A stretch of DNA of 64,000 nucleotides from Terriglobia bacterium (GCA_020073265.1 JAIQFN010000017.1:1-64000); one strand, 5' to 3'; counted from the stretch's first letter, positions 1 through 64,000 are shown. The notes: a model not told the origin generated them from the letters alone. Numbers and translations: made by a program.

Positions 1-233
1 CGGAAATCTATCGTCCGATGTGGTTCTCTTGCTGGCAAAGCTTGGGGGCGACTACGGCTGCCGCCCCCACCCATCGTCTCGATGAGTTTCCAGCCGGCTA
101 TTCCTCGGCGAGTTGCTCTCCAGCAGTGCCCGCTTCCGCTTCACCAGCCGGGCACCAGTATGCTGTAATGTCGTCTTGCCGGTCGAGCAGTTTTCATCGA
201 ACGGCGAACTGTGTCTTAACTATTTGTCCCAGC

Positions 234-407
234 TCAGGGGGCCACCGCACTGAGGTACCGAAGGAGCTTCCGTAAGACGATCGGAACGGGTACGAAGCCT
301 TTTTCGCTTACGTGAAAAACCTGGTCATCGCTGCCTGGAAATAATTGACGCCGGTAGCGTAGGTCTTTGGCCAGACGTTGGGGTGCTGCGGAATCGACTT
401 GAGCCAT
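234..407 (-). CDS. Short hypothetical ORF, possible gene remnant
   Basis: A 57-residue reading frame that I do not recognise. The ATG at 407 is preceded on the minus strand by AAAGGAAC at a normal ribosome-binding distance, which is why I prefer it to the longer upstream open frame. The peptide is mostly charged and hydrophilic and ends abruptly in a hydrophobic KLLRYLSAVAP tail, as if it were the N-terminal piece of a longer protein. Its neighbours are toxin-antitoxin genes, so it may be part of the same accessory patch. It could equally be a chance ORF. Confidence 0.3.
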   Translation of the reverse strand: MAQVDSAAPQRLAKDLRYRRQLFPGSDDQVFHVSEKGFVPVPIVLRKLLRYLSAVAP

Positions 408-820
408 AGGCTGTTCCTTTAGGAAAGACGGATTTTTACATCCGCATATGGACATTGTAGCGCAGGCTGTGTTCGTGTCTAGTGGGGCAGAGTATCCCGA
501 CGGGGCATCGCCAGTGGCTCGGCCTAAAGGGGTGTATAAAAAGGGGAGTTTGCGGTGCTGGCGAGGGCTTGCGAGCCCGTTCAAATACCTCAATGTCCAT
601 TCAACACAGGTCAAGAGGTCAATATAGTCAAATACAGTTAAGTACGTAAAATACTAAGCTACACGATTTCAGTTAGTTCCATATTTCCTAGGGATGGTTT
701 CGTCCCATAACGTTGCAAGTGTATGGATGCTACCATCCAGACTCTCTAACTTGAAGGGCTGTTCCTCAACATATTCCGTGACGTACAATGTATGTACAGG
801 TCGGACAAAAGGGACTAGAA
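408..820. other. Intergenic region with no recognisable gene
   Basis: AT-richer than its surroundings, with only short shadow ORFs on both strands. The only feature I can point to is the GTAC dyad at its right end, listed separately. Confidence 0.5.
782..799. promoter_or_regulatory. GTAC dyad upstream of the DUF1778 antitoxin
   Basis: GTACAATGTATGTAC reads as GTAC-7 nt-GTAC and ends about 20 bases before the antitoxin ATG. Ribbon-helix-helix antitoxins usually bind short palindromes in their own promoters, so this is a candidate autoregulatory operator. The site is seen; the function is inferred. Confidence 0.35.
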
Positions 821-1108
821 ATGCCTTCCACTACAGACCAACGATCGAAACGGATCAATGTTCGAGCGTCTGCTAAGGAAGAGGACTTGATGCGGCGCGG
901 TGCGGCGGAGAGAGGTTTAACATTGACTGAGTTCATTATCGAGGCTGTGTGCGCAGAGGCAGAAGAAACACTTGCTGACCAGCGCGTGTTCATGCTGCCT
1001 CAAGATCGTTGGGCAACATTTGTGAAGGCATTGGATCGGCCACCGAAACAGCACCAAAGAATGAAGAGACTCCTTACAGAACCTAGCATCCTGGACGACG
1101 CGCAATAA
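821..1108 (+). CDS. DUF1778 (TacA-like) ribbon-helix-helix antitoxin
   Basis: 95 residues. The N-terminal KRINVRASAKEEDLMRRGA segment is a ribbon-helix-helix DNA-binding arm. The C-terminal part, with FMLPQDRW and FVKALDRPP, is the conserved toxin-neutralising region of DUF1778 antitoxins, which normally precede a GNAT acetyltransferase toxin that blocks aminoacyl-tRNAs. The start at 821 has an AGGGA box 7 bases upstream; the longer frame from 788 does not. No acetyltransferase follows (the next gene is on the opposite strand), so this antitoxin is an orphan here. The family is clear; its present role is unknown. Confidence 0.8.
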   Translation: MPSTTDQRSKRINVRASAKEEDLMRRGAAERGLTLTEFIIEAVCAEAEETLADQRVFMLPQDRWATFVKALDRPPKQHQRMKRLLTEPSILDDAQ

Positions 1109-1268
1109 GTCTTGCGTGCTCCGTCCCAATGTTTGGCCACGACTGCTATATCGATTTACGTTTAACTTTCCGTCTTGATCCTCATCGAGCATGGATGGGT
1201 ACTGACAGCGGCCTTCCCATTCCAGACGACAACCATTCTCTGAAGGTGATCGATTAATTCGCGGCGCT

Positions 1269-1538
1269 TCAGGGCCTGGGGGCGCCTGTCTCGACCGAAA
1301 GCGGAAGCAATTCGATCAAGTCGGCATCGGCGGCCGTCGCGTCTGGATTCAGCACGGGCAGCGCTCGCCCTTCTTCCAGATGCATTTGAGCCATGTCTTC
1401 GAGGGCGCTGGCGATCATCAATCGCGCGTCGGCCAAGTCGAAGCCCTGGCTGACGACCCCGGGGAAGTCCAGAACCTCGGCCACCACCATTCGATCTTGT
1501 CCTTTCGGGAGGTAGTAGGCGACGTGGTAACGCAGCAT
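1269..1538 (-). CDS. HicB-family antitoxin-like protein
   Basis: 89 residues. YHVAYYLPKGQDRMVVAEVLDFPGVVSQG is followed by DLADARLMIASALEDMAQMHLEEG, the pattern of a HicB partial-RNase-H fold (beta strands, then an alpha helix). HicB normally neutralises the HicA mRNA interferase, a small double-stranded-RNA-binding protein encoded next to it. No HicA-like ORF lies on either side, so the gene is a solitary HicB. It lacks an obvious C-terminal DNA-binding domain. The ATG at 1538 gives the family's usual N-terminus; the GTG one codon earlier is an alternative. Confidence 0.7.
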   Translation of the reverse strand: MLRYHVAYYLPKGQDRMVVAEVLDFPGVVSQGFDLADARLMIASALEDMAQMHLEEGRALPVLNPDATAADADLIELLPLSVETGAPRP

Positions 1539-1654
1539 CACTTCCAGGATAGCGCCGACTTATCTAGCTAGCGAATGGCGCCGCGACTTTTGCGCAAGTC
1601 GGTCGTAGTGGCGCGGTCACATTTCCGGCACGCCATCGGAGCGCATGGATTCGC

Positions 1655-2007
1655 CTAGGGCTGCTTGCGCAGCCGAAGTGCGCTCTTGGAGAGAACCCCG
1701 AAGCCTGCGCTCAGTTCGTCGGCGTGGTGCTCGAATGTTGCCGCTACCAACTCGGCCTTCTGGTCCTGCGCGAAGCCAGCGAGACGGACGAGCAGTATTC
1801 CGCAGTGAAGCAACTGCTGCCTGAAAACGAGCTCACCGAAATCTTTACGGCGGTCAGCAAGATGGCATTCGCTTGCCGGCTGAGGACGAGCACCTGCTCA
1901 TCTTCGATGCCGGGATCGAGTTCAGCAACATACAGAACCTCGTGCCCGTTGGCTCGGAGGCGAGCGACAATCTGATTGTCGACGCTCTCGTCCGCGACGA
2001 TTTTCAC
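1655..2007 (-). pseudogene. DUF5615 PIN-like toxin with a 1-base frameshift
   Basis: The frame starts well (MKIVADESVDNQIVARLRANGHEV, with the first acidic residue of the PIN-like fold) and runs to ILLTA. The conserved DKDFGEL motif should follow, but one A is missing at about 1852, so the raw frame goes astray. Restoring one base gives DKDFGELVFRQQ and then a clean frame through CGILLVRLAGF to a TAG at 1655-1657, about 117 residues in all. DUF5615 proteins are the putative RNase toxins of DUF433/DUF5615 pairs. The ATG overlaps the stop of the DUF433 gene by 4 bases. This is either a real inactivation or an assembly error. Confidence 0.75.
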
Positions 2008-2240
2008 CCCGCCGCTTTCTCTACGGGATATACGACATCCGCCCGCAGCACCTCGGCTGCAAAGGCGATCGCGGCTCGAATGCCTTCCTCAGTCAGCCGG
2101 TTGTGCTCAGACAAGATCTGCTCCACGCTCTCTCCCGCCGCGAGTTTTTCCAGGATCAGTTCGACCGTGATTCGAGTGCCAGCGATCGTTGGTTTGCCCA
2201 TCATGACCTTGGGATCGGAAGTGATCGTTGCTTGAGCCAT
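2004..2240 (-). CDS. DUF433 antitoxin
   Basis: 78 residues. DPKVMMGKPTIAGTRITVELILEKLAAGESVEQIL is the classic DUF433 helix-turn-helix-like signature (GKPxIxGTRIxV). DUF433 proteins are the antitoxin halves of a VapBC-like module whose toxin is a DUF5615 PIN-like protein. The downstream toxin overlaps by ATGA, so translation is coupled. AGGA lies 6 bases before the ATG. Because the partner toxin is frameshifted, this antitoxin may be a leftover of an inactivated module. Confidence 0.88.
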   Translation of the reverse strand: MAQATITSDPKVMMGKPTIAGTRITVELILEKLAAGESVEQILSEHNRLTEEGIRAAIAFAAEVLRADVVYPVEKAAG

Positions 2241-2277
2241 ACGGATTCCTGCTTTCAGGATACCGCCGCGATGCGAT

Positions 2278-2736
2278 TCAGCGGCCGGCGGCGCGGCGTT
2301 TGCGGAGTTCGGCGGTGGCTGCGCGGTGGCATTTCAGACACAGGGTGCGGATGTTGGCGAGGTCGCATTCGCCGCCGCCTTCCACTACCGGGATGATGTG
2401 ATCGGCGTCCCAGAGGCTTTTGCGCGATCCCACGCCCCATCCTCTTTGAGCCTTGAGTCGCGCTGCTCCGCGCAGGCGCTTGAGATGGCGCCAGGCGGCT
2501 TCGCAATCGATACCGCAAGTCGCGCACAGGCCGCGATCGCGCCCGAAAACCTTTTCGCGCAGATAGCCGGGATCGGTTCTGAGGCGCCATTCTTCGACGC
2601 ACCAGTCCGAACAAAAGGTCTGGCGGCCCTTGGGAACTTCGAGATTGCACCAGCGGCACAGATTGCGGCCGTTCGCACCTTTCGCGAGATTCGCGCGGTC
2701 GGCCCAGCCGCCGGGCATGCTGCGCTGGGTGCTCAC
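2278..2736 (-). CDS. HNH endonuclease family protein with Cys-rich N-terminus
   Basis: 152 residues from a GTG whose GTGA overlaps the lrp stop. I chose this start over the long upstream frame because of that coupling and because the recognisable domain begins only after it. CRWC and CSDWC, then CATCGIDC, suggest a zinc-binding N-terminus. The C-terminal WDADHIIPVVEGGGECDLANIRTLC-type segment followed by CLKCH is an HNH nuclease core (DH...N...H). Substrate unknown; coupling to an Lrp regulator is unusual for a restriction or homing enzyme and suggests a housekeeping or stress role. Confidence 0.8.
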   Translation of the reverse strand: MSTQRSMPGGWADRANLAKGANGRNLCRWCNLEVPKGRQTFCSDWCVEEWRLRTDPGYLREKVFGRDRGLCATCGIDCEAAWRHLKRLRGAARLKAQRGWGVGSRKSLWDADHIIPVVEGGGECDLANIRTLCLKCHRAATAELRKRRAAGR

Positions 2737-3194
2737 CGATCCTCCGCGATCGGGACCGCCACCGACTCTTTGGCCGTCGAGAGCACGATGGTGGTGCGGG
2801 TGCGGACCACGCCCGGGGTGGTCTTGAGCGACTCGATCAGGAAGCGGTCGAGATCCGCCGTGCCGCGGCAGCGCACTTTGAGCAGATAGTCGTCGTCTCC
2901 GGCTACGTGATGGCACTCGGCGATTTCGGGCAAAGCGCCGACGCGTTTGAGAAATGCCGCGCGGCGATCGGGCCGGTCGAGCACCACCGCCACGAACGCC
3001 GTCAAAGGATAGCCGGCTGCTTCGGGATCGACCAGGGCGGCGTAACCGCGGATGATGCCGCGCTGCTCGAGCCGGTGCACTCGGTCGGCGGCGGCGGGCG
3101 CTGAAAGGCCCAGGTGCTGAGCGAGGTCGGTCCAGGTGACGCGGCCCTGCTTCATCAGGAGGCGCAGGGCCTTCGAATCCAAATTCAAAAGCAT
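2733..3194 (-). CDS. Lrp/AsnC family transcriptional regulator
   Basis: 153 residues. The N-terminal winged helix-turn-helix (LDSKALRLLMKQGRVTWTDLAQHLGLS, then VHRLEQRGIIRGY) is followed by the RAM ligand-binding and oligomerisation domain (FVAVVLD, EIAECHHVAGDDDYLLKVR). The order and length match AsnC/Lrp proteins, which sense amino acids or other small effectors. It is the first gene of a two-gene unit with the HNH protein, and a perfect palindrome lies just upstream of its ATG, in the gap it shares with a divergent gene. Confidence 0.92.
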   Translation of the reverse strand: MLLNLDSKALRLLMKQGRVTWTDLAQHLGLSAPAAADRVHRLEQRGIIRGYAALVDPEAAGYPLTAFVAVVLDRPDRRAAFLKRVGALPEIAECHHVAGDDDYLLKVRCRGTADLDRFLIESLKTTPGVVRTRTTIVLSTAKESVAVPIAEDR

Positions 3195-3198
3195 GATT

Positions 3199-3216
3199 AT
3201 CTTAGAAAACTAAGAT
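3199..3216. promoter_or_regulatory. Perfect 7-4-7 palindrome, candidate Lrp operator
   Basis: ATCTTAGAAAACTAAGAT is an exact inverted repeat (ATCTTAG-AAAA-CTAAGAT) that ends 5 bases before the lrp ATG, in the gap shared with the divergent 155-aa gene. Lrp-type regulators commonly bind AT-centred dyads of this size in their own promoters, so autoregulation and joint control of the divergent gene are likely. Confidence 0.6.
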
Positions 3217-3265
3217 TCTTTGACCGAGTATCGCTCTTTAGATAGGATCTGTCAAGGTTCTCCCT

Positions 3266-3733
3266 ATGAATCTTCCATTTCTTGAGACCGAAGCGAGCTT
3301 AGTTCGATTCATCCAGGAATTCGAGCAGGGGACGCTGCCGCGCGCGCAGTGGACTCACGCGGCGCACCTGACGGTGGCGGCCTGGTACCTGTTGACGCTC
3401 CCGGAAAGCGAAGCGATCGAGCGGGTGCGCACCGGCATTCGACACTACAACGAATGCGCGGGAACCCAGAACACTCCCGACAGCGGCTATCACGAGACGC
3501 TCACGCGATTCTGGCTGGGCATCGTCGGCGGTTTCCTGGCCCAGAGCGACGGCCGCGCGGGCCGGCTGGAGCAAGCCCGGCGAGTGGTCCGTGAGTTCGG
3601 CGATAAGCGCGACCTGTACCGGAAATATTACAGTTTCGACGTAGTGCAATCGCGGCCAGCGCGGCGGGAATGGGTGCCGCCGGATCGATTGGGGAACGCT
3701 TTCGGGAACAAGAGTAGACTGGTAGACATCTAA
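3266..3733 (+). CDS. Conserved hypothetical protein, possible metal-binding helical protein
   Basis: 155 residues, no family name I can give with confidence. WTHAAHLTVAAWYLL with HYNECAG and YHETLTRFWLGIV resembles a conserved all-helical protein of unknown function in which two His from the HxxH segment and the HET motif could form a site. No signal peptide or membrane segment. It is divergently transcribed from lrp across a gap containing the perfect palindrome, so it may be an Lrp-controlled target. Confidence 0.6.
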   Translation: MNLPFLETEASLVRFIQEFEQGTLPRAQWTHAAHLTVAAWYLLTLPESEAIERVRTGIRHYNECAGTQNTPDSGYHETLTRFWLGIVGGFLAQSDGRAGRLEQARRVVREFGDKRDLYRKYYSFDVVQSRPARREWVPPDRLGNAFGNKSRLVDI

Positions 3734-3880
3734 CGTTACGGGAACTTGCAGCCGTGGCTCCGATTCGGATATACTCCGCAATTGCATCCACTGGCAGCGC
3801 GGGCTCTGAGGCCGCGGCTGCGGTGAGGGTGTCCCATAGCGCGAGTCCATAAAAACGAAAACCAAAATGGGAGGCGGCGA

Positions 3881-5203
3881 GTGTTGTACCAACCTTGCAA
3901 ATATCTTCTAGTACTTACCTTCGCGAGCATGCTCGGGGTGGCGCCGACACGGGTGCAGGCGCAAGCCAAGCCGCCGGCATCGCAAGAGCCGCAGAAGAAC
4001 TGGAAAGACCGGGCCGAATACGATCTCTACGACGCCATTACCAAGGACAACAATCCCAAGACCAGGCTGGAGAAGCTGCAGCAATGGGAAAAGCAGTATG
4101 CGTCGACCGAATGGATCAAAGAGCGGCGAACGCTGTTCATGACCACGTATTTCGCGCTCGGCCAGGCCAAGGACGCGGTAGCGGTGGCCAAGCAGATCCT
4201 GGCGGACGAGCCGAAGAATTTTAGCGCGCAGTTCATCATCGTGACGTTCACGCAGGCGCTGGCGGGAAACAGCCCCACCCCCGACGTTCTGAATCAGGGC
4301 AAGAGCGCAGCCGGCGCGCTGATCGCCAATATCGACACGCCGCCGCAGAATTTCACGGCCGATCAATGGAAGGCGCAGCGGCCGCAGGTGGAAGAGCTGG
4401 CGCATACGACGCTGGGCTGGATCGCGATGCAGGAGAAGGGCTGGCCGACGGCCGAGGAAGAATTCCAGAAGAGCCTCAAGATCAATGCCAACAGCGGCCA
4501 GGTGGACTACTACATGGGGACCGCGATCGCCTCCGAGAAAGACGTCAAGAAGATGCCCACGGCGCTGTTCTACTTCGCGCGCGCGGCCACCTACGCCGGA
4601 CCTGGCGCGTTGAATCCGGCGGGTCGCCAGCAGGTGCTGGACTATGTGAAGCGAGCCTACAGCGGTTATCACGGCAGCGCCCAGGATTTCGACAAGCTGC
4701 TGGAGGCGGCCAAGAGCTCTCCCCTGCCTCCGCCGGACTTCAGCATCAAGAGCGCGACCGAGATCGCCGAAGCCGCGATGAAGAACGAAGCGGATTGGGA
4801 GCAGACCCATCCGCTGGAGTCCACCTGGAAGAAGCTGAAGGACGCGCTCATGGGCCCGGACGGCGAGAATTACTTCAACACCGGAATGAAGGATGCGCTG
4901 TTGCCGACGCTAAAGGGAAAGGTGGTGAAGCTCGAACCGGAATCCAAGCCGAAGACCATCATTCTGGCGTTGGAAGACGGCAAGACCGACGGCACCGTCG
5001 GGGACGCGACGCTGAAGTTCGAGAAGGCGCTTGCGGGTAACGTCGAACCAGGCACGGAGCTAACGTTCGAGGGCGTGCCGCAGAGCTTTACCGCAAACCC
5101 GTTCATGGTGATGTTCAACGTGGATGAGGACAAGCTGCACGGCTGGACGGGAAAGAATGCGCCCGCACCGGTCCGGCACAGGCCGGCGACTAAGAAGCAA
5201 TAG
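3881..5203 (+). CDS. Secreted TPR-like protein, first of a tandem paralogous pair
   Basis: 440 residues from a GTG with GGGAGG 6 bases upstream. An N-terminal signal peptide (LLVLTFASMLGVA, cleavage near VQAQA) is followed by helical TPR-like repeats and a C-terminal beta-rich part (GKVVKLEPESKPKTIILALEDG, ELTFEGVPQSFTANPFMVMFNV). It is closely related along its whole length to the next gene (shared RLEKLQQWEKQY, TGKNAP near the C-terminus). Function unknown; secreted proteins with N-terminal TPR arms are abundant in Solibacter-like genomes. A clean terminator follows. Confidence 0.8.
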   Translation: MLYQPCKYLLVLTFASMLGVAPTRVQAQAKPPASQEPQKNWKDRAEYDLYDAITKDNNPKTRLEKLQQWEKQYASTEWIKERRTLFMTTYFALGQAKDAVAVAKQILADEPKNFSAQFIIVTFTQALAGNSPTPDVLNQGKSAAGALIANIDTPPQNFTADQWKAQRPQVEELAHTTLGWIAMQEKGWPTAEEEFQKSLKINANSGQVDYYMGTAIASEKDVKKMPTALFYFARAATYAGPGALNPAGRQQVLDYVKRAYSGYHGSAQDFDKLLEAAKSSPLPPPDFSIKSATEIAEAAMKNEADWEQTHPLESTWKKLKDALMGPDGENYFNTGMKDALLPTLKGKVVKLEPESKPKTIILALEDGKTDGTVGDATLKFEKALAGNVEPGTELTFEGVPQSFTANPFMVMFNVDEDKLHGWTGKNAPAPVRHRPATKKQ

Positions 5204-5226
5204 CGGCAGGTTCCTGCTACCCGCAG

Positions 5227-5256
5227 CGCTCCCAGTATTCCCTGGGAGCGTTTTTT
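5227..5256 (+). terminator. Rho-independent terminator
   Basis: CGCTCCCAG, a 6-base loop, CTGGGAGCG, then six T's. It lies 23 bases after the stop of the first paralogue, so the two tandem copies are separate transcripts. Confidence 0.85.
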
Positions 5257-5351
5257 CTTGTAATCTAGTACTACTCCGCGATTGCTGGTACCGAAGTGGG
5301 CGGCAGCGAGGAAAGGACTCTAGCATAATCTAGAGAGTTGGAGGCTGGCCA

Positions 5352-6656
5352 ATGTCGATCGAAGCATCGAGACTTTTTTTGATTGGGGCGGTAGCGGGAA
5401 TCCTTTGCGTGCCCTTCGCACTGCCGGGACAAGAAGCGGCGCCAAAGCAGCCGCAGTGTAAGGACCAGGCGGAGTGCACCCTGTATGACGCGATTTTGAA
5501 GGACAACAATGCGAAGAGCAGGCTGGAGAAGCTGCAGCAATGGGAGAAGCAGTATCCGTCGACGGAGTTTCTCAAAGTCCGCCGCACCCTTCTGATCACG
5601 ACGTACGCCGGAGCCGGACAGCCGAAAGAGGCGGTGGGTGTCGCCAAGCAGGCGCTGGCCGAGGATCCGAAGGATTTTAACGCGCTGTACTACACGATGT
5701 TTCTGACGCAGTCGTTGTACGGCGTGAGTCAGCAGCCGGCCGTGCTGGACGACGGCGAGAAAGCCTCCAAAGCGCTTCTGGCCAGCATCGACACGCCGCC
5801 TCCCGGGGTCGCCGCCGACCAGTGGGCCAAGGTCCGGCCGGATGTCGAAGTGCTGAGCCACACCACACTGGGCTTCATCGGAATGCAGAGGAAGACCTGG
5901 GATGGCGCCGAGGCGGAGTTGAAGAAGGCGCTGCAGTTGAATCCGAACAACAGCGGCGTCGATTATATGTTGGGCTTCACGCTGGCCAGCAAGAAGGAAA
6001 ATTCCGCGGCGCTGTTCTACTATGCGCGCGCGGCTGCTTACGACGGGCCGGGAAGCCTGGCCGCACAGCAGCGCCAAGGCGTCCAGACCCAGGTGCAGCA
6101 GATGTACACGGCCTACCATGGCAAGGCGGACGGGCTCACCGACTTGCTGGCGAAAGCCAAGGCCGAACCGAATCCTCCCGAAGGATTTCATATTCCGAGC
6201 AAGGGAGAGCTCGCCAAGGCCAGCGCCGAGGCCGAAGCCGCCGATGCAGAGAAGTTCGCCAAGGAGCATCCCGAGCTGGCGTTGTGGAAGAACATCAAGA
6301 CGCAGCTCACCGGAACGGACGGCGACAACTACTTCAATAGCGGCATGAAAGGCGCGAAGCTGCCGACGCTCAGAGGGAAAGTGGTGAAGCTGGAACCGGA
6401 AAACAGGCCCAAGACTCTGGTGCTGGCGTTAGAAAACGGGACCACGGGTGACGCCACGCTGAAATTCGAGATGGCTCTGGCGGGAAAAGTGGAGGCCGGG
6501 ACGGAGCTGACATTCGAAGGCGTGCCGGACAGCTACACCGCGAATCCCTTCATGGTGGTCTTCAGCGTCGACAAGGAAGACCTGCACGGCTGGACCGGAA
6601 AGAACGCGCCGCCGGTTCGCAGGCCGGCCGCGAAGAAGAGTTCCGCGCAGAAGTAG
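5352..6656 (+). CDS. Secreted TPR-like protein, second tandem paralogue
   Basis: 434 residues. Signal peptide (FLIGAVAGILCVPFALPGQ), then a short Cys pair (CKDQAEC) that the first paralogue lacks. TPR-like helices follow, then the same beta C-terminal region (GKVVKLEPENRPKTLVLALENG, ELTFEGVPDSYTANPFMVVF, HGWTGKNAP). The pair arose by tandem duplication. Each copy has its own upstream gap, and the first ends in a terminator. The C-terminus is Lys/Arg-rich. Function unknown; an envelope or secreted role is inferred from the signal peptide. Confidence 0.8.
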   Translation: MSIEASRLFLIGAVAGILCVPFALPGQEAAPKQPQCKDQAECTLYDAILKDNNAKSRLEKLQQWEKQYPSTEFLKVRRTLLITTYAGAGQPKEAVGVAKQALAEDPKDFNALYYTMFLTQSLYGVSQQPAVLDDGEKASKALLASIDTPPPGVAADQWAKVRPDVEVLSHTTLGFIGMQRKTWDGAEAELKKALQLNPNNSGVDYMLGFTLASKKENSAALFYYARAAAYDGPGSLAAQQRQGVQTQVQQMYTAYHGKADGLTDLLAKAKAEPNPPEGFHIPSKGELAKASAEAEAADAEKFAKEHPELALWKNIKTQLTGTDGDNYFNSGMKGAKLPTLRGKVVKLEPENRPKTLVLALENGTTGDATLKFEMALAGKVEAGTELTFEGVPDSYTANPFMVVFSVDKEDLHGWTGKNAPPVRRPAAKKSSAQK

Positions 6657-6677
6657 GCGCGCAGGCCGGGCCGGTGT

Positions 6678-6980
6678 TTATCCCCGGCCTAGGACGGCCT
6701 TCTCCAGGTCGTTGGCGAAGGCTCGCAAGTCCTGCACCTGCTGCTCCGAGGCGGGTTGCTCGAAGCCCTTTCCGACGAAGAATGCGCGCTCGCCGCGCCA
6801 GACCAGAGCGGCGAAGCCTTGTTCGGTGGCAAGGCCGGGCGCGCCGATGTTGCACAGGCCGTGCTCGCGGCGCTCGATGAAGGCCACGAATCCATCGCGC
6901 TCCACGATGAGGTGCGACGCGATCTCGGAGGGGACGATGTGAATGCCGGCGGCGGCCAGGCTTTCCAACTGCGCGGTCAC
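6678..6980 (-). CDS. Conserved hypothetical protein, last gene of the miaB operon
   Basis: 100 residues from a GTG whose GTGA overlaps the stop of the bifunctional-nuclease gene. I recognise no family. LIVERDGFVAFIERREHGLCNIGAPG and GFAALVWRGERAFFVGKGFE read as a small alternating alpha/beta fold with a single Cys. There is no signal peptide or membrane segment. The tight coupling suggests a function linked to its two upstream neighbours. Confidence 0.65.
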   Translation of the reverse strand: MTAQLESLAAAGIHIVPSEIASHLIVERDGFVAFIERREHGLCNIGAPGLATEQGFAALVWRGERAFFVGKGFEQPASEQQVQDLRAFANDLEKAVLGRG

Positions 6981-7462
6981 ATCTTATAGCGGCCGAGATC
7001 CTCGTCGTCCAGGCTCTCGAGCCAGCGGCGCTGCTCTTCGTTGTTGATCTTGTCGGCGGCGGCGTTGGACATCTTGGAGTTTTTGAGCACCGAGTCGTCG
7101 ACGTAGATGGGGCAGTCCAGGCGCAGCGCCAGGGCGAGCGCGTCGCTCGGCCTGGAATCCACGCTGATCAGCTCGCCGTCCTTGTCGAGCCAGATGACAG
7201 CATAGAAGGTGTCGTCCTTCAGCTCGCTGACCACCACTTTGCGAATGCCGGTGCCCAGGCCGTGCAGCAGGGTCTTAATCAGGTCGTGCGTCATGGGGCG
7301 GGGCGTGGCCACCTTTTCGATCTCGAGCGCGATGGCGTTGGCCTCGTAGATGCCCACCCAGATCGGCAAGATGGTGTTTCCGTTGGTGTCCTTCAACACC
7401 ACGATGGGCATGTTGCTGACGGGATCCATCATCAAACCGCGAATTTTCATTTCAACTTCCAT
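6977..7462 (-). CDS. Bifunctional nuclease (BFN/DUF151) domain protein
   Basis: 161 residues. MKIRGLMMDPVSNMPIVVLKD and LPIWVGIYEANAIALEIEKV, then PRPMTHDLIKTLL and SVDSRPSDALALALRLDCPIYV, are the DUF151/BFN signature. Characterised family members have DNase and RNase activity; the bacterial role is poorly known. The ATG at 7462 has GGGG 5 bases upstream and sits 16 bases after the miaB stop, so the two are co-transcribed. BFN genes are often found beside miaB. The C-terminal tail (LESLDDEDLGRYKM) is acidic and probably mobile. Confidence 0.9.
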   Translation of the reverse strand: MEVEMKIRGLMMDPVSNMPIVVLKDTNGNTILPIWVGIYEANAIALEIEKVATPRPMTHDLIKTLLHGLGTGIRKVVVSELKDDTFYAVIWLDKDGELISVDSRPSDALALALRLDCPIYVDDSVLKNSKMSNAAADKINNEEQRRWLESLDDEDLGRYKM

Positions 7463-7478
7463 ATGGTCCCCTTTCTGA

Positions 7479-8813
7479 TTAGACGCAATCGACGGCTTCG
7501 CCGGCCAACGAATTCGGACCCGCACGCGTGATCCGAACATTACAATACTTCCCGATCAAAGTCTCTCCGTCCTTAGGACCAGCCTGCAGCGGATGAATGA
7601 AATTGAGAGTACGATTCTGTGTGGTCCGGCCGATCCATTGTCCCGTGGCCTGATTATAACCCTCCACGAAGGCCTGGTCGAAGGTTCCCACCAGCCCGGA
7701 GTTCCGGCGGATCTGGATGGCGCGCTGGTGTTCCTGCAGGAAGGTCAGCCGGCGGCTCTTTTCGTCCTCCGGGATCTGATCGTCGAGCGTGAGCGCGGGC
7801 GTGTTGGGGCGGCGCGAGTACTTGAAGCTGAACAACGAATCGTATTGTACTTCGTCCAGCAGCGAGAGGGTTTGTTCGAAGTCGGCTTCGGTCTCGCCCG
7901 GGAAGCCCACGATGATGTCGGTGGTGATGGAGATGTCGCGGCGGGCCGCTTTCATCCAGGCGATGCGGCGCAGATAATCGTCGCGCGTGTAGAGCCGCTG
8001 CATGCGCCGAAGCACCTCGGTGGAGCCGGACTGCACCGGAAGATGCACGTGGTTACACAGCACCGGATTCTCTTCAATGGCGTCCACGATGTCCTTGACG
8101 AAATCGCGCGGGTGCGAGGTGGTGAAGCGGACGCGGCGGATGCCGTCCACTTCGCCGACTGCCCGCAGCAGGCGCGCGAAATCCCAAGCGGCGGGCGAGG
8201 GGTCGCGATAGCTGTTGACGTTCTGGCCCAGGAGCTGGATTTCGGTGTAGCCCATGGACGCCAGCTCGCGCGCTTCTTTCAAGACACTGGCGCTGGTGCG
8301 GCTGCGCTCGGGACCGCGCGTGAACGGGACCACGCAGTAGGCGCAGCTCTTGTCGCAGCCCTCGATGATGGTGATGTAGGCGCGATGCGGGTTGTCGCGG
8401 CGCGTGAAGGGCGTGTCGAAAGCTTCTTCGGTGTCCAGGCTTAAGCCGGTGACGCGCCGGTCGCCGGATTCGAGTTGCACCAGCATTTGAGGGAGCTTCG
8501 CGTAGCTGGCTGATCCGGCCACCAGGCTCACGTGCGGCGCGCGCTCGAAAATGCGCTCGCCTTCCTGCTGCGCGACGCAGCCCAGGACTCCGAATACTTT
8601 GCCCTTGCCGTGCCCTTTCTTGAACTGCTGCAGGCGGTGGAAGACTTTCTGCTCGGCTTTGTCGCGGATGCTGCAGGTGTTGTAGAGGATCAGGTCGGCT
8701 TGTTCGGGCTCGGCGACTTGCGAGTAGCCTTCCGAGACGAGCGTGCCGATCACTTTCTCGGAATCGTGCGCGTTCATCTGGCACCCGAAGGTCTCGATGT
8801 AGAAGGTCTTCAT
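7479..8813 (-). CDS. miaB: tRNA-2-methylthio-N6-dimethylallyladenosine synthase
   Basis: 444 residues, the normal length. MiaB is a radical-SAM methylthiotransferase that adds a methylthio group to i6A37 of tRNAs reading UNN codons. The N-terminal domain has its three cluster cysteines (FGCQMNAHDSE, YNTCSIRDKAE, GCVAQQEGE). The radical-SAM loop GCDKSCAYCVVPFTRG carries CxxxCxxC, and a TRAM domain closes the C-terminus. It heads a three-gene unit with the BFN gene and a small unknown gene. Confidence 0.97.
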   Translation of the reverse strand: MKTFYIETFGCQMNAHDSEKVIGTLVSEGYSQVAEPEQADLILYNTCSIRDKAEQKVFHRLQQFKKGHGKGKVFGVLGCVAQQEGERIFERAPHVSLVAGSASYAKLPQMLVQLESGDRRVTGLSLDTEEAFDTPFTRRDNPHRAYITIIEGCDKSCAYCVVPFTRGPERSRTSASVLKEARELASMGYTEIQLLGQNVNSYRDPSPAAWDFARLLRAVGEVDGIRRVRFTTSHPRDFVKDIVDAIEENPVLCNHVHLPVQSGSTEVLRRMQRLYTRDDYLRRIAWMKAARRDISITTDIIVGFPGETEADFEQTLSLLDEVQYDSLFSFKYSRRPNTPALTLDDQIPEDEKSRRLTFLQEHQRAIQIRRNSGLVGTFDQAFVEGYNQATGQWIGRTTQNRTLNFIHPLQAGPKDGETLIGKYCNVRITRAGPNSLAGEAVDCV

Positions 8814-8885
8814 CTGTCGCTTTAATTCTATTGTAACGACGACGGGGCGTTCTAGATGAGACGGCGGCGGGGCCGGCAGTACTGG

Positions 8886-9086
8886 TCAGCTCACGATGGG
8901 GTGTTCGAGGCGCTCGAGGCGCTCTTCGACGCGCTTGATCTCGGATTTGAGAAGATCCCTCAGGTCGTCGAAGCGTTTGTGCATGGAGTCGCGCAAGTCG
9001 TCGATGCGTCGATTTTGGAAATACATTCCAAGCAGGTACCCGCCGACGATGACGGCGACCGGCCCCCATTGGTTGAGCTGGTTCAC
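8886..9086 (-). CDS. Small single-pass membrane protein with coiled coil
   Basis: 66 residues from the GTG at 9086. One N-terminal membrane helix (WGPVAVIVGGYLLGMYF) is followed by a charged amphipathic stretch (RRIDDLRDSMHKRFDDLRD, EIKRVEERLERLEH) with clear heptad spacing, so a coiled coil is expected. I recognise no family. The longer frame to 9137 adds residues before the helix without a better ribosome site. It lies between miaB and the divergent comF; the role is unknown. Confidence 0.55.
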   Translation of the reverse strand: MNQLNQWGPVAVIVGGYLLGMYFQNRRIDDLRDSMHKRFDDLRDLLKSEIKRVEERLERLEHPIVS

Positions 9087-9148
9087 TGGATTTATTCTAG
9101 CTTGGCGATGTCCACGGAACCCGCTGGGCTGCGCCATCGTGTAGACTA

Positions 9149-9988
9149 GTGGCTTGGGGGTGCGTCTTCAGCAGTAGCCGCCTGACAAAGTCCGCCTCGA
9201 TCGACTTCGCCCCCGAGTTCGTTCGTAAGTTCTCCCATCGGCTGTTTTCCCTGGTTTTCCCCGACGAATGCCGTATTTGCGCGCAGCCGCTCCAGGAAAT
9301 TTCTCGCATTCCCGTGTGCGGGAGCTGTCTGGCCAAGCCAAGTCCGTTGGATGCGGAGTACTTCTGCGTGCAGTGCCGTGCGCCATTTCGCAGCCGGTTC
9401 CCTTTAGACGATCAGGGCCGCTGCGGGCTGTGCCGGAGAGGCGTCTTGGGTTTGGACGCGGCGTACTCGTTCGGATTCTACGAAGACGAGCTGCGCGAGC
9501 TGATTCATCTTTTCAAGTACCACGGGGTTCAGACGCTGGCCAAGCCGCTGGGACGATTGCTGGCGCTGGCGCTGCCGCGGCAACAAAGCTTCGATGTGAT
9601 CGTGCCCATGCCGTTGCATTGGCGCAAACGCTGGCGGCGCGGATTCAATCAAGCGGCGCTGCTGGCTCGGGAGATCGGCCGGCGCTCGCATGTTCCCGTA
9701 GCGCACCTCTTGCGGCGGGTCCGCAACACGGCCGCGCAGGCGGGCCTCACCAACGCCAAGCGGCGTCTGAATGTGTCCGGGGCCTTTCGTGCGAGCGGCC
9801 GGGCGCTGAACGGTAAACGAGTACTGCTGATAGACGACGTCATGACGACAGGCGCCACGGCTTCTGCCTGCGCCCGCGCTCTGAAGAGAGCCGGAGCGGC
9901 CGAAGTCACTCTGCTGACGCTGGCGCGCGCCGACCGCCGCATGAATTTTGAAGTGCCGGCCGGCGACTCGAATCCTCCGGGAGCCTAG
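9149..9988 (+). CDS. comF: ComF family protein (phosphoribosyltransferase fold)
   Basis: 279 residues. Four CxxC-type pairs at the N-terminus ([27 protein letters not shown]) form a zinc domain. The C-terminal type I phosphoribosyltransferase half has the PRPP loop [17 protein letters not shown]. ComF-like proteins support natural transformation or recombination of incoming DNA; here no other com genes are nearby. The annotated start may be too far upstream, since the recognisable fold begins near FPDECRIC. An HNH nuclease gene follows after 4 bases. Confidence 0.88.
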
Positions 9989-9992
9989 AAGA

Positions 9993-10520
9993 ATGCCCAG
10001 TCTCGATCGATTGCACAAACCGGTTCTGGTACTCAACGCCAGCTATGAACCGATCAACATCTGCGCGGCCCGCCGCGCCCTGGTGCTGGTGCTGAAAGGC
10101 GTCGCGTCGGCTGAAGAGCATTCCCACACCCACGTTCATTCGGTGCGGCACGCCATGCCGGTGCCTTCGGTGATTCGGCTGCTGGAGTATCGCCGCATTC
10201 CGCATCAGACGCGTGCTCTTTCGCGCAAGAACATCCTGATGCGCGACCGCTACACCTGCCAGTATTGCCATCGGACGATGTCCTCGGCCGAGCTGACGTT
10301 GGACCACGTGGTGCCCCGCTCGCGCGCCGGCGAGACGACCTGGGAGAACCTGGTGGCGTGTTGCCATCCCTGCAACAATCGCAAGGGGAATCGCACGCCC
10401 GAGGAGGCCGGCATGCGGCTGGCGCGCGCTCCGCGACCGTTCAGCCTGCACACCAGCCGGCACCTGATGCGTCTGCTCGCCAAGAGCGACGACCGTTGGC
10501 GGAAGTATCTGTTCTACTAA
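9993..10520 (+). CDS. HNH endonuclease (RHH/HNH-type, ComF-linked)
   Basis: 175 residues starting 4 bases after com[27 protein letters not shown] is the typical N-terminus of a widespread bacterial HNH protein. The nuclease core is [26 protein letters not shown] followed by [23 protein letters not shown], with both zinc CxxC pairs and the DHxxP/N/H residues. Substrate unknown. Its position directly after comF suggests a role in DNA handling. The C-terminus ends in RWRKYLFY, typical of the family. Confidence 0.9.
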
Positions 10521-10635
10521 GGTTCGTTGGTTCTTTGGTTACTTGGTTGCTTGGTTCTGGCGGGCTGACGGTGGATGCCTTGCGAACTAAAGAACCAAGG
10601 AACTAAAGAACCAAGGAACTAAAGAACCAGGGAAC
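10521..10635. repeat. AACTAAAGAACCAAGG repeats in inverted orientation
   Basis: The right arm (about 10583-10635) holds three near-identical units of GAACTAAAGAACCAAG. The left arm (10521-10558) is the reverse complement, GGTTCTTTGGTT...CTTGGTT. Together they could form a long imperfect stem between the convergent HNH and infC genes, acting as a bidirectional terminator or marking an intergenic repeat element. The repeats are seen; the function is inferred. Confidence 0.75.
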
Positions 10636-11223
10636 CTATTGGTGCGGGGGCGAATCCTTGGGCTTTTCCTTGGGAGCGCTGCCTGCTTTTACCGGACTGA
10701 TGAGGACGTGCGCGTTGCGTCCCTCCAGCCGCGGCTGACCTTCTACCAGCCCGTGCGCGGCCAGATCCTCGGCGAAGCGCAGCAGCAGCTTCTTGCCTAG
10801 ATCCACGTGGGCGATCTCGCGGCCGCGGAACTGCACCACCGCTTTGACGCGGTTGCCTTCCTTGAGGAAGCGGATGGCGTGGTTCTTCTTGAATTCGTAA
10901 TCGTGGTCGTCGGTGTTGGGCCGGAACTTCAGCTCCTTCACCTGGATGATGTGCTGCTTCTTCTTGGCCTCGTGCTGCTTCTTCTTGTTCTCGTACTGCC
11001 ACTGGCCGTAGTCCATGGCCTTGGCGACGGGCGGCTCGGCGGTGGGAGCGATCAGGATCAGGTCCAGGCCCAGGTCCTTGGCCTTGCGCACCGCGGCCAG
11101 CGTGGGCATGATCTCGACGCTTCCGTCCGGAAACACCGCGCGAACCTCGCGAACGCGGATCGCTTCGTTTACGTTTTCCCGAATCTTGACGCGTCGGGGG
11201 GGGAAGTTTCTGGGAGGGATCAT
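10636..11223 (-). CDS. infC: Translation initiation factor IF-3
   Basis: 195 residues from the ATG at 11223. The open frame extends to 11412, but family members begin near NFPPRRVKIRENVNEAIR. The N-domain motif (VRAVFPDGSVEIMPTLAAVRKAKDLGLDL), the linker (AMDYGQWQYENKKKQHEAKK) and the C-domain (VKELKFRPNTDDHDYEFK) are all intact. A Pro/Lys-rich tail (APKEKPKDSPPHQ) follows. IF-3 binds the 30S subunit and proofreads initiator tRNA. The usual downstream rpmI-rplT genes are absent; the HNH gene is convergent instead. Confidence 0.96.
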   Translation of the reverse strand: MIPPRNFPPRRVKIRENVNEAIRVREVRAVFPDGSVEIMPTLAAVRKAKDLGLDLILIAPTAEPPVAKAMDYGQWQYENKKKQHEAKKKQHIIQVKELKFRPNTDDHDYEFKKNHAIRFLKEGNRVKAVVQFRGREIAHVDLGKKLLLRFAEDLAAHGLVEGQPRLEGRNAHVLISPVKAGSAPKEKPKDSPPHQ

Positions 11224-11329
11224 TGACAAGCGTGGGCGGTGCGTTGGAACGCGGTCAAGCTGGGAATCTCCCAGCGGAGATAAAGAAGCATTGTATTGAT
11301 CGTAGCAGAATTGTGAGGGCGAGAGGGAC

Positions 11330-12091
11330 CTAGCGCAGCTCGGCCACGCCGGCGCCGGTGATGCGAAGCGACTCGCGCTCCTGCACGAAGACCACGGCGC
11401 GCAGATTCTCACGCCTCCAATCGCGCGGCAGGCGTAGCGTCGAGACCACCTGTCCTACGTTGGACCCGTGCGGGTCGATGCTTCCTATGACTCCGAAGCT
11501 GCGCACCACGGCGGAATGCCTGAGCCGCCGGCCCGCGTTTTCGCCGCTCGACACGTTGGCCACCAGCCCGTCCTCGGTGACGGCCAGGTAGAGATTCGCC
11601 GCGCGGATCTTGGCGTTTTTCGCATGGCTGACCCGGACCGATAATTTCACCACTTCCGGATCGCCGGCGTCGGGGGAAGCCGCCAGATCCACCGTAGCGG
11701 TCTGGGCCTGGGCCGCCTGCGCGATTTCCTGATAGGCGTGGCTGACGTCGTCGCCCACGAATCCAGCTTGTCCGTTCACCACCATTTGCGGCGTGTAGAT
11801 GTTGTCGGTGTGAGCGAGGACCGCATAGTCGTTCTGGCGCGCGCGATATTGCGGCGAGGAGAACGGATCGGTCCACCCGAGCTGGTTCCAGTAGTCCACG
11901 TGCTCTTCGAGCGCCACGATGCGGGCCCCCGCCACCGGCTGGGTGTGTTCCATGCGCGCCAATAGCAGGTCCGCCGGCGGGCAGCTCGAGCAACCCTCGC
12001 TGGTGAACAGTTCGACGATCACCGGAACGCGCCGGTCCTGGGCGGCGGCGAGTCCGCAGAAAAGCAGAGCGGCGGCGAGGAGACGTTGCAT
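11330..12091 (-). CDS. DUF1223 thioredoxin-fold secreted protein
   Basis: 253 residues from the ATG at 12091, which has AGGAAGG 6 bases upstream; the longer frame has no such site. A signal peptide (LLAAALLFCGLAAAQ) precedes VIVELFTSEGCSSCPPADLLLARM, the DUF1223 hallmark with a CxxC pair. WTDPFSSPQYRARQNDYA and YTPQMVVNGQAGFVG complete the thioredoxin-like domain. The C-terminal half is a beta domain. The family is thought to be periplasmic; its reaction is unknown. It diverges from the CreD-like gene. Confidence 0.88.
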   Translation of the reverse strand: MQRLLAAALLFCGLAAAQDRRVPVIVELFTSEGCSSCPPADLLLARMEHTQPVAGARIVALEEHVDYWNQLGWTDPFSSPQYRARQNDYAVLAHTDNIYTPQMVVNGQAGFVGDDVSHAYQEIAQAAQAQTATVDLAASPDAGDPEVVKLSVRVSHAKNAKIRAANLYLAVTEDGLVANVSSGENAGRRLRHSAVVRSFGVIGSIDPHGSNVGQVVSTLRLPRDWRRENLRAVVFVQERESLRITGAGVAELR

Positions 12092-12182
12092 TAGAATCCT
12101 TCCTTTGGTTATAGCTCCGGCGGCATTGTCTTTGTTATGAAAAGTACTTGACACGGCAGAATACCGCTGGCATACTGACAAC

Positions 12183-13430
12183 GTGCTTCGACGTATCATT
12201 GCCTTGGTCTTCATTTTCAGTTGCACGGCCGTGGCCTGGGGGATCCTGGGCGCGACGATCTTTTCACGAACCTACAATGCCGGTCCAGGTTTGCGAAACA
12301 AGGTGCAGTCGTCCTGGGGATCGCCCCAGGTTCAGAAGCCTCCGAGCGCCAGCTACAGTTATCTGGTCGCTAAAGAAACTACGACGACAATCGATGGGCG
12401 CAGCGTGGAGAACGTAACCAAAGAGCGCGCGTGGGCCACGCTGCCCACGGACCGCAGCGACATCGACGTCTCGATCCGGCTGGAACATCGTCAGAAGGGA
12501 CTGCTGTGGTACAGCACGTACCGGGTGTCTTTCTCCGGCAGCTATGTGTTTCGGAACGACTCGGGACAGGAGCAGCCGGTCAGTCTGTACTGGCCGTTCC
12601 CTTCGGAAAAAGCGATCTATGACGAACTGGCGCTGACCATCGATGGCCAACCGCTGGCGTATAAGAGCGACAAGGCGGCGATCACCGCCACCGCGCTCAT
12701 GGCGGCGGGCTCTACCCGGACATTGCGGGTGACCTATCGATCGCAGGGTCTGGACACCTGGGAATACGAATTCGGTTCCGAGGTGTCGCAGGTCCGCGAC
12801 TTCAGGCTTCACATGACCACCGACTTCGGCGATATCGACTTCCCCGACAATTCGCTCTCGCCTACCGAAAAGCGGCCGAGCGGCCAGGGCTGGGACCTGA
12901 CGTGGCGGTACCAGAACCTGGTTTCCGGTTACAACATCGCGATGGCGATGCCCGCCAAGCTGCAGCCGGGTCCGCTGGCGGGACAAATCAGTCTGTTCGC
13001 GCCGGTGTCGCTGTTCTTTTTCTTTTTCGTGATGTTCATCATCGCCACGCTGCGCGGGATCGACCGGCATCCGATGAACTATTTCTTCCTGGCGGCCGCG
13101 TTCTTTTCTTTCCACTTGCTGTTGGCCTACCTGGTGGATCACATTTCGATCCACGCTGCTTTTGTGATCTGCTCGATCGTCTCAGTGGCGCTGGTGGTCA
13201 GCTATCTACGGCTGGTGGTGGGGATGCGCTTCGCGCTGCGGGATGCGGGGCTGGCGCAGTTCGTCTATTTGGTTCTGTTCTCTTACGCTTTCTTCTTCAA
13301 GGGTTTCACTGGGCTTGCGGTTACCATCGGCGCGATTCTGACGTTGTTTGTGGCGATGCAGGTTACCGGCCGGCTGAACTGGAGCCAGCAGTTTCGCGCG
13401 GCCGCTACGGAGAGTGGACATGCCGGCTGA
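12183..13430 (+). CDS. CreD-like inner membrane protein
   Basis: 415 residues from a GTG. An N-terminal membrane helix (IIALVFIFSCTAVAWGIL) is followed by a large periplasmic beta domain and about six C-terminal membrane helices (SLFFFFFVMFIIATL, YFFLAAAFFSFHLLLAYL, FVICSIVSVALVVSYL and others). The VSLFFFFFVMFIIATLRGIDRHPMNYFFLAA region is typical of CreD proteins, which respond to envelope stress or inner-membrane signals in other bacteria. Its TGA stop lies inside the first hairpin of the palindromic element at 13422. Confidence 0.75.
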   Translation: MLRRIIALVFIFSCTAVAWGILGATIFSRTYNAGPGLRNKVQSSWGSPQVQKPPSASYSYLVAKETTTTIDGRSVENVTKERAWATLPTDRSDIDVSIRLEHRQKGLLWYSTYRVSFSGSYVFRNDSGQEQPVSLYWPFPSEKAIYDELALTIDGQPLAYKSDKAAITATALMAAGSTRTLRVTYRSQGLDTWEYEFGSEVSQVRDFRLHMTTDFGDIDFPDNSLSPTEKRPSGQGWDLTWRYQNLVSGYNIAMAMPAKLQPGPLAGQISLFAPVSLFFFFFVMFIIATLRGIDRHPMNYFFLAAAFFSFHLLLAYLVDHISIHAAFVICSIVSVALVVSYLRLVVGMRFALRDAGLAQFVYLVLFSYAFFFKGFTGLAVTIGAILTLFVAMQVTGRLNWSQQFRAAATESGHAG

Positions 13431-13456
13431 AGCCGGCTGCGGGCAGGATTGCCCGC
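13422..13456. repeat. Double-hairpin palindromic element between convergent genes
   Basis: GCCGGCTGAAGCCGGC (13422-13437) followed by GCGGGCAGGATTGCCCGC (13439-13456): two perfect GC-rich hairpins separated by one base. It includes the stop codon of the CreD-like gene and precedes the murB stop. The organisation matches the double-hairpin elements at 29887, 32425 and 32499 but the sequence differs. Confidence 0.75.
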
Positions 13457-13466
13457 CCCACATGCA

Positions 13467-14432
13467 CTAGAAGCCGACGTATTGCACTTCTTCTTCCAGC
13501 TCCAGGCCGAAGCGATCGCGCACGCGGGATTTCAAGTCGCCGATGATCTGGCATAACTCGCGCGCGGTGCCGTGGCCGGCGTTGTAGATCAGGTTGGCGT
13601 GGTATTCGGCTACCTGGATGCCGCCGTTGCGCATCCCCTTGGCGCCCACCTGTTCCAGGAAATAGGCCGATGCTACCTTGCCTTCGCGAATCACGCGCTC
13701 GGGGACCTGGCGGCGGACCGACTGGGGAAGCTCGGCCACCAGCAGGTTCTTGAAGATGCTGCCCGCGCACTTCATATCCGGCGGATATTTCGCCAGGCGG
13801 ATCTTGAGAATCTCCCCGGCGGTCTGGCGCAGCTCGACGGCGGGCGCGGAGTCCAGCTCCAGCCGCGCGGAGAAGATGATCCAATTCTTGTGCTGTTTGA
13901 AAACGCTCTCGCGGTAATGGAAGCGGCATTCGGCGTTGCTGAACACGCGCAGGGCCGCTCCGTCGAAGAAGCGCACTTCGCGCACGCGCTCGTCGATGGA
14001 GTGTCCGTAGGCGCCGGCGTTTCCGTAGACCGCGGCGCCCACCGATCCCGGAATTCCGGTCATGGTTTCCAGGCCGCGCAGGCCGCGATCGATGGAGTAG
14101 TCCACCAGCGCCTGCAGGCTGGCGCCCGCCTGCACGTCGACGCTGCCGGCCTGGTTCTGGATTCCGGCGGCGGTGAAGCGCAGCACGATGCCGGCGAATC
14201 CGGAGTCGGAGACGATCAGGTTGGTGCCTTCGCCGATCACGGCGCAATCCGAGCCGCTGGCTCGCGCGAGACTGAGCGCCTGGATGAAGCTGGGCTCGTC
14301 GGCCGACTCCAGGTACACCTCCGCCGGGCCGCCGATTCCGAAGCGGGTGTGCCGGCTCAGCAAAGCTCCCTCGGAGATCGCTACATTGGGAAGGTTGGCC
14401 AGGCGCTCGATCGTTTCTGGTCGAACGGGCAT
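13467..14432 (-). CDS. murB: UDP-N-acetylenolpyruvoylglucosamine reductase
   Basis: 321 residues from the ATG at 14432 (GGA 7 bases upstream); the frame extends to 14561 but adds nothing family-like. MurB reduces UDP-GlcNAc-enolpyruvate to UDP-MurNAc in peptidoglycan synthesis. FAD-binding motifs are present: HTRFGIGGPAEVY, VIGEGTNLIVSDSG, GIPGSVGAAVYGNAGAYG. The catalytic Ser lies in CAGSIFKN; the C-terminal Glu region is GGIQVAEYHANLI. It stands alone here, away from the mur cluster, and diverges from the DUF2461 gene. Confidence 0.96.
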   Translation of the reverse strand: MPVRPETIERLANLPNVAISEGALLSRHTRFGIGGPAEVYLESADEPSFIQALSLARASGSDCAVIGEGTNLIVSDSGFAGIVLRFTAAGIQNQAGSVDVQAGASLQALVDYSIDRGLRGLETMTGIPGSVGAAVYGNAGAYGHSIDERVREVRFFDGAALRVFSNAECRFHYRESVFKQHKNWIIFSARLELDSAPAVELRQTAGEILKIRLAKYPPDMKCAGSIFKNLLVAELPQSVRRQVPERVIREGKVASAYFLEQVGAKGMRNGGIQVAEYHANLIYNAGHGTARELCQIIGDLKSRVRDRFGLELEEEVQYVGF

Positions 14433-14493
14433 CTCGTCCAATACTAGCGTAGGCGATTCGGCCGCCCGGCGCGGCTCGAGAAAGGAGTTCCCG

Positions 14494-15210
14494 GTGCCTT
14501 CTGGTTTTGCCGGCTTTCCAGCGGAAGCGGCCAAGTTTCTGCGAAGTTTGAAGCGCAACAATCGCCGCGAATGGTTTCAGCCCCGTAAGCACTTATACGA
14601 GCAGCACGTCAAAGCCCCGATGCTGGAACTAGTGGCGGCGCTCAACGCCGGCCTGGCGCGATTCGCTCCCGAGTACGTGACGGATCCGAAGAAGGCGATC
14701 TTCCGCATTTACCGCGACACGCGCTTCAGCCACGACAAGACGCCTTACAAGACGCACATTGCGGCCAGCTTCTCGCGGCGCGCGCCGGAACGCCTGGGAA
14801 CGGGGGGATTCTATTTCAGCATCTCGCCCGAGGGGATCGAGGTGGCGGGCGGGATTTACCATCCCGAGCCGGACGTGATGTTGGCGGTGCGCACGCACAT
14901 CGGGGAGCATCATGAGGAGCTGCGGCGGATTCTGAAGGTGCGCAAAACGCTCACGTTGATGGGAGGGCTGCAGGGCGCCGAACTCACGCGCGCGCCCAAG
15001 GGTTTCGAACCCGGCCATCCGGCCATCGGGTGGATCAAGATGAAGGACTGGATTCTGGATGTCACGCTGGATGCGTCGCTGGCCCCGACGCCCAAACTGC
15101 ACGGCGAAATCCTGGAACGCTTTCGCGCCATGGCGCCGGTGATTGAATTCCTGAACCGGCCTTTAATCGCGAGAAAACCGGCTAAGGACTTACTTGAATA
15201 TTATTCGTAA
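14494..15210 (+). CDS. DUF2461 / TIGR02453 family protein
   Basis: 238 residues from a GTG with AAAGGAG 6 bases upstream. The open frame begins far upstream inside murB, so I use this start. FLRSLKRNNRREWFQPRKHLYE, then FRIYRDTRFSHDKTPYKTH and GGFYFSISPEGIEVAGGIYHPE, are the DUF2461 signature. The family is broadly conserved, with no assigned reaction. It lies 61 bases from murB in divergent orientation and converges on the BON gene, with which it overlaps by 29 bases. Confidence 0.9.
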   Translation: MPSGFAGFPAEAAKFLRSLKRNNRREWFQPRKHLYEQHVKAPMLELVAALNAGLARFAPEYVTDPKKAIFRIYRDTRFSHDKTPYKTHIAASFSRRAPERLGTGGFYFSISPEGIEVAGGIYHPEPDVMLAVRTHIGEHHEELRRILKVRKTLTLMGGLQGAELTRAPKGFEPGHPAIGWIKMKDWILDVTLDASLAPTPKLHGEILERFRAMAPVIEFLNRPLIARKPAKDLLEYYS

Positions 15211-15718
15211 CCGAAAAGACGCCTGAAACTCCCTTGGCCGCGATTCCGGCGCGATCCTTGTCGCCCTGGTTCGCCACCGCTCCGGTCAGCGTCACGTTTC
15301 CGTTCTTCACGATGATGTGAATGGTGGGCACGGCCCGCAGGCTGTACAAGTCCAAACCCGGCTGCGAGTAGATGGCCCGATAGACCGCGCGGCGGATCTG
15401 ATCGTCGTTGGGCGACAACGGGAGCACTTCGATGTGGTTGACTACCCGCTCGACACCTTCGATTTTCTTGACGGCTTTTTCGGCGTCGGACTTCACGGTG
15501 GGCCGTGTAACCTGGCCTTCCAGCGTGACCGTATAACCATCCACTTTGTAAGCCAAGTCATCGAAGACGGAATAATAAGGAAGCATCACCAGTTCGTGCC
15601 GGACTTCGCGCGCGATTCTGGCCTCGGCCTTTTGAGAAGCCTGCCGGTCGCTCGCTTGAGGCCAAGCCAAACTTGTCGCGATCAACAGAAGTGATGTACC
15701 TGCCAGATGCTTGTACAT
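15182..15718 (-). CDS. Secreted protein with two BON domains
   Basis: 178 residues. A signal peptide (MYKHLAGTSLLLIATSLAWP) is followed by two BON domains. The first is VDGYTVTLEGQVTRPTVKSDAEKAVKKIEGVERVVNHI; the second is HIIVKNGNVTLTGAVANQ...VSGVFSVTNNI. BON domains bind membranes or help osmotic and outer-membrane stability (OsmY, DolP). Its 3' end overlaps the convergent DUF2461 gene. No operon partner is seen. Confidence 0.9.
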   Translation of the reverse strand: MYKHLAGTSLLLIATSLAWPQASDRQASQKAEARIAREVRHELVMLPYYSVFDDLAYKVDGYTVTLEGQVTRPTVKSDAEKAVKKIEGVERVVNHIEVLPLSPNDDQIRRAVYRAIYSQPGLDLYSLRAVPTIHIIVKNGNVTLTGAVANQGDKDRAGIAAKGVSGVFSVTNNIQVSP

Positions 15719-16237
15719 AATTCGACGCAGCCTCCCTCAGTGCTTTGGACGACTTCAGCAGGCCAGATTATACTCCTGGCTGGAAATTCGAACAAGGCGG
15801 ACAATTCAGGGGATGTCAGGGGCGCAACGTCGGTATCGAGTTTTTAACCAGAAGGTCTCCGTGCCAACGCCGCACGTTACAGGAATGTAAGAAGGTCCCC
15901 GTGCAGGGTTGGTTTGTTGGGGAAAGGGTCGCCGCACGGGGACTAGCTGCTTTGCTTTTGTAGACGAGGTTGAGGCGGGTTCGGTTCCAACATTCCGCAG
16001 GGGATGCCTGCGCGTCAGGCGCCCTACATCCAGCCGGCGCAGGTTGCGACACTGTGTGACATAACCTGCCGGTTCTGTTCAGAAAACATTTCCGCAAGAT
16101 CCTGTCTTTATTCTTCCTATTTTTCAGTCCGGTCCAGGGCAACAGCGCCGAAATTCTGATAATGTGGAACGCGAATTACCAAACCAGTCCGCCCGCTCAT
16201 GTTGAGGTCCGGACCGGAAACCATTAAGGAGATCCTA
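15719..16237. other. Intergenic region with no recognisable gene
   Basis: About 520 bases. It holds the promoters of the BON gene (minus strand) and of the small secreted peptide (plus strand). Only unsupported short ORFs are present; no palindrome or terminator stands out. Confidence 0.5.
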
Positions 16238-16393
16238 ATGAAGAAGCTCACATTGTCGTTTTGGCTCGCGCTCGCCGCGGCCGGTCTATTTGTGCTGCAG
16301 GCTGCTGGTCCGTTCTCTCATCCAACGCGCATGGACGACCCGATGCCGACCTGCCCGCCGGAATGCGGACCAATCCCGCAGAACGTTCGTTGA
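16238..16393 (+). CDS. Small secreted peptide of unknown function
   Basis: 51 residues. AAGGAG lies 6 bases before the ATG, so translation is well supported. MKKLTLSFWLALAAAGLFVLQA is a textbook signal peptide. The mature part (about 27 residues) is Pro- and Asp-rich with two Cys in PTCPPECGP. It is too short for most databases. No operon partner; a membrane-protein gene converges on it 40 bases downstream. It could be a short secreted structural or signalling peptide. Confidence 0.6.
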   Translation: MKKLTLSFWLALAAAGLFVLQAAGPFSHPTRMDDPMPTCPPECGPIPQNVR

Positions 16394-16433
16394 CGAGGCC
16401 GGGTTCAGGAGAGGGTGGCCCCGGGCTGCCCTC

Positions 16434-17153
16434 TCACGCCCGAGTGGCCTGTGAGGAGATGCTTGGCAGCTGGTGGGCCGGCTTGAAGACGCTGATCCAC
16501 AGCACCAGACACAGCGTCAGTGCCGACAGCATGTAGTTGTTGACTTGCGTCTTTCTGCCCCAACCCATATTAGCGATGAAGTACGACACTGCGTAAATGG
16601 CGAAGTACCCGGCCAGCATGGTTTCGTGCCGCAGCAGGCTGCTCTTCAGGCTGTTGCGCACCACCACGAAGAACAACAGCGCCGACAGCACCAGGAAGAT
16701 CGCCAGCACGGTGGAAAGGTAGCGTTTCGCCAAAAACTCGAACTGCATGATGGCCTGCAACCGGACGGTGCTGAAGCGCCGGAGTTCCACGCTGAGCGGT
16801 AGAGCCGCGAAAAGCAGCGCGGTGAGCAGCGAGAACAGCAGCAGGGGCCGGGCCGGCCGGGCGATGGCGCGATAGTCCTTCCACAATCCGGTGTGGACTT
16901 CCAGCGCTACCCCGACTTGAAGCAGCAGCAGAACCGGTTCGGTCCAGAGCCAGAAGTAAGTGTAGGATATGGGCAGCGCGCCGTCCGCCAGGACGGTGTA
17001 GTGCATCGCGCCCAGCGAGCGCAGCACCGCGCTACCCAGATACAAAGTGAAGATGGGATGATTCCTGGCCAGCCGCGTCCACAACAAGTGCAGGCAGAAG
17101 AGAGACTGAACACCGACCGAACAATACCACAGGATATTGGTTGGTCCAGTCAT
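16434..17153 (-). CDS. Polytopic membrane protein, unknown family
   Basis: 239 residues from the ATG at 17153; the frame runs further but without a better start. Six or seven membrane helices are visible (ILWYCSVGVQSLFCLHLLW, YTYFWLWTEPVLLLLQVGVALE, RPLLLFSLLTALLFAALPL, LAIFLVLSALLFFVVV, YFAIYAVSYFIA, LSALTLCLVLWISVF). It resembles the seven-helix hypothetical proteins frequent in Solibacter-type genomes. No catalytic motif is visible and the neighbours give no clue. Confidence 0.7.
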   Translation of the reverse strand: MTGPTNILWYCSVGVQSLFCLHLLWTRLARNHPIFTLYLGSAVLRSLGAMHYTVLADGALPISYTYFWLWTEPVLLLLQVGVALEVHTGLWKDYRAIARPARPLLLFSLLTALLFAALPLSVELRRFSTVRLQAIMQFEFLAKRYLSTVLAIFLVLSALLFFVVVRNSLKSSLLRHETMLAGYFAIYAVSYFIANMGWGRKTQVNNYMLSALTLCLVLWISVFKPAHQLPSISSQATRA

Positions 17154-17229
17154 GTATGAGGTGTTAGTGAACCGTAACACGAAGCGCCCGGCGTAGCAGA
17201 CGAGCGCTTCTTTAAATGTTCGAGTGCCT

Positions 17230-18375
17230 CTATCTTTTCTTGGCCGGCGCTTTCTTGGGCGCGTTCGGATTGGTGTAGTTGGTCTGGACCGTGGCGCCGA
17301 GCTGCTGCAGCAGCGCCTTGGACGCGTCGGCGAACTGACCGGTGGGCGCCAGCGCGAGGTACTTCTCAAGCGCTTCTTTCATGCCCGGCGGGGCCACCAT
17401 CTTGCCGTCCGCGCCGATGGTCAGCTTGGCGGACAGCGCGGTCGCATACTGGAATTGGGCGTCGGCGTAATCGGGATTGGCCTCGATGGCCTTCTTGAAG
17501 GCCTCTTCGGAGGCAGCGGTCTGGCCGCTGTTGACCAGCAGCGCTCCCAGGTTGTAGTAATACTTGCCGGCGTTGGGCGGATCGAGCTGTGCCGCTTTAT
17601 TCAATTCGGCTTGAGCTTCGCTGAACTTCTTGTCGCGCGCCAGCGCCAGCGCGAAGTTGTTGTGGTAGGCCGGATCGTCCGGCTTGAGCGTGATGGCTTT
17701 CTGATAAGCGTCCAGGCTCTTGTCGAGGGCGGCCTGTTGCTCGGCGCCTGTCTTGGTGGTTGCCAGACCGGTGTAAGAGTCCGCCAGGTTGGCGAAAATC
17801 ACGTGCTGGTTGGCGTCCATCTCGGCGCCTTTTTGGAAGGCCTCGACGGCGGCTTCATAGTTCTTGGCGTTCAGGGCTTCCTTGCCGGCATTGAAGGTGT
17901 CATTGAGAGCCTTGTTCTTGGCCAGGATCGCGGCGTTCTCCTTGGAGCGCTTCTCCAGGGCCTCCTTCTGCTCCTTGCTCATGCTGCGGTCCGCCTCTTC
18001 GGCCGGCGCGCCACCGGTGGCGGCGGCCTGGCTGGCCTGGGCCTTCAAGTCCATGTTGACCGGAATCGGATCGCCCAGCCGCGTTCGAACTCCGTCGACG
18101 TGGTAGGCCACCTTGCCATCTACGATGAGGCTGACCTTGAAGGTGCCACCGCTGGGAAGCCCGTTGTAGATGTAGTGGCCCTTCTTGTCGGTCTTGGCGC
18201 CCTTGTAGGTGCCCTTCATGTCGGTGCGTTCGATGAGGATTTCCCCGCCTTTGAGGGGCTGTCCGTCCGGGCCTTTCACGTCGCCTTCGATGGCGGCGAC
18301 TTGCGCCCAGCATGCGCCCGTAAAGAGCAAGAAGCAAATTCCAAACTTAGTGTGCCTGCGTGACTTGGCGAGCAT
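17230..18375 (-). CDS. Secreted carboxypeptidase-regulatory-like plus TPR protein
   Basis: 381 residues. A signal peptide (FGICFLLFTGACWAQ) leads into a carboxypeptidase-regulatory-like beta sandwich (IEGDVKGPDGQPLKGGEILIER, GHYIYNGLPSGGTFKVSLIVDG). A coiled linker (SKEQKEALEKRSKENAAIL) is followed by at least four TPR units between about residues 165 and 330 (YEAAVEAFQKGAEMDANQHV, LDAYQKAITLKPDDPAYHNN, AAQLDPPNAGKYYYNLGALL). The tail is Pro/Lys-rich. This fusion is common in Acidobacteria; its role is unknown, probably scaffolding in the periplasm. Confidence 0.85.
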   Translation of the reverse strand: MLAKSRRHTKFGICFLLFTGACWAQVAAIEGDVKGPDGQPLKGGEILIERTDMKGTYKGAKTDKKGHYIYNGLPSGGTFKVSLIVDGKVAYHVDGVRTRLGDPIPVNMDLKAQASQAAATGGAPAEEADRSMSKEQKEALEKRSKENAAILAKNKALNDTFNAGKEALNAKNYEAAVEAFQKGAEMDANQHVIFANLADSYTGLATTKTGAEQQAALDKSLDAYQKAITLKPDDPAYHNNFALALARDKKFSEAQAELNKAAQLDPPNAGKYYYNLGALLVNSGQTAASEEAFKKAIEANPDYADAQFQYATALSAKLTIGADGKMVAPPGMKEALEKYLALAPTGQFADASKALLQQLGATVQTNYTNPNAPKKAPAKKR

Positions 18376-18603
18376 CTCGATGGCCCTCCCCAGGAGAGTT
18401 TAAGGTATCCATTCACAGCATACTACGCTCGGGTCGGCGTTGGCCACGGCAGATCGATTTTCCTCTTCCAGTTGACGGATTTGGAAGAGCGAGCTGCTTG
18501 TATCCGAATCGGCGGGAGGCGCATCCAAGAAAGCGTATCCGTCTCGTGTTGGGATACAATGTCTGCATAAGCCTTCGGTAAGGGATTTTGGGGATATTGA
18601 AGC

Positions 18604-19452
18604 ATGCGGGGACTCATTTTTTTCCTGCTCGCTCTGAGTAGCCTGTTTGGACAGGAGAGTCTCGAACGAGCCAAACAACTCTACGAGCGCACCGACTATC
18701 AGGCCTCTCTGGAGTTGCTGCACCGCGCTGCGAAACCGAGCGGCGCCACCTACGGCCTGATGGGCCAGAACTATTTCATGCTGGGCGAATACAAGAAGGC
18801 CACCGAGGCCTTTCAGAAGGCTCTGGCGCAGGAGCCTTCCAAATCCGAACATGCTCACTGGTTGGGCCGGGCATTCGGGCGGCGCGCTGAAACTTCCAAC
18901 TTCCTAACTGCACCGGGTTATGCTTCCAAGGCCCGGCAGTATTTCGAAGAAGCGGTGACGCTCGATCCGGACAACGACGAAGCGCTGAACGATCTGTTTG
19001 ATTACTACCTGCAGGCGCCGGGTTTTCTGGGGGGCGGATACGACAAGGCGGAGCGCGTGGCCAAGCGCATCGCGGAGCGCAACGAGGCTGAAGGCCACTT
19101 CGCCGAAGCGCAACTAGCCGACAAGCGCAAGCAGTTCGACACCGCCGAGGAGCAACTGCGCAGGGCCATGGAACTGGCTCCGCATCAGGTGGGCAGGGTG
19201 CTGGACCTGGCCAAGTATCTGGCCAAGCGGGGACGCATTCAGGAAAGCGAAGCAGCTTTCGATCGAGCCGCACAGCTTGAGCCCAACAGCCCCAAGGTGT
19301 TTTTCGCGCGTGCGCGGACCTACGTCGAGCAAAGGCGAAACCTGGATCGGGCGAAAGAGCTTCTGATCAAGTATCTGAAGAGCAATCTGACGCCCGACGA
19401 CCCGCCGCGCGAGCAGGCCGAGAAGCTGTTGAAAGAGGTTTCGGGCGCCTGA
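18604..19452 (+). CDS. Secreted TPR protein
   Basis: 282 residues. A signal peptide (LIFFLLALSSLFGQ) is followed by TPR repeats along the whole mature chain (YGLMGQNYFMLGEYKKATEAF, ARQYFEEAVTLDPDNDEALND, AEEQLRRAMELAPHQVGRVLD, AAFDRAAQLEPNSPKVFFAR). It lies 56 bases upstream of an ABC-type permease on the same strand and may share its transcript, which would make it a periplasmic partner of that permease. Confidence 0.85.
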   Translation: MRGLIFFLLALSSLFGQESLERAKQLYERTDYQASLELLHRAAKPSGATYGLMGQNYFMLGEYKKATEAFQKALAQEPSKSEHAHWLGRAFGRRAETSNFLTAPGYASKARQYFEEAVTLDPDNDEALNDLFDYYLQAPGFLGGGYDKAERVAKRIAERNEAEGHFAEAQLADKRKQFDTAEEQLRRAMELAPHQVGRVLDLAKYLAKRGRIQESEAAFDRAAQLEPNSPKVFFARARTYVEQRRNLDRAKELLIKYLKSNLTPDDPPREQAEKLLKEVSGA

Positions 19453-19508
19453 CGCCGGCCGGGCAGCCTCGCACCCAGCATCCGGGTGTACGCGATACTG
19501 GAGACGGC

Positions 19509-20714
19509 ATGCACCTGGGTGAAGCAGTCCGGTTCAGTTGGGAGGCGCTGCGCGCGAACAAGTTTCGCACCTTCCTGACCGCGCTCGGACTGGTGATCGG
19601 CAACGCCTCGGTCATTCTGGTGGTCACCATTTCGATTACCAGCCGCGAATACATCCTGGACAAGATACGCGGCGTCGGTTCCAACCTGATCTACGCCCAG
19701 TACACGGCCGGCACCAACACCGCCACGCAAGTGGACGCAGACTTCATCAAGCTGGCCGACGTGGACGCGGTACGCAAACAGTTTTCCAATCGCATCGTGG
19801 CTGCCACCGGAGTGATGACCACCTACGGCCGGGTCCTGATCAACGGCAAGGAGCAAGACGTCTCGGTAATCGGCACGGACGAACGGTATCCAGCGGTGCG
19901 CAACATGGTGCTGCTTTCCGGACGCTTCCCGGACGAGAGCGATCTGCGGCAGCGGCAGAAGGTGGTGATGGTCACCGAAAAGCTGGCGGAGCGGCTGTAT
20001 GGCAGTCCCCAGGCCGCGGTTGGACAAATCCTCAAGCTGTTCGGTCTGCGGTTCGCGGTGATCGGAGCGTTCAAGGAGCGGACCGGGACCTTCGGGTTTT
20101 CCGAGGTCACCAACGAGACTGCGCTGATGCCGATCACGGTGATCAAGGATTTCACGCCGGTGGAGCGCGTCGACCCGATGTACGTGCAGGCCAGGCAAGC
20201 CGACGACGTTGTGCCGCTCACGGGAGCCATCAAGCAGGTGCTCGAGAGCCGTCATCGGCCGGGCGCGCGCTACGACGTCCAGAACCTGTCGGGGATTCTG
20301 GAGGCGGCGCAGGAAATCGCGCTGGTGTTGACCATCGTGCTGATCCTGGTTTCGGCGATCGCGCTGATTATTTCCGGAATCGGCATCATGAACATCATGC
20401 TGGTGACGGTGACCGAGCGGACCCGCGAGATCGGCATCCGAATGGCGGTGGGGGCTTCGCGCCGCGACGTGCAGGAACAGTTCCTCACCGAGTCGGTGGT
20501 CATCAGTCTGGCGGGTGGCGCCATCGGCATCCTGCTGGGTATATCGGTGCCGCTCAGCGTGCGGTACTTGACCGACGACATACGCATTCCCATCTCCTCG
20601 CTTTCGGTAGTGGTGGCCTTCGGCGTCTCGCTGATCGTCGGCGTGGTGTTCGGGATGCTGCCGGCCAACCGGGCGTCGCGATTGAATCCGACCGAAGCGC
20701 TGCGGTACGAGTAG
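19509..20714 (+). CDS. MacB/FtsX-type ABC transporter permease
   Basis: 401 residues. One N-terminal helix (FLTALGLVIGNASVILVVTIS), a MacB-like periplasmic core domain to about residue 270, then the FtsX domain with three helices (IALVLTIVLILVSAIALIIS, IGIMNIMLVTVTERTREIGIRMAVGA, VVVAFGVSLIVGVVFGMLPA). The ERTREIGIRMAVGASRRDV motif is diagnostic. MacB-type complexes export macrolides, lipoproteins or signals. No ATPase or adaptor gene is adjacent, so the partners must be elsewhere. Confidence 0.9.
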   Translation: MHLGEAVRFSWEALRANKFRTFLTALGLVIGNASVILVVTISITSREYILDKIRGVGSNLIYAQYTAGTNTATQVDADFIKLADVDAVRKQFSNRIVAATGVMTTYGRVLINGKEQDVSVIGTDERYPAVRNMVLLSGRFPDESDLRQRQKVVMVTEKLAERLYGSPQAAVGQILKLFGLRFAVIGAFKERTGTFGFSEVTNETALMPITVIKDFTPVERVDPMYVQARQADDVVPLTGAIKQVLESRHRPGARYDVQNLSGILEAAQEIALVLTIVLILVSAIALIISGIGIMNIMLVTVTERTREIGIRMAVGASRRDVQEQFLTESVVISLAGGAIGILLGISVPLSVRYLTDDIRIPISSLSVVVAFGVSLIVGVVFGMLPANRASRLNPTEALRYE

Positions 20715-20725
20715 GAGTTGGACGA

Positions 20726-20944
20726 TTATCGTTGGGTCAATTCTTCACGGGTACATTTTTTCCCGCTCCGAACACGACTTAGACGCCTCATCAGTTGCCG
20801 GTACTCCTGGGCGGTGGTCCCGGCGCCTCCGTATTGCCGCAGCCATTCTCGAAACGCCGCATTCAAGGTTGTCCCCTCGCGGGCGGCACGCAAGCGAGCC
20901 CTTTCGAGCACGTCGTCCTCGGCGCTGAGCGTGACTCTCTGCAT
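20726..20944 (-). CDS. VapB-like ribbon-helix-helix antitoxin, orphan
   Basis: 72 residues. RVTLSAEDDVLERARLRAAREGTTLNAAFREWLRQY is a ribbon-helix-helix arm plus helix, as in VapB-type antitoxins. The C-terminus is basic and probably toxin-binding. A PIN toxin would normally follow, but the permease gene ends 12 bases downstream on the other strand, so no partner is present. The upstream gap to the response regulator is short (36 bases), and they are transcribed in the same direction. Confidence 0.7.
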   Translation of the reverse strand: MQRVTLSAEDDVLERARLRAAREGTTLNAAFREWLRQYGGAGTTAQEYRQLMRRLSRVRSGKKCTREELTQR

Positions 20945-20980
20945 TGCCTTATTTACATCTTAGATCGCCCGATCTGGGAA

Positions 20981-21631
20981 CTACGAGATGATGCCTTTGC
21001 GGACCGCGTACAGTATCAATTCCGGCACGCTGTGCAGGTTGAGCTTTTGCAGGATGTGCGTCCGGTGCGTGTCCACCGTGTAGAGACTCACGTTGAGGGC
21101 GCTGGCGACTTCTTTGTTGGTCTTGCCCTCGGCGATGAGCTGCAGAATCTCGCGCTCGCGATCGGTCAGCAGCTCGTAAGTGTCGTCGCCGCCCTTGCGT
21201 CCCAGCGCTTCTACGTAATCTTCCTGTAGGACGCGGCTGATCTTGGGACTGAAAAAGGATCGGCCCTCGGCCACGGCGCGAATGGCCGCGATCAACTCCG
21301 CCTTGAGCGCGTCCTTGAGCAGGTAGCCGCGCGCGCCGGCCTTGAGCGAGCGCAGCACGTAGCTCTCGTCGTAGTGCATGCTCAGGATCACGACCCCGAT
21401 GCCGGGGTGTTTATCAACGATGCGGCGGGTGGCTTCGATCCCGTTCAGGTTGGGCATGGCGATATCCATGACCACGACGTCGGGGGCGTGCTCGGCGGCC
21501 AGCTCGATGGTTTCGCGCCCGTCGGCCGCTTCGCCCACCACCGTGAAGCCCGGCTGGCGTTCCAGCAGCAGGCGCATGCCGTCGCGGAGGATGTTATGGT
21601 CGTCAGCCAGCAGGATGCGGACTTGTTCCAT
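20981..21631 (-). CDS. NarL/LuxR-type response regulator
   Basis: 216 residues from the ATG at 21631. The receiver domain has acidic residues DD at 10-11, phospho-acceptor Asp56 in VVVMDIAMPN and Lys106 in LLKDALK. The C-terminal LuxR helix-turn-helix is LTDREREILQLIAEGKTNKEVASALNVS. The gene overlaps the 3' end of its kinase gene by 29 bases, so the pair is co-expressed. Target genes are not visible. Confidence 0.94.
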   Translation of the reverse strand: MEQVRILLADDHNILRDGMRLLLERQPGFTVVGEAADGRETIELAAEHAPDVVVMDIAMPNLNGIEATRRIVDKHPGIGVVILSMHYDESYVLRSLKAGARGYLLKDALKAELIAAIRAVAEGRSFFSPKISRVLQEDYVEALGRKGGDDTYELLTDREREILQLIAEGKTNKEVASALNVSLYTVDTHRTHILQKLNLHSVPELILYAVRKGIIS

Positions 21632-22964
21632 TCCTTCGGTCTCCGTTCCAGGCCGCCAGCGGGAGTTTGACCTGCAGCAGCGTGCCGCGTCCGGGGCGCG
21701 AATCGATCTCGAACGTTCCGCCCAGATGCCGCACGCGTTCTTCCATGCCCAGCAGCCCCAGGCCGCGGATGCGCGCCTGATCGAATCCGCTGCCGTCATC
21801 CTGAACGCTGAGCAGGATCTGTCCGGTTTGGCTTTGCACTGCGACTTGCACAGTGGTGGCCTGGGCGTGCCGCGCGCAGTTGTTGAGAGCCTCCTGGACC
21901 ACTCGATAGATGCAGGTCTTGTGCTCCTCGGGGAGCTCGTCGGCTACCTCGCTCGATACTTCGACGCGCATGCCGGTGCGTTTGGCGGTCTCGCGCGCCT
22001 GCCAATCCAGCGCGGGCACCAGGCCGAAGTCATCCAGCATGGACGGCCGCAACAGCAGGGCCATGTTGCGAATCTCGTTCATCCCTTTTTCCGCCAGGCC
22101 GCGGATGGCTTCCAGGTGCGGGCGCACTTCGCGCGCGGGCTCCAGGTCGAGCAGGTTCTCGGATTCCATCAAGACGGCGGAAAACGCCTGGCCGACTTCG
22201 TCGTGCAGCTCGCGCGAGACTCTGCGGCGTTCCTCCTCCTGGGCGCGCACCAGCTTGGCGGAAAGCTCCTGCAGGCTGGCTTGAGCCTGGACGCTCTCCT
22301 CCAGACGCCGGCGCGCTTCGCCTTCCAGCCGCAGGATGTGGAAGATGGTGAGGCCGGCCAGCGCGGCGCCGCCCAACAGCGTGATGGTGATCATGGCCAC
22401 CAGCCCGAGCTGCAATCGCTCGAACACGGCGCCCAGCCTTTCGTCGCCGCGCTTGAGCGACTCCTCGTTCAAGGCTTCGATGCGGTCGGCGATCTGCAGC
22501 ATGGTGGTGCGGCGCGGCATCAATTCCTGATACAGGAACGCGTAGCGGTATTTGTTGCGTTCCTCGGCCGACCAGGCGAAGGTGCGATCCAGGACCTTCC
22601 AGTAGGCGTCGATCTCGGCGCGCAAGGCCCGGAACGGGGCGGCTTCCTGGGAGTCGATCGATCGGGCGTAGCTGTCGATGGCGGCCTCGGTGTCGCGCCG
22701 CAGACCTTCCACGGAAGCCAGTTGCGCCTTCGCGCCGGAGGGTTCGGGCGCCAGCAGCGAATCCCGCACATAGGTTCCGGAAAGATAGATGTTGGAGCGG
22801 ATCTGTTCCAAGGTCCGGTTGCGAACCAGGAAGCGCGCCTGGAGCTGGGCGTCACTCTGGCGGAGCGTGTTGAGAAGCAGCAGGGAAGCGATTTCGGCCA
22901 CCGCCATGAGCAGCAGCAGGCCGCCGAAACCGAGCACCAGAATCAGGCCAGGCCGCTGGCGCAT
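21603..22964 (-). CDS. NarX/DegS-type sensor histidine kinase
   Basis: 453 residues. Two membrane helices (about 7-32 and 186-211) enclose a periplasmic four-helix sensor domain (RNRTLEQIRSNIYLSGTYVRDSL). A coiled linker leads to HisKA_3 with His254 in RRVSRELHDEVGQAFSA. The ATPase domain has RVVQEALNNCARHAQATTV and DDGSGFD. It phosphorylates the overlapping NarL-type regulator. The signal is unknown; the all-helical sensor suggests a small ligand or membrane state. It starts 244 bases from the divergent OmpA-type gene. Confidence 0.93.
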   Translation of the reverse strand: MRQRPGLILVLGFGGLLLLMAVAEIASLLLLNTLRQSDAQLQARFLVRNRTLEQIRSNIYLSGTYVRDSLLAPEPSGAKAQLASVEGLRRDTEAAIDSYARSIDSQEAAPFRALRAEIDAYWKVLDRTFAWSAEERNKYRYAFLYQELMPRRTTMLQIADRIEALNEESLKRGDERLGAVFERLQLGLVAMITITLLGGAALAGLTIFHILRLEGEARRRLEESVQAQASLQELSAKLVRAQEEERRRVSRELHDEVGQAFSAVLMESENLLDLEPAREVRPHLEAIRGLAEKGMNEIRNMALLLRPSMLDDFGLVPALDWQARETAKRTGMRVEVSSEVADELPEEHKTCIYRVVQEALNNCARHAQATTVQVAVQSQTGQILLSVQDDGSGFDQARIRGLGLLGMEERVRHLGGTFEIDSRPGRGTLLQVKLPLAAWNGDRRNGTSPHPAG

Positions 22965-23208
22965 GGGGCCTCCCGTTCACGCAAAGTCTTCACCGCCGGC
23001 TGGGGCAGCCGTGCATTTCGAGCGCGACCAGGCTGGCTCGAGTGGAGCGGAAGCATCTATCTTCTAAGATAGATCCCTGGGCGGGTTTGGGGTATCGCGT
23101 CCTTCCTGTATAAAGCGATTTCCCGACCCAGGAAATACAGTACCGACGGGATTCCGCGTTGCCCTGACCTTTTGTATTCTGTAATTGCATCATCCCTTGG
23201 AGGTTCAG

Positions 23209-23793
23209 ATGAGAATGCGATTCCTGGCCTGCACGGCCCTGACCGCGCTGTGTTTTACTTTCGGCGCTTGCAAGAAGAATGTGGCTGCGAAAACGCCGCC
23301 CGCGCCCACGCCGGCCGCTTCGACTGCAACTACCGCGGCTACCACACCGCCGGCCCGGCGAGCCGAGCAGCGTCCCAGCCAGACTGCCGCGAACACGCGT
23401 TCACGCATGCCTGACGCGGCCACGCGCGCCCGTATCCAGGACCTGTTGAACCGGATCCAGGATGCTTATTTCGACTACGACAGACACACCATCCGGGCGG
23501 ATGCCCAGGCGGCGTTGAAGACCGACGCCCAGACGCTGGCCGACATCATCAAGCAGTATCCGGACTTCAAGCTGACGGTGGAGGGTTACTGCGACGAGCG
23601 CGGATCGGAAGAATACAACATCGCGTTAGGCGATGCGCGCGCCAAGCAAGCCAAGGAATACCTGGCGAACCTGGGACTCCCCGGCGAGCAGTTGCGGGTG
23701 ATCAGCTACGGCAAGGATAAGCCGGTGTGCGAGGATCACGACGAGGCGTGCTGGCAGAGGAATCGCCGCGCGCACCTCACCCAGGGGCAGTAG
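23209..23793 (+). CDS. pal: Peptidoglycan-associated lipoprotein (Pal/OmpA type)
   Basis: 194 residues from the ATG at 23209 (GGAGG 5 bases upstream). A lipobox (LCFTFGAC, Cys21) is followed by an Ala/Pro/Thr-rich linker and an OmpA domain. The domain has YFDYDRHTIRADAQAAL and KLTVEGYCDERGSEEYNIALGDARA, with the peptidoglycan-binding Asp/Arg in the second motif. Pal links the outer membrane to the wall. The tol genes are not beside it. The C-terminal half has two Cys (CEDHDEACW) beyond the core fold. Confidence 0.9.
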   Translation: MRMRFLACTALTALCFTFGACKKNVAAKTPPAPTPAASTATTAATTPPARRAEQRPSQTAANTRSRMPDAATRARIQDLLNRIQDAYFDYDRHTIRADAQAALKTDAQTLADIIKQYPDFKLTVEGYCDERGSEEYNIALGDARAKQAKEYLANLGLPGEQLRVISYGKDKPVCEDHDEACWQRNRRAHLTQGQ

Positions 23794-23808
23794 AGTCGTA
23801 GCCGCGCG

Positions 23809-26706
23809 TCACTGGTGCGACAGGTGCGCCAGCACGCGCGCCAATGCTTCATCGGAGGCCGCCGGCGCGGGACACCCCGGCTGGCGCGATCTCCACAGTT
23901 CGGCCGCGAGCGTCAGGTTCTCCTCGGTGGCGTCCCCCAATCCCGATGCCCTAGGGTGTTGGGCTAATGCCTTCCTGGCGCTCTCGGCCGTTTGTGCAGT
24001 GGGGTGTGCGTTGGATGGAACCGTCGCGGTGCATTGCTCCACCAGCTTGAGCGCGCCCTCCAGCAGGGTCTGGCTGCGGCGATAACGCTCCGAGGAGCGG
24101 ATTCCGCGGGCGTCCGGATCGAGCGCCAGGATCTGACCGCAAGTCTCCAGGTTGGTCCGCGCTTTGGCGTCCGAAGGATTCAAGCGTAGCGCGGCGCTGA
24201 AGGCATCCCGCGCGGCCAGATAGTTGTCCAGCGCGAGTTGGGCCACACCCAATCCGGAGTATGCTTCTGCGTCCTGGTTGTCGGCGCGGAGGACGTCGCG
24301 AAAGACTTCCGCCGACTGACGGGGTGATCCGTACGCGAGCAGCAATCCGCCGATCTGCTTCCTGGTGGTCTTGTCTACGGCCGGCCCGACCGCGGCCAGC
24401 AGCTCGGCGATGGCCTGGGTCTTCAGCCGCTGCTTGGCCAGATACTCGGCCAGCTCCAGGCGGGCTTGAATCCGGTATGGTTCCTGCCCTTTAGGCCACG
24501 AGCCATCGATGGCGCGGTGATAGTTGGTGATGGCGTTCAGTGTGTCCTGCCGGCTGGCGGCAATTCTGGCCAATCCGAGGTTCGCGGCGCCATTCTCGGG
24601 CTGGCGCTTGAGCAGTTCTCTCAGGTACACCGCGCCGTCGTCCATTTGCCCCGTTTTTACCAGGGCCACTCCCAGAGCCAGCCGGTAGGTCGGGTTGCCT
24701 GGAGAAACCGACAAAGCATGCCTGAACTGCTCGACGGCTTCGGCTTCGAGGTCCTGCCGCTCCAGCGCGATGCCGGCCTGGTAGGATTGATCGGCCCGTG
24801 CCGAACGCTGGGACCGGTAGTAGTAGTTGAGGAAGCCGATCAACAACAGCAACACCAGCGCGGTGGCGATGACGCCCGGCACCAGGAGCCTGGAGGGACG
24901 GGCTTCCTCGGTGGCTGCGCGCTTCTCGTGAGTAGCTCCGTCGCCGATTCCGTAGGCCTCCAGGACGCTGTGCAGCGAAACGACGCCCTGCAGCTCGCGA
25001 ACATTGGAGCGGCTGACCACGGGCAGCACGTTCCACTTGCTTTCGGCCATGCGCTTGAGCGCTACGTCGAGGGTGTGATCCAGGTGTACGTGCGGAAAAT
25101 TCTCGTTGGTGAGCAGGTCGGTGGGAATCTGGGCGGTAGGCACCTCGGAGAGGCGCCGGTGTCCGCGCCCGGCCGCCACTTCGGCCTCGGCCAGGGCGAG
25201 CGAAACCATCCCCAAGAGCCTTTGGTGCTCAGCGACGACGGGCCAAGCGTTGCGTTCGGGGCTCAAGCGGGCCAGCGCGTCTGCGAAGCGATCGTATAGG
25301 TTCAGCAAACTAGGCGGCGCGGTGGCAGCATCCCGAACCGCCGGCATGGGTTCCCGGTCGCGAGCTCCGGCCGGCAGATGCAGACCATCCTGATGCTGGA
25401 GCGCCTCGTAGATCGGTTCCTTTTGCAGCTTGTAGGAGATGTAGTAGCTGATGAGATTGGAGATCATGAGCGGCACGATGATGGAGTAGTCGCGCGTCAT
25501 CTCGAAGATCATGATCACGGAAGTAAGCGGAACGCGCACGATGCCCGCGAAGGCGGCGCCCATCCCGACCAGGGCATAAGCTCCGACGCCGCCGGTGTAG
25601 TCGGGCATCAGTTGATGCGCGGCCGTGCCCACGGCTCCGCCCATCATGGCGCCGATGAAAAGGCTGGGGCCGAAGATGCCGCCCGCGTTGCCGGTACCGT
25701 AGCAGGCGGCGGTGGCCACCAGCTTGAGCACTACCAGCAGGGCCATGAGCTGGAGCGCCATCTGGCCGTTCAACGCCTCGCTGACGTGGCCGTAGCCAAC
25801 GCCCAAAACGTCGGGGACGAACCAACCCAAGACGCCCACCAGCAGACCGCCGGCGGCTGGCTGCATCCAGTTGGTCCACTCGGGCAGCGCCTGGAATCGC
25901 TTGCGGATGAGCAGCAGGAGTTTGACGAAAGCCACCGACACCAGACCGCCCACCACGCCCAGCACCGCGTAGCTGATGAACTCGACCGGGCTGACGAGTT
26001 GATAGGAAGGCACGTGGAACAGCGGTTCGTCGCCCAGCAGCAGGTGCAGGACGATCCAGGAAGTGGCCGAACTCAGGACGATGGAGCCGAGCACGGGGGC
26101 GTGCAGGTCGCCCATCACTTCTTCGAGCGAGAACAGAACCGCGGCTACCGGCGTGTTGAAAGCTGCCGCCAGCGCCGCCGACGCGCCCACCGGGATCAAT
26201 TCGCGGACCTTCTTGGATCCCAGCCCCAGACGGCGCCCCAGCACCGAGGCCAGTCCCGCGCCGATGTGCACGGAGGGTCCCTCGCGTCCCAGAGCAATGC
26301 CGCTGGCGAGCGAGATCGAAGAGCACATGAACTTGCCCAGGACCGTGCGGAAGCTGATGAAGCCGTCCCGCAGGAATAGCGCGGCTTTGGTCTGCGGAAT
26401 CCCACTGCCTCGCGCGTTGGGAAAGGAGCGCGAGAGAAAATACCCGGTCACTATCGCGCCAATGGTGGGAATCAGCAGCCGGCGCCAGGCTGCGCCGCCC
26501 GCCGGATACATCCGGGAGCCGAGATTTTCGGTGACGTAGATGAACCCGGCCACCACCACGCCGACCAGCGCCCCGATGATCAGGGTGAGGAGCAGCAGAA
26601 CTTTGTCTTCGTGTTGCTGAAGGCCGATTCCGGACCACTCTCGGATGCGGGTTCGCCAGGCCCCTATGGATTCCCAGGGCGCGGCTGGTTGAGAGCTGGC
26701 ATGCAT
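23809..26706 (-). CDS. CLC chloride channel fused to CBS pair and TPR domain
   Basis: 965 residues from the ATG at 26706 (a GTG at 26811 is possible). The CLC core (about 1-430) has all selectivity motifs: GSGIPQ (100-105), GREGP with the gating Glu (140-144), and GGIFGPSLF. Two CBS-like segments follow (about 465-595; VVAEHQRLLGMVSL, WNVLPVVSRSNVRELQGVVS). Then, unusually, there is an extra membrane helix (LLVPGVIATALVLLLLIGFL) and about six TPR units to residue 900. CLC proteins move Cl- or exchange it for H+; the TPR tail suggests a protein partner on one side of the membrane. Confidence 0.9.
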   Translation of the reverse strand: MHASSQPAAPWESIGAWRTRIREWSGIGLQQHEDKVLLLLTLIIGALVGVVVAGFIYVTENLGSRMYPAGGAAWRRLLIPTIGAIVTGYFLSRSFPNARGSGIPQTKAALFLRDGFISFRTVLGKFMCSSISLASGIALGREGPSVHIGAGLASVLGRRLGLGSKKVRELIPVGASAALAAAFNTPVAAVLFSLEEVMGDLHAPVLGSIVLSSATSWIVLHLLLGDEPLFHVPSYQLVSPVEFISYAVLGVVGGLVSVAFVKLLLLIRKRFQALPEWTNWMQPAAGGLLVGVLGWFVPDVLGVGYGHVSEALNGQMALQLMALLVVLKLVATAACYGTGNAGGIFGPSLFIGAMMGGAVGTAAHQLMPDYTGGVGAYALVGMGAAFAGIVRVPLTSVIMIFEMTRDYSIIVPLMISNLISYYISYKLQKEPIYEALQHQDGLHLPAGARDREPMPAVRDAATAPPSLLNLYDRFADALARLSPERNAWPVVAEHQRLLGMVSLALAEAEVAAGRGHRRLSEVPTAQIPTDLLTNENFPHVHLDHTLDVALKRMAESKWNVLPVVSRSNVRELQGVVSLHSVLEAYGIGDGATHEKRAATEEARPSRLLVPGVIATALVLLLLIGFLNYYYRSQRSARADQSYQAGIALERQDLEAEAVEQFRHALSVSPGNPTYRLALGVALVKTGQMDDGAVYLRELLKRQPENGAANLGLARIAASRQDTLNAITNYHRAIDGSWPKGQEPYRIQARLELAEYLAKQRLKTQAIAELLAAVGPAVDKTTRKQIGGLLLAYGSPRQSAEVFRDVLRADNQDAEAYSGLGVAQLALDNYLAARDAFSAALRLNPSDAKARTNLETCGQILALDPDARGIRSSERYRRSQTLLEGALKLVEQCTATVPSNAHPTAQTAESARKALAQHPRASGLGDATEENLTLAAELWRSRQPGCPAPAASDEALARVLAHLSHQ

Positions 26707-26850
26707 CGCGGACAGTTTGCGGAACAGGCGCGCGTCGCGGAGCGTGCCTTCGACCAGATTAACAGATGTGAGCGTGTCCGGTTCACGGCCTCGGCGGCTC
26801 CTCTCGCTCACGTGCCAACCCGAGGTACGATTTCGATTAGGAGGCTGCTT

Positions 26851-27561
26851 ATGCGCAGGCGCGACTTGCAGGCCAGCATGTACGAGCTGACCGATGCCTC
26901 CGTGACTCAGCGATGGATGTTAGCGGCGATCGTGGGTGTGTGGGTCGCGGTGGCATGGTGGCTGCTGTTTGGCGGCGGCCTGGAGACCGCGGGCGCACGG
27001 TTCGGATGGATTTGGATGCCCGGCGACGTCACCCGGCGGGCTTGTCTCGGCGCCGGGTTCTCTATTTACTACCTCCGGATTCTTTTCACCGAGTTCGTGT
27101 TCTTGAAGCGCGGCGTGAGCTGGAGCGAAGTATTCACCATTGTGCCCTGGATGTTAGGTATTTTCCTGCTGCTGAGTGTCGCCGGCGGGACGAATCCCGA
27201 GCCTTTCGGCGCGGCGGGCGTCGCCGGGCTGGTCTTGTTTCTGGTGGGCTCGTGGATGAACTCTTACGGGGAATACGCTCGGCATCGCTGGAAACAGCGG
27301 CCTGAGAATCGAGGGCGGCTCTACACTCAGGGACTGTTCCGCTACTCGCGACATCCAAACTACTTGGGCGACCTGATCTTGTTCACCGGATTGTGTCTGA
27401 TTTCAGGCGCGTGGGTGACGGCGCTCATACCGCTCGCGATGCTGGCCGGGTTCGTATTCGTAAACATTCCCGTGCTGGATTCTCATCTGCGTGACAAATA
27501 CGGTTCGCAGTTCGAAGAATATGCCAAGGGAACCCGGAAGCTGATCCCAAGGCTGTATTAG
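26851..27561 (+). CDS. Isoprenylcysteine/phospholipid methyltransferase-like membrane protein (DUF1295 type)
   Basis: 236 residues from an ATG with AGGAGG 6 bases upstream. Six or so membrane helices, then the C-terminal signature FRYSRHPNYLGDLILFTG with HLRDKYGSQFEEYAKGTRKLIP, typical of DUF1295/ICMT-fold enzymes. These use S-adenosylmethionine or, in relatives, reduce steroid-like substrates within the membrane; the exact substrate is unknown. It diverges from the CLC gene and has no operon partner. Confidence 0.85.
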   Translation: MRRRDLQASMYELTDASVTQRWMLAAIVGVWVAVAWWLLFGGGLETAGARFGWIWMPGDVTRRACLGAGFSIYYLRILFTEFVFLKRGVSWSEVFTIVPWMLGIFLLLSVAGGTNPEPFGAAGVAGLVLFLVGSWMNSYGEYARHRWKQRPENRGRLYTQGLFRYSRHPNYLGDLILFTGLCLISGAWVTALIPLAMLAGFVFVNIPVLDSHLRDKYGSQFEEYAKGTRKLIPRLY

Positions 27562-27600
27562 CGCACACTCGCCCGCTCTGCAATTTGATAAAAAGGTGTG

Positions 27601-28386
27601 ATGACACGAATCCTCCTCTTGTCCGCTTTGGCCGCGTCCACTCTCGCCGCGCAGGATTGGGCGAAGGCAACGCTAGACAAATCCCCCCGCAAACACGAGT
27701 GGGTAACTGTCACGCACGACGGGCGCTCGGTGAAAACGTTCGTCGCTTATCCCGACTCCAAGGCCAAAGCGCCGGTGGTTCTGGTCATCCACGAAATCTT
27801 CGGCATGACGGACTGGGTGCAGGATCTCGCCGACCAGGTGGCGGCCGCGGGCTACATCGCAGTGGCTCCGGATCTGCTTTCGGGCATGGCGCCCAACGGC
27901 GGCGGCACCACCGATTTTCCGCAGGGCGGCGCCGGACGGGCCATCGGCCAGCTCAGTGTGGATCAGAAAACCGCCGATCTGAACGCGGTGGCCGACTACG
28001 GGCTGAAGCTGCCTGGCGCCAACGGCAAGCTGTTCGTCACCGGGTACTGCTGGGGTGGCGGCGAGAGTTTCCATTTCGCCACCGTCCGCCCGAATCTGGC
28101 CGCAGCCTTCGTGTTCTATGGCGTGCCGCCGTCCAAAGAAGACATGGCGCGGATCAAGGCGCCGGTCTACGGTTTCTACGCCGGTAACGACGCCCGCATC
28201 GACGCCACCATTCCGGACACCGTTACCAACATGAAGGAGTTGGGCAAGAAGTACGACCCCGTCACCTACGAAGGCGCGGGCCACGGCTTCATGCGCGGCG
28301 GTGAGCAGCCTGATGCCAGACCCGGCGACGCGAAAGCGAGAACCGATGCCTGGGCGCGCTGGAAGACGCTGCTAGCCAGCAATTGA
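27601..28386 (+). CDS. Dienelactone hydrolase family protein, exported
   Basis: 261 residues. An N-terminal signal sequence (ILLLSALAASTLAAQ) precedes an alpha/beta hydrolase with the dienelactone hydrolase triad: Cys in GYCWGGGES, Asp in YAGNDARID, His in GAGHGFMRG. An Ala/Thr-rich lid lies between. Cytoplasmic family members open lactones in aromatic degradation; this exported form more likely acts on an envelope or environmental ester. It is followed 74 bases later by the type III CRISPR operon but is not obviously part of it. Confidence 0.9.
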   Translation: MTRILLLSALAASTLAAQDWAKATLDKSPRKHEWVTVTHDGRSVKTFVAYPDSKAKAPVVLVIHEIFGMTDWVQDLADQVAAAGYIAVAPDLLSGMAPNGGGTTDFPQGGAGRAIGQLSVDQKTADLNAVADYGLKLPGANGKLFVTGYCWGGGESFHFATVRPNLAAAFVFYGVPPSKEDMARIKAPVYGFYAGNDARIDATIPDTVTNMKELGKKYDPVTYEGAGHGFMRGGEQPDARPGDAKARTDAWARWKTLLASN

Positions 28387-28460
28387 GCGGCTTCCGGCCG
28401 GTGGTGCGACCGAAATCCGACCGTCGCCCGTGGTACATTTGAGCTTTCGCCTGAGGCGGC

Positions 28461-29882
28461 ATGTCCGTTCAAATCCTGTTACAAGGCAAGGTTTTGGGGG
28501 TCGAGGAGTTCCTGCTCGCAGGCTCGCCGGACGAGGCGGTGTTCTCCGGACGCCTGCGCTGGTTGAGCCTGCTGAGCGAAGTGTTGCCGCGCGCCTTGAT
28601 CGCGGAGCTCGGGCTTTCGAAAATGCTGCTGGGATCGAGCGGCGGTGAACAATTCCTGGCGGTGTTGCCCGAGGAGGTTCGTCCGCAAGCCGAGCAATTC
28701 CTGAATGCGGCGCGGGCGGGGATGCACGAGTTGAGCCGTGGGCGGCTGGAGCTGCTGTGGGCCATCACCGAGAACCTCGGCGACTGGACCGTGGTTCGCA
28801 AGCGCCTGAACGAGGAGTTCCAGCGCAAGCAGGACACGCCGTTGGCCGCGACCGGTCTGGAATCGGCCGAGCAGCACGCGGAACCCGATCCGGACTATTT
28901 TGCCGGGCTCGAGACATCGCTTAGAGACGCGACCACGGTGAGCTGGTCTCCGGAATCGCCCGCGCGGATCAGCACGGCGGGCGGGAAGCATTCCTGGCCG
29001 ATCGGCTCATCGCCGGATGCGGTGCCTCTGGCGCGCCACACGGCCTTGACCGATGATGGACGCGACAGCGCCACGGCGTTGCTGCTGGCCTGCCGCGCGG
29101 AGGGCCGGCCAGTGTGGGGCGTTCTGCGCGGCGACGTGGACAGCGTCGGGATTCGCATGCGGCGCTTGCACAGTATCGAGGAGCACGTGCAGCTCTCGGT
29201 GCTGTACAAGCAGTTTTTCGCCGGCGAGGTGGAGGTGCTTTGCTCGCTTCCCGAGTTCTGGCGCAAAGTGAACCTGCTGTATACGGGCGGCGATGATTTC
29301 GCGGTGTACGGCGCCTGGGACGCGCTGATCGGACTGGGCCGGGAGTTGCAGCGCCTGTTCCAGCGCTTCAGCGAAGAGCACCTCAAGGATTTTCCGGGCG
29401 CCGAGGGGAAGACCATCACCATGGCTCTGGCGCTGGCGCCGGAGCTGACTACGCCGCTGCGGTCGGTGTACGAGCGCGCTGGAGACAAACTCGAGGTCGC
29501 CAAGTCCTCCGACAAGGATTGCTTCTACCTGCTGGGACGGACGCTCGAATGGAAGCAGCTTTCCGACGCCGCCGAGTTGAAGGACGAGCTGACCGGCATG
29601 GTGCGGGAGTTCGATGTCGCGCCGCAGTACATACGGGAGCTCTGTGGGATCTATCGCGAGACCAAGCGCGCGCCGGGCGCCAGGCGGGTGGAACGGCCGT
29701 GGCGTTTCCATCGGCGGCTGCACCGTATTCTGGGAAGCTCGCGCTCGCGCGATTTTCAAAAAGCGCGGGCCAGCCTGATCGCCGACCTGGTGGGGAAGAA
29801 TCCCGTCAATCTGAAGTTGCGGCCTTCGGGCCGCGTAGCGCTAGAATGGGCGAGATTGTCCACGGAGGGCCCGGAGCAGTAA
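28461..29882 (+). CDS. cas10: Cas10 (Csm1-type), type III-A, without HD domain
   Basis: 473 residues, far shorter than the usual 750-850. The N-terminus begins directly in the first palm-like domain (GSSGGEQFLAVLPEE, LSRGRLELLWAITENLGDW). The HD nuclease domain that cuts single-stranded DNA is absent. The second palm (WGVLRGDVDSVGIRMRRL) keeps the cyclase motif GGDD at residues 276-279, so cyclic oligoadenylate synthesis remains possible. The usual zinc-ribbon Cys pairs are missing. The C-terminal helical domain is present. First gene of the csm operon. Confidence 0.9.
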   Translation: MSVQILLQGKVLGVEEFLLAGSPDEAVFSGRLRWLSLLSEVLPRALIAELGLSKMLLGSSGGEQFLAVLPEEVRPQAEQFLNAARAGMHELSRGRLELLWAITENLGDWTVVRKRLNEEFQRKQDTPLAATGLESAEQHAEPDPDYFAGLETSLRDATTVSWSPESPARISTAGGKHSWPIGSSPDAVPLARHTALTDDGRDSATALLLACRAEGRPVWGVLRGDVDSVGIRMRRLHSIEEHVQLSVLYKQFFAGEVEVLCSLPEFWRKVNLLYTGGDDFAVYGAWDALIGLGRELQRLFQRFSEEHLKDFPGAEGKTITMALALAPELTTPLRSVYERAGDKLEVAKSSDKDCFYLLGRTLEWKQLSDAAELKDELTGMVREFDVAPQYIRELCGIYRETKRAPGARRVERPWRFHRRLHRILGSSRSRDFQKARASLIADLVGKNPVNLKLRPSGRVALEWARLSTEGPEQ

Positions 29883-29886
29883 CGAT

Positions 29887-29932
29887 GTGGCGCACGCACT
29901 GGTGCGTGCCGCGTTCACACTGGTGTGAACGC
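29887..29932 (+). repeat. Double-hairpin palindromic element, copy A
   Basis: Between cas10 and csm2. Two adjacent hairpins, GCACGCACTGGTGCGTGC and GTTCACACTGGTGTGAAC, joined by CGC. Copies B (32425-32470) and C (32499-32543, inverted) lie between csm4 and csm5. Stem sequences differ between copies with matching changes on both arms. These resemble REP-type intergenic palindromes. Confidence 0.85.
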
Positions 29933-29948
29933 AATGAGAGAGGATGGA

Positions 29949-30557
29949 ATGGCTGACGAACCGCAACAACAGGAACAGGGAAACCGCGAAGCGGCGAGCG
30001 GCGCCCCGCAAGGCGGCGCCCGCGAGAGTGGAGCTAGCCGCGAAGGCGGCGGCGGTCGCCCGGGCGGCGGCCGCGAAGGTGGCGGCGGTCGTGAAGGTGG
30101 CGGAGGCGGTCGCGAAGGCCGTGGCCGTGAGGGCGGCCGTGGTCCACACAGCGGAGGCCGCGAAGGCGGTCGAGGCGACGACCGGCGCGGCGGCGATCGG
30201 GGCCGCTTCGAAGGTCCGCCCGAAATCGACCTGGACAAGCTCATCTCCGACCCCTTGTATCTGGACAACCAGGCGCACGGCGTGGTGAGCCGCATGCGCG
30301 ACATGGATTCGGGCACCAAGAGCCAGTTGCGGCGTCTCTACAACGCGGTCCGCCGGGCCGTGCGGGCGCCGGAAAGCGAGCGCCAGCAGCAGTTCGTGAT
30401 GCTGCGCGCCCGGCTGGCCTACACCATCGCGCGCCACTCGCTGCGCAGCCTCGATTCGCTCGAGAAACTACTGCTGCAGGTGACGCGCAAGAACGACGCG
30501 CGCGGTTACGAGCGCTTCCGCGATCTGTTCGAAGCCATCGTCGCGTATAACGAATAA
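29949..30557 (+). CDS. csm2: Csm2 small subunit with Gly/Arg-rich N-terminal extension
   Basis: 202 residues from the ATG at 29949 (AGAGAGG 5 bases upstream). The C-terminal 120 residues are Csm2: IDLDKLISDPLYLDNQAHGVV, KSQLRRLYNAVRRAVRAPE, LRARLAYTIARHS, YERFRDLFEAIVAYN. Csm2 forms the helical small-subunit filament of type III-A complexes and contacts target RNA. Residues 10-90 are an unusual low-complexity stretch rich in Gly, Arg and Glu (repeated GREGGGG), like an RNA-binding RGG region. No Csm2 I know of has such an arm, so this is worth checking. Confidence 0.85.
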   Translation: MADEPQQQEQGNREAASGAPQGGARESGASREGGGGRPGGGREGGGGREGGGGGREGRGREGGRGPHSGGREGGRGDDRRGGDRGRFEGPPEIDLDKLISDPLYLDNQAHGVVSRMRDMDSGTKSQLRRLYNAVRRAVRAPESERQQQFVMLRARLAYTIARHSLRSLDSLEKLLLQVTRKNDARGYERFRDLFEAIVAYNE

Positions 30558-30569
30558 GAAACGGTTGAC

Positions 30570-31406
30570 ATGAGTTCTCACACAGCGCAAACGGAACTGA
30601 AGCTGATTGGAAAATTGATCCTGGAGGGAGACATCACCTGCCAGACCGGGCTGCACATCGGCGCAGGCAAAGGCTCGCTCGAAATTGGCGGCGCCGACAA
30701 TCCGGTGGTGAAGGACGCCTTCGGGTTGCCCTACATTCCGGGCAGCTCGCTGCGCGGCAAGCTGCGTTCATTGCTCGAACAGTCCTCGGGCCTGGCGGTG
30801 CCTTCGGAACTGGTGTATCTTTCGAAACGCAAGGGCCAGGAAGTACGCATTCATCAGAGCGACCGGCCGGACGACGACATCTGCATTCTGTTCGGGCGCA
30901 GTCCGGGCCGCATGGATCGCGTGTCCGGCGAGTCGCTGGACGCTACCACCGCCACCCCGGCGCGTCTGACCGTCTACGATGCTCCACTGGTGGCCGAAAG
31001 CATCACACCGCAGATGCGCGAGAACATGGACGACGAGCTGACCGAGGTGAAAAGCGAGAACGCCATCGATCGCATCACCTCGCAAGCCAATCCGCGCACG
31101 CTGGAGCGGGTTCCCGCGGGAGCGCGCTTCCATTTCCGCGTGGTGCTGGACGTGCTGTGCGCCGAAGATCGCGAGCTGCTGGCGCGCCTGTTGGAGGGCC
31201 TGCGGCTGCTCGAAGACGACAGTCTGGGGGGCGGCGGATCGCGTGGCAGTGGACGCGTGGCTTTGTCGAACCTGAAGCTCACCTGGCGAGGGCGCAGCTT
31301 TTACGCCTCCGGTGCGGCCGAGCAGGAACTGCTGGCCGAGGCCGATCTCGCGGGTTTGCAGACGCTCGCCAACGCGGCCGATTTCGCGGAGAAGCTCGCC
31401 GAATAG
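30570..31406 (+). CDS. csm3: Csm3 backbone RAMP protein (target RNA nuclease)
   Basis: 278 residues. KLILEGDITCQTGLHIGAGK, then GGADNPVVKDAFGLPYIPGSSLRGKLRS, is the Csm3/Cas7 signature. Asp43 in GGADNP corresponds to the catalytic Asp that cuts target RNA at 6-nt intervals, so cleavage should be intact. The Gly-rich loop GGGGSRGSGRVALSN (about 215-230) is the C-terminal RAMP motif. It starts 12 bases after csm2 and ends 1 base before csm4. Confidence 0.94.
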   Translation: MSSHTAQTELKLIGKLILEGDITCQTGLHIGAGKGSLEIGGADNPVVKDAFGLPYIPGSSLRGKLRSLLEQSSGLAVPSELVYLSKRKGQEVRIHQSDRPDDDICILFGRSPGRMDRVSGESLDATTATPARLTVYDAPLVAESITPQMRENMDDELTEVKSENAIDRITSQANPRTLERVPAGARFHFRVVLDVLCAEDRELLARLLEGLRLLEDDSLGGGGSRGSGRVALSNLKLTWRGRSFYASGAAEQELLAEADLAGLQTLANAADFAEKLAE

Positions 31407-31407
31407 A

Positions 31408-32421
31408 ATGTCCGAGGGCGGCGCCAGCAAAAGCTATGCGGTTCGTTTCCGTCCGGCCGGCCCGTGGCGTTTCGGTCCGGACTCGGGAGCGCGCGATCGC
31501 GTCGATCTGATCTGTCACAGCGACGCGGTGTTCTCGGCGGTGTGCTCGGCCATGTCGCAGCTCGGTTTCATGGAAGACTGGCTGGGGGCGACGGCGCGGT
31601 CGGCGGCGCCGGCGGTGCGATTCAGTTCGTTGTATCCTTTTCGCGGCGACACGCTGCTGGTGGTTCCGCCGCGTAGCCTCTGGCCGCCGACCGAGTCGGC
31701 CAAGGTCCGTTGCAAGGGCGCGCGCTTCGTTCCGCTTTCGGTGGTGGCTTCGCTGCTCGACGGCAAAGCCATCGACGAAAATCGCTGGGCTGTGGACGGC
31801 GAGAGCAAGTGCCTGGTATCCTCCGACGGAACCGGCGGACCATTCCGGATCGCGGTCCGCTCGAGCGCCGGCGTGGATCGACTGCAGCATGGCAACGTCG
31901 AGCCGCACGCTACCGCGTGCCTGGAGTTCGCGCGCGATGCCGGGCTGTGGACCGTGGTTGAGTTTGCGAACGATGATGCGGCCGCGCGGTGGGAAGCACC
32001 GGTGCGAAGCGCGTTGCGGCTTCTGGCCGATTCCGGTTTCGGCGGCGAGCGTTCGCGCGGCTGGGGCCGCTCGGAGGCTCCGGAATGGGAGCCTTGGATG
32101 CCGCCGCAGGCTGCTTCGACCGAAGAACCAGGGGAGCGAGCTTACTGGCTGCTGTCCGTCTTCACGCCGTCGGCTGGCGACGCGGTGGACTGGAGCCGCG
32201 GAAGCTATTCCACGGTTTCGCGACGTGGACGGATCGAAAGCAGCGCGCGTTGGGGCGAGCCGAAGAGCGCGACGGTCATGATCGAAGAAGGGTCGGTGCT
32301 GCTCGCGGGCGCGGAATTGCAGGGCGCGGCCCGCGACGTCGCTCCGGCCGGTTTCCCGCACCCGGTGTATCGCGCCGGATTCGCCCTGACGGTGCCGATC
32401 CCATGGAGAGCCTCGGTATGA
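31408..32421 (+). CDS. csm4: Csm4 (Cas5-like) RAMP protein
   Basis: 337 residues from the ATG at 31408; the open frame starts earlier, inside csm3. YAVRFRPAGPWRFGPDSGARD leads a Cas5/Csm4-type ferredoxin fold. HSDAVFSAVCSAMSQLGF and FSSLYPFRGDTLLVVPPRSLW are family features, and GFGGERSRGWGRSE is the Gly-rich C-terminal RAMP loop. Csm4 binds the 5' handle of the crRNA and holds Cas10. Its TGA is followed within 4 bases by palindromic element B. Confidence 0.9.
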   Translation: MSEGGASKSYAVRFRPAGPWRFGPDSGARDRVDLICHSDAVFSAVCSAMSQLGFMEDWLGATARSAAPAVRFSSLYPFRGDTLLVVPPRSLWPPTESAKVRCKGARFVPLSVVASLLDGKAIDENRWAVDGESKCLVSSDGTGGPFRIAVRSSAGVDRLQHGNVEPHATACLEFARDAGLWTVVEFANDDAAARWEAPVRSALRLLADSGFGGERSRGWGRSEAPEWEPWMPPQAASTEEPGERAYWLLSVFTPSAGDAVDWSRGSYSTVSRRGRIESSARWGEPKSATVMIEEGSVLLAGAELQGAARDVAPAGFPHPVYRAGFALTVPIPWRASV

Positions 32422-32424
32422 GCC

Positions 32425-32470
32425 GTGGCGCGCGCACTCTTGCGTGCCGCGTTCGCACTCGTGCGAATGC
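32425..32470 (+). repeat. Double-hairpin palindromic element, copy B
   Basis: GCGCGCACTCTTGCGTGC and TTCGCACTCGTGCGAA, directly after the csm4 stop. Same order and spacing as copy A, with the second stem changed on both arms. Confidence 0.85.
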
Positions 32471-32498
32471 TTGGCCTGATCTTTCATTGAACCCCCGG

Positions 32499-32543
32499 GC
32501 GTGGGCACGAGTGCCCACGCGGCACGCTGAGAGCGTGCGCCAC
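32499..32543 (-). repeat. Double-hairpin palindromic element, copy C (inverted)
   Basis: Read on the minus strand it is GTGGCGCACGCTCTCAGCGTGC followed by CGTGGGCACTCGTGCCCACG: the same order as copies A and B, facing copy B across 28 bases. The B-C pair fills the csm4-csm5 gap and could form a larger folded structure in the operon mRNA. Confidence 0.85.
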
Positions 32544-32560
32544 GGCAGGCAGGTCCATCC

Positions 32561-33712
32561 ATGAAATACCGGCTCACCTGCCTCACCCCCACCCTGGTCG
32601 GCGACGGCCAGAAGCTCGCGCCCATCGACTACATGGTCTGGAAAGACCACGTCAATGTTCTCGACCAGAGGCGCATCTTCCGCTTGCTCGCCAAAGGACC
32701 GCGCCTGGACGGCTACTTGAACCAGCTCAAGAAAGCGGAGAAGCTGGATTTCGCGTCCTGGGGCGGCTTCGCGCAGAATTATTCCGGACGCCGCATCCCG
32801 TTCGAGCACCCGAGTTCGACGCAGTATTGGGAAAAGGCGCACGCCGAGCATCTGTTCATCCCCACCTTCAGCACGGGTCCGAGCGGGCCGTATCTTCCGG
32901 CCACCGCGCTCAAGGGTGCATTGCGCACCGGCGTCGTACACGGACAAATTTCGGAACGCCTGATCAGCGACCTGGCGGAGCGCACCGCTTCGGAAGGACG
33001 CCTGCCCCGGCGCCCCGCGAGTTATGTGGAAGAAGCCGCGCTCGGATCGGGCGGCGCCGATTCCATGAAGTTCATCGCGGCGTCCGATTCCAGCACCGTT
33101 GCCGAGAACGTTTTCAAAATCTACCTGCTGCGCGTGGCGACGCTCGAAGCGCGCGGAGGCGGAAAACTCGAGCTGGCCTGGAAGCAAAGCCCGCGCGGCA
33201 GCGTGAAGCGCGCCGAAGACAGCACTCCAGCCTTCGCGGAGATGGCGGTTCCCGGCACGACCTTCGAAGGCGAGTGGCGCGAGAGCGCGTTCCTGGCGCA
33301 ACCGGAGATCGCCAAAGCGCTTCGCAAACGCGATCGTCTGGACGCCGCGGCCGTGTTCGCGCTGGTGAACGGTTACGCCGAGCAGATGCTGCGCGTGCAA
33401 AAGCAGTACTCGGTATGGACCGGGCTGGCGCTGCTGAAGTCCACCATCGAGCAATTGGAAACGCGGCTGGGCGAAATCCGCCAGGCCGGCAACGGCTGCA
33501 TGCTCCCGCTCGGATGGGGCGCGGGGTTCCTCTCCAAGGCGGCGTTTCTCGACACCAAGGACGAAACCTATCGGAAGATCCTGGCGCAGGTGGGATTCTA
33601 CGCGCGCGCGATTCAATCCGGCCTGCCGTTCCCGAAAACGCGCAAGATCATTTTTCTCGGGAATCAGCCGGCCTCGCTGGCCGGATTCGTTCACCTGACC
33701 GTCGGGGGCTGA
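32561..33712 (+). CDS. csm5: Csm5 RAMP protein
   Basis: 383 residues. YRLTCLTPTLVGDGQKLAPIDYMVW, with the ID(Y)MVW and LDQRRIFRLL motifs, is typical of Csm5. FSTGPSGPYLPATALKGALRTGVV is the central RAMP loop. LPLGWGAGFLSKAAFL is the C-terminal Gly-rich motif. Csm5 caps the complex at the crRNA 3' end and recruits maturation nucleases. It is the last csm gene; no cas6, csm6 or adaptation gene follows. Confidence 0.92.
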   Translation: MKYRLTCLTPTLVGDGQKLAPIDYMVWKDHVNVLDQRRIFRLLAKGPRLDGYLNQLKKAEKLDFASWGGFAQNYSGRRIPFEHPSSTQYWEKAHAEHLFIPTFSTGPSGPYLPATALKGALRTGVVHGQISERLISDLAERTASEGRLPRRPASYVEEAALGSGGADSMKFIAASDSSTVAENVFKIYLLRVATLEARGGGKLELAWKQSPRGSVKRAEDSTPAFAEMAVPGTTFEGEWRESAFLAQPEIAKALRKRDRLDAAAVFALVNGYAEQMLRVQKQYSVWTGLALLKSTIEQLETRLGEIRQAGNGCMLPLGWGAGFLSKAAFLDTKDETYRKILAQVGFYARAIQSGLPFPKTRKIIFLGNQPASLAGFVHLTVGG

Positions 33713-33720
33713 ACTGCAAC

Positions 33721-34122
33721 ATGTCCATGCTGCATGGCATCGCTCCTTTCTTTGTGGTCGACGACCTCCAGATGAGTCTTGACTTCTACCGCTCGAAGCT
33801 TGGCTTCGAAATCACGTACACCGGAGGAGGAAACGGACAGGGCAGCGATTTCTTCGCCATGGTGCAGCGTGATGGCGTCATGCTGATGCTCAAGCACATT
33901 GCGCCCGAGATTCACCCGCAGCCGAATCATTCCCGTCACAAATGGGCCCGCTGGGACGCATACATTCATACTTCCGATCCCGACTCGCTGTATGGAGAGT
34001 ACCTTGGCGCCGGTGTTCCGATACACAGCGAACTGGCCGATACCAGCGACGGCCTGCGAGCCTTCGAGATCATCGACAACAGCGGTTACGTGCTCTGTTT
34101 CGGACGCCCCAGAGAGAAATAG
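33721..34122 (+). CDS. Glyoxalase/bleomycin-resistance (VOC) family protein
   Basis: 133 residues. One VOC domain: APFFVVDDLQMSLDFYRSKLGFEI, then FFAMVQRDGVMLMLK, and AYIHTSDPDSLYGEY with FEIIDNSGYVLCFGRP. Metal ligands are the usual His/Glu positions; the expected C-terminal Glu lies in RAFEIID. Members act as dioxygenases, lyases or antibiotic-binding proteins; the substrate is unknown. It starts 8 bases after csm5 and could be read on the same transcript, but no functional link to CRISPR is known. Confidence 0.88.
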   Translation: MSMLHGIAPFFVVDDLQMSLDFYRSKLGFEITYTGGGNGQGSDFFAMVQRDGVMLMLKHIAPEIHPQPNHSRHKWARWDAYIHTSDPDSLYGEYLGAGVPIHSELADTSDGLRAFEIIDNSGYVLCFGRPREK

Positions 34123-34213
34123 CGGCGAACGCTGTCGCTGACGCCGTGCTAACATTCAACTAAGAAACAAGTCCGGGACACGGACTGCCAACTCCGCGTT
34201 CAATCCCCCAACT

Positions 34214-35068
34214 ATGTACAACGCTTATTTCGGATTCTCGGAGTGTCCCTTCAGCCTCAGCCCGAATCCCAGCTTCTATTTCCGCAGCGCGCTGCATGAA
34301 GAGGCCCTGGCCAACCTGTGCTACGGCATCCAGAGCCGCAAAGGATTCATCGTGCTCACCGGCGAAGTGGGCACTGGCAAAACCACGCTGCTCGAATGCC
34401 TGCGCGACTCGCTCGACTCCCAGCACGTCGCGTTCGCGTTTCTGTTCAACTCGCGCCTCACCGTCGATCAGTTCTTTCAAATGATCGCCTACGATCTGGA
34501 CCTGCGCTGCGACAAGACTTCCAAGACCGAGGTCCTGTTCGCGCTGAACTCATTTCTGCTCGAACAGGCTTCGCAGAACCGCACCACCGCGCTGATCATC
34601 GACGAAGCCCACAACCTGGAATGGGACGTGCTCGAAGAGGTTCGCCTGCTGGGGAACCTGGAGACGCGCCACGGCAAGCTGCTCCAGATCGTTTTGGCCG
34701 GCCAGACGGAACTGGATCGCAAGCTGGATGCGCCGGAGCTGCGCCAGCTCAAGCAGCGGATCGTGCTGCGCTCGAAGCTGGAGGCGTTCTCGCCCGCCGA
34801 CACCGAGCGCTACATCGCCGCCCGTTTCGAGAAAGCCGGTATGCCGGACCAGACCGTCTTTTCGCCGGAGATTCTGTCGGAGATCCACTTTCGCTCGCAA
34901 GGCATTCCCCGGCTGATCAACTCCATCTCGGACAACCTGCTGCTTACCTGCTTTGCGCTGGACTGCAAGATGGCCACGCTCGCAATGCTGGACGAGGTCA
35001 GCCGCGACCTGCGCCTGGAATGGCCGGAAGGCCGTCGGGCGCTGGCCACCGCTCATCCGGCCTTTTGA
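34214..35068 (+). CDS. ExeA/GspA-type AAA ATPase
   Basis: 284 residues. The opening MYNAYFGFSECPFSLSPNPSF is the ExeA N-terminal motif. Walker A is GEVGTGKTT (about residue 52), Walker B is ALIIDEAHN, and sensor/arginine regions are LETRHGKLLQIVLAGQTELDRKL and RYIAARFEKAGM. ExeA homologues help assemble type II secretion or occur in exosortase-linked polysaccharide loci. No secretion gene is adjacent; the C-terminal peptidoglycan-binding domain of true ExeA is missing. Confidence 0.85.
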   Translation: MYNAYFGFSECPFSLSPNPSFYFRSALHEEALANLCYGIQSRKGFIVLTGEVGTGKTTLLECLRDSLDSQHVAFAFLFNSRLTVDQFFQMIAYDLDLRCDKTSKTEVLFALNSFLLEQASQNRTTALIIDEAHNLEWDVLEEVRLLGNLETRHGKLLQIVLAGQTELDRKLDAPELRQLKQRIVLRSKLEAFSPADTERYIAARFEKAGMPDQTVFSPEILSEIHFRSQGIPRLINSISDNLLLTCFALDCKMATLAMLDEVSRDLRLEWPEGRRALATAHPAF

Positions 35069-35135
35069 CGGTTCGTCCGAAAATCCGCGCAAACCGGCCC
35101 GCCCGCGCCTATCTTAGGCTCAGGGAGGAGTTTCA

Positions 35136-35813
35136 ATGAGAAAGCATCTTGACGCACTGTTCGTGCTGCTGGCCGCGGCGGGGATTCTGCTGAGCCAGGA
35201 GCGCTTCGATCTCCGTGTCAGAACCTATTTCTTCGCCGGTTTTTCGGGCGATGCGGCTGCGCTCGAAAAGGGAATGAAGATCTGCGAAGATTCGCTCGCG
35301 ACCGATCCCAAGAACGCCGAAGCGCTGGTATGGCACGGTTCGGGCCTGTTCTATCAAGCCGGCCAGGCGTTTCAGAAAGGCGATCAACAGAACGGGATGC
35401 GGCTCTGGACGCGCGGCCTGAAGGAAATGGACGACGCGGTCGCCATCGCTCCCGAATCGGTCGGCGTGCGGATCCCGCGTGGCGCCGTCGTGCTGGCGGG
35501 TTCGCGTTTTCTCCCCAGCCCCGAGATGGCTCGTCCGCTGATTGAGAAGGGTGTCGGTGACTTCGAAGAAGCCTACAAGCTGCAAGGTCCGGATCTCAGC
35601 CGCATGGGAACGCATCCGCGCGGCGAGTTGATGCTGGGTCTCGCCGACGGATATAGCCGGCTTGGCGATCAAGAGAAGGCGCAGCAGTGGTTCGAACGAA
35701 TCCAGAAAGAAATGCCGGGCACGCCCTACGCGAAATCGGCGGCCACCTGGCTGGAGACCAAGTCCCTCGCGCCGCAACAGGCCGGCTGCCTGGGTTGCCA
35801 CACCGGCAAGTAA
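35136..35813 (+). CDS. Secreted TPR-like protein with C-terminal CxxCH
   Basis: 225 residues. An N-terminal signal sequence (LFVLLAAAGILLSQ), then TPR-like helices (SLATDPKNAEALVWHGSGLF, GLADGYSRLGDQEKAQQWFERI). The last residues are AGCLGCHTGK: a CxxCH heme-attachment motif only four residues from the end. If a heme is bound, it would hang at the C-terminus and need a Met or His from another protein. The motif may instead bind metal. AGGGAGG-type signal upstream. Confidence 0.75.
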   Translation: MRKHLDALFVLLAAAGILLSQERFDLRVRTYFFAGFSGDAAALEKGMKICEDSLATDPKNAEALVWHGSGLFYQAGQAFQKGDQQNGMRLWTRGLKEMDDAVAIAPESVGVRIPRGAVVLAGSRFLPSPEMARPLIEKGVGDFEEAYKLQGPDLSRMGTHPRGELMLGLADGYSRLGDQEKAQQWFERIQKEMPGTPYAKSAATWLETKSLAPQQAGCLGCHTGK

Positions 35814-35838
35814 GATGAGGTGGTACCAAGGGCAATCG

Positions 35839-36924
35839 ATGTGTTCCTGGCAACTTCTGATCCGCATCCTGATCATTAACACGCTGATCGCATTCGTTCC
35901 CCCGTTTCTCGTGGTGGCCATGGGAGCGCCGGCGACGGCGCGAAAGCTATTCGTTACGTTCGGCTACTCGCTGGTGTACTCGCATTGCATCGGCTCGCTG
36001 GCCTTCGCGACGCTTCCCCGGCTGTGGGGGGCGACCTTGAAATCGCGCGCGTGGCTGCGCTGGTCGCTCCGCGCGGTAGCCGCGTTTGGAGCCAGCATCG
36101 TGGGAAGCCTGATCGCCTGCCTGGTCTTCGTGGCGTTGGGTTGGATTCCGATGCGATTGTACTGGGCGGAGTTTAACGGGAGCCTCAGGATCGCGGTTTT
36201 TCTCACGGTTCTCGCGGGCGGAGTGTTGTCCATGTACGCAAGTTTCCGGTCGCGTTTGGAGCAAACCACGCTCCAACTCCGCACCAAGGAGCTGGAGCGC
36301 GAGCGCGCCCTCAAACTCGCCACCGAGGCGCAGCTAGCCTCGCTCGAATCGCGCATTCATCCGCATTTCCTGTTCAACACGCTCAACTCGATCTCTTCGT
36401 TGATTCCCGAAGATCCCAAGCGCGCCGAGAAGCTGGTGGAGCAGATGGCCACGCTGCTGCGCTTCTCGCTGGATGCGAATCATACCGGGCTGGTGCCGCT
36501 GGCCCGGGAAATGAAGATTGTCGCGGACTATCTGGACATTGAGCGCACGCGCTTCGGCGACCGCCTGCGCTTCCACATCGACGTCGCTCCGGAACTCGAA
36601 GCGGCCAAAGTACCGCCGCTCGCGGTGCAAACGCTGGTGGAGAACAGCGTCAAGCACGCCGTGTCGCGCAACCAGTCCGGCGGCGAGATTCGCATTCGAG
36701 GCGTGCGCGACAACGGTTCGCTGCGCGTCGAAGTGCTCGACCAGGGGCCGGAGTTCCACCTCGAAGCCGCGCCGAGCGGGCACGGCCTCGACATTCTGCG
36801 GAGCCGGCTGACCACTCTCTTCGGCCAGCGCGCCAGTCTTGCGCTGGAGCGGCACGACCACTGGAACCGGATCACGCTCTTGGTTCCGCAAAGCGCCAAC
36901 GGACATGCGGGCGTTCCTGGTTGA
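35839..36924 (+). CDS. LytS-type sensor histidine kinase
   Basis: 361 residues from the ATG at 35839 (AAGGG 6 bases upstream; ATG 35815 is an alternative). Four membrane helices (about 5-27, 38-60, 77-103, 115-134), a coiled linker, then the His_kinase motif SRIHPHFLFNTLNSISSLIPED with His176. The ATPase domain has VPPLAVQTLVENSVKHAV and GHGLDILRSRL. It overlaps its LytTR response regulator by 20 bases. The signal is unknown. The upstream CxxCH gene is adjacent and may be co-transcribed. Confidence 0.93.
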   Translation: MCSWQLLIRILIINTLIAFVPPFLVVAMGAPATARKLFVTFGYSLVYSHCIGSLAFATLPRLWGATLKSRAWLRWSLRAVAAFGASIVGSLIACLVFVALGWIPMRLYWAEFNGSLRIAVFLTVLAGGVLSMYASFRSRLEQTTLQLRTKELERERALKLATEAQLASLESRIHPHFLFNTLNSISSLIPEDPKRAEKLVEQMATLLRFSLDANHTGLVPLAREMKIVADYLDIERTRFGDRLRFHIDVAPELEAAKVPPLAVQTLVENSVKHAVSRNQSGGEIRIRGVRDNGSLRVEVLDQGPEFHLEAAPSGHGLDILRSRLTTLFGQRASLALERHDHWNRITLLVPQSANGHAGVPG

Positions 36925-37669
36925 CGACGAAGCGCTGGCGCTGAAGCGCCTGGCTCGAATGCTGGCCGCCACCGGACGCGTCGAGATCGCGGGCCAGAGC
37001 ACCGATCCCGCGCAGGCTGTCGACGCGATCCGCGCCGCCAAACCGGACGTGCTGTTCCTGGATATCGAAATGCCGGGCATGACCGGATTCCAGATGCTCT
37101 CGCGCATCGATCCGCAGCCGCTGGTGGTCTTCACCACCGCCTATGGCCAGTACGCGCTGGAAGCCTTCGGGGTGAATTCGATCGACTACCTGCTCAAGCC
37201 GATCGAAGCCGCGCAACTGGATCGCGCGCTCGACAAGATCGACAGAATGCGCGGCGGCGCCGAGCCACGGCCCGAGATCCGCAAACTACTGGAGCGCGTC
37301 GCGGCGCTGGCCGGCCAAGCCGCGCAGGCGCCGTATCCGGAGCGAATCGCATCGCGTATCGGAGAGCGGGTCGAGTTCGTGGATCTGGCCAGAGTGACGC
37401 ACTTCTTCGCCAGCGACAAGCTGACCTACGCAGCGACAGCGTCTAAGAATTACGTGGTCGACCACACCATCCAGGAGCTGGAGCAAAAGCTCGATCCACG
37501 CAAGTTCCTGCGCATCCACCGCGCGACGCTGCTCAACCTGGACTACATTCACGAGCTGCACGCCTGGTTCGCCGGCCGGATGATGGTGCGGCTCAAAGAC
37601 GAAAAGCGCACCGAGCTGAGCGTCTCGCGCGACCGCGTCCGGGCGCTGAAAGAGCGGTTGGGAGTCTAG
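36905..37669 (+). CDS. LytTR-family response regulator
   Basis: 254 residues. The receiver has DDE at 7-9, phospho-acceptor Asp53 in VLFLDIEMPGMTG and the Lys in DYLLKPIEAAQ. The C-terminal LytTR DNA-binding domain (RVEFVDLARVTHFFASDKLTY, FLRIHRATLLNLDYIHEL) binds promoter repeats and often controls envelope or competence genes. It is the partner of the overlapping LytS-type kinase. The sigma-factor gene follows after 32 bases and could be downstream in the same unit. Confidence 0.94.
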   Translation: MRAFLVDDEALALKRLARMLAATGRVEIAGQSTDPAQAVDAIRAAKPDVLFLDIEMPGMTGFQMLSRIDPQPLVVFTTAYGQYALEAFGVNSIDYLLKPIEAAQLDRALDKIDRMRGGAEPRPEIRKLLERVAALAGQAAQAPYPERIASRIGERVEFVDLARVTHFFASDKLTYAATASKNYVVDHTIQELEQKLDPRKFLRIHRATLLNLDYIHELHAWFAGRMMVRLKDEKRTELSVSRDRVRALKERLGV

Positions 37670-37701
37670 GCCCCGCCGATCGCCTGTTAGCATGGTCAGG
37701 A

Positions 37702-38295
37702 GTGCCCGATATCACCGACCTTTTGAATCGCTGGAATGCCGGCGACCAGCAGGCTTTCGATCAGGTGATACCTCTCCTGTATGACGACCTCAAGCGCGTA
37801 TCGCGGCAATTGCTCCAGAATGAACGGCATAATCTCACGCTGAACTGCACGGCCTTGGTCCACGAAGCCTATCTGCGGTTAGTGGATCAGAATCGGATGC
37901 AGTGGAACGGCCGGTCTCATTTCATGGGTGCGGCCGCGCAAGTAATGCGCCGGATCCTGGTGGAACACGCGCGCAAACGCCTGGCTCAAAAGCGGGGACT
38001 GGGAGCCCAACCCGAATCGCTGGACAAAGTAGTGGCTGTGGCTCTTGAGCCTGACCTGGACGTCGTCGCCCTCAACGACGCCCTCACCGATTTCGCCGAG
38101 ACCGACCCGGAAAGCGCCCGCGTGGTCGAACTGCGCTGCTTCGGTGGATTGTCGATCGAAGAGACCGCCGAGGTCCTGGGGACCTCGCCGTCGTCCGTCA
38201 CGCGGATGTGGAGCTATGCTCGAGCCTGGCTGTATCGCAGGCTAGGCCGTGGCCCGGTTTCGATCCCGGCGCAGCCAACCCACGAGCAAGAATAG
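37702..38295 (+). CDS. ECF RNA polymerase sigma factor
   Basis: 197 residues from a GTG. This is the Acidobacteria/Planctomycetes ECF subfamily: region 2 is NLTLNCTALVHEAYLRLVDQ with FMGAAAQVMRRILVEHARKR, and region 4 is RVVELRCFGGLSIEETAEVLGTSPSSVTRMW. These sigmas are usually paired with membrane Ser/Thr kinases that carry C-terminal repeats, and such a kinase lies 840 bases downstream. Its 3' end overlaps a convergent PEP-CTERM gene by 54 bases. Confidence 0.94.
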   Translation: MPDITDLLNRWNAGDQQAFDQVIPLLYDDLKRVSRQLLQNERHNLTLNCTALVHEAYLRLVDQNRMQWNGRSHFMGAAAQVMRRILVEHARKRLAQKRGLGAQPESLDKVVAVALEPDLDVVALNDALTDFAETDPESARVVELRCFGGLSIEETAEVLGTSPSSVTRMWSYARAWLYRRLGRGPVSIPAQPTHEQE

Positions 38296-38949
38296 GCCGA
38301 TCACCATCGCGCTGACAGCGCGCGGTTCGGGAACTTCATTACCACCGTCTCCATCAGCGCCGACTTCAGACCCGTTCACTTGAAAGTCCAAGACGTGAGC
38401 GCCAGGTATAGCGTCAGTGGGCGGAGAAAATCCGACGCTCTGGAGAGAGCCAACGTAGCTGGCGAAGGGTTCGGTTCCGATACTCGCGGCCGATTCCCAT
38501 TCGAGGTGCCCACCCACGTCCGCCGTCGCACTAAGAACCAGCCAGTAGGTCGTGGCGGCGTCCAATACAAAAGCCGATACCGGCGTCAAGGTGAACACAT
38601 GGTCGCTGACGAAGGCAGAAATTGTGCCGGATGCAGCGACAAACGAAACCAGCGAGGACCCCGATGGACTGCTGGTGGTCCCGCCGAACAGGTCGGCTAC
38701 CAGAACGCTGGTGGAAAACGTCGACTCTGCACTGAGTTCGACCGCCACCGAGGTCAAGTCGAAACTGGTGCCGCCCATCGTAAATCCCGCCGCGCCACTA
38801 ATAAGGGGTGACCCATTGATTGAAAACTGGCTGCCTCCGGTCAGGGGATTGGCAACCAGGTCCCCTGCTGGATCACCTGAAATAATCGTGGTTGCAAAAC
38901 ATGGCAGACCGAGCAGCAAGGCGCTCGCAAACAATGTGGAAAGACGCAT
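38242..38949 (-). CDS. PEP-CTERM protein with choice-of-anchor domain
   Basis: 235 residues from the ATG at 38949 (GGAGGG 7 bases upstream; earlier frame rejected). A signal peptide (LFASALLLGLPCFA) precedes a single beta-sandwich domain (FDLTSVAVELSAES, TTYWLVLSATADVGGHLEW) of the choice-of-anchor type. The tail VPEPRAVSAMVIGLFLLVGWLRRDRNR is a PEP-CTERM sorting signal: motif, helix, basic end. A dedicated exosortase cuts this signal and exports the protein through the exopolysaccharide layer; that exosortase is not the E-type one in this window. Confidence 0.9.
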   Translation of the reverse strand: MRLSTLFASALLLGLPCFATTIISGDPAGDLVANPLTGGSQFSINGSPLISGAAGFTMGGTSFDLTSVAVELSAESTFSTSVLVADLFGGTTSSPSGSSLVSFVAASGTISAFVSDHVFTLTPVSAFVLDAATTYWLVLSATADVGGHLEWESAASIGTEPFASYVGSLQSVGFSPPTDAIPGAHVLDFQVNGSEVGADGDGGNEVPEPRAVSAMVIGLFLLVGWLRRDRNRATA

Positions 38950-39131
38950 ATGAAAACCCTCCGCTACGTTGTTCGTTTGACTTAGACCGGCAAACCGGTT
39001 GTTCGCTGTCTGGAGATGGCGCAAAATCGACCCGGATCTGGTCAACAAAACGCCTGGACTAGTTCTAGCCTGACCAGTTTTGGTACTAAAACACGCCAAC
39101 TGGTGGTGTATCGTTCCAAAAGGGGGTGTTC

Positions 39132-41543
39132 GTGTCCTCGCCAACCGGATCGTCGGTCCGCGAAGCCTTCAGCGCCGCGCTGGAGTGCGTGGGCGTTCAG
39201 CGAGAAGCTGTTCTGGCGCAATTGCCTCCCGAAACGCGCGCTGAGGTAGAATCCCTGCTCGAAGCCCATGCTTCGGCAGGATCGTTTCTGGAAGCCTGGG
39301 GCGAGGGTCCCATTCCGCTGGATTCCCGGATTGGTCCGTACCGGCTGCTCGAAAAGCTGGGCCACGGAGGCATGGGCGTCGTTTACCACGCTCAGAGAGA
39401 CGACGGCGAATTCACGCGCGACGCCGCCATCAAATTCGTAGGGGGGCCGCTGTTTGGGTCTGAAGCCGAGCGCCGGTTCATCGCCGAGCGCCAGATTCTC
39501 GCGCTGCTCGATCACCCCAACATCGTCCACCTGATCGATGGCGGAGTCTGGCGCGGTCATCGCTATCTGGTAATGGAACTGGTGGTGGGCCGCCCGCTCA
39601 CGGAGTTTTGCGCCCAGCGCGAGCTTTCGACACCCGAGCGGCTGCGGCTGCTGCAGACGATCTGTTCCGCGATTCACTACGCCCATCAGCGCCTGATCAT
39701 TCATCGCGATCTCAAGCCGGGGAATATTCTGGTGACGGGCGACGGCCAGGTGAAAGTACTGGATTTCGGAATTGCCCGCATGCTGGACGCAGAAGAGCCG
39801 GCGGGCGGCAACACGACAACCGCCTGGCATCCGATGTCGCTTTCCTGCGCCAGCCCCGAGCAGACGCGGGGCGAGCGTGTGACCCTAGCCACGGATATCT
39901 ACTCCCTCGGCCTTTTGTTGTACGAATTGCTCACCGGAGTGAATCCGCAGTCGGCCGGCGCGCAGGCCGAAATCCTGCGCCGCATTGCCGACGAGCAGCC
40001 GCTTCCTCCCAGCAAAGTCGCCGCCGGCGTTCCAGCCGATCTGGATGCTATTGCGCTGAAAGCGCTGGCGAAAGACCCGGTTCGCCGCTACGCGTCCGCC
40101 GAGGAGATGTCGGCCGACATCCAGCGGTTCCTGGAGAACCGGCCGGTCCTGGCGCGTGCGCCTTCCAGGCTCTACTATGCAGCCCGCTTTTGCGCCCGCA
40201 ACAAAGCCCTGACGTGCACCGGCTTGGCGTTACTGGTGGCGATACTGGCCGGAATTACTGTCTCGACCTGGCAAGCCCGCCGCGCCGAAAAGGAGGCCGC
40301 GGTGGCGCAACGGCGTTTCAATGAAGCCCGCCGGCTGATCTATATCGTGATCCACGAAATCCAGCCAAAATTGGAGAGTATCAACGGCACTGTTGCGGTG
40401 CAGGCTGCCTTGATCGAGCAGACGCTGACCTATCTGGAGGCTCTGGAGAAAGACGCCGCCGGCAACCCCGCGCTCCTGCGGGAACTAATTGACGCCTATC
40501 TGCGGCTTGCGAGTGTTACGGGAAGCGGGAGCAAGCCCAGCGTCGGCAATCCTCAAAAGGCAGGTGAGCTTCTGAGGCGGGCTGAAACTCTATTAGACCA
40601 GCTCAGGCGGGCCGATCCCTCGAGTCCGGACTCCCTAAGGACCGAAGTCGAAGTGTATCGTTCGTTGGCCCGCAGCCAGTTTCAATATGGATCGGGGTCG
40701 ATGTCTGAGGCCTCTGGCCGCCGGGCATTGCGCGCGGCCGAGCGGCTGGCTGCGGCAACGCCCGGCGACAGCGCGTCGCAGGATGTACTGGCGCTGGCTG
40801 CTGCGGCGCTGGGCGACACGCTATTTGACGCTCAACAACGAATTCCCTTGTACGAGCGAAGCATGTCGATCTGGAATCACGCTCTGGAAGCGAATCCGCC
40901 CAATGCCGAAACGCTACGCCGGAACGTGGCGCTCATGTGCAAAGACCTTTCCACGGTGTGGCTAAGTAGAGATGGCCGGCGGGCTCTGGACTATGCCGCC
41001 AAGGCCCGCGAGATCGATGAGGTCCGGCTAGCATCAAAGCCTTCCTCGCCTGCGGCCCAACTCGACCTCGGCTTCGACCTGGGCGCGGAGGCCGCCGCGT
41101 ACAACGCCATGAAAGACTACAGCCATGCCTTGGGAAGCCAGCGGCGCAACGTTGAACTCCGGCTGGAGATCGTGAGAGCCAATCCCGCCGATTTTCGAGC
41201 CTCGGACCGCCTGGGTTTCGCCCTGCATTTCCTCGGAGAAATCGAGGAGAATCAACCGGATGACCTGGCCGCGCAACGTGACTATCGCCGGGCGATCAAT
41301 GTTTATGGCCGGCTCCAGCGCACTGGAGCCATGCCTACGACCTCGCTGCGGCAGTATGCCAAGACCAGACTCAGCCTGGCCCGCCTCGAAAGGAAGCACG
41401 GCCAGACCACCGAAGCCTGCCGCGAACTGCGGAACATGCTGGAAGTTCTGGACGAGTACGAGGCGCGTGTGCGGCTCGATGTATCCATCCTCCGGGAGGT
41501 GGAGGCCATGCGGCAGGAGGCTCTCGACTGCACCGTTCCATGA
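39132..41543 (+). CDS. Membrane Ser/Thr protein kinase with periplasmic TPR-like domain
   Basis: 803 residues from a GTG with AGGGGG 5 bases upstream. A short leader (1-68) is followed by a Hanks-type kinase: KLGHGGMGVVYHAQ, catalytic HRDLKPGN with Asp193, LDFGIARML, and ATDIYSLGLLLYELL. One membrane helix (about 350-372) leads to a periplasmic domain of TPR-like helices to the end. The architecture matches kinases that partner ECF sigmas in Acidobacteria. Substrates unknown; it may phosphorylate the sigma or an anti-sigma protein. Confidence 0.92.
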   Translation: MSSPTGSSVREAFSAALECVGVQREAVLAQLPPETRAEVESLLEAHASAGSFLEAWGEGPIPLDSRIGPYRLLEKLGHGGMGVVYHAQRDDGEFTRDAAIKFVGGPLFGSEAERRFIAERQILALLDHPNIVHLIDGGVWRGHRYLVMELVVGRPLTEFCAQRELSTPERLRLLQTICSAIHYAHQRLIIHRDLKPGNILVTGDGQVKVLDFGIARMLDAEEPAGGNTTTAWHPMSLSCASPEQTRGERVTLATDIYSLGLLLYELLTGVNPQSAGAQAEILRRIADEQPLPPSKVAAGVPADLDAIALKALAKDPVRRYASAEEMSADIQRFLENRPVLARAPSRLYYAARFCARNKALTCTGLALLVAILAGITVSTWQARRAEKEAAVAQRRFNEARRLIYIVIHEIQPKLESINGTVAVQAALIEQTLTYLEALEKDAAGNPALLRELIDAYLRLASVTGSGSKPSVGNPQKAGELLRRAETLLDQLRRADPSSPDSLRTEVEVYRSLARSQFQYGSGSMSEASGRRALRAAERLAAATPGDSASQDVLALAAAALGDTLFDAQQRIPLYERSMSIWNHALEANPPNAETLRRNVALMCKDLSTVWLSRDGRRALDYAAKAREIDEVRLASKPSSPAAQLDLGFDLGAEAAAYNAMKDYSHALGSQRRNVELRLEIVRANPADFRASDRLGFALHFLGEIEENQPDDLAAQRDYRRAINVYGRLQRTGAMPTTSLRQYAKTRLSLARLERKHGQTTEACRELRNMLEVLDEYEARVRLDVSILREVEAMRQEALDCTVP

Positions 41544-41590
41544 TTGGGGCTATGGTCTGCCGCAGCCTCGGAATCGAGTAACCTGAAGGC

Positions 41591-42097
41591 ATGGGACTGG
41601 CCACTCTCATCCCGATCGAAGAATACCTTGATACCAGTTATTCTCCCGACCGCGAATACATCGACGGCGAGGTCGTTGAGCGAAACTTGGGAGAGAAAAC
41701 ACACAGCAAGATCCAGCAGAGACTCCTTCTTTATCTAGGCAGCCGTACCAAGGAGTTAAGTATTGAAGTCTTTCCGGAACAGCGCGTTCAGGTCAGTCCG
41801 ACGCGTTTTCGGATCCCGGATGTGACGGTGGTCAAGGCGCCCGAACCGCAGGAAGAGATCTTCACCTCACCGCCGTTTTTGTGCATCGAGATTCTTTCCA
41901 AGAAAGACACGATGCTGTACATGCAGGAGAAGATCGACGACTATCTGAGTTTCGGCGTCCCCTACATTTGGATCATCAACCCGAAGAACCGCAAAGCGTA
42001 CGTCGTCACACTCGAGGGGATGGTGGAGGCGAAGTCCGGCGTGCTGGAAACCGAGAATCCTAAGATCGCTGTCCCTCTGAGCGCGCTGTTCGAATAG
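41591..42097 (+). CDS. Uma2 family (DUF820) restriction-like endonuclease
   Basis: 168 residues. LIPIEEYLDTSYSPDREYIDGEVVERN, then QVSPTRFRIPDVTVVK and FLCIEILSKKDTM, follow the Uma2 pattern with the PD-(D/E)XK core (RIPDVTVV...IEILS). IIDDYLSFGVPYIWIINPKNRKA continues the fold. The family is very common in cyanobacteria and Acidobacteria; the DNA substrate is unknown and no methylase is adjacent. It follows the kinase after 47 bases. Confidence 0.9.
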   Translation: MGLATLIPIEEYLDTSYSPDREYIDGEVVERNLGEKTHSKIQQRLLLYLGSRTKELSIEVFPEQRVQVSPTRFRIPDVTVVKAPEPQEEIFTSPPFLCIEILSKKDTMLYMQEKIDDYLSFGVPYIWIINPKNRKAYVVTLEGMVEAKSGVLETENPKIAVPLSALFE

Positions 42098-42098
42098 C

Positions 42099-42779
42099 TC
42101 AGCGCAGCTTCTTCAGGAACCAATCGCTCGCCAGAACGGCAACCTTCTTGAGCGCGCCCGGCTCCTCGAACAAATGCGTGGCTCCCGGGATGATCTGCAG
42201 CTCCTTTTCGCAATGCAGGTGGGCCATGGCCTTGCGGTTCAGATCGATGACCACGGGGTCCGCGCCTCCGACGATCAGCAGCGTGGGCGCTTCGACGCGC
42301 TCCAGCGACGCTCCGGCCAGATCCGGGCGCCCGCCGCGCGAGACCACGGCATCCACCAGGTTGGGAAGCTCGGCCGCGGCCACCAGCGCCGCACTCGCGC
42401 CCGTGCTGGCGCCGAAAAGACCGGCTTTCAGATTGGCGACGTCCGGGTGCCGCACCAGCCACTCCGTGATCGCCTCCAATCGCCGGGCCAGCATCGGAAT
42501 GTCGAAGCGCAGGTGCGCTGTTTGCAGGTCCACCTGCTGCTCGTCTTCGCTCAACAGGTCAATCAGCAGCGTGGCCAGGCCGCTCTCGTTGAGCATGTCG
42601 GCGACGTAGCGGTTGCGAGGGCTCCGGCGCGAGCTTCCGCTTCCGTGCGCGAACAGAACCACGCCGCTGGCGGCCGTCGGGACGCTCAAGGTGCCTTCCA
42701 GCTCGAGCGAATCCACCGGCACGTTCACCTGCAGGTGCTCGATCGCCAGACCGGCGCTGCCTTGGGTTGCTCTGTCCAT
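42099..42779 (-). CDS. Alpha/beta hydrolase (dienelactone hydrolase-like)
   Basis: 226 residues from the ATG at 42779 (GGAGGA upstream). The Ser nucleophile is in GLFGASTGASAALVAAA, Asp in LLIVGGADPVV, and His in IIPGATHLFEEPG. It forms a two-gene unit with a phosphoribosyltransferase 26 bases upstream. The pairing of a phosphoribosyltransferase with this hydrolase, sometimes fused, recurs in many bacteria; the role is unknown. No signal peptide, so cytoplasmic. Confidence 0.88.
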   Translation of the reverse strand: MDRATQGSAGLAIEHLQVNVPVDSLELEGTLSVPTAASGVVLFAHGSGSSRRSPRNRYVADMLNESGLATLLIDLLSEDEQQVDLQTAHLRFDIPMLARRLEAITEWLVRHPDVANLKAGLFGASTGASAALVAAAELPNLVDAVVSRGGRPDLAGASLERVEAPTLLIVGGADPVVIDLNRKAMAHLHCEKELQIIPGATHLFEEPGALKKVAVLASDWFLKKLR

Positions 42780-42805
42780 ACGTCCTCCTTGCGTCTTGAC
42801 GCTGT

Positions 42806-43468
42806 CTAGCGCGCGGTTGCGACGTGCGCCGCCGCGGCTTCCAGCAGGCTGCGGACTTCCTGGTCGGTGGTTTGAGAGAACTCCTCGTACCACACGCTCA
42901 CGGCATAGAAGTTTTCCGGCACGCTGCAGCACACCACCTGGTCGGCTTCGCGGCCCAGACTGCGGCAGGTTTCCGCCGCTGCCACCGGCGCCGCCACCAC
43001 GACGCGAGCGGGATCGCTTTGCCGAAGTGCGCGAACCGCGGCCCGCATGGTGGATCCTGTAGCCAAGCCGTCGTCCACCACGATCACCGTGCGTCCGGTC
43101 AGAATCGGCAAGGGCGCGTCGCCGCGATAAGCGCGCTGTTGCCGTTCCAATTCCTGCTGCTCCTGCGCGGCGACCGAGTCGATCATGGCGTCCGGGATGC
43201 GCAGCGAGTCGACCACCTCGGAATTCAGAACGCGGACGCCTCCGCTGGCGATCGCCCCCATGGCCAGTTCGCGATGTCCGGGCACGCCTAGCTTGCGCAC
43301 CACGAACACATCCAGCGGCGCTCCCAATGCCAGTGCCACTTCGTAGGCAACCGGAACGCCGCCTCGCGGCAGCGCGAGCACCAAGACGCTGGGATCGTTC
43401 GCATAGGCGGCCAGCTTGGCGGCCAACTGAATGCCGGCGTCCCTACGGTCTCTGAAACGTTGGGACAT
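42806..43468 (-). CDS. Type I phosphoribosyltransferase family protein
   Basis: 220 residues from the ATG at 43468. The PRPP-binding loop is TVIVVDDGLATGSTMRAAV. LALPRGGVPVAYEVALALGAPLDVFVVRKLG is the N-terminal hallmark of the stress-linked family usually found beside or fused to the alpha/beta hydrolase. The natural acceptor base is not known. It is divergent from the DUF2760 gene and translated with the hydrolase downstream. Confidence 0.92.
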   Translation of the reverse strand: MSQRFRDRRDAGIQLAAKLAAYANDPSVLVLALPRGGVPVAYEVALALGAPLDVFVVRKLGVPGHRELAMGAIASGGVRVLNSEVVDSLRIPDAMIDSVAAQEQQELERQQRAYRGDAPLPILTGRTVIVVDDGLATGSTMRAAVRALRQSDPARVVVAAPVAAAETCRSLGREADQVVCCSVPENFYAVSVWYEEFSQTTDQEVRSLLEAAAAHVATAR

Positions 43469-43550
43469 AGCTATAGAAACACTGCAAGCGAACATCCACT
43501 CCGATCAGCGTTTGTCATCGCCAGTGTATCCTAAAGCTTAGAGGCATATT

Positions 43551-44069
43551 TTGAGCAGGATCGCACTCGCTTTTCGAAGTTTCTTTGCAATACTATTTAC
43601 CGGCAAACTGCCGGGTGACATCGCGCAGGCTCTGGGATTTGGCGCAACCAAGCCCCAACCCGCCGCCAAGCCGGCTCCCCAGGTGCGCGCCTCGGATGGA
43701 GCGCTGCAGATCCTCGGAATCCTGCAGCGTGACTCGCGGCTGATCGACTTTTTGATGGAAGATATCTCGGCTTATTCGGATGAGCAGGTCGGCTCCGCCG
43801 TGCGAACGCTGCACGACCAAAGCCGCGAGTCGCTGAATCGCTACCTGCGTCTGGCGCCCGTGATCGACGGAGTGGAGGGCACCTTCACCAAGATTGAGGG
43901 CGCGGATGCTTCCAGTGTGAAGCTGCTGGGCAACGTGCCGGTGAGCGGCAAAGCGCCGGGCGGCGTGCTTCGGCACAAGGGCTGGCGCGCCGAAAAGATC
44001 GACCTTCCGCCGCTCGCGCCCGGCCAGGCATCGTCCATCCTGGCACCGGCCGAAGTGGAAGTCGAGTAG
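43551..44069 (+). CDS. DUF2760 domain protein, partner of Hsp70-like gene
   Basis: 172 residues from a TTG. The first 26 residues contain a hydrophobic stretch (LAFRSFFAILFTG). The C-terminal part (LQILGILQRDSRLIDFLMEDI, KLLGNVPVSGKAPGGVLRHKGW) is DUF2760. In other bacteria this domain is encoded directly upstream of an Hsp70-family gene, as here. It may be a membrane-associated co-factor of that chaperone. The TTG start is uncertain. Confidence 0.85.
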   Translation: MSRIALAFRSFFAILFTGKLPGDIAQALGFGATKPQPAAKPAPQVRASDGALQILGILQRDSRLIDFLMEDISAYSDEQVGSAVRTLHDQSRESLNRYLRLAPVIDGVEGTFTKIEGADASSVKLLGNVPVSGKAPGGVLRHKGWRAEKIDLPPLAPGQASSILAPAEVEVE

Positions 44070-44166
44070 CCTATGGCTACTTCTGGCGCGACAACCAGGG
44101 ATCGAAGCTCCCACGGCCACGCGGAATTTGCCTGGGCCGCGATGCTTCGGCAGGAGTAGCCGTCCG

Positions 44167-46755
44167 ATGAACATCGGCATCGACCTGGGCACCACCAACT
44201 CGGCGCTGGCCTACGTCGAACAGGTGCAGGGCGAACTCCCCGACTATCCCGAAATCAAGGTCCTCGAGATCCCGCAGTACGTCGCGCCGGGTCAAATCGA
44301 GCCGCGCCGCACGCTGCCGTCGTTCCTGTTTCTGGGCGATCAGACCTACGTCGGCACGTACGCTCGCGAGCAGGGGGCGCTGGTGCCCACCAAGTCGGTC
44401 CACTCCGCGAAATCCTGGCTGTCGAACCCGGAAGTGGACCGCACCGCGAAAATCCTCCCGTGGGACGCGCAGGAAGCCGGGCGCGTGCTCTCGCCGGTGG
44501 AGGTCTCAACCGCTGTCCTGGCCCAAATCCGCGACGCCTGGAACCAGGCGCATCCTGCCAGCCCGCTCGCCGGGCAGGACATCGTGCTGACGGTCCCGGC
44601 TTCGTTCGACGAAGAAGCGCGCGAGCTGACCGTGCAGGCCGCGCGCGACGCCGGCATCGAGAAGCTCACGCTGGTGGAGGAGCCGGCGGCCGCGTTCTAT
44701 TCCTGGATCGCCAACCACCTGGCGCAATCGCAGAAGAGCCTGTTCGACGGGCAACTGGTGCTGGTGTGCGACGTGGGCGGCGGCACCAGCGACTTCACGC
44801 TGATCCGCGTGCATCGCGAGGGAGACCGCATCGAGTTTACTCGCACCGCAGTGGGCAAGCACCTGCTGCTGGGCGGCGACAATCTCGATCTCACGCTGGC
44901 CTGGCTAGTGGAAGCGAAGCTCAACACGCAGCTCTCCATCCGCCAGCGCAGCGCGTTGCGGCGGCAATGCGCGGCCGCCAAGGAACGCATCCTGGCCGAT
45001 CCCAATCTCAAGAGCGTCGAGATCACCGTGCTGGGCGCCGGATCTTCGCTGGTCGGCGGAACGCTGAAGACCGAGATCCTGCGCGAGGAGGCGCTGGAAC
45101 TCGCGCTGGACGGCTTCCTGCCGTTCTGCGGCCTCAATGACAAGCCCAGCGAGGAAAAGCGCAGCCTGTTTCGCGAACTCGGCCTGCCGTACGTCTCCGA
45201 TCCCGCTGTCACGCGCCACCTGGCCGCCTTCCTGAGCTCCAACGAAGACGCCAAGCCGGACGCCATTCTCTTCAACGGCGGCTTCTTCATTCCCGAAATC
45301 TGCCAGCAGCGCGTGGCGGATGTGATGGAGCGCTGGTACGGACACCGCCCGCTGGTGTTGGAGAACCGCGATCTCGATCTCGCGGTGGCTGTCGGCGCGG
45401 CTTACTACTCTTACGTGAAGGCCACGGGCGCGGGTCTGCTGGTCCGCGGCGGGCTGCCGCGCTCGTATTACGTCGGGATCGGCGAGGACCAGGCCGGCTG
45501 TCTGGTGCCGCGCGGCGCCGAAGAAGGCCAAACCATCGAGCTGGACAGCCAGGATCTGCACCTGGTGGCCAACAAGCCGGTCTCTTTCCGGCTCTACAGC
45601 TCGCTGACGCGGGTGGATGACAAGGTCGGCGACATGATTCCGGTTGCCGAAGATCTGCACCTGCACGCGCCGCTCAACGCCGTGATCCGCTTCGGAAAAT
45701 CCGGCGAGCGCCTGGTGCCGGTGAAGCTGCGCGCGCATCTGACGGAGGTCGGCACGCTGGAAGTCTGGGCCGACTCCAAGATCAGCGAGCATCGCTGGCG
45801 CCTGCAGTTCGAATTGCGTAAGACTGCGGCCGCCCAGGCTTCGAAACCAGGCGCCGTCGTCAGCGATGAAGCTCTGGCGCAGGCCGAAGCGCTGCTGGAT
45901 GCGACCTTTCGCGCCGGCACGCTCGCGCCCGAGGAGCTCCCCGCCAGGCTCGAGCAGACCCTGGCGCTGGGTCGCAATTCATGGCCGCTGGGAGCCATCC
46001 GCCGCCTGGCCGACCGCATGCTCGAAATGGCCGAGGGCCGGCGCAAGTCCGCTGCGTTCGAACTGCGCTGGCTCAACCTGTGCGGCTTCTGCCTGCGGCC
46101 CGGGTTTGGTTTTCCGGGCGACGACTATCGCGTCGAACAGGCTCGCCGCATCTACGCCGCCGGACTTCAGTTCGCCAATCAAGTCCAGAACGAGATCGAT
46201 TGGTGGATCTTCTGGGGACGCATGGCCGGCGGCCTGAACAAGAACCAGCAGGTGGATATTTTCCAACGCCTGTCGCCGGCGTTGTTGCCCAGGGCGGGGA
46301 AGCGGCCGAGATTGAACAACAGCCTGCTGCGGGAAATGTGGCGCGCCGCCTCCAGCCTGGAGTTGTTGCCGCTGCAGACCAAGACGCAGCTCGGCGATGC
46401 GCTGATCGCCCAGGTGAAGCGAGGCGAAATGGTCGAGACCAGCTTGTGGTGCCTGTCGCGATTGGGCGCGCGTAAGCTGTTCTACGGGCCGATCAACCAG
46501 GTGCTGCCGGCGCTGGCCGCCACACGCTGGGTGGAGGCGCTGCTCAAGGTTCCCAAGTCCGACGACGCCGTGATCGCCATCGCGCGGCGCACTGGCGATG
46601 CAACGCGGGATCTAGCGGGCGCCACTATCGACCTGGTTCGTCGCAGGATTCCGGAATCGCTGGTTCCCGCGCTGGAAGGCGAAGCCGAGCAGGATCTCGG
46701 CAAGGTGTTCGGCGAAGAGCTGCCTTCCGGGCTGGTTGCGGCCACTGCCCCGTGA
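44167..46755 (+). CDS. Hsp70 family ATPase with long C-terminal extension
   Basis: 862 residues, longer than DnaK's 640. The actin-fold ATPase begins with NIGIDLGTTNSALAYVEQV, then LTVPASFDEEARELTVQAARDAG and VLVCDVGGGTSDFTLIRV. After about residue 450 the substrate domain departs from DnaK and a long helical C-terminal part follows (RNSWPLGAIRRLADRMLEMAEG, FQRLSPALLPRAGKRPR). It pairs with DUF2760 upstream and overlaps thiL by GTGA. Its clients are unknown. Confidence 0.9.
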   Translation: MNIGIDLGTTNSALAYVEQVQGELPDYPEIKVLEIPQYVAPGQIEPRRTLPSFLFLGDQTYVGTYAREQGALVPTKSVHSAKSWLSNPEVDRTAKILPWDAQEAGRVLSPVEVSTAVLAQIRDAWNQAHPASPLAGQDIVLTVPASFDEEARELTVQAARDAGIEKLTLVEEPAAAFYSWIANHLAQSQKSLFDGQLVLVCDVGGGTSDFTLIRVHREGDRIEFTRTAVGKHLLLGGDNLDLTLAWLVEAKLNTQLSIRQRSALRRQCAAAKERILADPNLKSVEITVLGAGSSLVGGTLKTEILREEALELALDGFLPFCGLNDKPSEEKRSLFRELGLPYVSDPAVTRHLAAFLSSNEDAKPDAILFNGGFFIPEICQQRVADVMERWYGHRPLVLENRDLDLAVAVGAAYYSYVKATGAGLLVRGGLPRSYYVGIGEDQAGCLVPRGAEEGQTIELDSQDLHLVANKPVSFRLYSSLTRVDDKVGDMIPVAEDLHLHAPLNAVIRFGKSGERLVPVKLRAHLTEVGTLEVWADSKISEHRWRLQFELRKTAAAQASKPGAVVSDEALAQAEALLDATFRAGTLAPEELPARLEQTLALGRNSWPLGAIRRLADRMLEMAEGRRKSAAFELRWLNLCGFCLRPGFGFPGDDYRVEQARRIYAAGLQFANQVQNEIDWWIFWGRMAGGLNKNQQVDIFQRLSPALLPRAGKRPRLNNSLLREMWRAASSLELLPLQTKTQLGDALIAQVKRGEMVETSLWCLSRLGARKLFYGPINQVLPALAATRWVEALLKVPKSDDAVIAIARRTGDATRDLAGATIDLVRRRIPESLVPALEGEAEQDLGKVFGEELPSGLVAATAP

Positions 46756-47567
46756 ACGAAGACACGCTCATCCGAAAGCTCCGGCGGCGCGCGCCGCTCA
46801 TCGGCGACGACTGCGCGGTGGTCCCGAGTCCAGCCAACGAAGATCTGCTCTTCACCACCGATTTCACCATCGAAGGAGTGCACTTCACGCGTGAAGCCGC
46901 GGCCGCGGAGGTTGGATACAAAGCCGTCGCGCGCAGCTTGAGCGATATCGCCGCCATGGGCGGAAGGCCGCGCTATTGCCTGGTATCCTTCGCGCTCGCG
47001 CCCTGGACCGATCAGCGCTGGATCGACGGCTTTTATCGTGGTGTGCATAAGCTGCTCCGCAAAACTAAGACCGCACTGGCCGGCGGCGACACCTCGCACG
47101 CCAGCCAGTTTGTGACCGACGTGATGGTCTGCGGCTCGGTCGCGACAGGGAAGGCGCTGCTTCGTTCCGGCGCCCGGCCTGGCGATCTGCTCTACGTCTC
47201 CGGCCCGCTGGGAGGCTGGCGGCACAAACGCGTCATTGTTCCGCGCCTGGACGTCGGACGCAAGTTGATCGGCAAAGCGACCGCCTGCATGGATATCAGC
47301 GACGGCATCTCGCTGGACTTGCACCGTCTGGCCGCCGCCTCCGGAGTCGCCGCCGCGATCGATTCGTTGCCGCTGCTCGACGGCGCGACGCTGGAGCAAG
47401 CGCTGCACGACGGCGAAGACTACGAGCTGCTGTACACCGCGCCCGCGCGAGTGCGCGTCCCCGGCATTCGCATTGGCAGCATCGTGAAAGGCAAACCGGG
47501 ACGCGTCAGCTTTCGAGGCAAAACAGTTCCGCAACTCGGCTATGACCACTTCCAACATCGTTCTTGA
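46752..47567 (+). CDS. thiL: Thiamine-monophosphate kinase
   Basis: 271 residues, slightly short for ThiL (about 320). LIGDDCAVVPSP and LFTTDFTIEGVHF, then VARSLSDIAAMGGRPRYCLVSFAL and LAGGDTSHASQFVTDVMVCG, are the metal- and ATP-binding motifs. CMDISDGISLDLHRLA and EDYELLYTAP complete the fold. It makes thiamine diphosphate, the coenzyme form. GTGA overlap with the Hsp70 gene; 26-base overlap with the methyltransferase. Confidence 0.94.
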   Translation: MNEDTLIRKLRRRAPLIGDDCAVVPSPANEDLLFTTDFTIEGVHFTREAAAAEVGYKAVARSLSDIAAMGGRPRYCLVSFALAPWTDQRWIDGFYRGVHKLLRKTKTALAGGDTSHASQFVTDVMVCGSVATGKALLRSGARPGDLLYVSGPLGGWRHKRVIVPRLDVGRKLIGKATACMDISDGISLDLHRLAAASGVAAAIDSLPLLDGATLEQALHDGEDYELLYTAPARVRVPGIRIGSIVKGKPGRVSFRGKTVPQLGYDHFQHRS

Positions 47568-48462
47568 TCTGATCGAAGCTTTCCGCCGCTCGAAGACCAT
47601 GTTCGCCGCGGTCGAGTTAGGCATCTTCGACGGCCGGCGCCCGGCGGACTGCAAGGAACTTGCGCGTCTCCTGGATGCGTGCGTTGCCCTCGGACTGCTG
47701 GAGAAGCAAGGCGACCGTTACGTGAACAGCGAGGTGGCCGACAAGTACCTGCGTTCGGACAGCCCGGAAACGCTGACCGGCTACATTCGCTACTCGAACA
47801 GCGCTCTGTATCCGATGTGGGGCCACCTGGAGGACGCTGTGCGCGAAGGAACCAATCGCTGGAAGCAGACCTTCGGGCTGGACGGCCCCATCTTCTCGCA
47901 CTTCTTCCGCACTGAAGAAGCCATGCGGGAGTTCCAGCGGGGCATGCACGGCTTCGGACTGCTCAGCTCGCCCGCCGTGGTGTCCGCCTTCGACCTCGGC
48001 CGATTCCGGCGGCTGGTGGATCTGGGCGGCGGCACCGGCCATCTGGCGCAAGCGGCGCGCGAGCGATACCCGCAGCTTCAAGCCGCGGTGTTCGATCTGC
48101 CTGCGGTCGCCCGCGCGTTTCCCGGCACGATCGCCGGCGATTTCTTCACCGATCCGCTGCCGGAGGCCGATCTTTACAGCCTGAGCCGGATCCTGCACGA
48201 CTGGTCGGAGCCGAAGATCCGCACGCTGCTCTCGAAGATCCATGCCGCGCTTTCGGCGGGCGGCGGCCTGCTGATCGCCGAAAAACTGCTGGACGAACAC
48301 TACCTCGCCGCGCACATGCAGTCGCTCAACATGCTGGTTGTTACCGAAGGCCGCGAGCGCACCGCGGCGGAATACGAAGCGCTGCTGCGCGGGGCTGGCT
48401 TCACGAAGATTGACAGCCGCCGCACCGGCGCGCCGCTGGACGCAGTGCTCGCCATCAAGTGA
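47542..48462 (+). CDS. SAM-dependent O-methyltransferase-like protein
   Basis: 306 residues. The N-terminal winged-helix dimerisation domain (IEAFRRSKTMFAAVELGIF, LEKQGDRYVNSEVADKYLR) is followed by a class I fold with the SAM site LVDLGGGTGHLAQAARERYP. YSLSRILHDWSEPKIRTLL carries the usual catalytic His/Asp. This is the architecture of hydroxyneurosporene/COMT-like O-methyltransferases. Substrate unknown. No pathway enzymes are adjacent, so it may methylate a quinone or pigment. Confidence 0.9.
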   Translation: MTTSNIVLDLIEAFRRSKTMFAAVELGIFDGRRPADCKELARLLDACVALGLLEKQGDRYVNSEVADKYLRSDSPETLTGYIRYSNSALYPMWGHLEDAVREGTNRWKQTFGLDGPIFSHFFRTEEAMREFQRGMHGFGLLSSPAVVSAFDLGRFRRLVDLGGGTGHLAQAARERYPQLQAAVFDLPAVARAFPGTIAGDFFTDPLPEADLYSLSRILHDWSEPKIRTLLSKIHAALSAGGGLLIAEKLLDEHYLAAHMQSLNMLVVTEGRERTAAEYEALLRGAGFTKIDSRRTGAPLDAVLAIK

Positions 48463-48475
48463 TGAAGGCCGGGAC

Positions 48476-48823
48476 CTACTTCCTCAGATAGGCGTCCTCG
48501 CCGCGAATCCAATCCTCGCGCGGCGGTGAAAACAGATCCACCACGACGCAGTCCTCCAGCGCTTCCACGCGGTGCGGGACGTGGGGCGGAATTCGCAAAA
48601 CGTCGCCGGGCTTCAGCACTTCCTCTTCGCCGGCCAGGACGAATTTCATCAACCCCTGCTGCACCATCGAGATCTGCTCGTTGTGATGACTGTGCTCGGG
48701 CACGACGCCGCCCTTTTTCACGAAGACGCGCGCTACGGTCATGGTCTCGCAATGAATCACCTGGCGGGCAAAGGCGGGATTCAATTGCTCCTTTTCGACT
48801 CGCTCCCACTGATAGATCTGCAT
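48476..48823 (-). CDS. Single-domain cupin protein
   Basis: 115 residues. Cupin motif 1 is VVPEHSHHNEQISMVQQGLM and motif 2 is GDVLRIPPHVPHRVEAL; together they supply the His/Glu/His metal set. The small size points to a bicupin-free dioxygenase, isomerase or sensor. It converges on the methyltransferase with 13 bases between stops. No operon partner. Confidence 0.9.
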   Translation of the reverse strand: MQIYQWERVEKEQLNPAFARQVIHCETMTVARVFVKKGGVVPEHSHHNEQISMVQQGLMKFVLAGEEEVLKPGDVLRIPPHVPHRVEALEDCVVVDLFSPPREDWIRGEDAYLRK

Positions 48824-48904
48824 CGCGGAGTCGATTCTAACACGGCGCCGCCGGCCCCAAGTGTATGATCAAGAGGTGCGTCTAACGAGAATCGAGGTGC
48901 GGAT

Positions 48905-49681
48905 TTGAAAGGGGTTGTCCTGGCGGGTGGCACCGGCAGCCGCTTATTCCCGCTCACGAAAATCACCAACAAGCACCTGCTGCCCATTTACGACAAGCCC
49001 ATGATCTATTACCCCATCCAGACGCTGGTGGATGCGGGCATCCGGGAGATCATGCTTGTCACGGGCGGGCGCAATTCGGGAGATTTTCTCCGGCTGCTGG
49101 CCAACGGCCGGGAGTTCGGACTGAAGGACCTGCATTACACCTACCAGGAAGGCGAAGGCGGCATCGCGGACGCACTCGCGCTGGCCGAGCATTTCGCCGA
49201 CGGAAAAAGCATCTGCGTGATCCTGGGCGACAACCTCATCGAAGGAACCATCCGCCGCGCTGTCGAAGACTTCCGGAAGCAGGACGCCGGCGCCAAGATT
49301 CTGCTTAAGGAAGTGCCGGACGCCGAGCGCTTCGGCGTGGCTGAGATCCGGGACGGCCGCATCATCGGGATCGAAGAAAAGCCGCAGCGGCCCAAATCGA
49401 ATTACGCCGTGACCGGGATCTATATGTACGACGCCACCGTGTTCGAGAAAGTTCGCAAGCTGGTGCCGTCGCGCCGCGGGGAGCTGGAGATCACCGACGT
49501 CAACAACGCCTACATCGATGAAGGCAGCATGACCTACGCGCACCTGGAGGGCTGGTGGACCGACGCCGGCACGTTCGAGTCGCTGCTGCGGGCGGGCAAT
49601 CTGGTGGCCGGTAGCCGGCCGAGCGTGGATGCGGAGGCCGCTTCCGTTGAGGCCGATGTGGATTCGGCACGCAGCCTATGA
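48905..49681 (+). CDS. rfbA: Glucose-1-phosphate thymidylyltransferase (short form)
   Basis: 258 residues from a TTG with GAGGTG upstream. VVLAGGTGSRLFPLTKITNKHLLPIYDKPMI is the nucleotidyltransferase signature. VILGDNLIEG and ILLKEVPDAERFGVAEI complete the active site. The protein lacks part of the C-terminal oligomerisation tail of the 290-residue form, and ends in an Ala/Glu-rich stretch. It makes dTDP-glucose, the first step to dTDP-rhamnose. ATGA overlap with rfbC. Confidence 0.93.
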   Translation: MKGVVLAGGTGSRLFPLTKITNKHLLPIYDKPMIYYPIQTLVDAGIREIMLVTGGRNSGDFLRLLANGREFGLKDLHYTYQEGEGGIADALALAEHFADGKSICVILGDNLIEGTIRRAVEDFRKQDAGAKILLKEVPDAERFGVAEIRDGRIIGIEEKPQRPKSNYAVTGIYMYDATVFEKVRKLVPSRRGELEITDVNNAYIDEGSMTYAHLEGWWTDAGTFESLLRAGNLVAGSRPSVDAEAASVEADVDSARSL

Positions 49682-50238
49682 GTTCGACGCTTCACAAACA
49701 GTCTGAGCTCGAGTTGGCGACGCCGGAATGCGAAAAGGGCATCGGGAAGGTCATCGTCTCGCCGGATTCCAAGGACCTGATCGCCGGTGTACGCGCGCAG
49801 CCGATCGCGATCTGGCCGGACGATCGCGGTTATTTCCTCGAGGTGATCCGGACGGGCCAGGGGCTGGCCCAGGAATTCCCCAAGGACAGCACCCAGGTTT
49901 CGGCTGCGTTGAGCTACCCCGGCACCATCAAGGCCTTTCACTTTCACCGGTATCAGACGGATTGCTGGGTGCCGGTGGGGGGCATGCTGCAAGTCGCGCT
50001 GGTGGATCTGCGCAGTCAGTCTCCGACTTTCGGCGCGCGCAACACGATGTACCTGGGGTCACTGCGCCCCTGGCAGTTGTTGGTGCCGCCGGGCGTGGCG
50101 CACGGTTACAAAGTGATCGGGACCGCTCCGGCGCTGCTGGTCTACGTGACGAATCGGTTCTACGATCCGCAGGACGAAGGGCGCATCCCCTACAACGACC
50201 CGAAGATTCAATACGACTGGGAGACGCAGCATAAGTAG
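49678..50238 (+). CDS. rfbC: dTDP-4-dehydrorhamnose 3,5-epimerase-like protein
   Basis: 186 residues. IAIWPDDRGYFLEVIRTGQG, YPGTIKAFHFHRYQTDCW (the family His segment) and LVPPGVAHGYKVIG are RmlC features. It epimerises dTDP-4-keto-6-deoxyglucose on the way to dTDP-rhamnose. The N-terminal 35 residues are extra. rfbB lies 13 kb away at the right edge, on the other strand; rfbD is not in the window. Confidence 0.9.
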   Translation: MSSTLHKQSELELATPECEKGIGKVIVSPDSKDLIAGVRAQPIAIWPDDRGYFLEVIRTGQGLAQEFPKDSTQVSAALSYPGTIKAFHFHRYQTDCWVPVGGMLQVALVDLRSQSPTFGARNTMYLGSLRPWQLLVPPGVAHGYKVIGTAPALLVYVTNRFYDPQDEGRIPYNDPKIQYDWETQHK

Positions 50239-50651
50239 CGCGGGGGCAAGGTCCCTGTGGGGAGAACCGAAAGGCGATCCAAGCAGCAAGCGCGTTTCTC
50301 CAAATCCAATAGGAAGTCGACGTGTGTTGTGACGAGTGCGGCGGCTCGGGCTTAGACCCGGGTGGCATCGATCCCTGGAGACCGGATCTATGCCAGCATG
50401 CCAGGGCGCGGGAACACAGAGGGTCACCAACGTCGGCGTGCTCTGCGTGTATAGGGATGGGTTCTACCGGCCCGATGGCGAGATGCTGATCCCCCAGCGG
50501 GTCAAGCATCTGCTCTTGGACTACGACTGCTCGGAAATGGTACGCCAATGCTAGTCGGCAAGATCGTTGAGTTCATTGCCGGGCGTGCCTTAGCTAGAAT
50601 GCGCTCTCGGCCCGATTGACGCCGAATGCATCCATGATGGCACTCGCGGCA
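50239..50651. other. Intergenic region holding a decayed primase fragment
   Basis: Between rfbC and the metallophosphoesterase gene. Apart from the remnant listed at 50430 I see no gene. It marks the left boundary of the exporter block. Confidence 0.5.
50430..50585 (+). pseudogene. Remnant of a D5/P4-type phage or plasmid primase, copy 1
   Basis: The reading VYRDGFYRPDGEMLIP with VKHLLLDYDCSEM, then a frame change to KIVEFIAG, matches the conserved N-terminal segment of D5/P4-type primases as I remember it. A related fragment in the same orientation lies at 59183. The fragment has no start codon and is broken by a stop. It is a relic of a mobile element. Confidence 0.55.
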
Positions 50652-51533
50652 TCACTTTGCCGGCGCGGATTCAGGTTGGCGTTTCTGGATCAGGCCGAGC
50701 ATACCCCAGTCCGCTAGTCTCGTAACCCGGCCCTCACCGCGCGGTGGACCGACTTCCTTGATCTGAAACTCGATACTTTTGCCGTTGACCTGGACCAGCG
50801 CATGCCCGAAGAACCACCCATCTTGATATGCTCCAGACGACCGCAGGTGCCCTCCCGAGCTCACCATGGAGACGTACGTGACGCCTTCGAGTTCGAAATG
50901 CAACATCTGGTGAACATGGCCCGCGACTATGTACTGGACGCCGTAGCGGTGAGCAAGCTCGTGCAAGGGGAAGTTGGGATTCTGCAGCGCGACATAAGCC
51001 AACCAGGATGGCCGATGCGAAACGATGATCTTCAAGGGTTGTGCAGCATGGGCTTTTAGATCGGACTCGAGAAAGGCTAGCTCTTCGGTCGAGAGTTCCT
51101 CGGACCGACTGTTGTCCAGGATCGTGAAATGCGCTTGGCCGTAATCAAAGCTGTAGTGGACCCCGGGCGCGTAGTCCCGGAACAGTCGTTCTGACCTGGC
51201 GGACCAGATGTCGTGGTTGCCGGGAGCGAGATGTAGTGGGTACCGCTCGAAGGGCTTGAGAAGCAGATCCAGTTGGCGCCACTCTCGGTCTGCATCTTCG
51301 TCCTTGAGGCCCTCAATGGTGTCCCCTACACTGACCACGAAAGCCGGTTTTTCCGCGGCGACTTCTCTCCACACTTGCTCGTAGACGCCCGGCTGGGCTT
51401 CCCCGGTCCGGTCGCCCAGAATCACGAATCGGAACGAGTCTGCAGCCCAGGCGGCCTGGAGGCATAGCAGGAGAACGAGGAACGCTGCGCAGACCGGAAA
51501 ACGGCTAAGCCAGGCTTTGATCCGTAAGCACAT
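50652..51533 (-). CDS. Exported metallophosphoesterase
   Basis: 293 residues from the ATG at 51533. A signal sequence (FPVCAAFLVLLLCLQAAWA) is followed by a calcineurin-type core: FVILGDRTG, VVSVGDTIEG, LAPGNHDIW, IIVSHRPSW and VAGHVHQM. All metal-ligand motifs are present. It probably hydrolyses phosphate esters outside the cytoplasm. It lies 26 bases after the MsbA-like ABC gene on the same strand, so the two may be co-transcribed. Confidence 0.92.
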   Translation of the reverse strand: MCLRIKAWLSRFPVCAAFLVLLLCLQAAWAADSFRFVILGDRTGEAQPGVYEQVWREVAAEKPAFVVSVGDTIEGLKDEDADREWRQLDLLLKPFERYPLHLAPGNHDIWSARSERLFRDYAPGVHYSFDYGQAHFTILDNSRSEELSTEELAFLESDLKAHAAQPLKIIVSHRPSWLAYVALQNPNFPLHELAHRYGVQYIVAGHVHQMLHFELEGVTYVSMVSSGGHLRSSGAYQDGWFFGHALVQVNGKSIEFQIKEVGPPRGEGRVTRLADWGMLGLIQKRQPESAPAK

Positions 51534-51559
51534 CGCGAAGGCGGCCACTCGCGATGAGT

Positions 51560-53395
51560 TCACGCGGGAAGACAACCCTGTTGCGCCGCCCACGAATCGG
51601 CGTAGAGGCCAGCGCCGGCGAGCAACTCGTCGTGCGAGCCGGATTCGACGAGACGCCCGTGGGCGACTACGTAGATCATGTCGGCCCGCATGGCGGTGGT
51701 CAGCCGGTGAGTGATGAGGAGGACGGTGCGGCCGGCGCTCGACGATCGCAGCCGTTCCAGCCACTCCGCTTCGGCCCACGGGTCCATCGCGCTGGTCGGC
51801 TCATCCAGGATCAGGATGGGGGCTTGGCGCAAGAACGCGCGTGCCAGCGCAACGCGCTGCCATTCTCCGACGCTCAGCTCGCATCCGTCGGCGAAGGTTT
51901 TCCCAAGCAGGCTCTCGTAGCCGCGCGGGAGTTTCGCAATGACATCGGCGGAGCCCGCGGCCTCAACTGCGGCGCGTATCTGAGCGTGGCTGACCTCGGT
52001 GTCAATGTCGCCAAAGGCGATGTTGTCGAGCGCGGTTTCGTTGTATCGCACCGGTTCCTGGAAGAGGACTGAAAGCGTCCGGCGCAGCTCGCTCAGCTGT
52101 AAGTCCCGGATGTCGATGCCGTCAATGGCGATGCGTCCGGCTTCCGGATCATAGAAACGGCACAGCAGCTTCACCAGCGTGCTCTTGCCCGAGCCATTCG
52201 GCCCTACGATGGCGGCCACGCTCCCCGCGGGAATGTTCAGGTTGAAGTTTTGGAGTGCGGCGCGCTCGGTTTCAGGATATCGGAACGTAACGTCAGAGAA
52301 CGTTATTCCTTCCGTGAGACGGTCGGGTGCTGGCTGTGGCTTCACCGGATCCTTTATGTGCGGCTCGAGCAAGAGGAAGGCAAACAGGTTTCCCAGGAAC
52401 AGGCTGTTCACGTAGAGCTGCCCGACGTTTTCAAGGAGCGTGCTCGCTAGGCGCAACCCTTGCTGGAAGGCCTGATAGAACAGCGCGACTTCTCCCAGCG
52501 AGAAAAGGCCGCGCATGGCACGGAAGAAGACCCAAATCAAGGCGACGCCCGAGATCGCGAGCGCCAGAACCCCGGCCGCGAGTTCGGCGAAGCTCTGGCC
52601 CTTGGCGAGGTCGATCGCCTCATTGCGCAGCTTTAGCCTGAGCGCACGATACGCCTGGCGGAAGTGGTCCCCGAGTCCGAACAGCCGGATTTCGGCGGCA
52701 CTTTCGGCTCTGGTCAGGATTCTTCCGAAATAGTCGGCGCGACGCTCTTCTCCGGTGTGCCGCATGCGCCACTGGTGCTGGCGCAGGTTGTAGCGGATCA
52801 CGACGTATAACGCCGGTAGTGTGCTCGCGATCAGTGCCAGCGGCAGCCAGAAGCCGAAGGAGATGAGCAGGGCGGCCATCGCAACGAGCGCCAAGCCATT
52901 TTGCGCCAGACTGCCCAGGCATTCGAGCAGCGCGGTGCAGCGGTAGTAGCCGTCGGTGCGCGCGCGATGCAGGTGATCGTGGAACTCGGCCGAGTCGTAA
53001 AAGGCCATGTCGGCTTCGATAGACTTGCGATGGATCAACTCGCGGATATGGTCCTGGAGCAACTCCGATTGGGCTGTTCGGACCCAGACGGTCAGGCTGC
53101 GCAGGATCTCCATGAGCAGGAGAATCGTGGCCACGGCGCCGGCCAGGAGCAAGGCGTGGCGAACGAGAGCGGAAGCACCGTGGGAGCGTGCGGCGGCGAG
53201 GATCGCGTCGACTAACGGCCGGGTCAGATAAACCATAGCGACCGGAAGCAGGCCCTGGGCGGCGAGGAGCGTGAACCAGGCAGCCGTCCAGCCGTGGGTG
53301 GCCTGCCAGACCAGCCCCAGTGTGCGCGGGAGATATGACCACTGTTCCCGCGCCTTGCGCAGGTTGGTAGCGAGGATGTGGAGGGCATCGGTCAC
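51560..53395 (-). CDS. MsbA-like ABC exporter (fused permease and ATPase)
   Basis: 611 residues. Six membrane helices in the first 330 residues, then the ATPase: Walker A VGPNGSGKSTL, signature LSVGEWQRVALARAF (Glu in place of the usual Gln), Walker B ILILDEPTSAMD, and ITHRL. Such exporters move lipids, peptides or glycolipids. The 519-base gap to its left-hand neighbour holds no gene. With the divergent NTP_transf_5 gene it recalls pairs seen in lasso-peptide clusters, but no lasso enzymes are here. Confidence 0.93.
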   Translation of the reverse strand: MTDALHILATNLRKAREQWSYLPRTLGLVWQATHGWTAAWFTLLAAQGLLPVAMVYLTRPLVDAILAAARSHGASALVRHALLLAGAVATILLLMEILRSLTVWVRTAQSELLQDHIRELIHRKSIEADMAFYDSAEFHDHLHRARTDGYYRCTALLECLGSLAQNGLALVAMAALLISFGFWLPLALIASTLPALYVVIRYNLRQHQWRMRHTGEERRADYFGRILTRAESAAEIRLFGLGDHFRQAYRALRLKLRNEAIDLAKGQSFAELAAGVLALAISGVALIWVFFRAMRGLFSLGEVALFYQAFQQGLRLASTLLENVGQLYVNSLFLGNLFAFLLLEPHIKDPVKPQPAPDRLTEGITFSDVTFRYPETERAALQNFNLNIPAGSVAAIVGPNGSGKSTLVKLLCRFYDPEAGRIAIDGIDIRDLQLSELRRTLSVLFQEPVRYNETALDNIAFGDIDTEVSHAQIRAAVEAAGSADVIAKLPRGYESLLGKTFADGCELSVGEWQRVALARAFLRQAPILILDEPTSAMDPWAEAEWLERLRSSSAGRTVLLITHRLTTAMRADMIYVVAHGRLVESGSHDELLAGAGLYADSWAAQQGCLPA

Positions 53396-53914
53396 GGTCT
53401 ATATAAGGTCGACGGCCGGTATTTTACCGCAAAGGGGGACACGGAAGGGCCGTTCCGCACTTCGCCCGAGGCGAGCGCAAGACGCCGGGCGTCATGGCTT
53501 GGCGTGCCCCGAGTGCCGTTCCAAGTTGGCTGAGACATCGGAAGTGCTCCGCGGTGTCCAGGGAACATTACCAAGAGAACTATAAGGCCGCCGGTAACAA
53601 CCTGGCTTTCACGCCCTAGTGCTCCCAGCTCAGTCGCATATGGGGTGGCATGCCCGCGCCAGCTCAGAGGGAGGCCCAAGAGCACGTGGCTGTGCCGTTC
53701 ACGTAGAGCGGGCACTGCGAAGCGAGCACAGCGGAGATCTCCCTGCCACGCTCCTGACAATTGCTTGCGATCTCATTGATGAATCGCGCAAACGGTGCAG
53801 AAGTGCCCGGCGGTGATAGGCTTGATCGATTCCATCATTGAGCGAAAATTAGTACCAGTACCTCTGGAGTTCTGTCATTGGCGTTATGGGGCTAGAATCT
53901 TAAGAGTAGCGGAC
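53396..53914. other. Divergent promoter region between ABC exporter and nucleotidyltransferase-like gene
   Basis: 519 bases with no credible ORF; I looked for a short precursor peptide and found none with a ribosome site. TTAGTACCAGTACC at 53849-53862 is a GTACC-rich motif related to the dyad before ugd. Confidence 0.5.
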
Positions 53915-55075
53915 ATGCAAAACCAGGTGCCAATTCAATTCACCACGCCATCGGAACTGGCGCTCTTGCGAGCTGCTCTTCTGGAGGGACCCGCGGCCGC
54001 CGAGGCTGCCAGAGGCTGGCTCGCCCGGCAGCGGAACGGAGAAGTTGGCCCGGGATTTCATAGGCTGGAATCGGGGTCGAGGCGGCTGCTCCCGCTCCTG
54101 TACCGCAACGTCAAGGCATCCATTCCGGCGGAACCGCGAGGCGAGCTACGTAAGGTTCATCACGACTATTGGGCCGACAATCAAAAGCGCTTCCGCCGCT
54201 TACAAGAACTGCTGGCATGGTTTGAGGCCAACGGCATTCCCACGCTGGTCCTGAAAGGCATGGCGCTCTCCGTCCTTCACTACCGCGATATGGCGCTTCG
54301 CCCGACCTCCGACTTGGACATTCTGGTGCCGGAGGACAGGGCTCCGGAAGTCGTAGGCCTGCTGCAGCGAGATGGATGGACTACCGAAGACTACCTTCCG
54401 AGTGCGCCGAAGAAACGATACTTTTACCGCCATATCCATGCGATCCCCCTCGCGCGTCCGGACTACGGATCCCTGGACCTCCACTGGCACGTGCTCACCG
54501 AGGCTACATTCCGAGGGGCGGATCGGCCCTTCTGGAGCGACAGCGTCCCGCTTGCAGTGAACAACATCAAGACACGAGCGCTCAATCCGACCGATCAGCT
54601 TCTGCATGCCTGCGTGCACGGCTTTGCGGTCTGTGATATCGCTCCGATTCGCTGGATTGCGGACGCCGTTACCGTACTCCGGACAAGTCAGGTGGACTGG
54701 ACCCGGCTCGTGAATCTGAGCAAGCAGCTCCACGTCACCATATCGCTGGGCGCCTCTCTGTCATTCTTGCGTGCGACGTTTCCTACTCCGATACCCGCCG
54801 AGGCCGTCGAGGAGATCCAAGCCGTGCGGGTCGACCATGCGGAGAGGCGCTACTTCGAGACACTGGTGCACCGCAACTCGGGTTGGCGAGAGGTGTTGGC
54901 CTACAATTTCGAGCGTCATCGGCGCGCCAACCGTGATCGCAATTGCATCCTCGGCATCCCGTCCTTGCTCCGGCAGTTGCAGTTGCACTACAACTTGCCT
55001 CATATCAAAGACCTTGGAACTCTCGCGTTCTCCAGACTCGGGAAGCGGCTTCGTAGAGAGAATGGACAGCCGTGA
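53915..55075 (+). CDS. Nucleotidyltransferase-fold protein (NTP_transf_5)
   Basis: 386 residues from the ATG at 53915. The core is FEANGIPTLVLKGMAL and MALRPTSDLDILVPEDRA, where the DLDIL acidic pair and the preceding KG form the nucleotidyltransferase site. LDLHWHVLTE is the third acidic segment. The family is uncharacterised and frequent in lasso-peptide and other exported-peptide or glycan loci. It starts the wzm-wzt unit (GTGA overlap with wzm), so a role in modifying the exported polymer or its carrier is likely. Confidence 0.85.
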   Translation: MQNQVPIQFTTPSELALLRAALLEGPAAAEAARGWLARQRNGEVGPGFHRLESGSRRLLPLLYRNVKASIPAEPRGELRKVHHDYWADNQKRFRRLQELLAWFEANGIPTLVLKGMALSVLHYRDMALRPTSDLDILVPEDRAPEVVGLLQRDGWTTEDYLPSAPKKRYFYRHIHAIPLARPDYGSLDLHWHVLTEATFRGADRPFWSDSVPLAVNNIKTRALNPTDQLLHACVHGFAVCDIAPIRWIADAVTVLRTSQVDWTRLVNLSKQLHVTISLGASLSFLRATFPTPIPAEAVEEIQAVRVDHAERRYFETLVHRNSGWREVLAYNFERHRRANRDRNCILGIPSLLRQLQLHYNLPHIKDLGTLAFSRLGKRLRRENGQP

Positions 55076-55932
55076 TCTACGATTCCGCGCCGCTTCGAGT
55101 GCGACAGTTCTCCCGGGATGCTCTGACCGTAATCGATCAATCCGGCGCACCGCTATTCCGGAAAATCGCTGAGTATCGCCAGTACTGGACGCTGTTTGTT
55201 TTTCTGGCTTTGCGGGACATCACGCTGCGATACCGGCAAACTTTGCTGGGAGTCCTCTGGGCGGTCCTGCAGCCCTTGCTTCCCATGGCGATTTTCACCG
55301 CCGTTTTCGCGCGCGTGCTCCGGCCGTCCACCGGCGGAGTTCCCTATTGGCTGTTCGTGCTGGCCGGCATGGCTCCCTGGACCTTCTTCGCAAGTGCTAT
55401 CATCATGTCGGGAAATACCTTTGCGAGCAACCACGGTCTTCTGAATAAGGTCTATTTTCCGCGGGCCATCCTGCCGGGCGCCGCGGTTGCAGCTTGCCTG
55501 CTCGACTACGTGGTGACAGGCCTGTTCGTGCTGGCGCTGGTGTCCTGGCGGGGCTATCGGCCCACCCTCGAGTGGCTGCTGCTTCCTGTGATCGCTTTGA
55601 TCACCACCGCGCTCGCGATGTCGGTCGGGGTGGCCCTGGCGTCTTTGATGGCGATATATCGCGACGTCAAGCATGTCCTGCCCTTCCTGGTGCAGCTTTG
55701 GATGTTTTCAACCCCGATCATGTATCCGATCAACTTGCTGCCTCAGCCGGTGCGGCCGTTCATCGGCCTGAATCCGATGGCCGGCGTGGTGGAGGCGCTC
55801 CGGTCGTGCTTATTTGGAACACCGCCGGACTGGTATCTTCTGGCTTTGTCGGGACTCTCCACCGTGTTGATCGGCTTTGCTGCGGCATTCCTTTTTCACC
55901 GGCTGGAAGCTGATCTGGCTGAACGCGTATGA
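55072..55932 (+). CDS. wzm: ABC-2 polysaccharide export permease (Wzm/TagG type)
   Basis: 286 residues. YWTLFVFLALRDITLRYRQTLLGVLWAVLQPL is the typical entry to the ABC-2 fold; six membrane helices follow (WLFVLAGMAPWTFF, YVVTGLFVLALVSW, ITTALAMSVGVALASLMA and others). YRDVKHVLPFLVQLWMFSTPIMYPI is diagnostic of polysaccharide exporters. It overlaps the upstream and downstream genes by 4 bases each. The partner ATPase is the next gene. Confidence 0.94.
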   Translation: MIYDSAPLRVRQFSRDALTVIDQSGAPLFRKIAEYRQYWTLFVFLALRDITLRYRQTLLGVLWAVLQPLLPMAIFTAVFARVLRPSTGGVPYWLFVLAGMAPWTFFASAIIMSGNTFASNHGLLNKVYFPRAILPGAAVAACLLDYVVTGLFVLALVSWRGYRPTLEWLLLPVIALITTALAMSVGVALASLMAIYRDVKHVLPFLVQLWMFSTPIMYPINLLPQPVRPFIGLNPMAGVVEALRSCLFGTPPDWYLLALSGLSTVLIGFAAAFLFHRLEADLAERV

Positions 55933-57233
55933 AAACTATTTCCGTTCGGGGTCTGACCAAAGAGTTTAAGCTCGGCCAGCAGAGAAGACAATATCGAATG
56001 ATGCACGAATGGCTCACAGTGCGGCGGCCGAAACAGGCCGCTCATGGAGCCGGCAGTTTTCTCGCGCTAGACGATGTCAGTTTCGACGCGGAGTCCGGAG
56101 AGGTGATCGGCCTGATTGGGCGCAATGGCGCGGGAAAGTCGACGTTGCTCAAGATCCTGGCTAGAATCCTCCGGCCAACGCGGGGCCATATCGAATTGCG
56201 CGGCCGCGTCGGCAGCCTGCTCGAGGTGGGTTCGGGGTTTCACGGAGAACTCACGGGCCGGGAGAACATTTTCCTGAACGCCGCGATCCTCGGGATGCAC
56301 CATGGCGAGATTGTTCGCAAGCTGGATGAGATCGTGGATTTCGCCGGCGTCGGCCAGCACCTGGACCAACCCGTGAAGACTTACTCGAGCGGAATGTACA
56401 TGCGGCTGGCATTCTCCGTGGCCGCGCACATCGAGCCCGAGATTCTGCTGGTGGACGAAGTCCTGGCGGTTGGGGATGCAGAGTTTCAGAAGAAATGCAT
56501 GCAACGAATCGAGCAAGTGGGTAAGCACGGACAGACCGTGCTGTTCGTTTCTCACAATATCCAAGCCGTGTTGCGGCTGTGCAGCCGCGCTTTGCTGATC
56601 GACCAAGGCAGATTGATGCAGGCAGGTCCGGTGCATGAAGTGGCCGCGGCGTACCTGAGCATCGGAGGCGCCAATCAGGGGGAACGTATTTATCCGGAAG
56701 GACCGTATGCTCCTGGAGACAGCGTTGCAAGACTCCGAAGCGTGCGCGTCCGTTCGCGTTCCGGCGAGACGCTGGCCACCGTGGATCTGGGCCAGGAACT
56801 GGGGATAGAGATGGAGTTCGAGGTTCAAGACACCACACTTCCTCTCTTTCCGGTGCTGAGTGTTCAGAACGAGTGGGGAACGGAAGCGCTGTGGGCAACC
56901 GACGCCGGCACCGAATGGCATGGACGGACCCGGCCGGCTGGGCGCTACCGGGTGATCGCCTGGATTCCTCCGAATTTCCTGGCCTCCGGCGCGATGACTG
57001 TCACCGCGGCAGTCTACTCGCTCACTCCGCGGGTGGAGCATTTTCGCGAGGTTGACGCGCTCGGTTTTCAGACCATCGACACGTTAGGCGACGGCACCGC
57101 GCGCGGCGACTTCACCGGCTATATCGGGGCTGCGACCCGGCCGAAGCTGGAATGGACCGTGGACTACGAGGGAAGAGTCACCAGCGCAAGTCCATCCCGG
57201 ATGTCAGCGCCTCGCTCCGATCATGCTGTTTAG
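55929..57233 (+). CDS. wzt: Polysaccharide export ATPase with C-terminal cargo-binding domain (Wzt)
   Basis: 434 residues. ATPase: GLIGRNGAGKSTLLKILARI, LTGRENIFLNAAILGM, signature YSSGMYMRLAFSVA and Walker B ILLVDEVLAVGD. From about residue 255 a beta-rich domain follows (LGIEMEFEVQDTTLPLFPVLSV, RYRVIAWIPPNF), like the Wzt cargo domain that recognises the end of the O-antigen chain. Such proteins export a finished polysaccharide. The 3' end overlaps the convergent VPEI gene by 56 bases. Confidence 0.94.
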   Translation: MKTISVRGLTKEFKLGQQRRQYRMMHEWLTVRRPKQAAHGAGSFLALDDVSFDAESGEVIGLIGRNGAGKSTLLKILARILRPTRGHIELRGRVGSLLEVGSGFHGELTGRENIFLNAAILGMHHGEIVRKLDEIVDFAGVGQHLDQPVKTYSSGMYMRLAFSVAAHIEPEILLVDEVLAVGDAEFQKKCMQRIEQVGKHGQTVLFVSHNIQAVLRLCSRALLIDQGRLMQAGPVHEVAAAYLSIGGANQGERIYPEGPYAPGDSVARLRSVRVRSRSGETLATVDLGQELGIEMEFEVQDTTLPLFPVLSVQNEWGTEALWATDAGTEWHGRTRPAGRYRVIAWIPPNFLASGAMTVTAAVYSLTPRVEHFREVDALGFQTIDTLGDGTARGDFTGYIGAATRPKLEWTVDYEGRVTSASPSRMSAPRSDHAV

Positions 57234-57410
57234 CCTTCGCGAGGTCATCCTGATTCCGCCGCGCTCGAATAACGACTAGCGCGCCAGCGAGCAGACCCAC
57301 GGCGCTTATGGCAGTGCCTGCGCCGATCTCGGGTACCGTGTACTTGTCACTTGCGGCTGCAAAACCTGCCAGGGCCACGGTCAACAGTGCAACATGTAGG
57401 CTTTCTTCAC
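57178..57410 (-). CDS. Minimal VPEI-type sorting-signal protein with 1-base frameshift
   Basis: Likely substrate of the exosortase at 61-63 kb. The GTG at 57410 (AAAGGA at 57420-57425, 8 bases upstream) starts MKKAYML. The frame then hits a stop, but one extra base near 57389 restores LLTVALAGFAAASDK, a full signal peptide. Next come YTVPEIGAGTAISAV, GLLAGALVVI and RARR: motif, helix, basic anchor. Nearly the whole mature protein is the sorting signal; a 27-residue tail follows. The TTG at 57384 is in frame but has no ribosome site. Either a pseudogene or a sequencing error. Confidence 0.65.
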
Positions 57411-57726
57411 GAGTAGGTTCCTTTCAGATTGAAATTGCAGACAGGTTTGCCGCGAGCCTGTTGTCAGCGCCCACGATGTTGTCGCGGCCCACAGCCGGTC
57501 AATCTACACCTTGGACTTGCCAGGCAGCAACATCATATTCCGACCATCCTAGCTGTGCCGTCGATCATCACACGGTGTCTGGAGCGTGTCAAGATTGAAC
57601 GCAAAGAATGAAACTACTAGACGAAATCACCGTTGCCTCTGATGTAAGAATCGAGGTCGACAGGAAGGCTCGGCATGCAAGGTGACCAACCCATGGCACA
57701 ATGGAACCATTTGGAGGTGGTCTCGT
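57411..57726. other. Divergent intergenic region
   Basis: 316 bases between the VPEI gene and uxs. No gene, terminator or strong dyad seen; it should hold both promoters. Confidence 0.5.
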
Positions 57727-58674
57727 TTGCCACTCAAGAGAATTTTGGTCACCGGCGGCGCGGGCTTCTTAGGAAGCCACTTGTGTGACCGGCTGGTCAG
57801 TTCCGGTGACGAGGTGATATGCCTGGACAATTTTTTCACTGGCTCAAAAGACAACGTCGCTCATCTTCTCTCCAACCCCCACTTTGAGATCGTCCGGCAC
57901 GATTTGGTGAATCCGATCTTGCTCGAAGCGGATCAGATCTACAATTTTGCTTGCCCGGCCTCCCCAGTTCACTATCAGTACAATCCGGTGAAGACGGTCA
58001 AGACGAACGTGCTGGGCACCATCAACATGTTGGGGTTGGCCAAACGAGTCCGGGCACGCATCTTGCAGGCATCGACATCGGAAGTCTATGGCGACCCGAA
58101 TGAACATCCTCAGAAGGAATCCTACTGGGGGCATGTCAATCCGATCGGCATTCGCAGTTGCTACGACGAGGGCAAGCGGGTGGCCGAAACACTCATGATG
58201 GATTACCATCGCCAGAACGGCGTGGATATCCGCATAGTGCGCATCTTCAACACCTATGGGCCTCGGATGGCGGTCAATGACGGCCGCGTGGTGAGCAACT
58301 TCATTGTGCAGGCGCTCCGCAATCAACCGATTACGATTTACGGTGACGGCAAGCAAACACGCTCGTTCTGCTATGTGTCGGATTTGATCGAAGGCGTCTG
58401 GCGTCTAATGTCAACCGAGGGACTGACAGGACCCGTCAACATCGGCAATCCGAACGAATTCACAATCCGAGAGTTGGCAGACACTGTGGTATCGCTCACC
58501 GGCTCGCGATCTGAAATCGTGCACCTGCCACTTCCCCAGGACGACCCCGTTCAGCGCCGACCCGACATATCGTTAGCCAAGGAGAAGCTTGGATGGCAGC
58601 CGCAGGTGCCCTTGAAGGAGGGGTTGGTACGGACTATCGAGTACTTTGAGAAGCGCCTGTCTGAGACCAACTAG
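57727..58674 (+). CDS. uxs: UDP-glucuronic acid decarboxylase (UDP-xylose synthase)
   Basis: 315 residues from a TTG with GGAGG about 9 bases upstream. The Rossmann motif is [19 protein letters not shown]. The catalytic SYK-type triad is in STSEVYGDP and [11 protein letters not shown] (Tyr-xxx-Lys). [17 protein letters not shown] and [10 protein letters not shown] are typical of UXS. It converts UDP-GlcA to UDP-xylose, using the product of the nearby Ugd. No membrane segment, so it is a soluble cytoplasmic form. Confidence 0.95.
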
Positions 58675-58979
58675 GCAAGCAAGACTATCGCGATGATCAG
58701 CCATCAGCCGCCTTTGCCACGTTCTGTTGGCCATGGGGAGGCGTTCGTTGGCGTGATTATCGATCGACTTGGGAACTAACTTTGAAACCCGCACACTGGT
58801 GGCGGGGGATAGTCACGCTGAATTGATTGGAGATCCGTCATTTTAGCGTGATAACTCAAATTCGTGTCACTCACATCCCGAGCTGTTACAGACCGTATCC
58901 AGACTCAGGCTTAGTGACAGATATATCGCTCCACCCTGGCGATTTCAGGTCAAGAGCGATCGGCCACCCGATGGTGAGA
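58675..58979. other. Intergenic region with no recognisable gene
   Basis: About 300 bases after uxs. No supported ORF and no terminator with a T-run. The vapC remnant begins at its right end. Confidence 0.45.
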
Positions 58980-59148
58980 CCAGGAGCGAGCTTCGCCGCA
59001 AAGGCGCTACGCTCAACCTAGGCGACGTGATCATTGCGGCCGTCGCGCTCTCCGACGAGCTGATCTTGCTTACCGACAACATCAAAGACTTTCCCATGGA
59101 AGACCTTCTCTCTACCCGTTACGGAAGGCATGATCATTCAGCGGGCTA
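58980..59148 (+). pseudogene. Truncated, frameshifted vapC (PIN-domain toxin) fragment
   Basis: Reading SELRRKGATLNLGDVIIAAVALSD, then LILLTDNIKDFPMEDL, gives the C-terminal half of a VapC PIN toxin, including the conserved TDNIKDF acidic motif. After DL the frame shifts; the other frame reads LPVTEGMIIQ, the expected end. The N-terminal half is missing. A relic beside the second primase remnant. Confidence 0.65.
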
Positions 59149-59182
59149 ACGAACAACCGGCCAAGAGGTCGCTGTTAGGCTC

Positions 59183-59610
59183 ATGAATCCACGAACGCTG
59201 ATCCGTGATCTCGTCGGTGCGATCATCGAAAAAGAGTGCTTTGCCCGCAATGGCAGCGGCGAGCTTTACATGCACCGGGATGGGTCTAACGGTCCGATTG
59301 CTGGATGCTGATCCGCCAGCCAGTCAAGTATCTGCTCTCGGCCTACGACTGCTCGGAATTTTGGAGCAGGAGGCTGGCAGGCGAGATTGTCGAGTTCATT
59401 GCGCTGGATGTGCCCGAGTTGCCGGATCGGCCCTCAAGCGGGCTAATCACAACTTGGAGAATGGGCTGCTCTACGCGAGGACTCGGCAACTGTTCCCGCA
59501 CTCACCGACACCTTGTCCAGCAATCGCATTCAAAGTCACAATTCTAGCCGCAGGTCGGCTGCCCGGAGATCGAGAGGATTATCGGTGAAGTCTTCCCGGA
59601 GGACGCAATT
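59183..59610 (+). pseudogene. Remnant of a D5/P4-type phage or plasmid primase, copy 2
   Basis: Starts with ATG at 59183 (MNPRTLIRDLVGAIIEKECF), runs to MHRDGSNGP, shifts frame to MLIRQPVKYLLSAYDCSEF and EIVEFIALDVPELPDRP, shifts again to NHNLENGLLYARTRQLFPHSP, and ends near CPEIERIIGEVFPEDA. At least two frameshifts, so inactive. The segments follow the order of a D5/P4-type primase as I remember it. Clearly related to the fragment at 50430. Confidence 0.55.
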
Positions 59611-59625
59611 TCGAAAACGTGCACG

Positions 59626-60990
59626 CTAACCGGCGACGCCGAGATAGTGGAAGCCCAACCGGCGGAGCCGCGCTCGGTCCAGCGCGTTGCGGCCGTCCAG
59701 CAGGATGCGCGATCGCATACGGGCCGCGACCGCTTCCCAATCTAGCTCGAGGTAGTGGTGCCACTCAGTGACCAGAACAACGGCGTCGGCTTCGTCGGCG
59801 ACTTCTTCCGGTGCCGCACAACACAGGGCGCCCATATCGCCGTATTCCTGCTGGAAGCGCTCCATCGCCACCGGGTCGTGCACTCTTACCCTGCAACCGC
59901 GATCCAGAAGTTTGCGAGCGATGTCGATGGCGGGCGCTTCTCTAAGGTCGTCGGTGTTCGGCTTGAAGGCCAGGCCCAGTAGCCCAACAGTCCGCCCCTT
60001 GAGAATCTTCAGCTCACCTAGCAACTTCTCCACCACGTGTTCGCGCTGCCGCTTGTTGATCTCGCGGGCAGCCGAGACGATGGGCATACCGAGGTTGTAT
60101 TCCGCGGCAGTCGAAACCAGCGCGGCACAGTCTTTTCCGAAGCAGGAACCGCCCCAGCCGATGCCGGCTTGCAGGAAGCGTGTCCCAATGCGAGCGTCTA
60201 GACCGATGCCCCGGGCCACCTGTGTGATGTCCGCTCCAACCTTCCCGGCCAGTTGGCCGATTTCATTGATGTAGCTGATCTTCAAGGCCAGGAATGCATT
60301 AGCCGCATACTTGATCAACTCGGCGGAGGCCAAGTCGGTGGAAATGAGGGGAACCGCGCCGACTTCCTCCGGCCGTGGCAGGTACGGCGGCGGCGCAAAG
60401 GTCTGATCGAGAATCGGACGGTACAGCGTGTACAGCGTCTCGAGCGAGCGCTCGTCGTCGGAGCCGATTACCACGCGATCCGGGTACAAGCTGTCGGACA
60501 GCGCCGCGCCTTCCCGCAGGAATTCGGGATTGGAAGCCACCGAGAAGTGCCCGTTGGCCTTGTGGCCGTGATGCTCTTCATAGGATTCGCGAACCAGCGA
60601 ATCCACCCAGTTGCCGCTTCCGATCGGAACAGTGGACTTGTTGACGACCACGGTGAAATTGCCCGCATAGTACTGGCCGATGCTTCTGGCAGCGGCCGAC
60701 AAATGGCGCAAGTCCGGGCTGCCGTCGGGTAAAGGAGGTGTCCCCACAGCGATGAAGATCACGTCGGCATCCTGCACTGCACCCTCCAATCGCGTGCAAA
60801 AACGCAGGTTGGGCTGTGCGTCCACCAACAGTTCCGACAAGAACGGTTCATAAATGGGAGTCTTGCCGGATCGCAACATGGCGATCTTGTTGTCATCAGT
60901 GTCAATACAGGTGACTTTGTGCCCGAGAAAAGCGAGGCAGGCGCCTGTTGTTAAACCTACATAACCGGTACCAATAATGGATACGTTCAT
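59626..60990 (-). CDS. ugd: UDP-glucose 6-dehydrogenase
   Basis: 454 residues from the ATG at 60990. NAD-binding motif SIIGTGYVGLTTGACLAFLGH, then IFIAVGTPPLPDGSPDL and VNKSTVPIGSGNWVD. The catalytic Cys is in GIGWGGSCFGKDC; the substrate domain has GLAFKPNTDDLREAPAIDI. It oxidises UDP-glucose to UDP-glucuronate, feeding the decarboxylase at 57.7 kb. A GGTACT...AGTACC dyad lies 61-87 bases upstream of the start. Confidence 0.96.
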   Translation of the reverse strand: MNVSIIGTGYVGLTTGACLAFLGHKVTCIDTDDNKIAMLRSGKTPIYEPFLSELLVDAQPNLRFCTRLEGAVQDADVIFIAVGTPPLPDGSPDLRHLSAAARSIGQYYAGNFTVVVNKSTVPIGSGNWVDSLVRESYEEHHGHKANGHFSVASNPEFLREGAALSDSLYPDRVVIGSDDERSLETLYTLYRPILDQTFAPPPYLPRPEEVGAVPLISTDLASAELIKYAANAFLALKISYINEIGQLAGKVGADITQVARGIGLDARIGTRFLQAGIGWGGSCFGKDCAALVSTAAEYNLGMPIVSAAREINKRQREHVVEKLLGELKILKGRTVGLLGLAFKPNTDDLREAPAIDIARKLLDRGCRVRVHDPVAMERFQQEYGDMGALCCAAPEEVADEADAVVLVTEWHHYLELDWEAVAARMRSRILLDGRNALDRARLRRLGFHYLGVAG

Positions 60991-61423
60991 GATCGTTCGA
61001 TGTCCCTCAATTACGCTAACATCGGCTGGCCTGCCAGCCAAAAGATCTATGGTACTGATTATTGGACTGCTAGTACCAGAGCGAATTGGTTATACGGCGG
61101 CAGGCCTCTAGCCAGCGAAACATTCTCGGCTTCCGTATGTCTCGTCGAGTAGAAAGCTCAATACACGAGCGAGAACACAGTCCTAGGGCCTCGGCTGCTT
61201 CTGGCCTAGGTTGTGACATGCTCGCTTATTCTGTTTCAAAAGCGGATGGGGAATTCACCACGAGGCCAACCGGGTCGAGGTTAGCGGAGGCTAGACGCGG
61301 GAGGACAAGACATCCGCACTCGTGTATTCTCTCAACGTGACGATTCGTTTAGAGGTTTTGTGCTCTTGTCGAACGACACGAGCAGCGTTCAGCGGCTCAG
61401 GTTATGTCAGGAAGACTGGAGAA
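60991..61423. other. Intergenic region upstream of ugd
   Basis: 433 bases between ugd and the exosortase stop. Apart from the dyad at 61051 and a loop-rich inverted repeat (CCTAGGGCC...GGCCTAGG, about 61182-61210, no T-run), I see nothing. Confidence 0.5.
61051..61077. promoter_or_regulatory. GGTACT-AGTACC dyad upstream of ugd
   Basis: GGTACT, 15 bases, AGTACC. It lies 61-87 bases before the ugd ATG. Similar GTAC-rich dyads occur before the exosortase and the nucleotidyltransferase-like gene, which suggests one regulator, but the match is loose. Confidence 0.35.
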
Positions 61424-63118
61424 CTACCACAAATACCACCGGCCGCCTATCAAAACCCAAGCTGCTAGCAGCGCGTTGGTGGTGGCGTGCGCGATGACCG
61501 CATCTCCGATTCTTCCGCGTCTCAGGTAGGCGATGGCATACAGCAAGCCGGCCAGCGTGCCCGCCAGCCATCGGTCGCCGTGCAAGACGCCAAAGGCTAC
61601 CGATGAGATGAGGACCGAGACATACGTGTACCGGCGCGGATCGAGCGACTCGAAGTCAGAGGAAATCAGACGGCGAATCAGAAAGCCGCGAAACACCAGT
61701 TCCTCGGCGATGGGGACGGTGATCACGGCCGCGGCGGTTCGCAACACCAGCCAGGCGATGCGTGCCGCGCCGGGCAGGGCTGCCAGGCCGGCTCCGATTC
61801 CGTTGTCGGCGTGAACGCCCGAAAACCGGTCCAGGCCCAACCACATGGCCAGCACCGCGATCCCGGTGAGCACCGCATACCATCCGAACTTCCAGTTCAG
61901 ACTGGAGTATGTGGACCGGAAGAACCACAATGCGATGGCTGCCGCGAGAAAGCGCAGCGGGTAGAGCCATTCAAACCCGCCGGAGGCCGCACTGGAAATC
62001 ATCCCGGCGGCGACGATCACCAGAAACGGCAGCAGGTAAGCACTGGTTGGGTTGTGGCGGGAGACTTCTTTAGCCGGATGCCGCACGCCTTCCACGGTGA
62101 CCCAGGGCAGGCGGCGGGAGATCAACACGAAGCCCAGCGCCACGCAGTTGAAGGCGATCCATCCGGCTTGGGAGTGAAATCCGCCTACAGCTATGTTCGG
62201 CGCGCCGGCCACGCCGATCAGAATCAGGGCGACGATTCGCGCCGCGTTGGACAACCACATGACCGCCATGCCGGCCGGAACCAAGACCAGGGCGTTGGGG
62301 AAGCGGAACTCCTTCCGGAAATACCCCAGCCAGGCGACACTGAAGACCAGCATCAACGCGGTACCCTCAAAACCCGCGCACCACGGCAAGATTGTCACAT
62401 TGAACTCAGGCGAGCCGATGGTCATCGTCGTCCAGTCGGTGATTACTCTGGGAAGTATGAGACGCAGCAAGACGTTGACCACGGCGAACGTCAGATCTGT
62501 AGCAGCCTTCGAGGCAAAACCGAGAGCGGGAGCTCCGAGCAGAATACCCACCATGAGCAGGCGCGCGATGACCGCAATGGTCAGTGCAAATATCCAGGTG
62601 TGGCCGGTGCTTCGCACCAGCCGCCAAGCCACGCGCGGCGGGACGAACGCACTCCCGCACAGACCAACCGCGAGCATGCCCGCTGCATACCACAGCGCGT
62701 CATGCAGGGAACCCGTCGGGATCGGTAGAGCGGAAGGCAGGGATAGCCAGATGAACCCGCCATAAGCACAGAAATGCCCGAGCAGGAAGCCCCATCCAAG
62801 GGATGTGTTCTCCAACTCAGAAGAGATCTGACGGAATGAATGTCCGAATTTGGTAAAGCCGATTGCCAACAGGAGTGAACAGAAAACAACGGTTATCTCT
62901 AACAGCGAAGCCGCTCCGTGGCCTCCATCATGAAAGTAGAAAGCCAGCGGGACCCACTCAGCGACAAATAGCAGCGCGAAAAGAACGGACCTCTCGGCCA
63001 ATCCTAGTGACAGACGCCGCCTCGCGACGTCCGGCGCCCGCTGGTCGGCAGTCAAAGGAAAGGATGGTGGGCCGGTTATTGCCGGTGCTCCGACCCCTTG
63101 GGGACGTCTGCTTTCCAC
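61424..63118 (-). CDS. Exosortase fused to CPBP intramembrane protease (exosortase E type)
   Basis: 564 residues from the GTG at 63118 (GAGG 5 bases upstream). The first part is a polytopic exosortase with catalytic Cys247 in LPWCAGFEG, Arg294 in LSNAARIVAL and His315 in GGFHSQAGW. The second part is a CPBP glutamic protease with Glu472-Glu473 in EELVFRGF, His513 in FGVLHG and His544/Asn548 in HATTNA. All active-site residues are present. This is the exosortase E/protease fusion of VPEID-CTERM systems, which cuts and anchors a short sorting tail. Confidence 0.9.
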   Translation of the reverse strand: MESRRPQGVGAPAITGPPSFPLTADQRAPDVARRRLSLGLAERSVLFALLFVAEWVPLAFYFHDGGHGAASLLEITVVFCSLLLAIGFTKFGHSFRQISSELENTSLGWGFLLGHFCAYGGFIWLSLPSALPIPTGSLHDALWYAAGMLAVGLCGSAFVPPRVAWRLVRSTGHTWIFALTIAVIARLLMVGILLGAPALGFASKAATDLTFAVVNVLLRLILPRVITDWTTMTIGSPEFNVTILPWCAGFEGTALMLVFSVAWLGYFRKEFRFPNALVLVPAGMAVMWLSNAARIVALILIGVAGAPNIAVGGFHSQAGWIAFNCVALGFVLISRRLPWVTVEGVRHPAKEVSRHNPTSAYLLPFLVIVAAGMISSAASGGFEWLYPLRFLAAAIALWFFRSTYSSLNWKFGWYAVLTGIAVLAMWLGLDRFSGVHADNGIGAGLAALPGAARIAWLVLRTAAAVITVPIAEELVFRGFLIRRLISSDFESLDPRRYTYVSVLISSVAFGVLHGDRWLAGTLAGLLYAIAYLRRGRIGDAVIAHATTNALLAAWVLIGGRWYLW

Positions 63119-63134
63119 TAGTCCTCGGTAACTC

Positions 63135-63155
63135 GGGTAGGATCTGATTCTACCC
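63135..63155. promoter_or_regulatory. GGGTAG-CTACCC dyad near the exosortase start
   Basis: GGGTAG, 9 bases, CTACCC, 17 bases upstream of the GTG. It could be an operator or an mRNA hairpin close to the ribosome site. Low support. Confidence 0.3.
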
Positions 63156-63335
63156 ACGCGTCGGCTTCGACCGCAAGGCTGCACGGTTCCCGAAGGAACC
63201 CTCGATCCTGACGGCCCGCTGCCAGTCTCATCTCTAGGGTGCTCCTAACACGCCATTCCGATTTTCAGAACGCCTCAATATTTGCACGCGCTTGTGGAGC
63301 GGGGCAAGAGATCGCCTGTCCTGTTTGTACTGGGC

Positions 63336-63352
63336 GTAGTACCGCGTACTAC
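63336..63352. promoter_or_regulatory. Perfect GTAGTAC-GTACTAC dyad upstream of the exosortase
   Basis: GTAGTAC-CGC-GTACTAC, exact, extended by ACTG on the left and CAGT on the right. It is about 220 bases upstream of the exosortase start and 160 bases after the rfbB stop. A candidate operator for the glycan/exosortase genes. Confidence 0.4.
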
Positions 63353-63513
63353 CAGTTCGTCTCTATAGAGCGCCAACGGCCGCCGTGAGCCGCACCCTGC
63401 CCATAAGAGGGCAATTGTTTTTTCGTTGCAATCGGCCGGCGGAACGGGGCGCGTCGGGTGGTTGGCAAATTCCGGGATTCATCGCCGCTCGGCGCGGTTA
63501 ACAAGTAGTCATC

Positions 63514-64000
63514 TCATCCGACGCGCGCGCGATGGTCGTAGTTGCGCGCGTAGTACGACTGGTATTCGCCGGACTTCACGCGCCGCACCCACTTCTGGTT
63601 GGCGCGATACCACTCGACGGTAGCGGCCAGGCCGCGTTCGAAGTCCATCTGTGGCGTCCAGCCGGTTTCCTTCGAGAGCTTCGCACTCGAGAGCGCGTAG
63701 CGGCGGTCATGACCGGGCCGGTCCGTGACATGCTCGATCAGGCTGGAAGGTTTTCCGGTGATGGCCAGGATCCGGTCCACCACGGTCTTGTTCGGCAGGG
63801 ACCGGCCGCCGCCGATGTTGTAGATCTGGCCGTCGCGCCCTTTGTCGAGAATGGCCAGCAGCGCCCGGCAATGATCCTCCACGTACAGCCAATCGCGAAC
63901 CTGGAGTCCATCGCCGTACACCGGCAGCGGCTTGTCTTCGAGCGCGTTGGAGATCATCAGCGGGATCAGCTTTTCCGGAAACTGGTAGGGGCCGTAGTTG
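63514..64000 (-). CDS. rfbB: dTDP-glucose 4,6-dehydratase, C-terminal part (runs off right edge)
   Basis: Only the last 161 residues are in the window; the frame is open to the edge (NYGPYQFPEKLIPLMI). LPVYGDGLQVRDWLYVEDHCRALLAIL, then IYNIGGG and YALSSAKLSKETGWTPQMDFERGL, are RfbB motifs. It makes dTDP-4-keto-6-deoxyglucose, the step between rfbA and rfbC. It lies 13 kb from those genes and on the opposite strand. Confidence 0.94.
   Translation of the reverse strand, partial: NYGPYQFPEKLIPLMISNALEDKPLPVYGDGLQVRDWLYVEDHCRALLAILDKGRDGQIYNIGGGRSLPNKTVVDRILAITGKPSSLIEHVTDRPGHDRRYALSSAKLSKETGWTPQMDFERGLAATVEWYRANQKWVRRVKSGEYQSYYARNYDHRARVG

Follow-up and report, generated by a model that had tools for sequence, protein, structure and literature searches.

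A vertically inherited, HD-less type III-A csm operon of the Bryobacteraceae and its proposed decoupling from CRISPR adaptation

CRISPR effectors are usually regarded as mobile, dispensable immunity genes. What is the function of a complete type III-A csm operon that has no CRISPR array near it and whose Cas10 has no HD nuclease domain? The question is raised by a stretch of 64,000 nucleotides from a Terriglobia bacterium (JAIQFN010000017.1:1-64000; hereafter the window), which belongs to a genome of 6.41 Mb that is 98% complete. The original prediction, made from the window alone, supposed that the operon could use crRNAs from elsewhere or guide RNAs of another kind, and that it could signal only through cyclic oligoadenylate (cOA).

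The operon and its proteins

The operon comprises cas10, csm2, csm3, csm4 and csm5, in this order on the plus strand (28461-33712). Type III-A models (PADLOC, NCBIfam or Pfam) match all five genes, and these matches, together with the gene coordinates, bear out the prediction of a complete and tightly packed Csm set. The features of the operon, in window coordinates, are as follows.

28430..28443, + strand: promoter-like element 5' of cas10, GTGGTACATTTGAG (by eye, no statistical test)
28461..29882, + strand: cas10/csm1, 473 aa, HD-less, with GGDD at residues 276-279
29887..29932, + strand: REP-like 46-nt double palindrome, copy 1 (genome-wide repeat)
29949-30557, + strand: csm2, whole gene; the ATG is in register with relatives, and an alternative GTG start is possible at 29925
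29949..30209, + strand: Arg/Gly-rich low-complexity N-terminal extension of Csm2 (comparison with relatives)
30210..30557, + strand: conserved core of Csm2, the Cas11 small subunit (type III-A models and alignment)
30570..31406, + strand: csm3, the Cas7 backbone RNase, with invariant Asp43 (type III-A models and alignment)
31408..32421, + strand: csm4 (Cas5; type III-A models)
32425..32545, + strand: REP-like palindrome, copy 2 (46-nt unit 32425-32470), with a further inverted arm, in the csm4/csm5 gap
32561..33712, + strand: csm5, the Cas7-like cap (type III-A models)

Inspection by eye of the region 5' of cas10 in ten relatives gave counterparts of the promoter-like element, GTGCTACAGTGA and GTGTTACATTTGA. 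An AAA ATPase gene (PF13401) lies at 34214-35068 of the window, and about 17 of 80 relatives' loci have such a gene downstream of the operon. Elsewhere in the window, two tandem paralogous stretches (3991-5163 and 5447-6610), about 1.45 kb apart, share blocks of 72-82% identity, and a 77-nt direct repeat (50460-50536 and 59282-59358, 84% identical) recurs at a distance of 8.8 kb.

The score of Cas10 against the full-length NCBIfam model was 133 bits, below the cut-off of 170, because the match covers model positions 495-751 only. An AlphaFold2 model of Cas10 (mean pLDDT 73) was superposed on solved Csm1 with a Z-score of 28.6 and an rmsd of 3.4 over 411 residues. In this alignment residue 1 of Cas10 falls on residue ~240 of Csm1, and the two proteins then run together from ~240 to 757, through domain D4. 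The HD domain is therefore missing, as had been predicted, while both palm domains and D4 remain. Since a different gene ends 75 nt upstream of cas10, and the length of Cas10 is equal in relatives, the short N-terminus is genuine and is not a truncation by mis-annotation. The HD domain is present in 65% of III-A Cas10 proteins, being common but not universal (PMC11229360).

The catalytic residues expected from the original prediction, GGDD of Cas10 and Asp43 of Csm3, are both present, and they are conserved to different degrees. Asp43 is kept in all 90 sequences compared. Of 90 Cas10 sequences, 82 have the exact GGDD, the others having GGND (four), AGDD (two), GSDD (one) and GGDE (one), and Asp227 of Cas10 is kept in 90/90. 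AGDD and GGDE are known from loci thought to have active cyclases, whereas GGND is missing from that list (PMC11229360). The RNase residue is therefore more constrained than the cyclase motif, and RNA cleavage through Csm3 would, on the best reading of these alignments, be the most constrained activity of the complex. The candidate receptors of a cOA signal are rare. The CARF model PF09670 matched in 12 of 81 family genomes (11 above the cut-off), partly those with canonical type III loci, and SAVED (PF18145) in five of 81, so that no universal cOA receptor was recognized. Neither PF09670 nor PF18145, the two models searched, has a match in the source genome, where an effector of another CARF family (Csx1, Csm6-HEPN, Card1) or a non-CARF receptor may still exist. 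The supposition that the complex signals only through cOA is weakened by these facts.

The core of Csm2 is nearly invariant, about 70 of its 115 positions being at least 97% identical among 92 sequences. It is preceded in every relative examined by an Arg/Gly-rich tail of 33-138 aa with low complexity. Arg/Gly-rich tails elsewhere are RNA-binding, disordered segments of proteins, and by analogy the tail of Csm2 may have an RNA-related role.

Distribution and inheritance in the Bryobacteraceae

The operon proved to be a property of nearly a whole bacterial family. The census covered 170 family genomes with a completeness of 90% or more, most genomes of the family being draft MAGs, and a homologous HD-less Cas10 was present in 164 of them, representing 61 of 64 genera. 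When 299 genomes across the class were searched, 65 had homologues, and every one of these belonged to the source genome's own family. The genomes sampled from other families gave no full-length Cas10 homologue, and only two weak matches (E 7e-4 and 1.6e-4), both in one other family, lay outside. Named relatives carry Bryobacteraceae, Bryobacterales or broader acidobacterial labels. Two genera consistently have no HD-less Cas10 (g3, with G021 and G372; g4, with G029 and G347), and G021 has neither Cas10 nor Cas6. A contig titled Bordetella parapertussis (CALQCC020000006.1, our locus L062) also has the Bryobacteraceae operon, and its label looks wrong.

The order of the five genes is constant across relatives' loci, while the flanking genes vary. 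The close relatives L032 and L107 have nothing but the operon in common, while L031 retains synteny. No neighbour gene, whether candidate effector or RNA gene, was conserved in most operon loci. Phages gave no match to the operon, and plasmids only a distant Csm3.

The inheritance of the operon was analyzed by comparison with RpoB. The trees of concatenated Csm proteins and of RpoB from 17 genomes have 7 of 14 splits in common, the random expectation being 0.23 on average and 3 at most in 1000 shuffles. The distance matrices of Csm3 and RpoB are correlated (r 0.61), a value reached in 0 of 5000 permutations. Between close relatives, dN/dS was 0.02-0.16. These results show that the operon is under purifying selection and congruent with RpoB, and they point to vertical descent as part of the core genome. 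The original interpretation is partly supported, but the near-universal, vertical and selected family-wide context was invisible from one window.

Cas6, arrays and the source of guide RNAs

The original prediction had found no cas6, which holds for the window but not for the genome, where a Cas6 gene lies on another contig (C123, about 19759-20682). PADLOC Cas6 models span this gene entirely; its profile gave no match by sequence to solved structures. Of the 81 family genomes, 72, the source genome among them, have a Cas6 (PF10040) that scores above the curated cut-off. A dedicated-Cas6 profile separated full or nearly full copies (~190-430 bits) from the Cas6 of canonical type III loci (at most ~120 bits), and by this split the dedicated form is present in about 69 of 81 genomes, again including the source genome. 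In the 20 loci examined the dedicated gene is solitary: it is unlinked to the operon, and neither an array nor a conserved neighbour accompanies it. Its predicted role would be to serve the Csm complex. Cas10 and Cas6 co-occur significantly when all 81 genomes are taken (Fisher p 0.015), but the association is not significant when those of at least 90% completeness are counted alone (p 0.41). Six Cas10-positive genomes (G173, G089, G328, G181, G193, G315) have no Cas6 or the canonical one only, and the Cas6 and RpoB trees have only 2 of 15 splits in common. Of a type III array, cas6 and csm6 elsewhere in the genome, which the original prediction had named as what would refute it, only cas6 was found, csm6 having been sought through the PF09670 CARF model only.

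The main rival to a resident function is ordinary type III-A interference in trans. The complex would borrow crRNAs from the transient arrays of other systems, for example type I-C repeats ending GGATTGAAAC, and the array-less condition would be a transient state in which the operon is ready for the next array. Sources of such crRNAs exist in the family: cas1 is present in 44 of 81 genomes, arrays with repeats ending ATTGAAAC occur in G043 and G063, and some of these genomes also have canonical, HD-bearing type III systems with arrays. Moreover, trans use has been proposed for array-less type III-G (PMC12669027). The rival does not easily account for the equal frequencies of Cas10 and of dedicated Cas6 in genomes with and without cas1; 28 of the 37 cas1-less genomes retain both. 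Retention of Cas10 in 164 of 170 genomes is far steadier than that of cas1. In the source genome no cas1 was found; its genus mate G317 is likewise cas1-less, and no arrays were detected in G401-G403 of the same genus with the TGAAAC/G pattern, which has false negatives. We therefore consider borrowing in trans unlikely, though it deserves to be taken seriously. For the proposal that crRNAs come from elsewhere, these results mean that no array was found in the source genome by an imperfect detection, and that retention of the operon is independent of cas1.

A less probable alternative is that each genome has a dedicated array, either small or degenerate or dropped during assembly, and that the operon, cas6 and the array are the dispersed parts of a normal type III-A system. 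The array-less window of the original prediction was borne out, as neither a CRISPR array nor an Rfam match was detected there. A triple TGAAAC/G pattern gave 0 matches in the source genome and dense matches in the array controls G225, G105 and G043. This pattern is not exhaustive, since it misses real arrays with repeats ending in GATTGAGAC or GATTAAGAC, namely those of G185 and G173. A general array detector found none in 1.76 of 6.41 Mb (27%) of the source genome, most contig starts included. Together with the breaking of MAG assemblies at arrays, this coverage leaves room for a hidden array. The surroundings of the operon (about 80 loci) and of cas6 (20 loci) are nevertheless free of adjoining arrays, the contig ends sampled have none, and the near-closed genomes G198 (3 contigs) and G404 (2 contigs) gave no match to the pattern. 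The closed genomes of Solibacter usitatus (PMC3174227) and of strain F-183 (PMC8759368) have, in addition, been published as CRISPR-less. We regard a hidden array in every genome as improbable.

The absence of detected arrays and cas1 and the loss of the HD domain might also suggest non-functional genes left after CRISPR loss, as the three cas genes of Solibacter usitatus were read (PMC3174227), which may not be this Csm operon; this explanation is very improbable, being contradicted by the retention in 164/170 genomes, the low dN/dS, the invariant catalytic residues and the intact five-gene operon.

Several repeats were considered as sources of guides or as arrays and were rejected. The core of the in-operon palindromes, GTGGCGCxCGCACT, occurs 46 times in 1.76 Mb of the source genome, with two copies inside the operon. 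Among 59 operons of relatives only 3 have such palindromes, and because they are rare there and dispersed in the genome, we treated them as REP elements and not as a guide source. In L040 and L065, what resembled an array was a tandem repeat, either coding or without spacers. The one in L040 (9590-9935) has a unit of ~70 bp in five head-to-tail copies without spacers, immediately 5' of cas10, and the array-like signal at 10576-10808 of L314 in the source genome is a three-copy tandem repeat without spacers resembling it. Canonical type III arrays also occur in the family (L165 37-4983, G225:C19 and G225:C45) and have related repeats, CCTGAACNAGAAGGGATTGAAAC or ending GATTGAGAC. No guide RNA candidate for the complex was found, so that an RNA-guided function in array-less genomes is putative.

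Proposed role and comparison with known systems

We favour, with a probability of roughly 55%, the reading that the operon and the dedicated Cas6 form a domesticated, vertically inherited type III-A Cas6-Csm ribonucleoprotein of the Bryobacteraceae (Acidobacteriota), decoupled from CRISPR adaptation. The csm operon would already have been acquired when the ancestor shared by most of the family lived, and would have been passed down vertically in the core genome from then on. The unlinked Cas6 would mature one or more guide RNAs, and the Csm proteins, which are predicted to assemble into a complex, would take up these guides and cut complementary RNA via Csm3, whose cleavage is probably the main output. 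Recognition of the target may also prompt the HD-less Cas10 to make cyclic oligonucleotides, which would act through an effector not recognized here. Chromosomal non-array transcripts, small arrays that escaped the search and arrays of other systems are candidate sources of guides. Since retention is so high and selection so strong, and most genomes have an unlinked gene for guide processing, the operon probably serves a resident function that is not adaptive immunity. A more specific version is tentative: the Cas6-Csm ribonucleoprotein might be a housekeeping RNA-guided ribonuclease whose chromosomal non-CRISPR guides direct it to cellular RNA for regulation or surveillance. The RG-rich tail of Csm2 would take part, and a cyclic-nucleotide signal would go to a receptor still to be discovered.

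If the favoured reading is true, a core, constrained and cas1-independent Csm complex represents exaptation of a type III system for a resident function. Testable questions arise from it: which RNAs are bound by Cas6-Csm where arrays have not been detected, and which receptor reads the signal of the HD-less Cas10 where no CARF or SAVED partner is recognized. Type III loci without an HD domain and type III loci without an array are each already known. In the open-access literature searched, no description was found of a family-wide, vertical, cas1-independent core Csm operon with an unlinked Cas6, although this is weak evidence of novelty.

By composition the complex is a type III-A Csm complex. 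With those of S. epidermidis, S. thermophilus, L. lactis and E. italicus it has in common the Cas10-Csm2-Csm3-Csm4-Csm5 set, the palm1-palm2-D4 fold with its two-palm Cas10, GGDD, the catalytic Asp of Csm3 and a Cas6 in the genome, here the predicted enzyme of C123. Unlike them, it has no HD domain, its cas6 is unlinked, and arrays and cas1 were not detected, so that it falls short of complete adaptive immunity in cas1 and, as far as tested, in arrays. It further differs from them in having no recognized known effector, in the RG-rich tail of Csm2 and in its vertical inheritance as a core operon.

The canonical type III-A loci of the same family (G185, G173, G267, G036) have homologous Cas10, Csm3, Csm5 and Cas6. 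They differ in being sporadic, in a full-length Cas10 of 837-967 aa with 24-28% identity and in a linked cas6, and an array and a CARF gene are adjacent in some of them only. A survey in which Acidobacteria are not named in the main text described 133 HD-less, cyclase-bearing type III loci without a known effector and read this lack as possible inter-locus signalling (PMC11229360). The present operon resembles that group in its HD-less Cas10, its cyclase motif and its want of a recognized effector, whereas in the Bryobacteraceae these features extend through the family, and the source genome is in addition without a detectable array or cas1. Type III-G is similar in that the locus carries neither array nor adaptation genes and guides are expected in trans (PMC12669027). 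Type III-G, however, has an apparently active HD domain and no catalytic Asp in Cas7, while in the Bryobacteraceae operon the HD domain is absent and the Asp is present.
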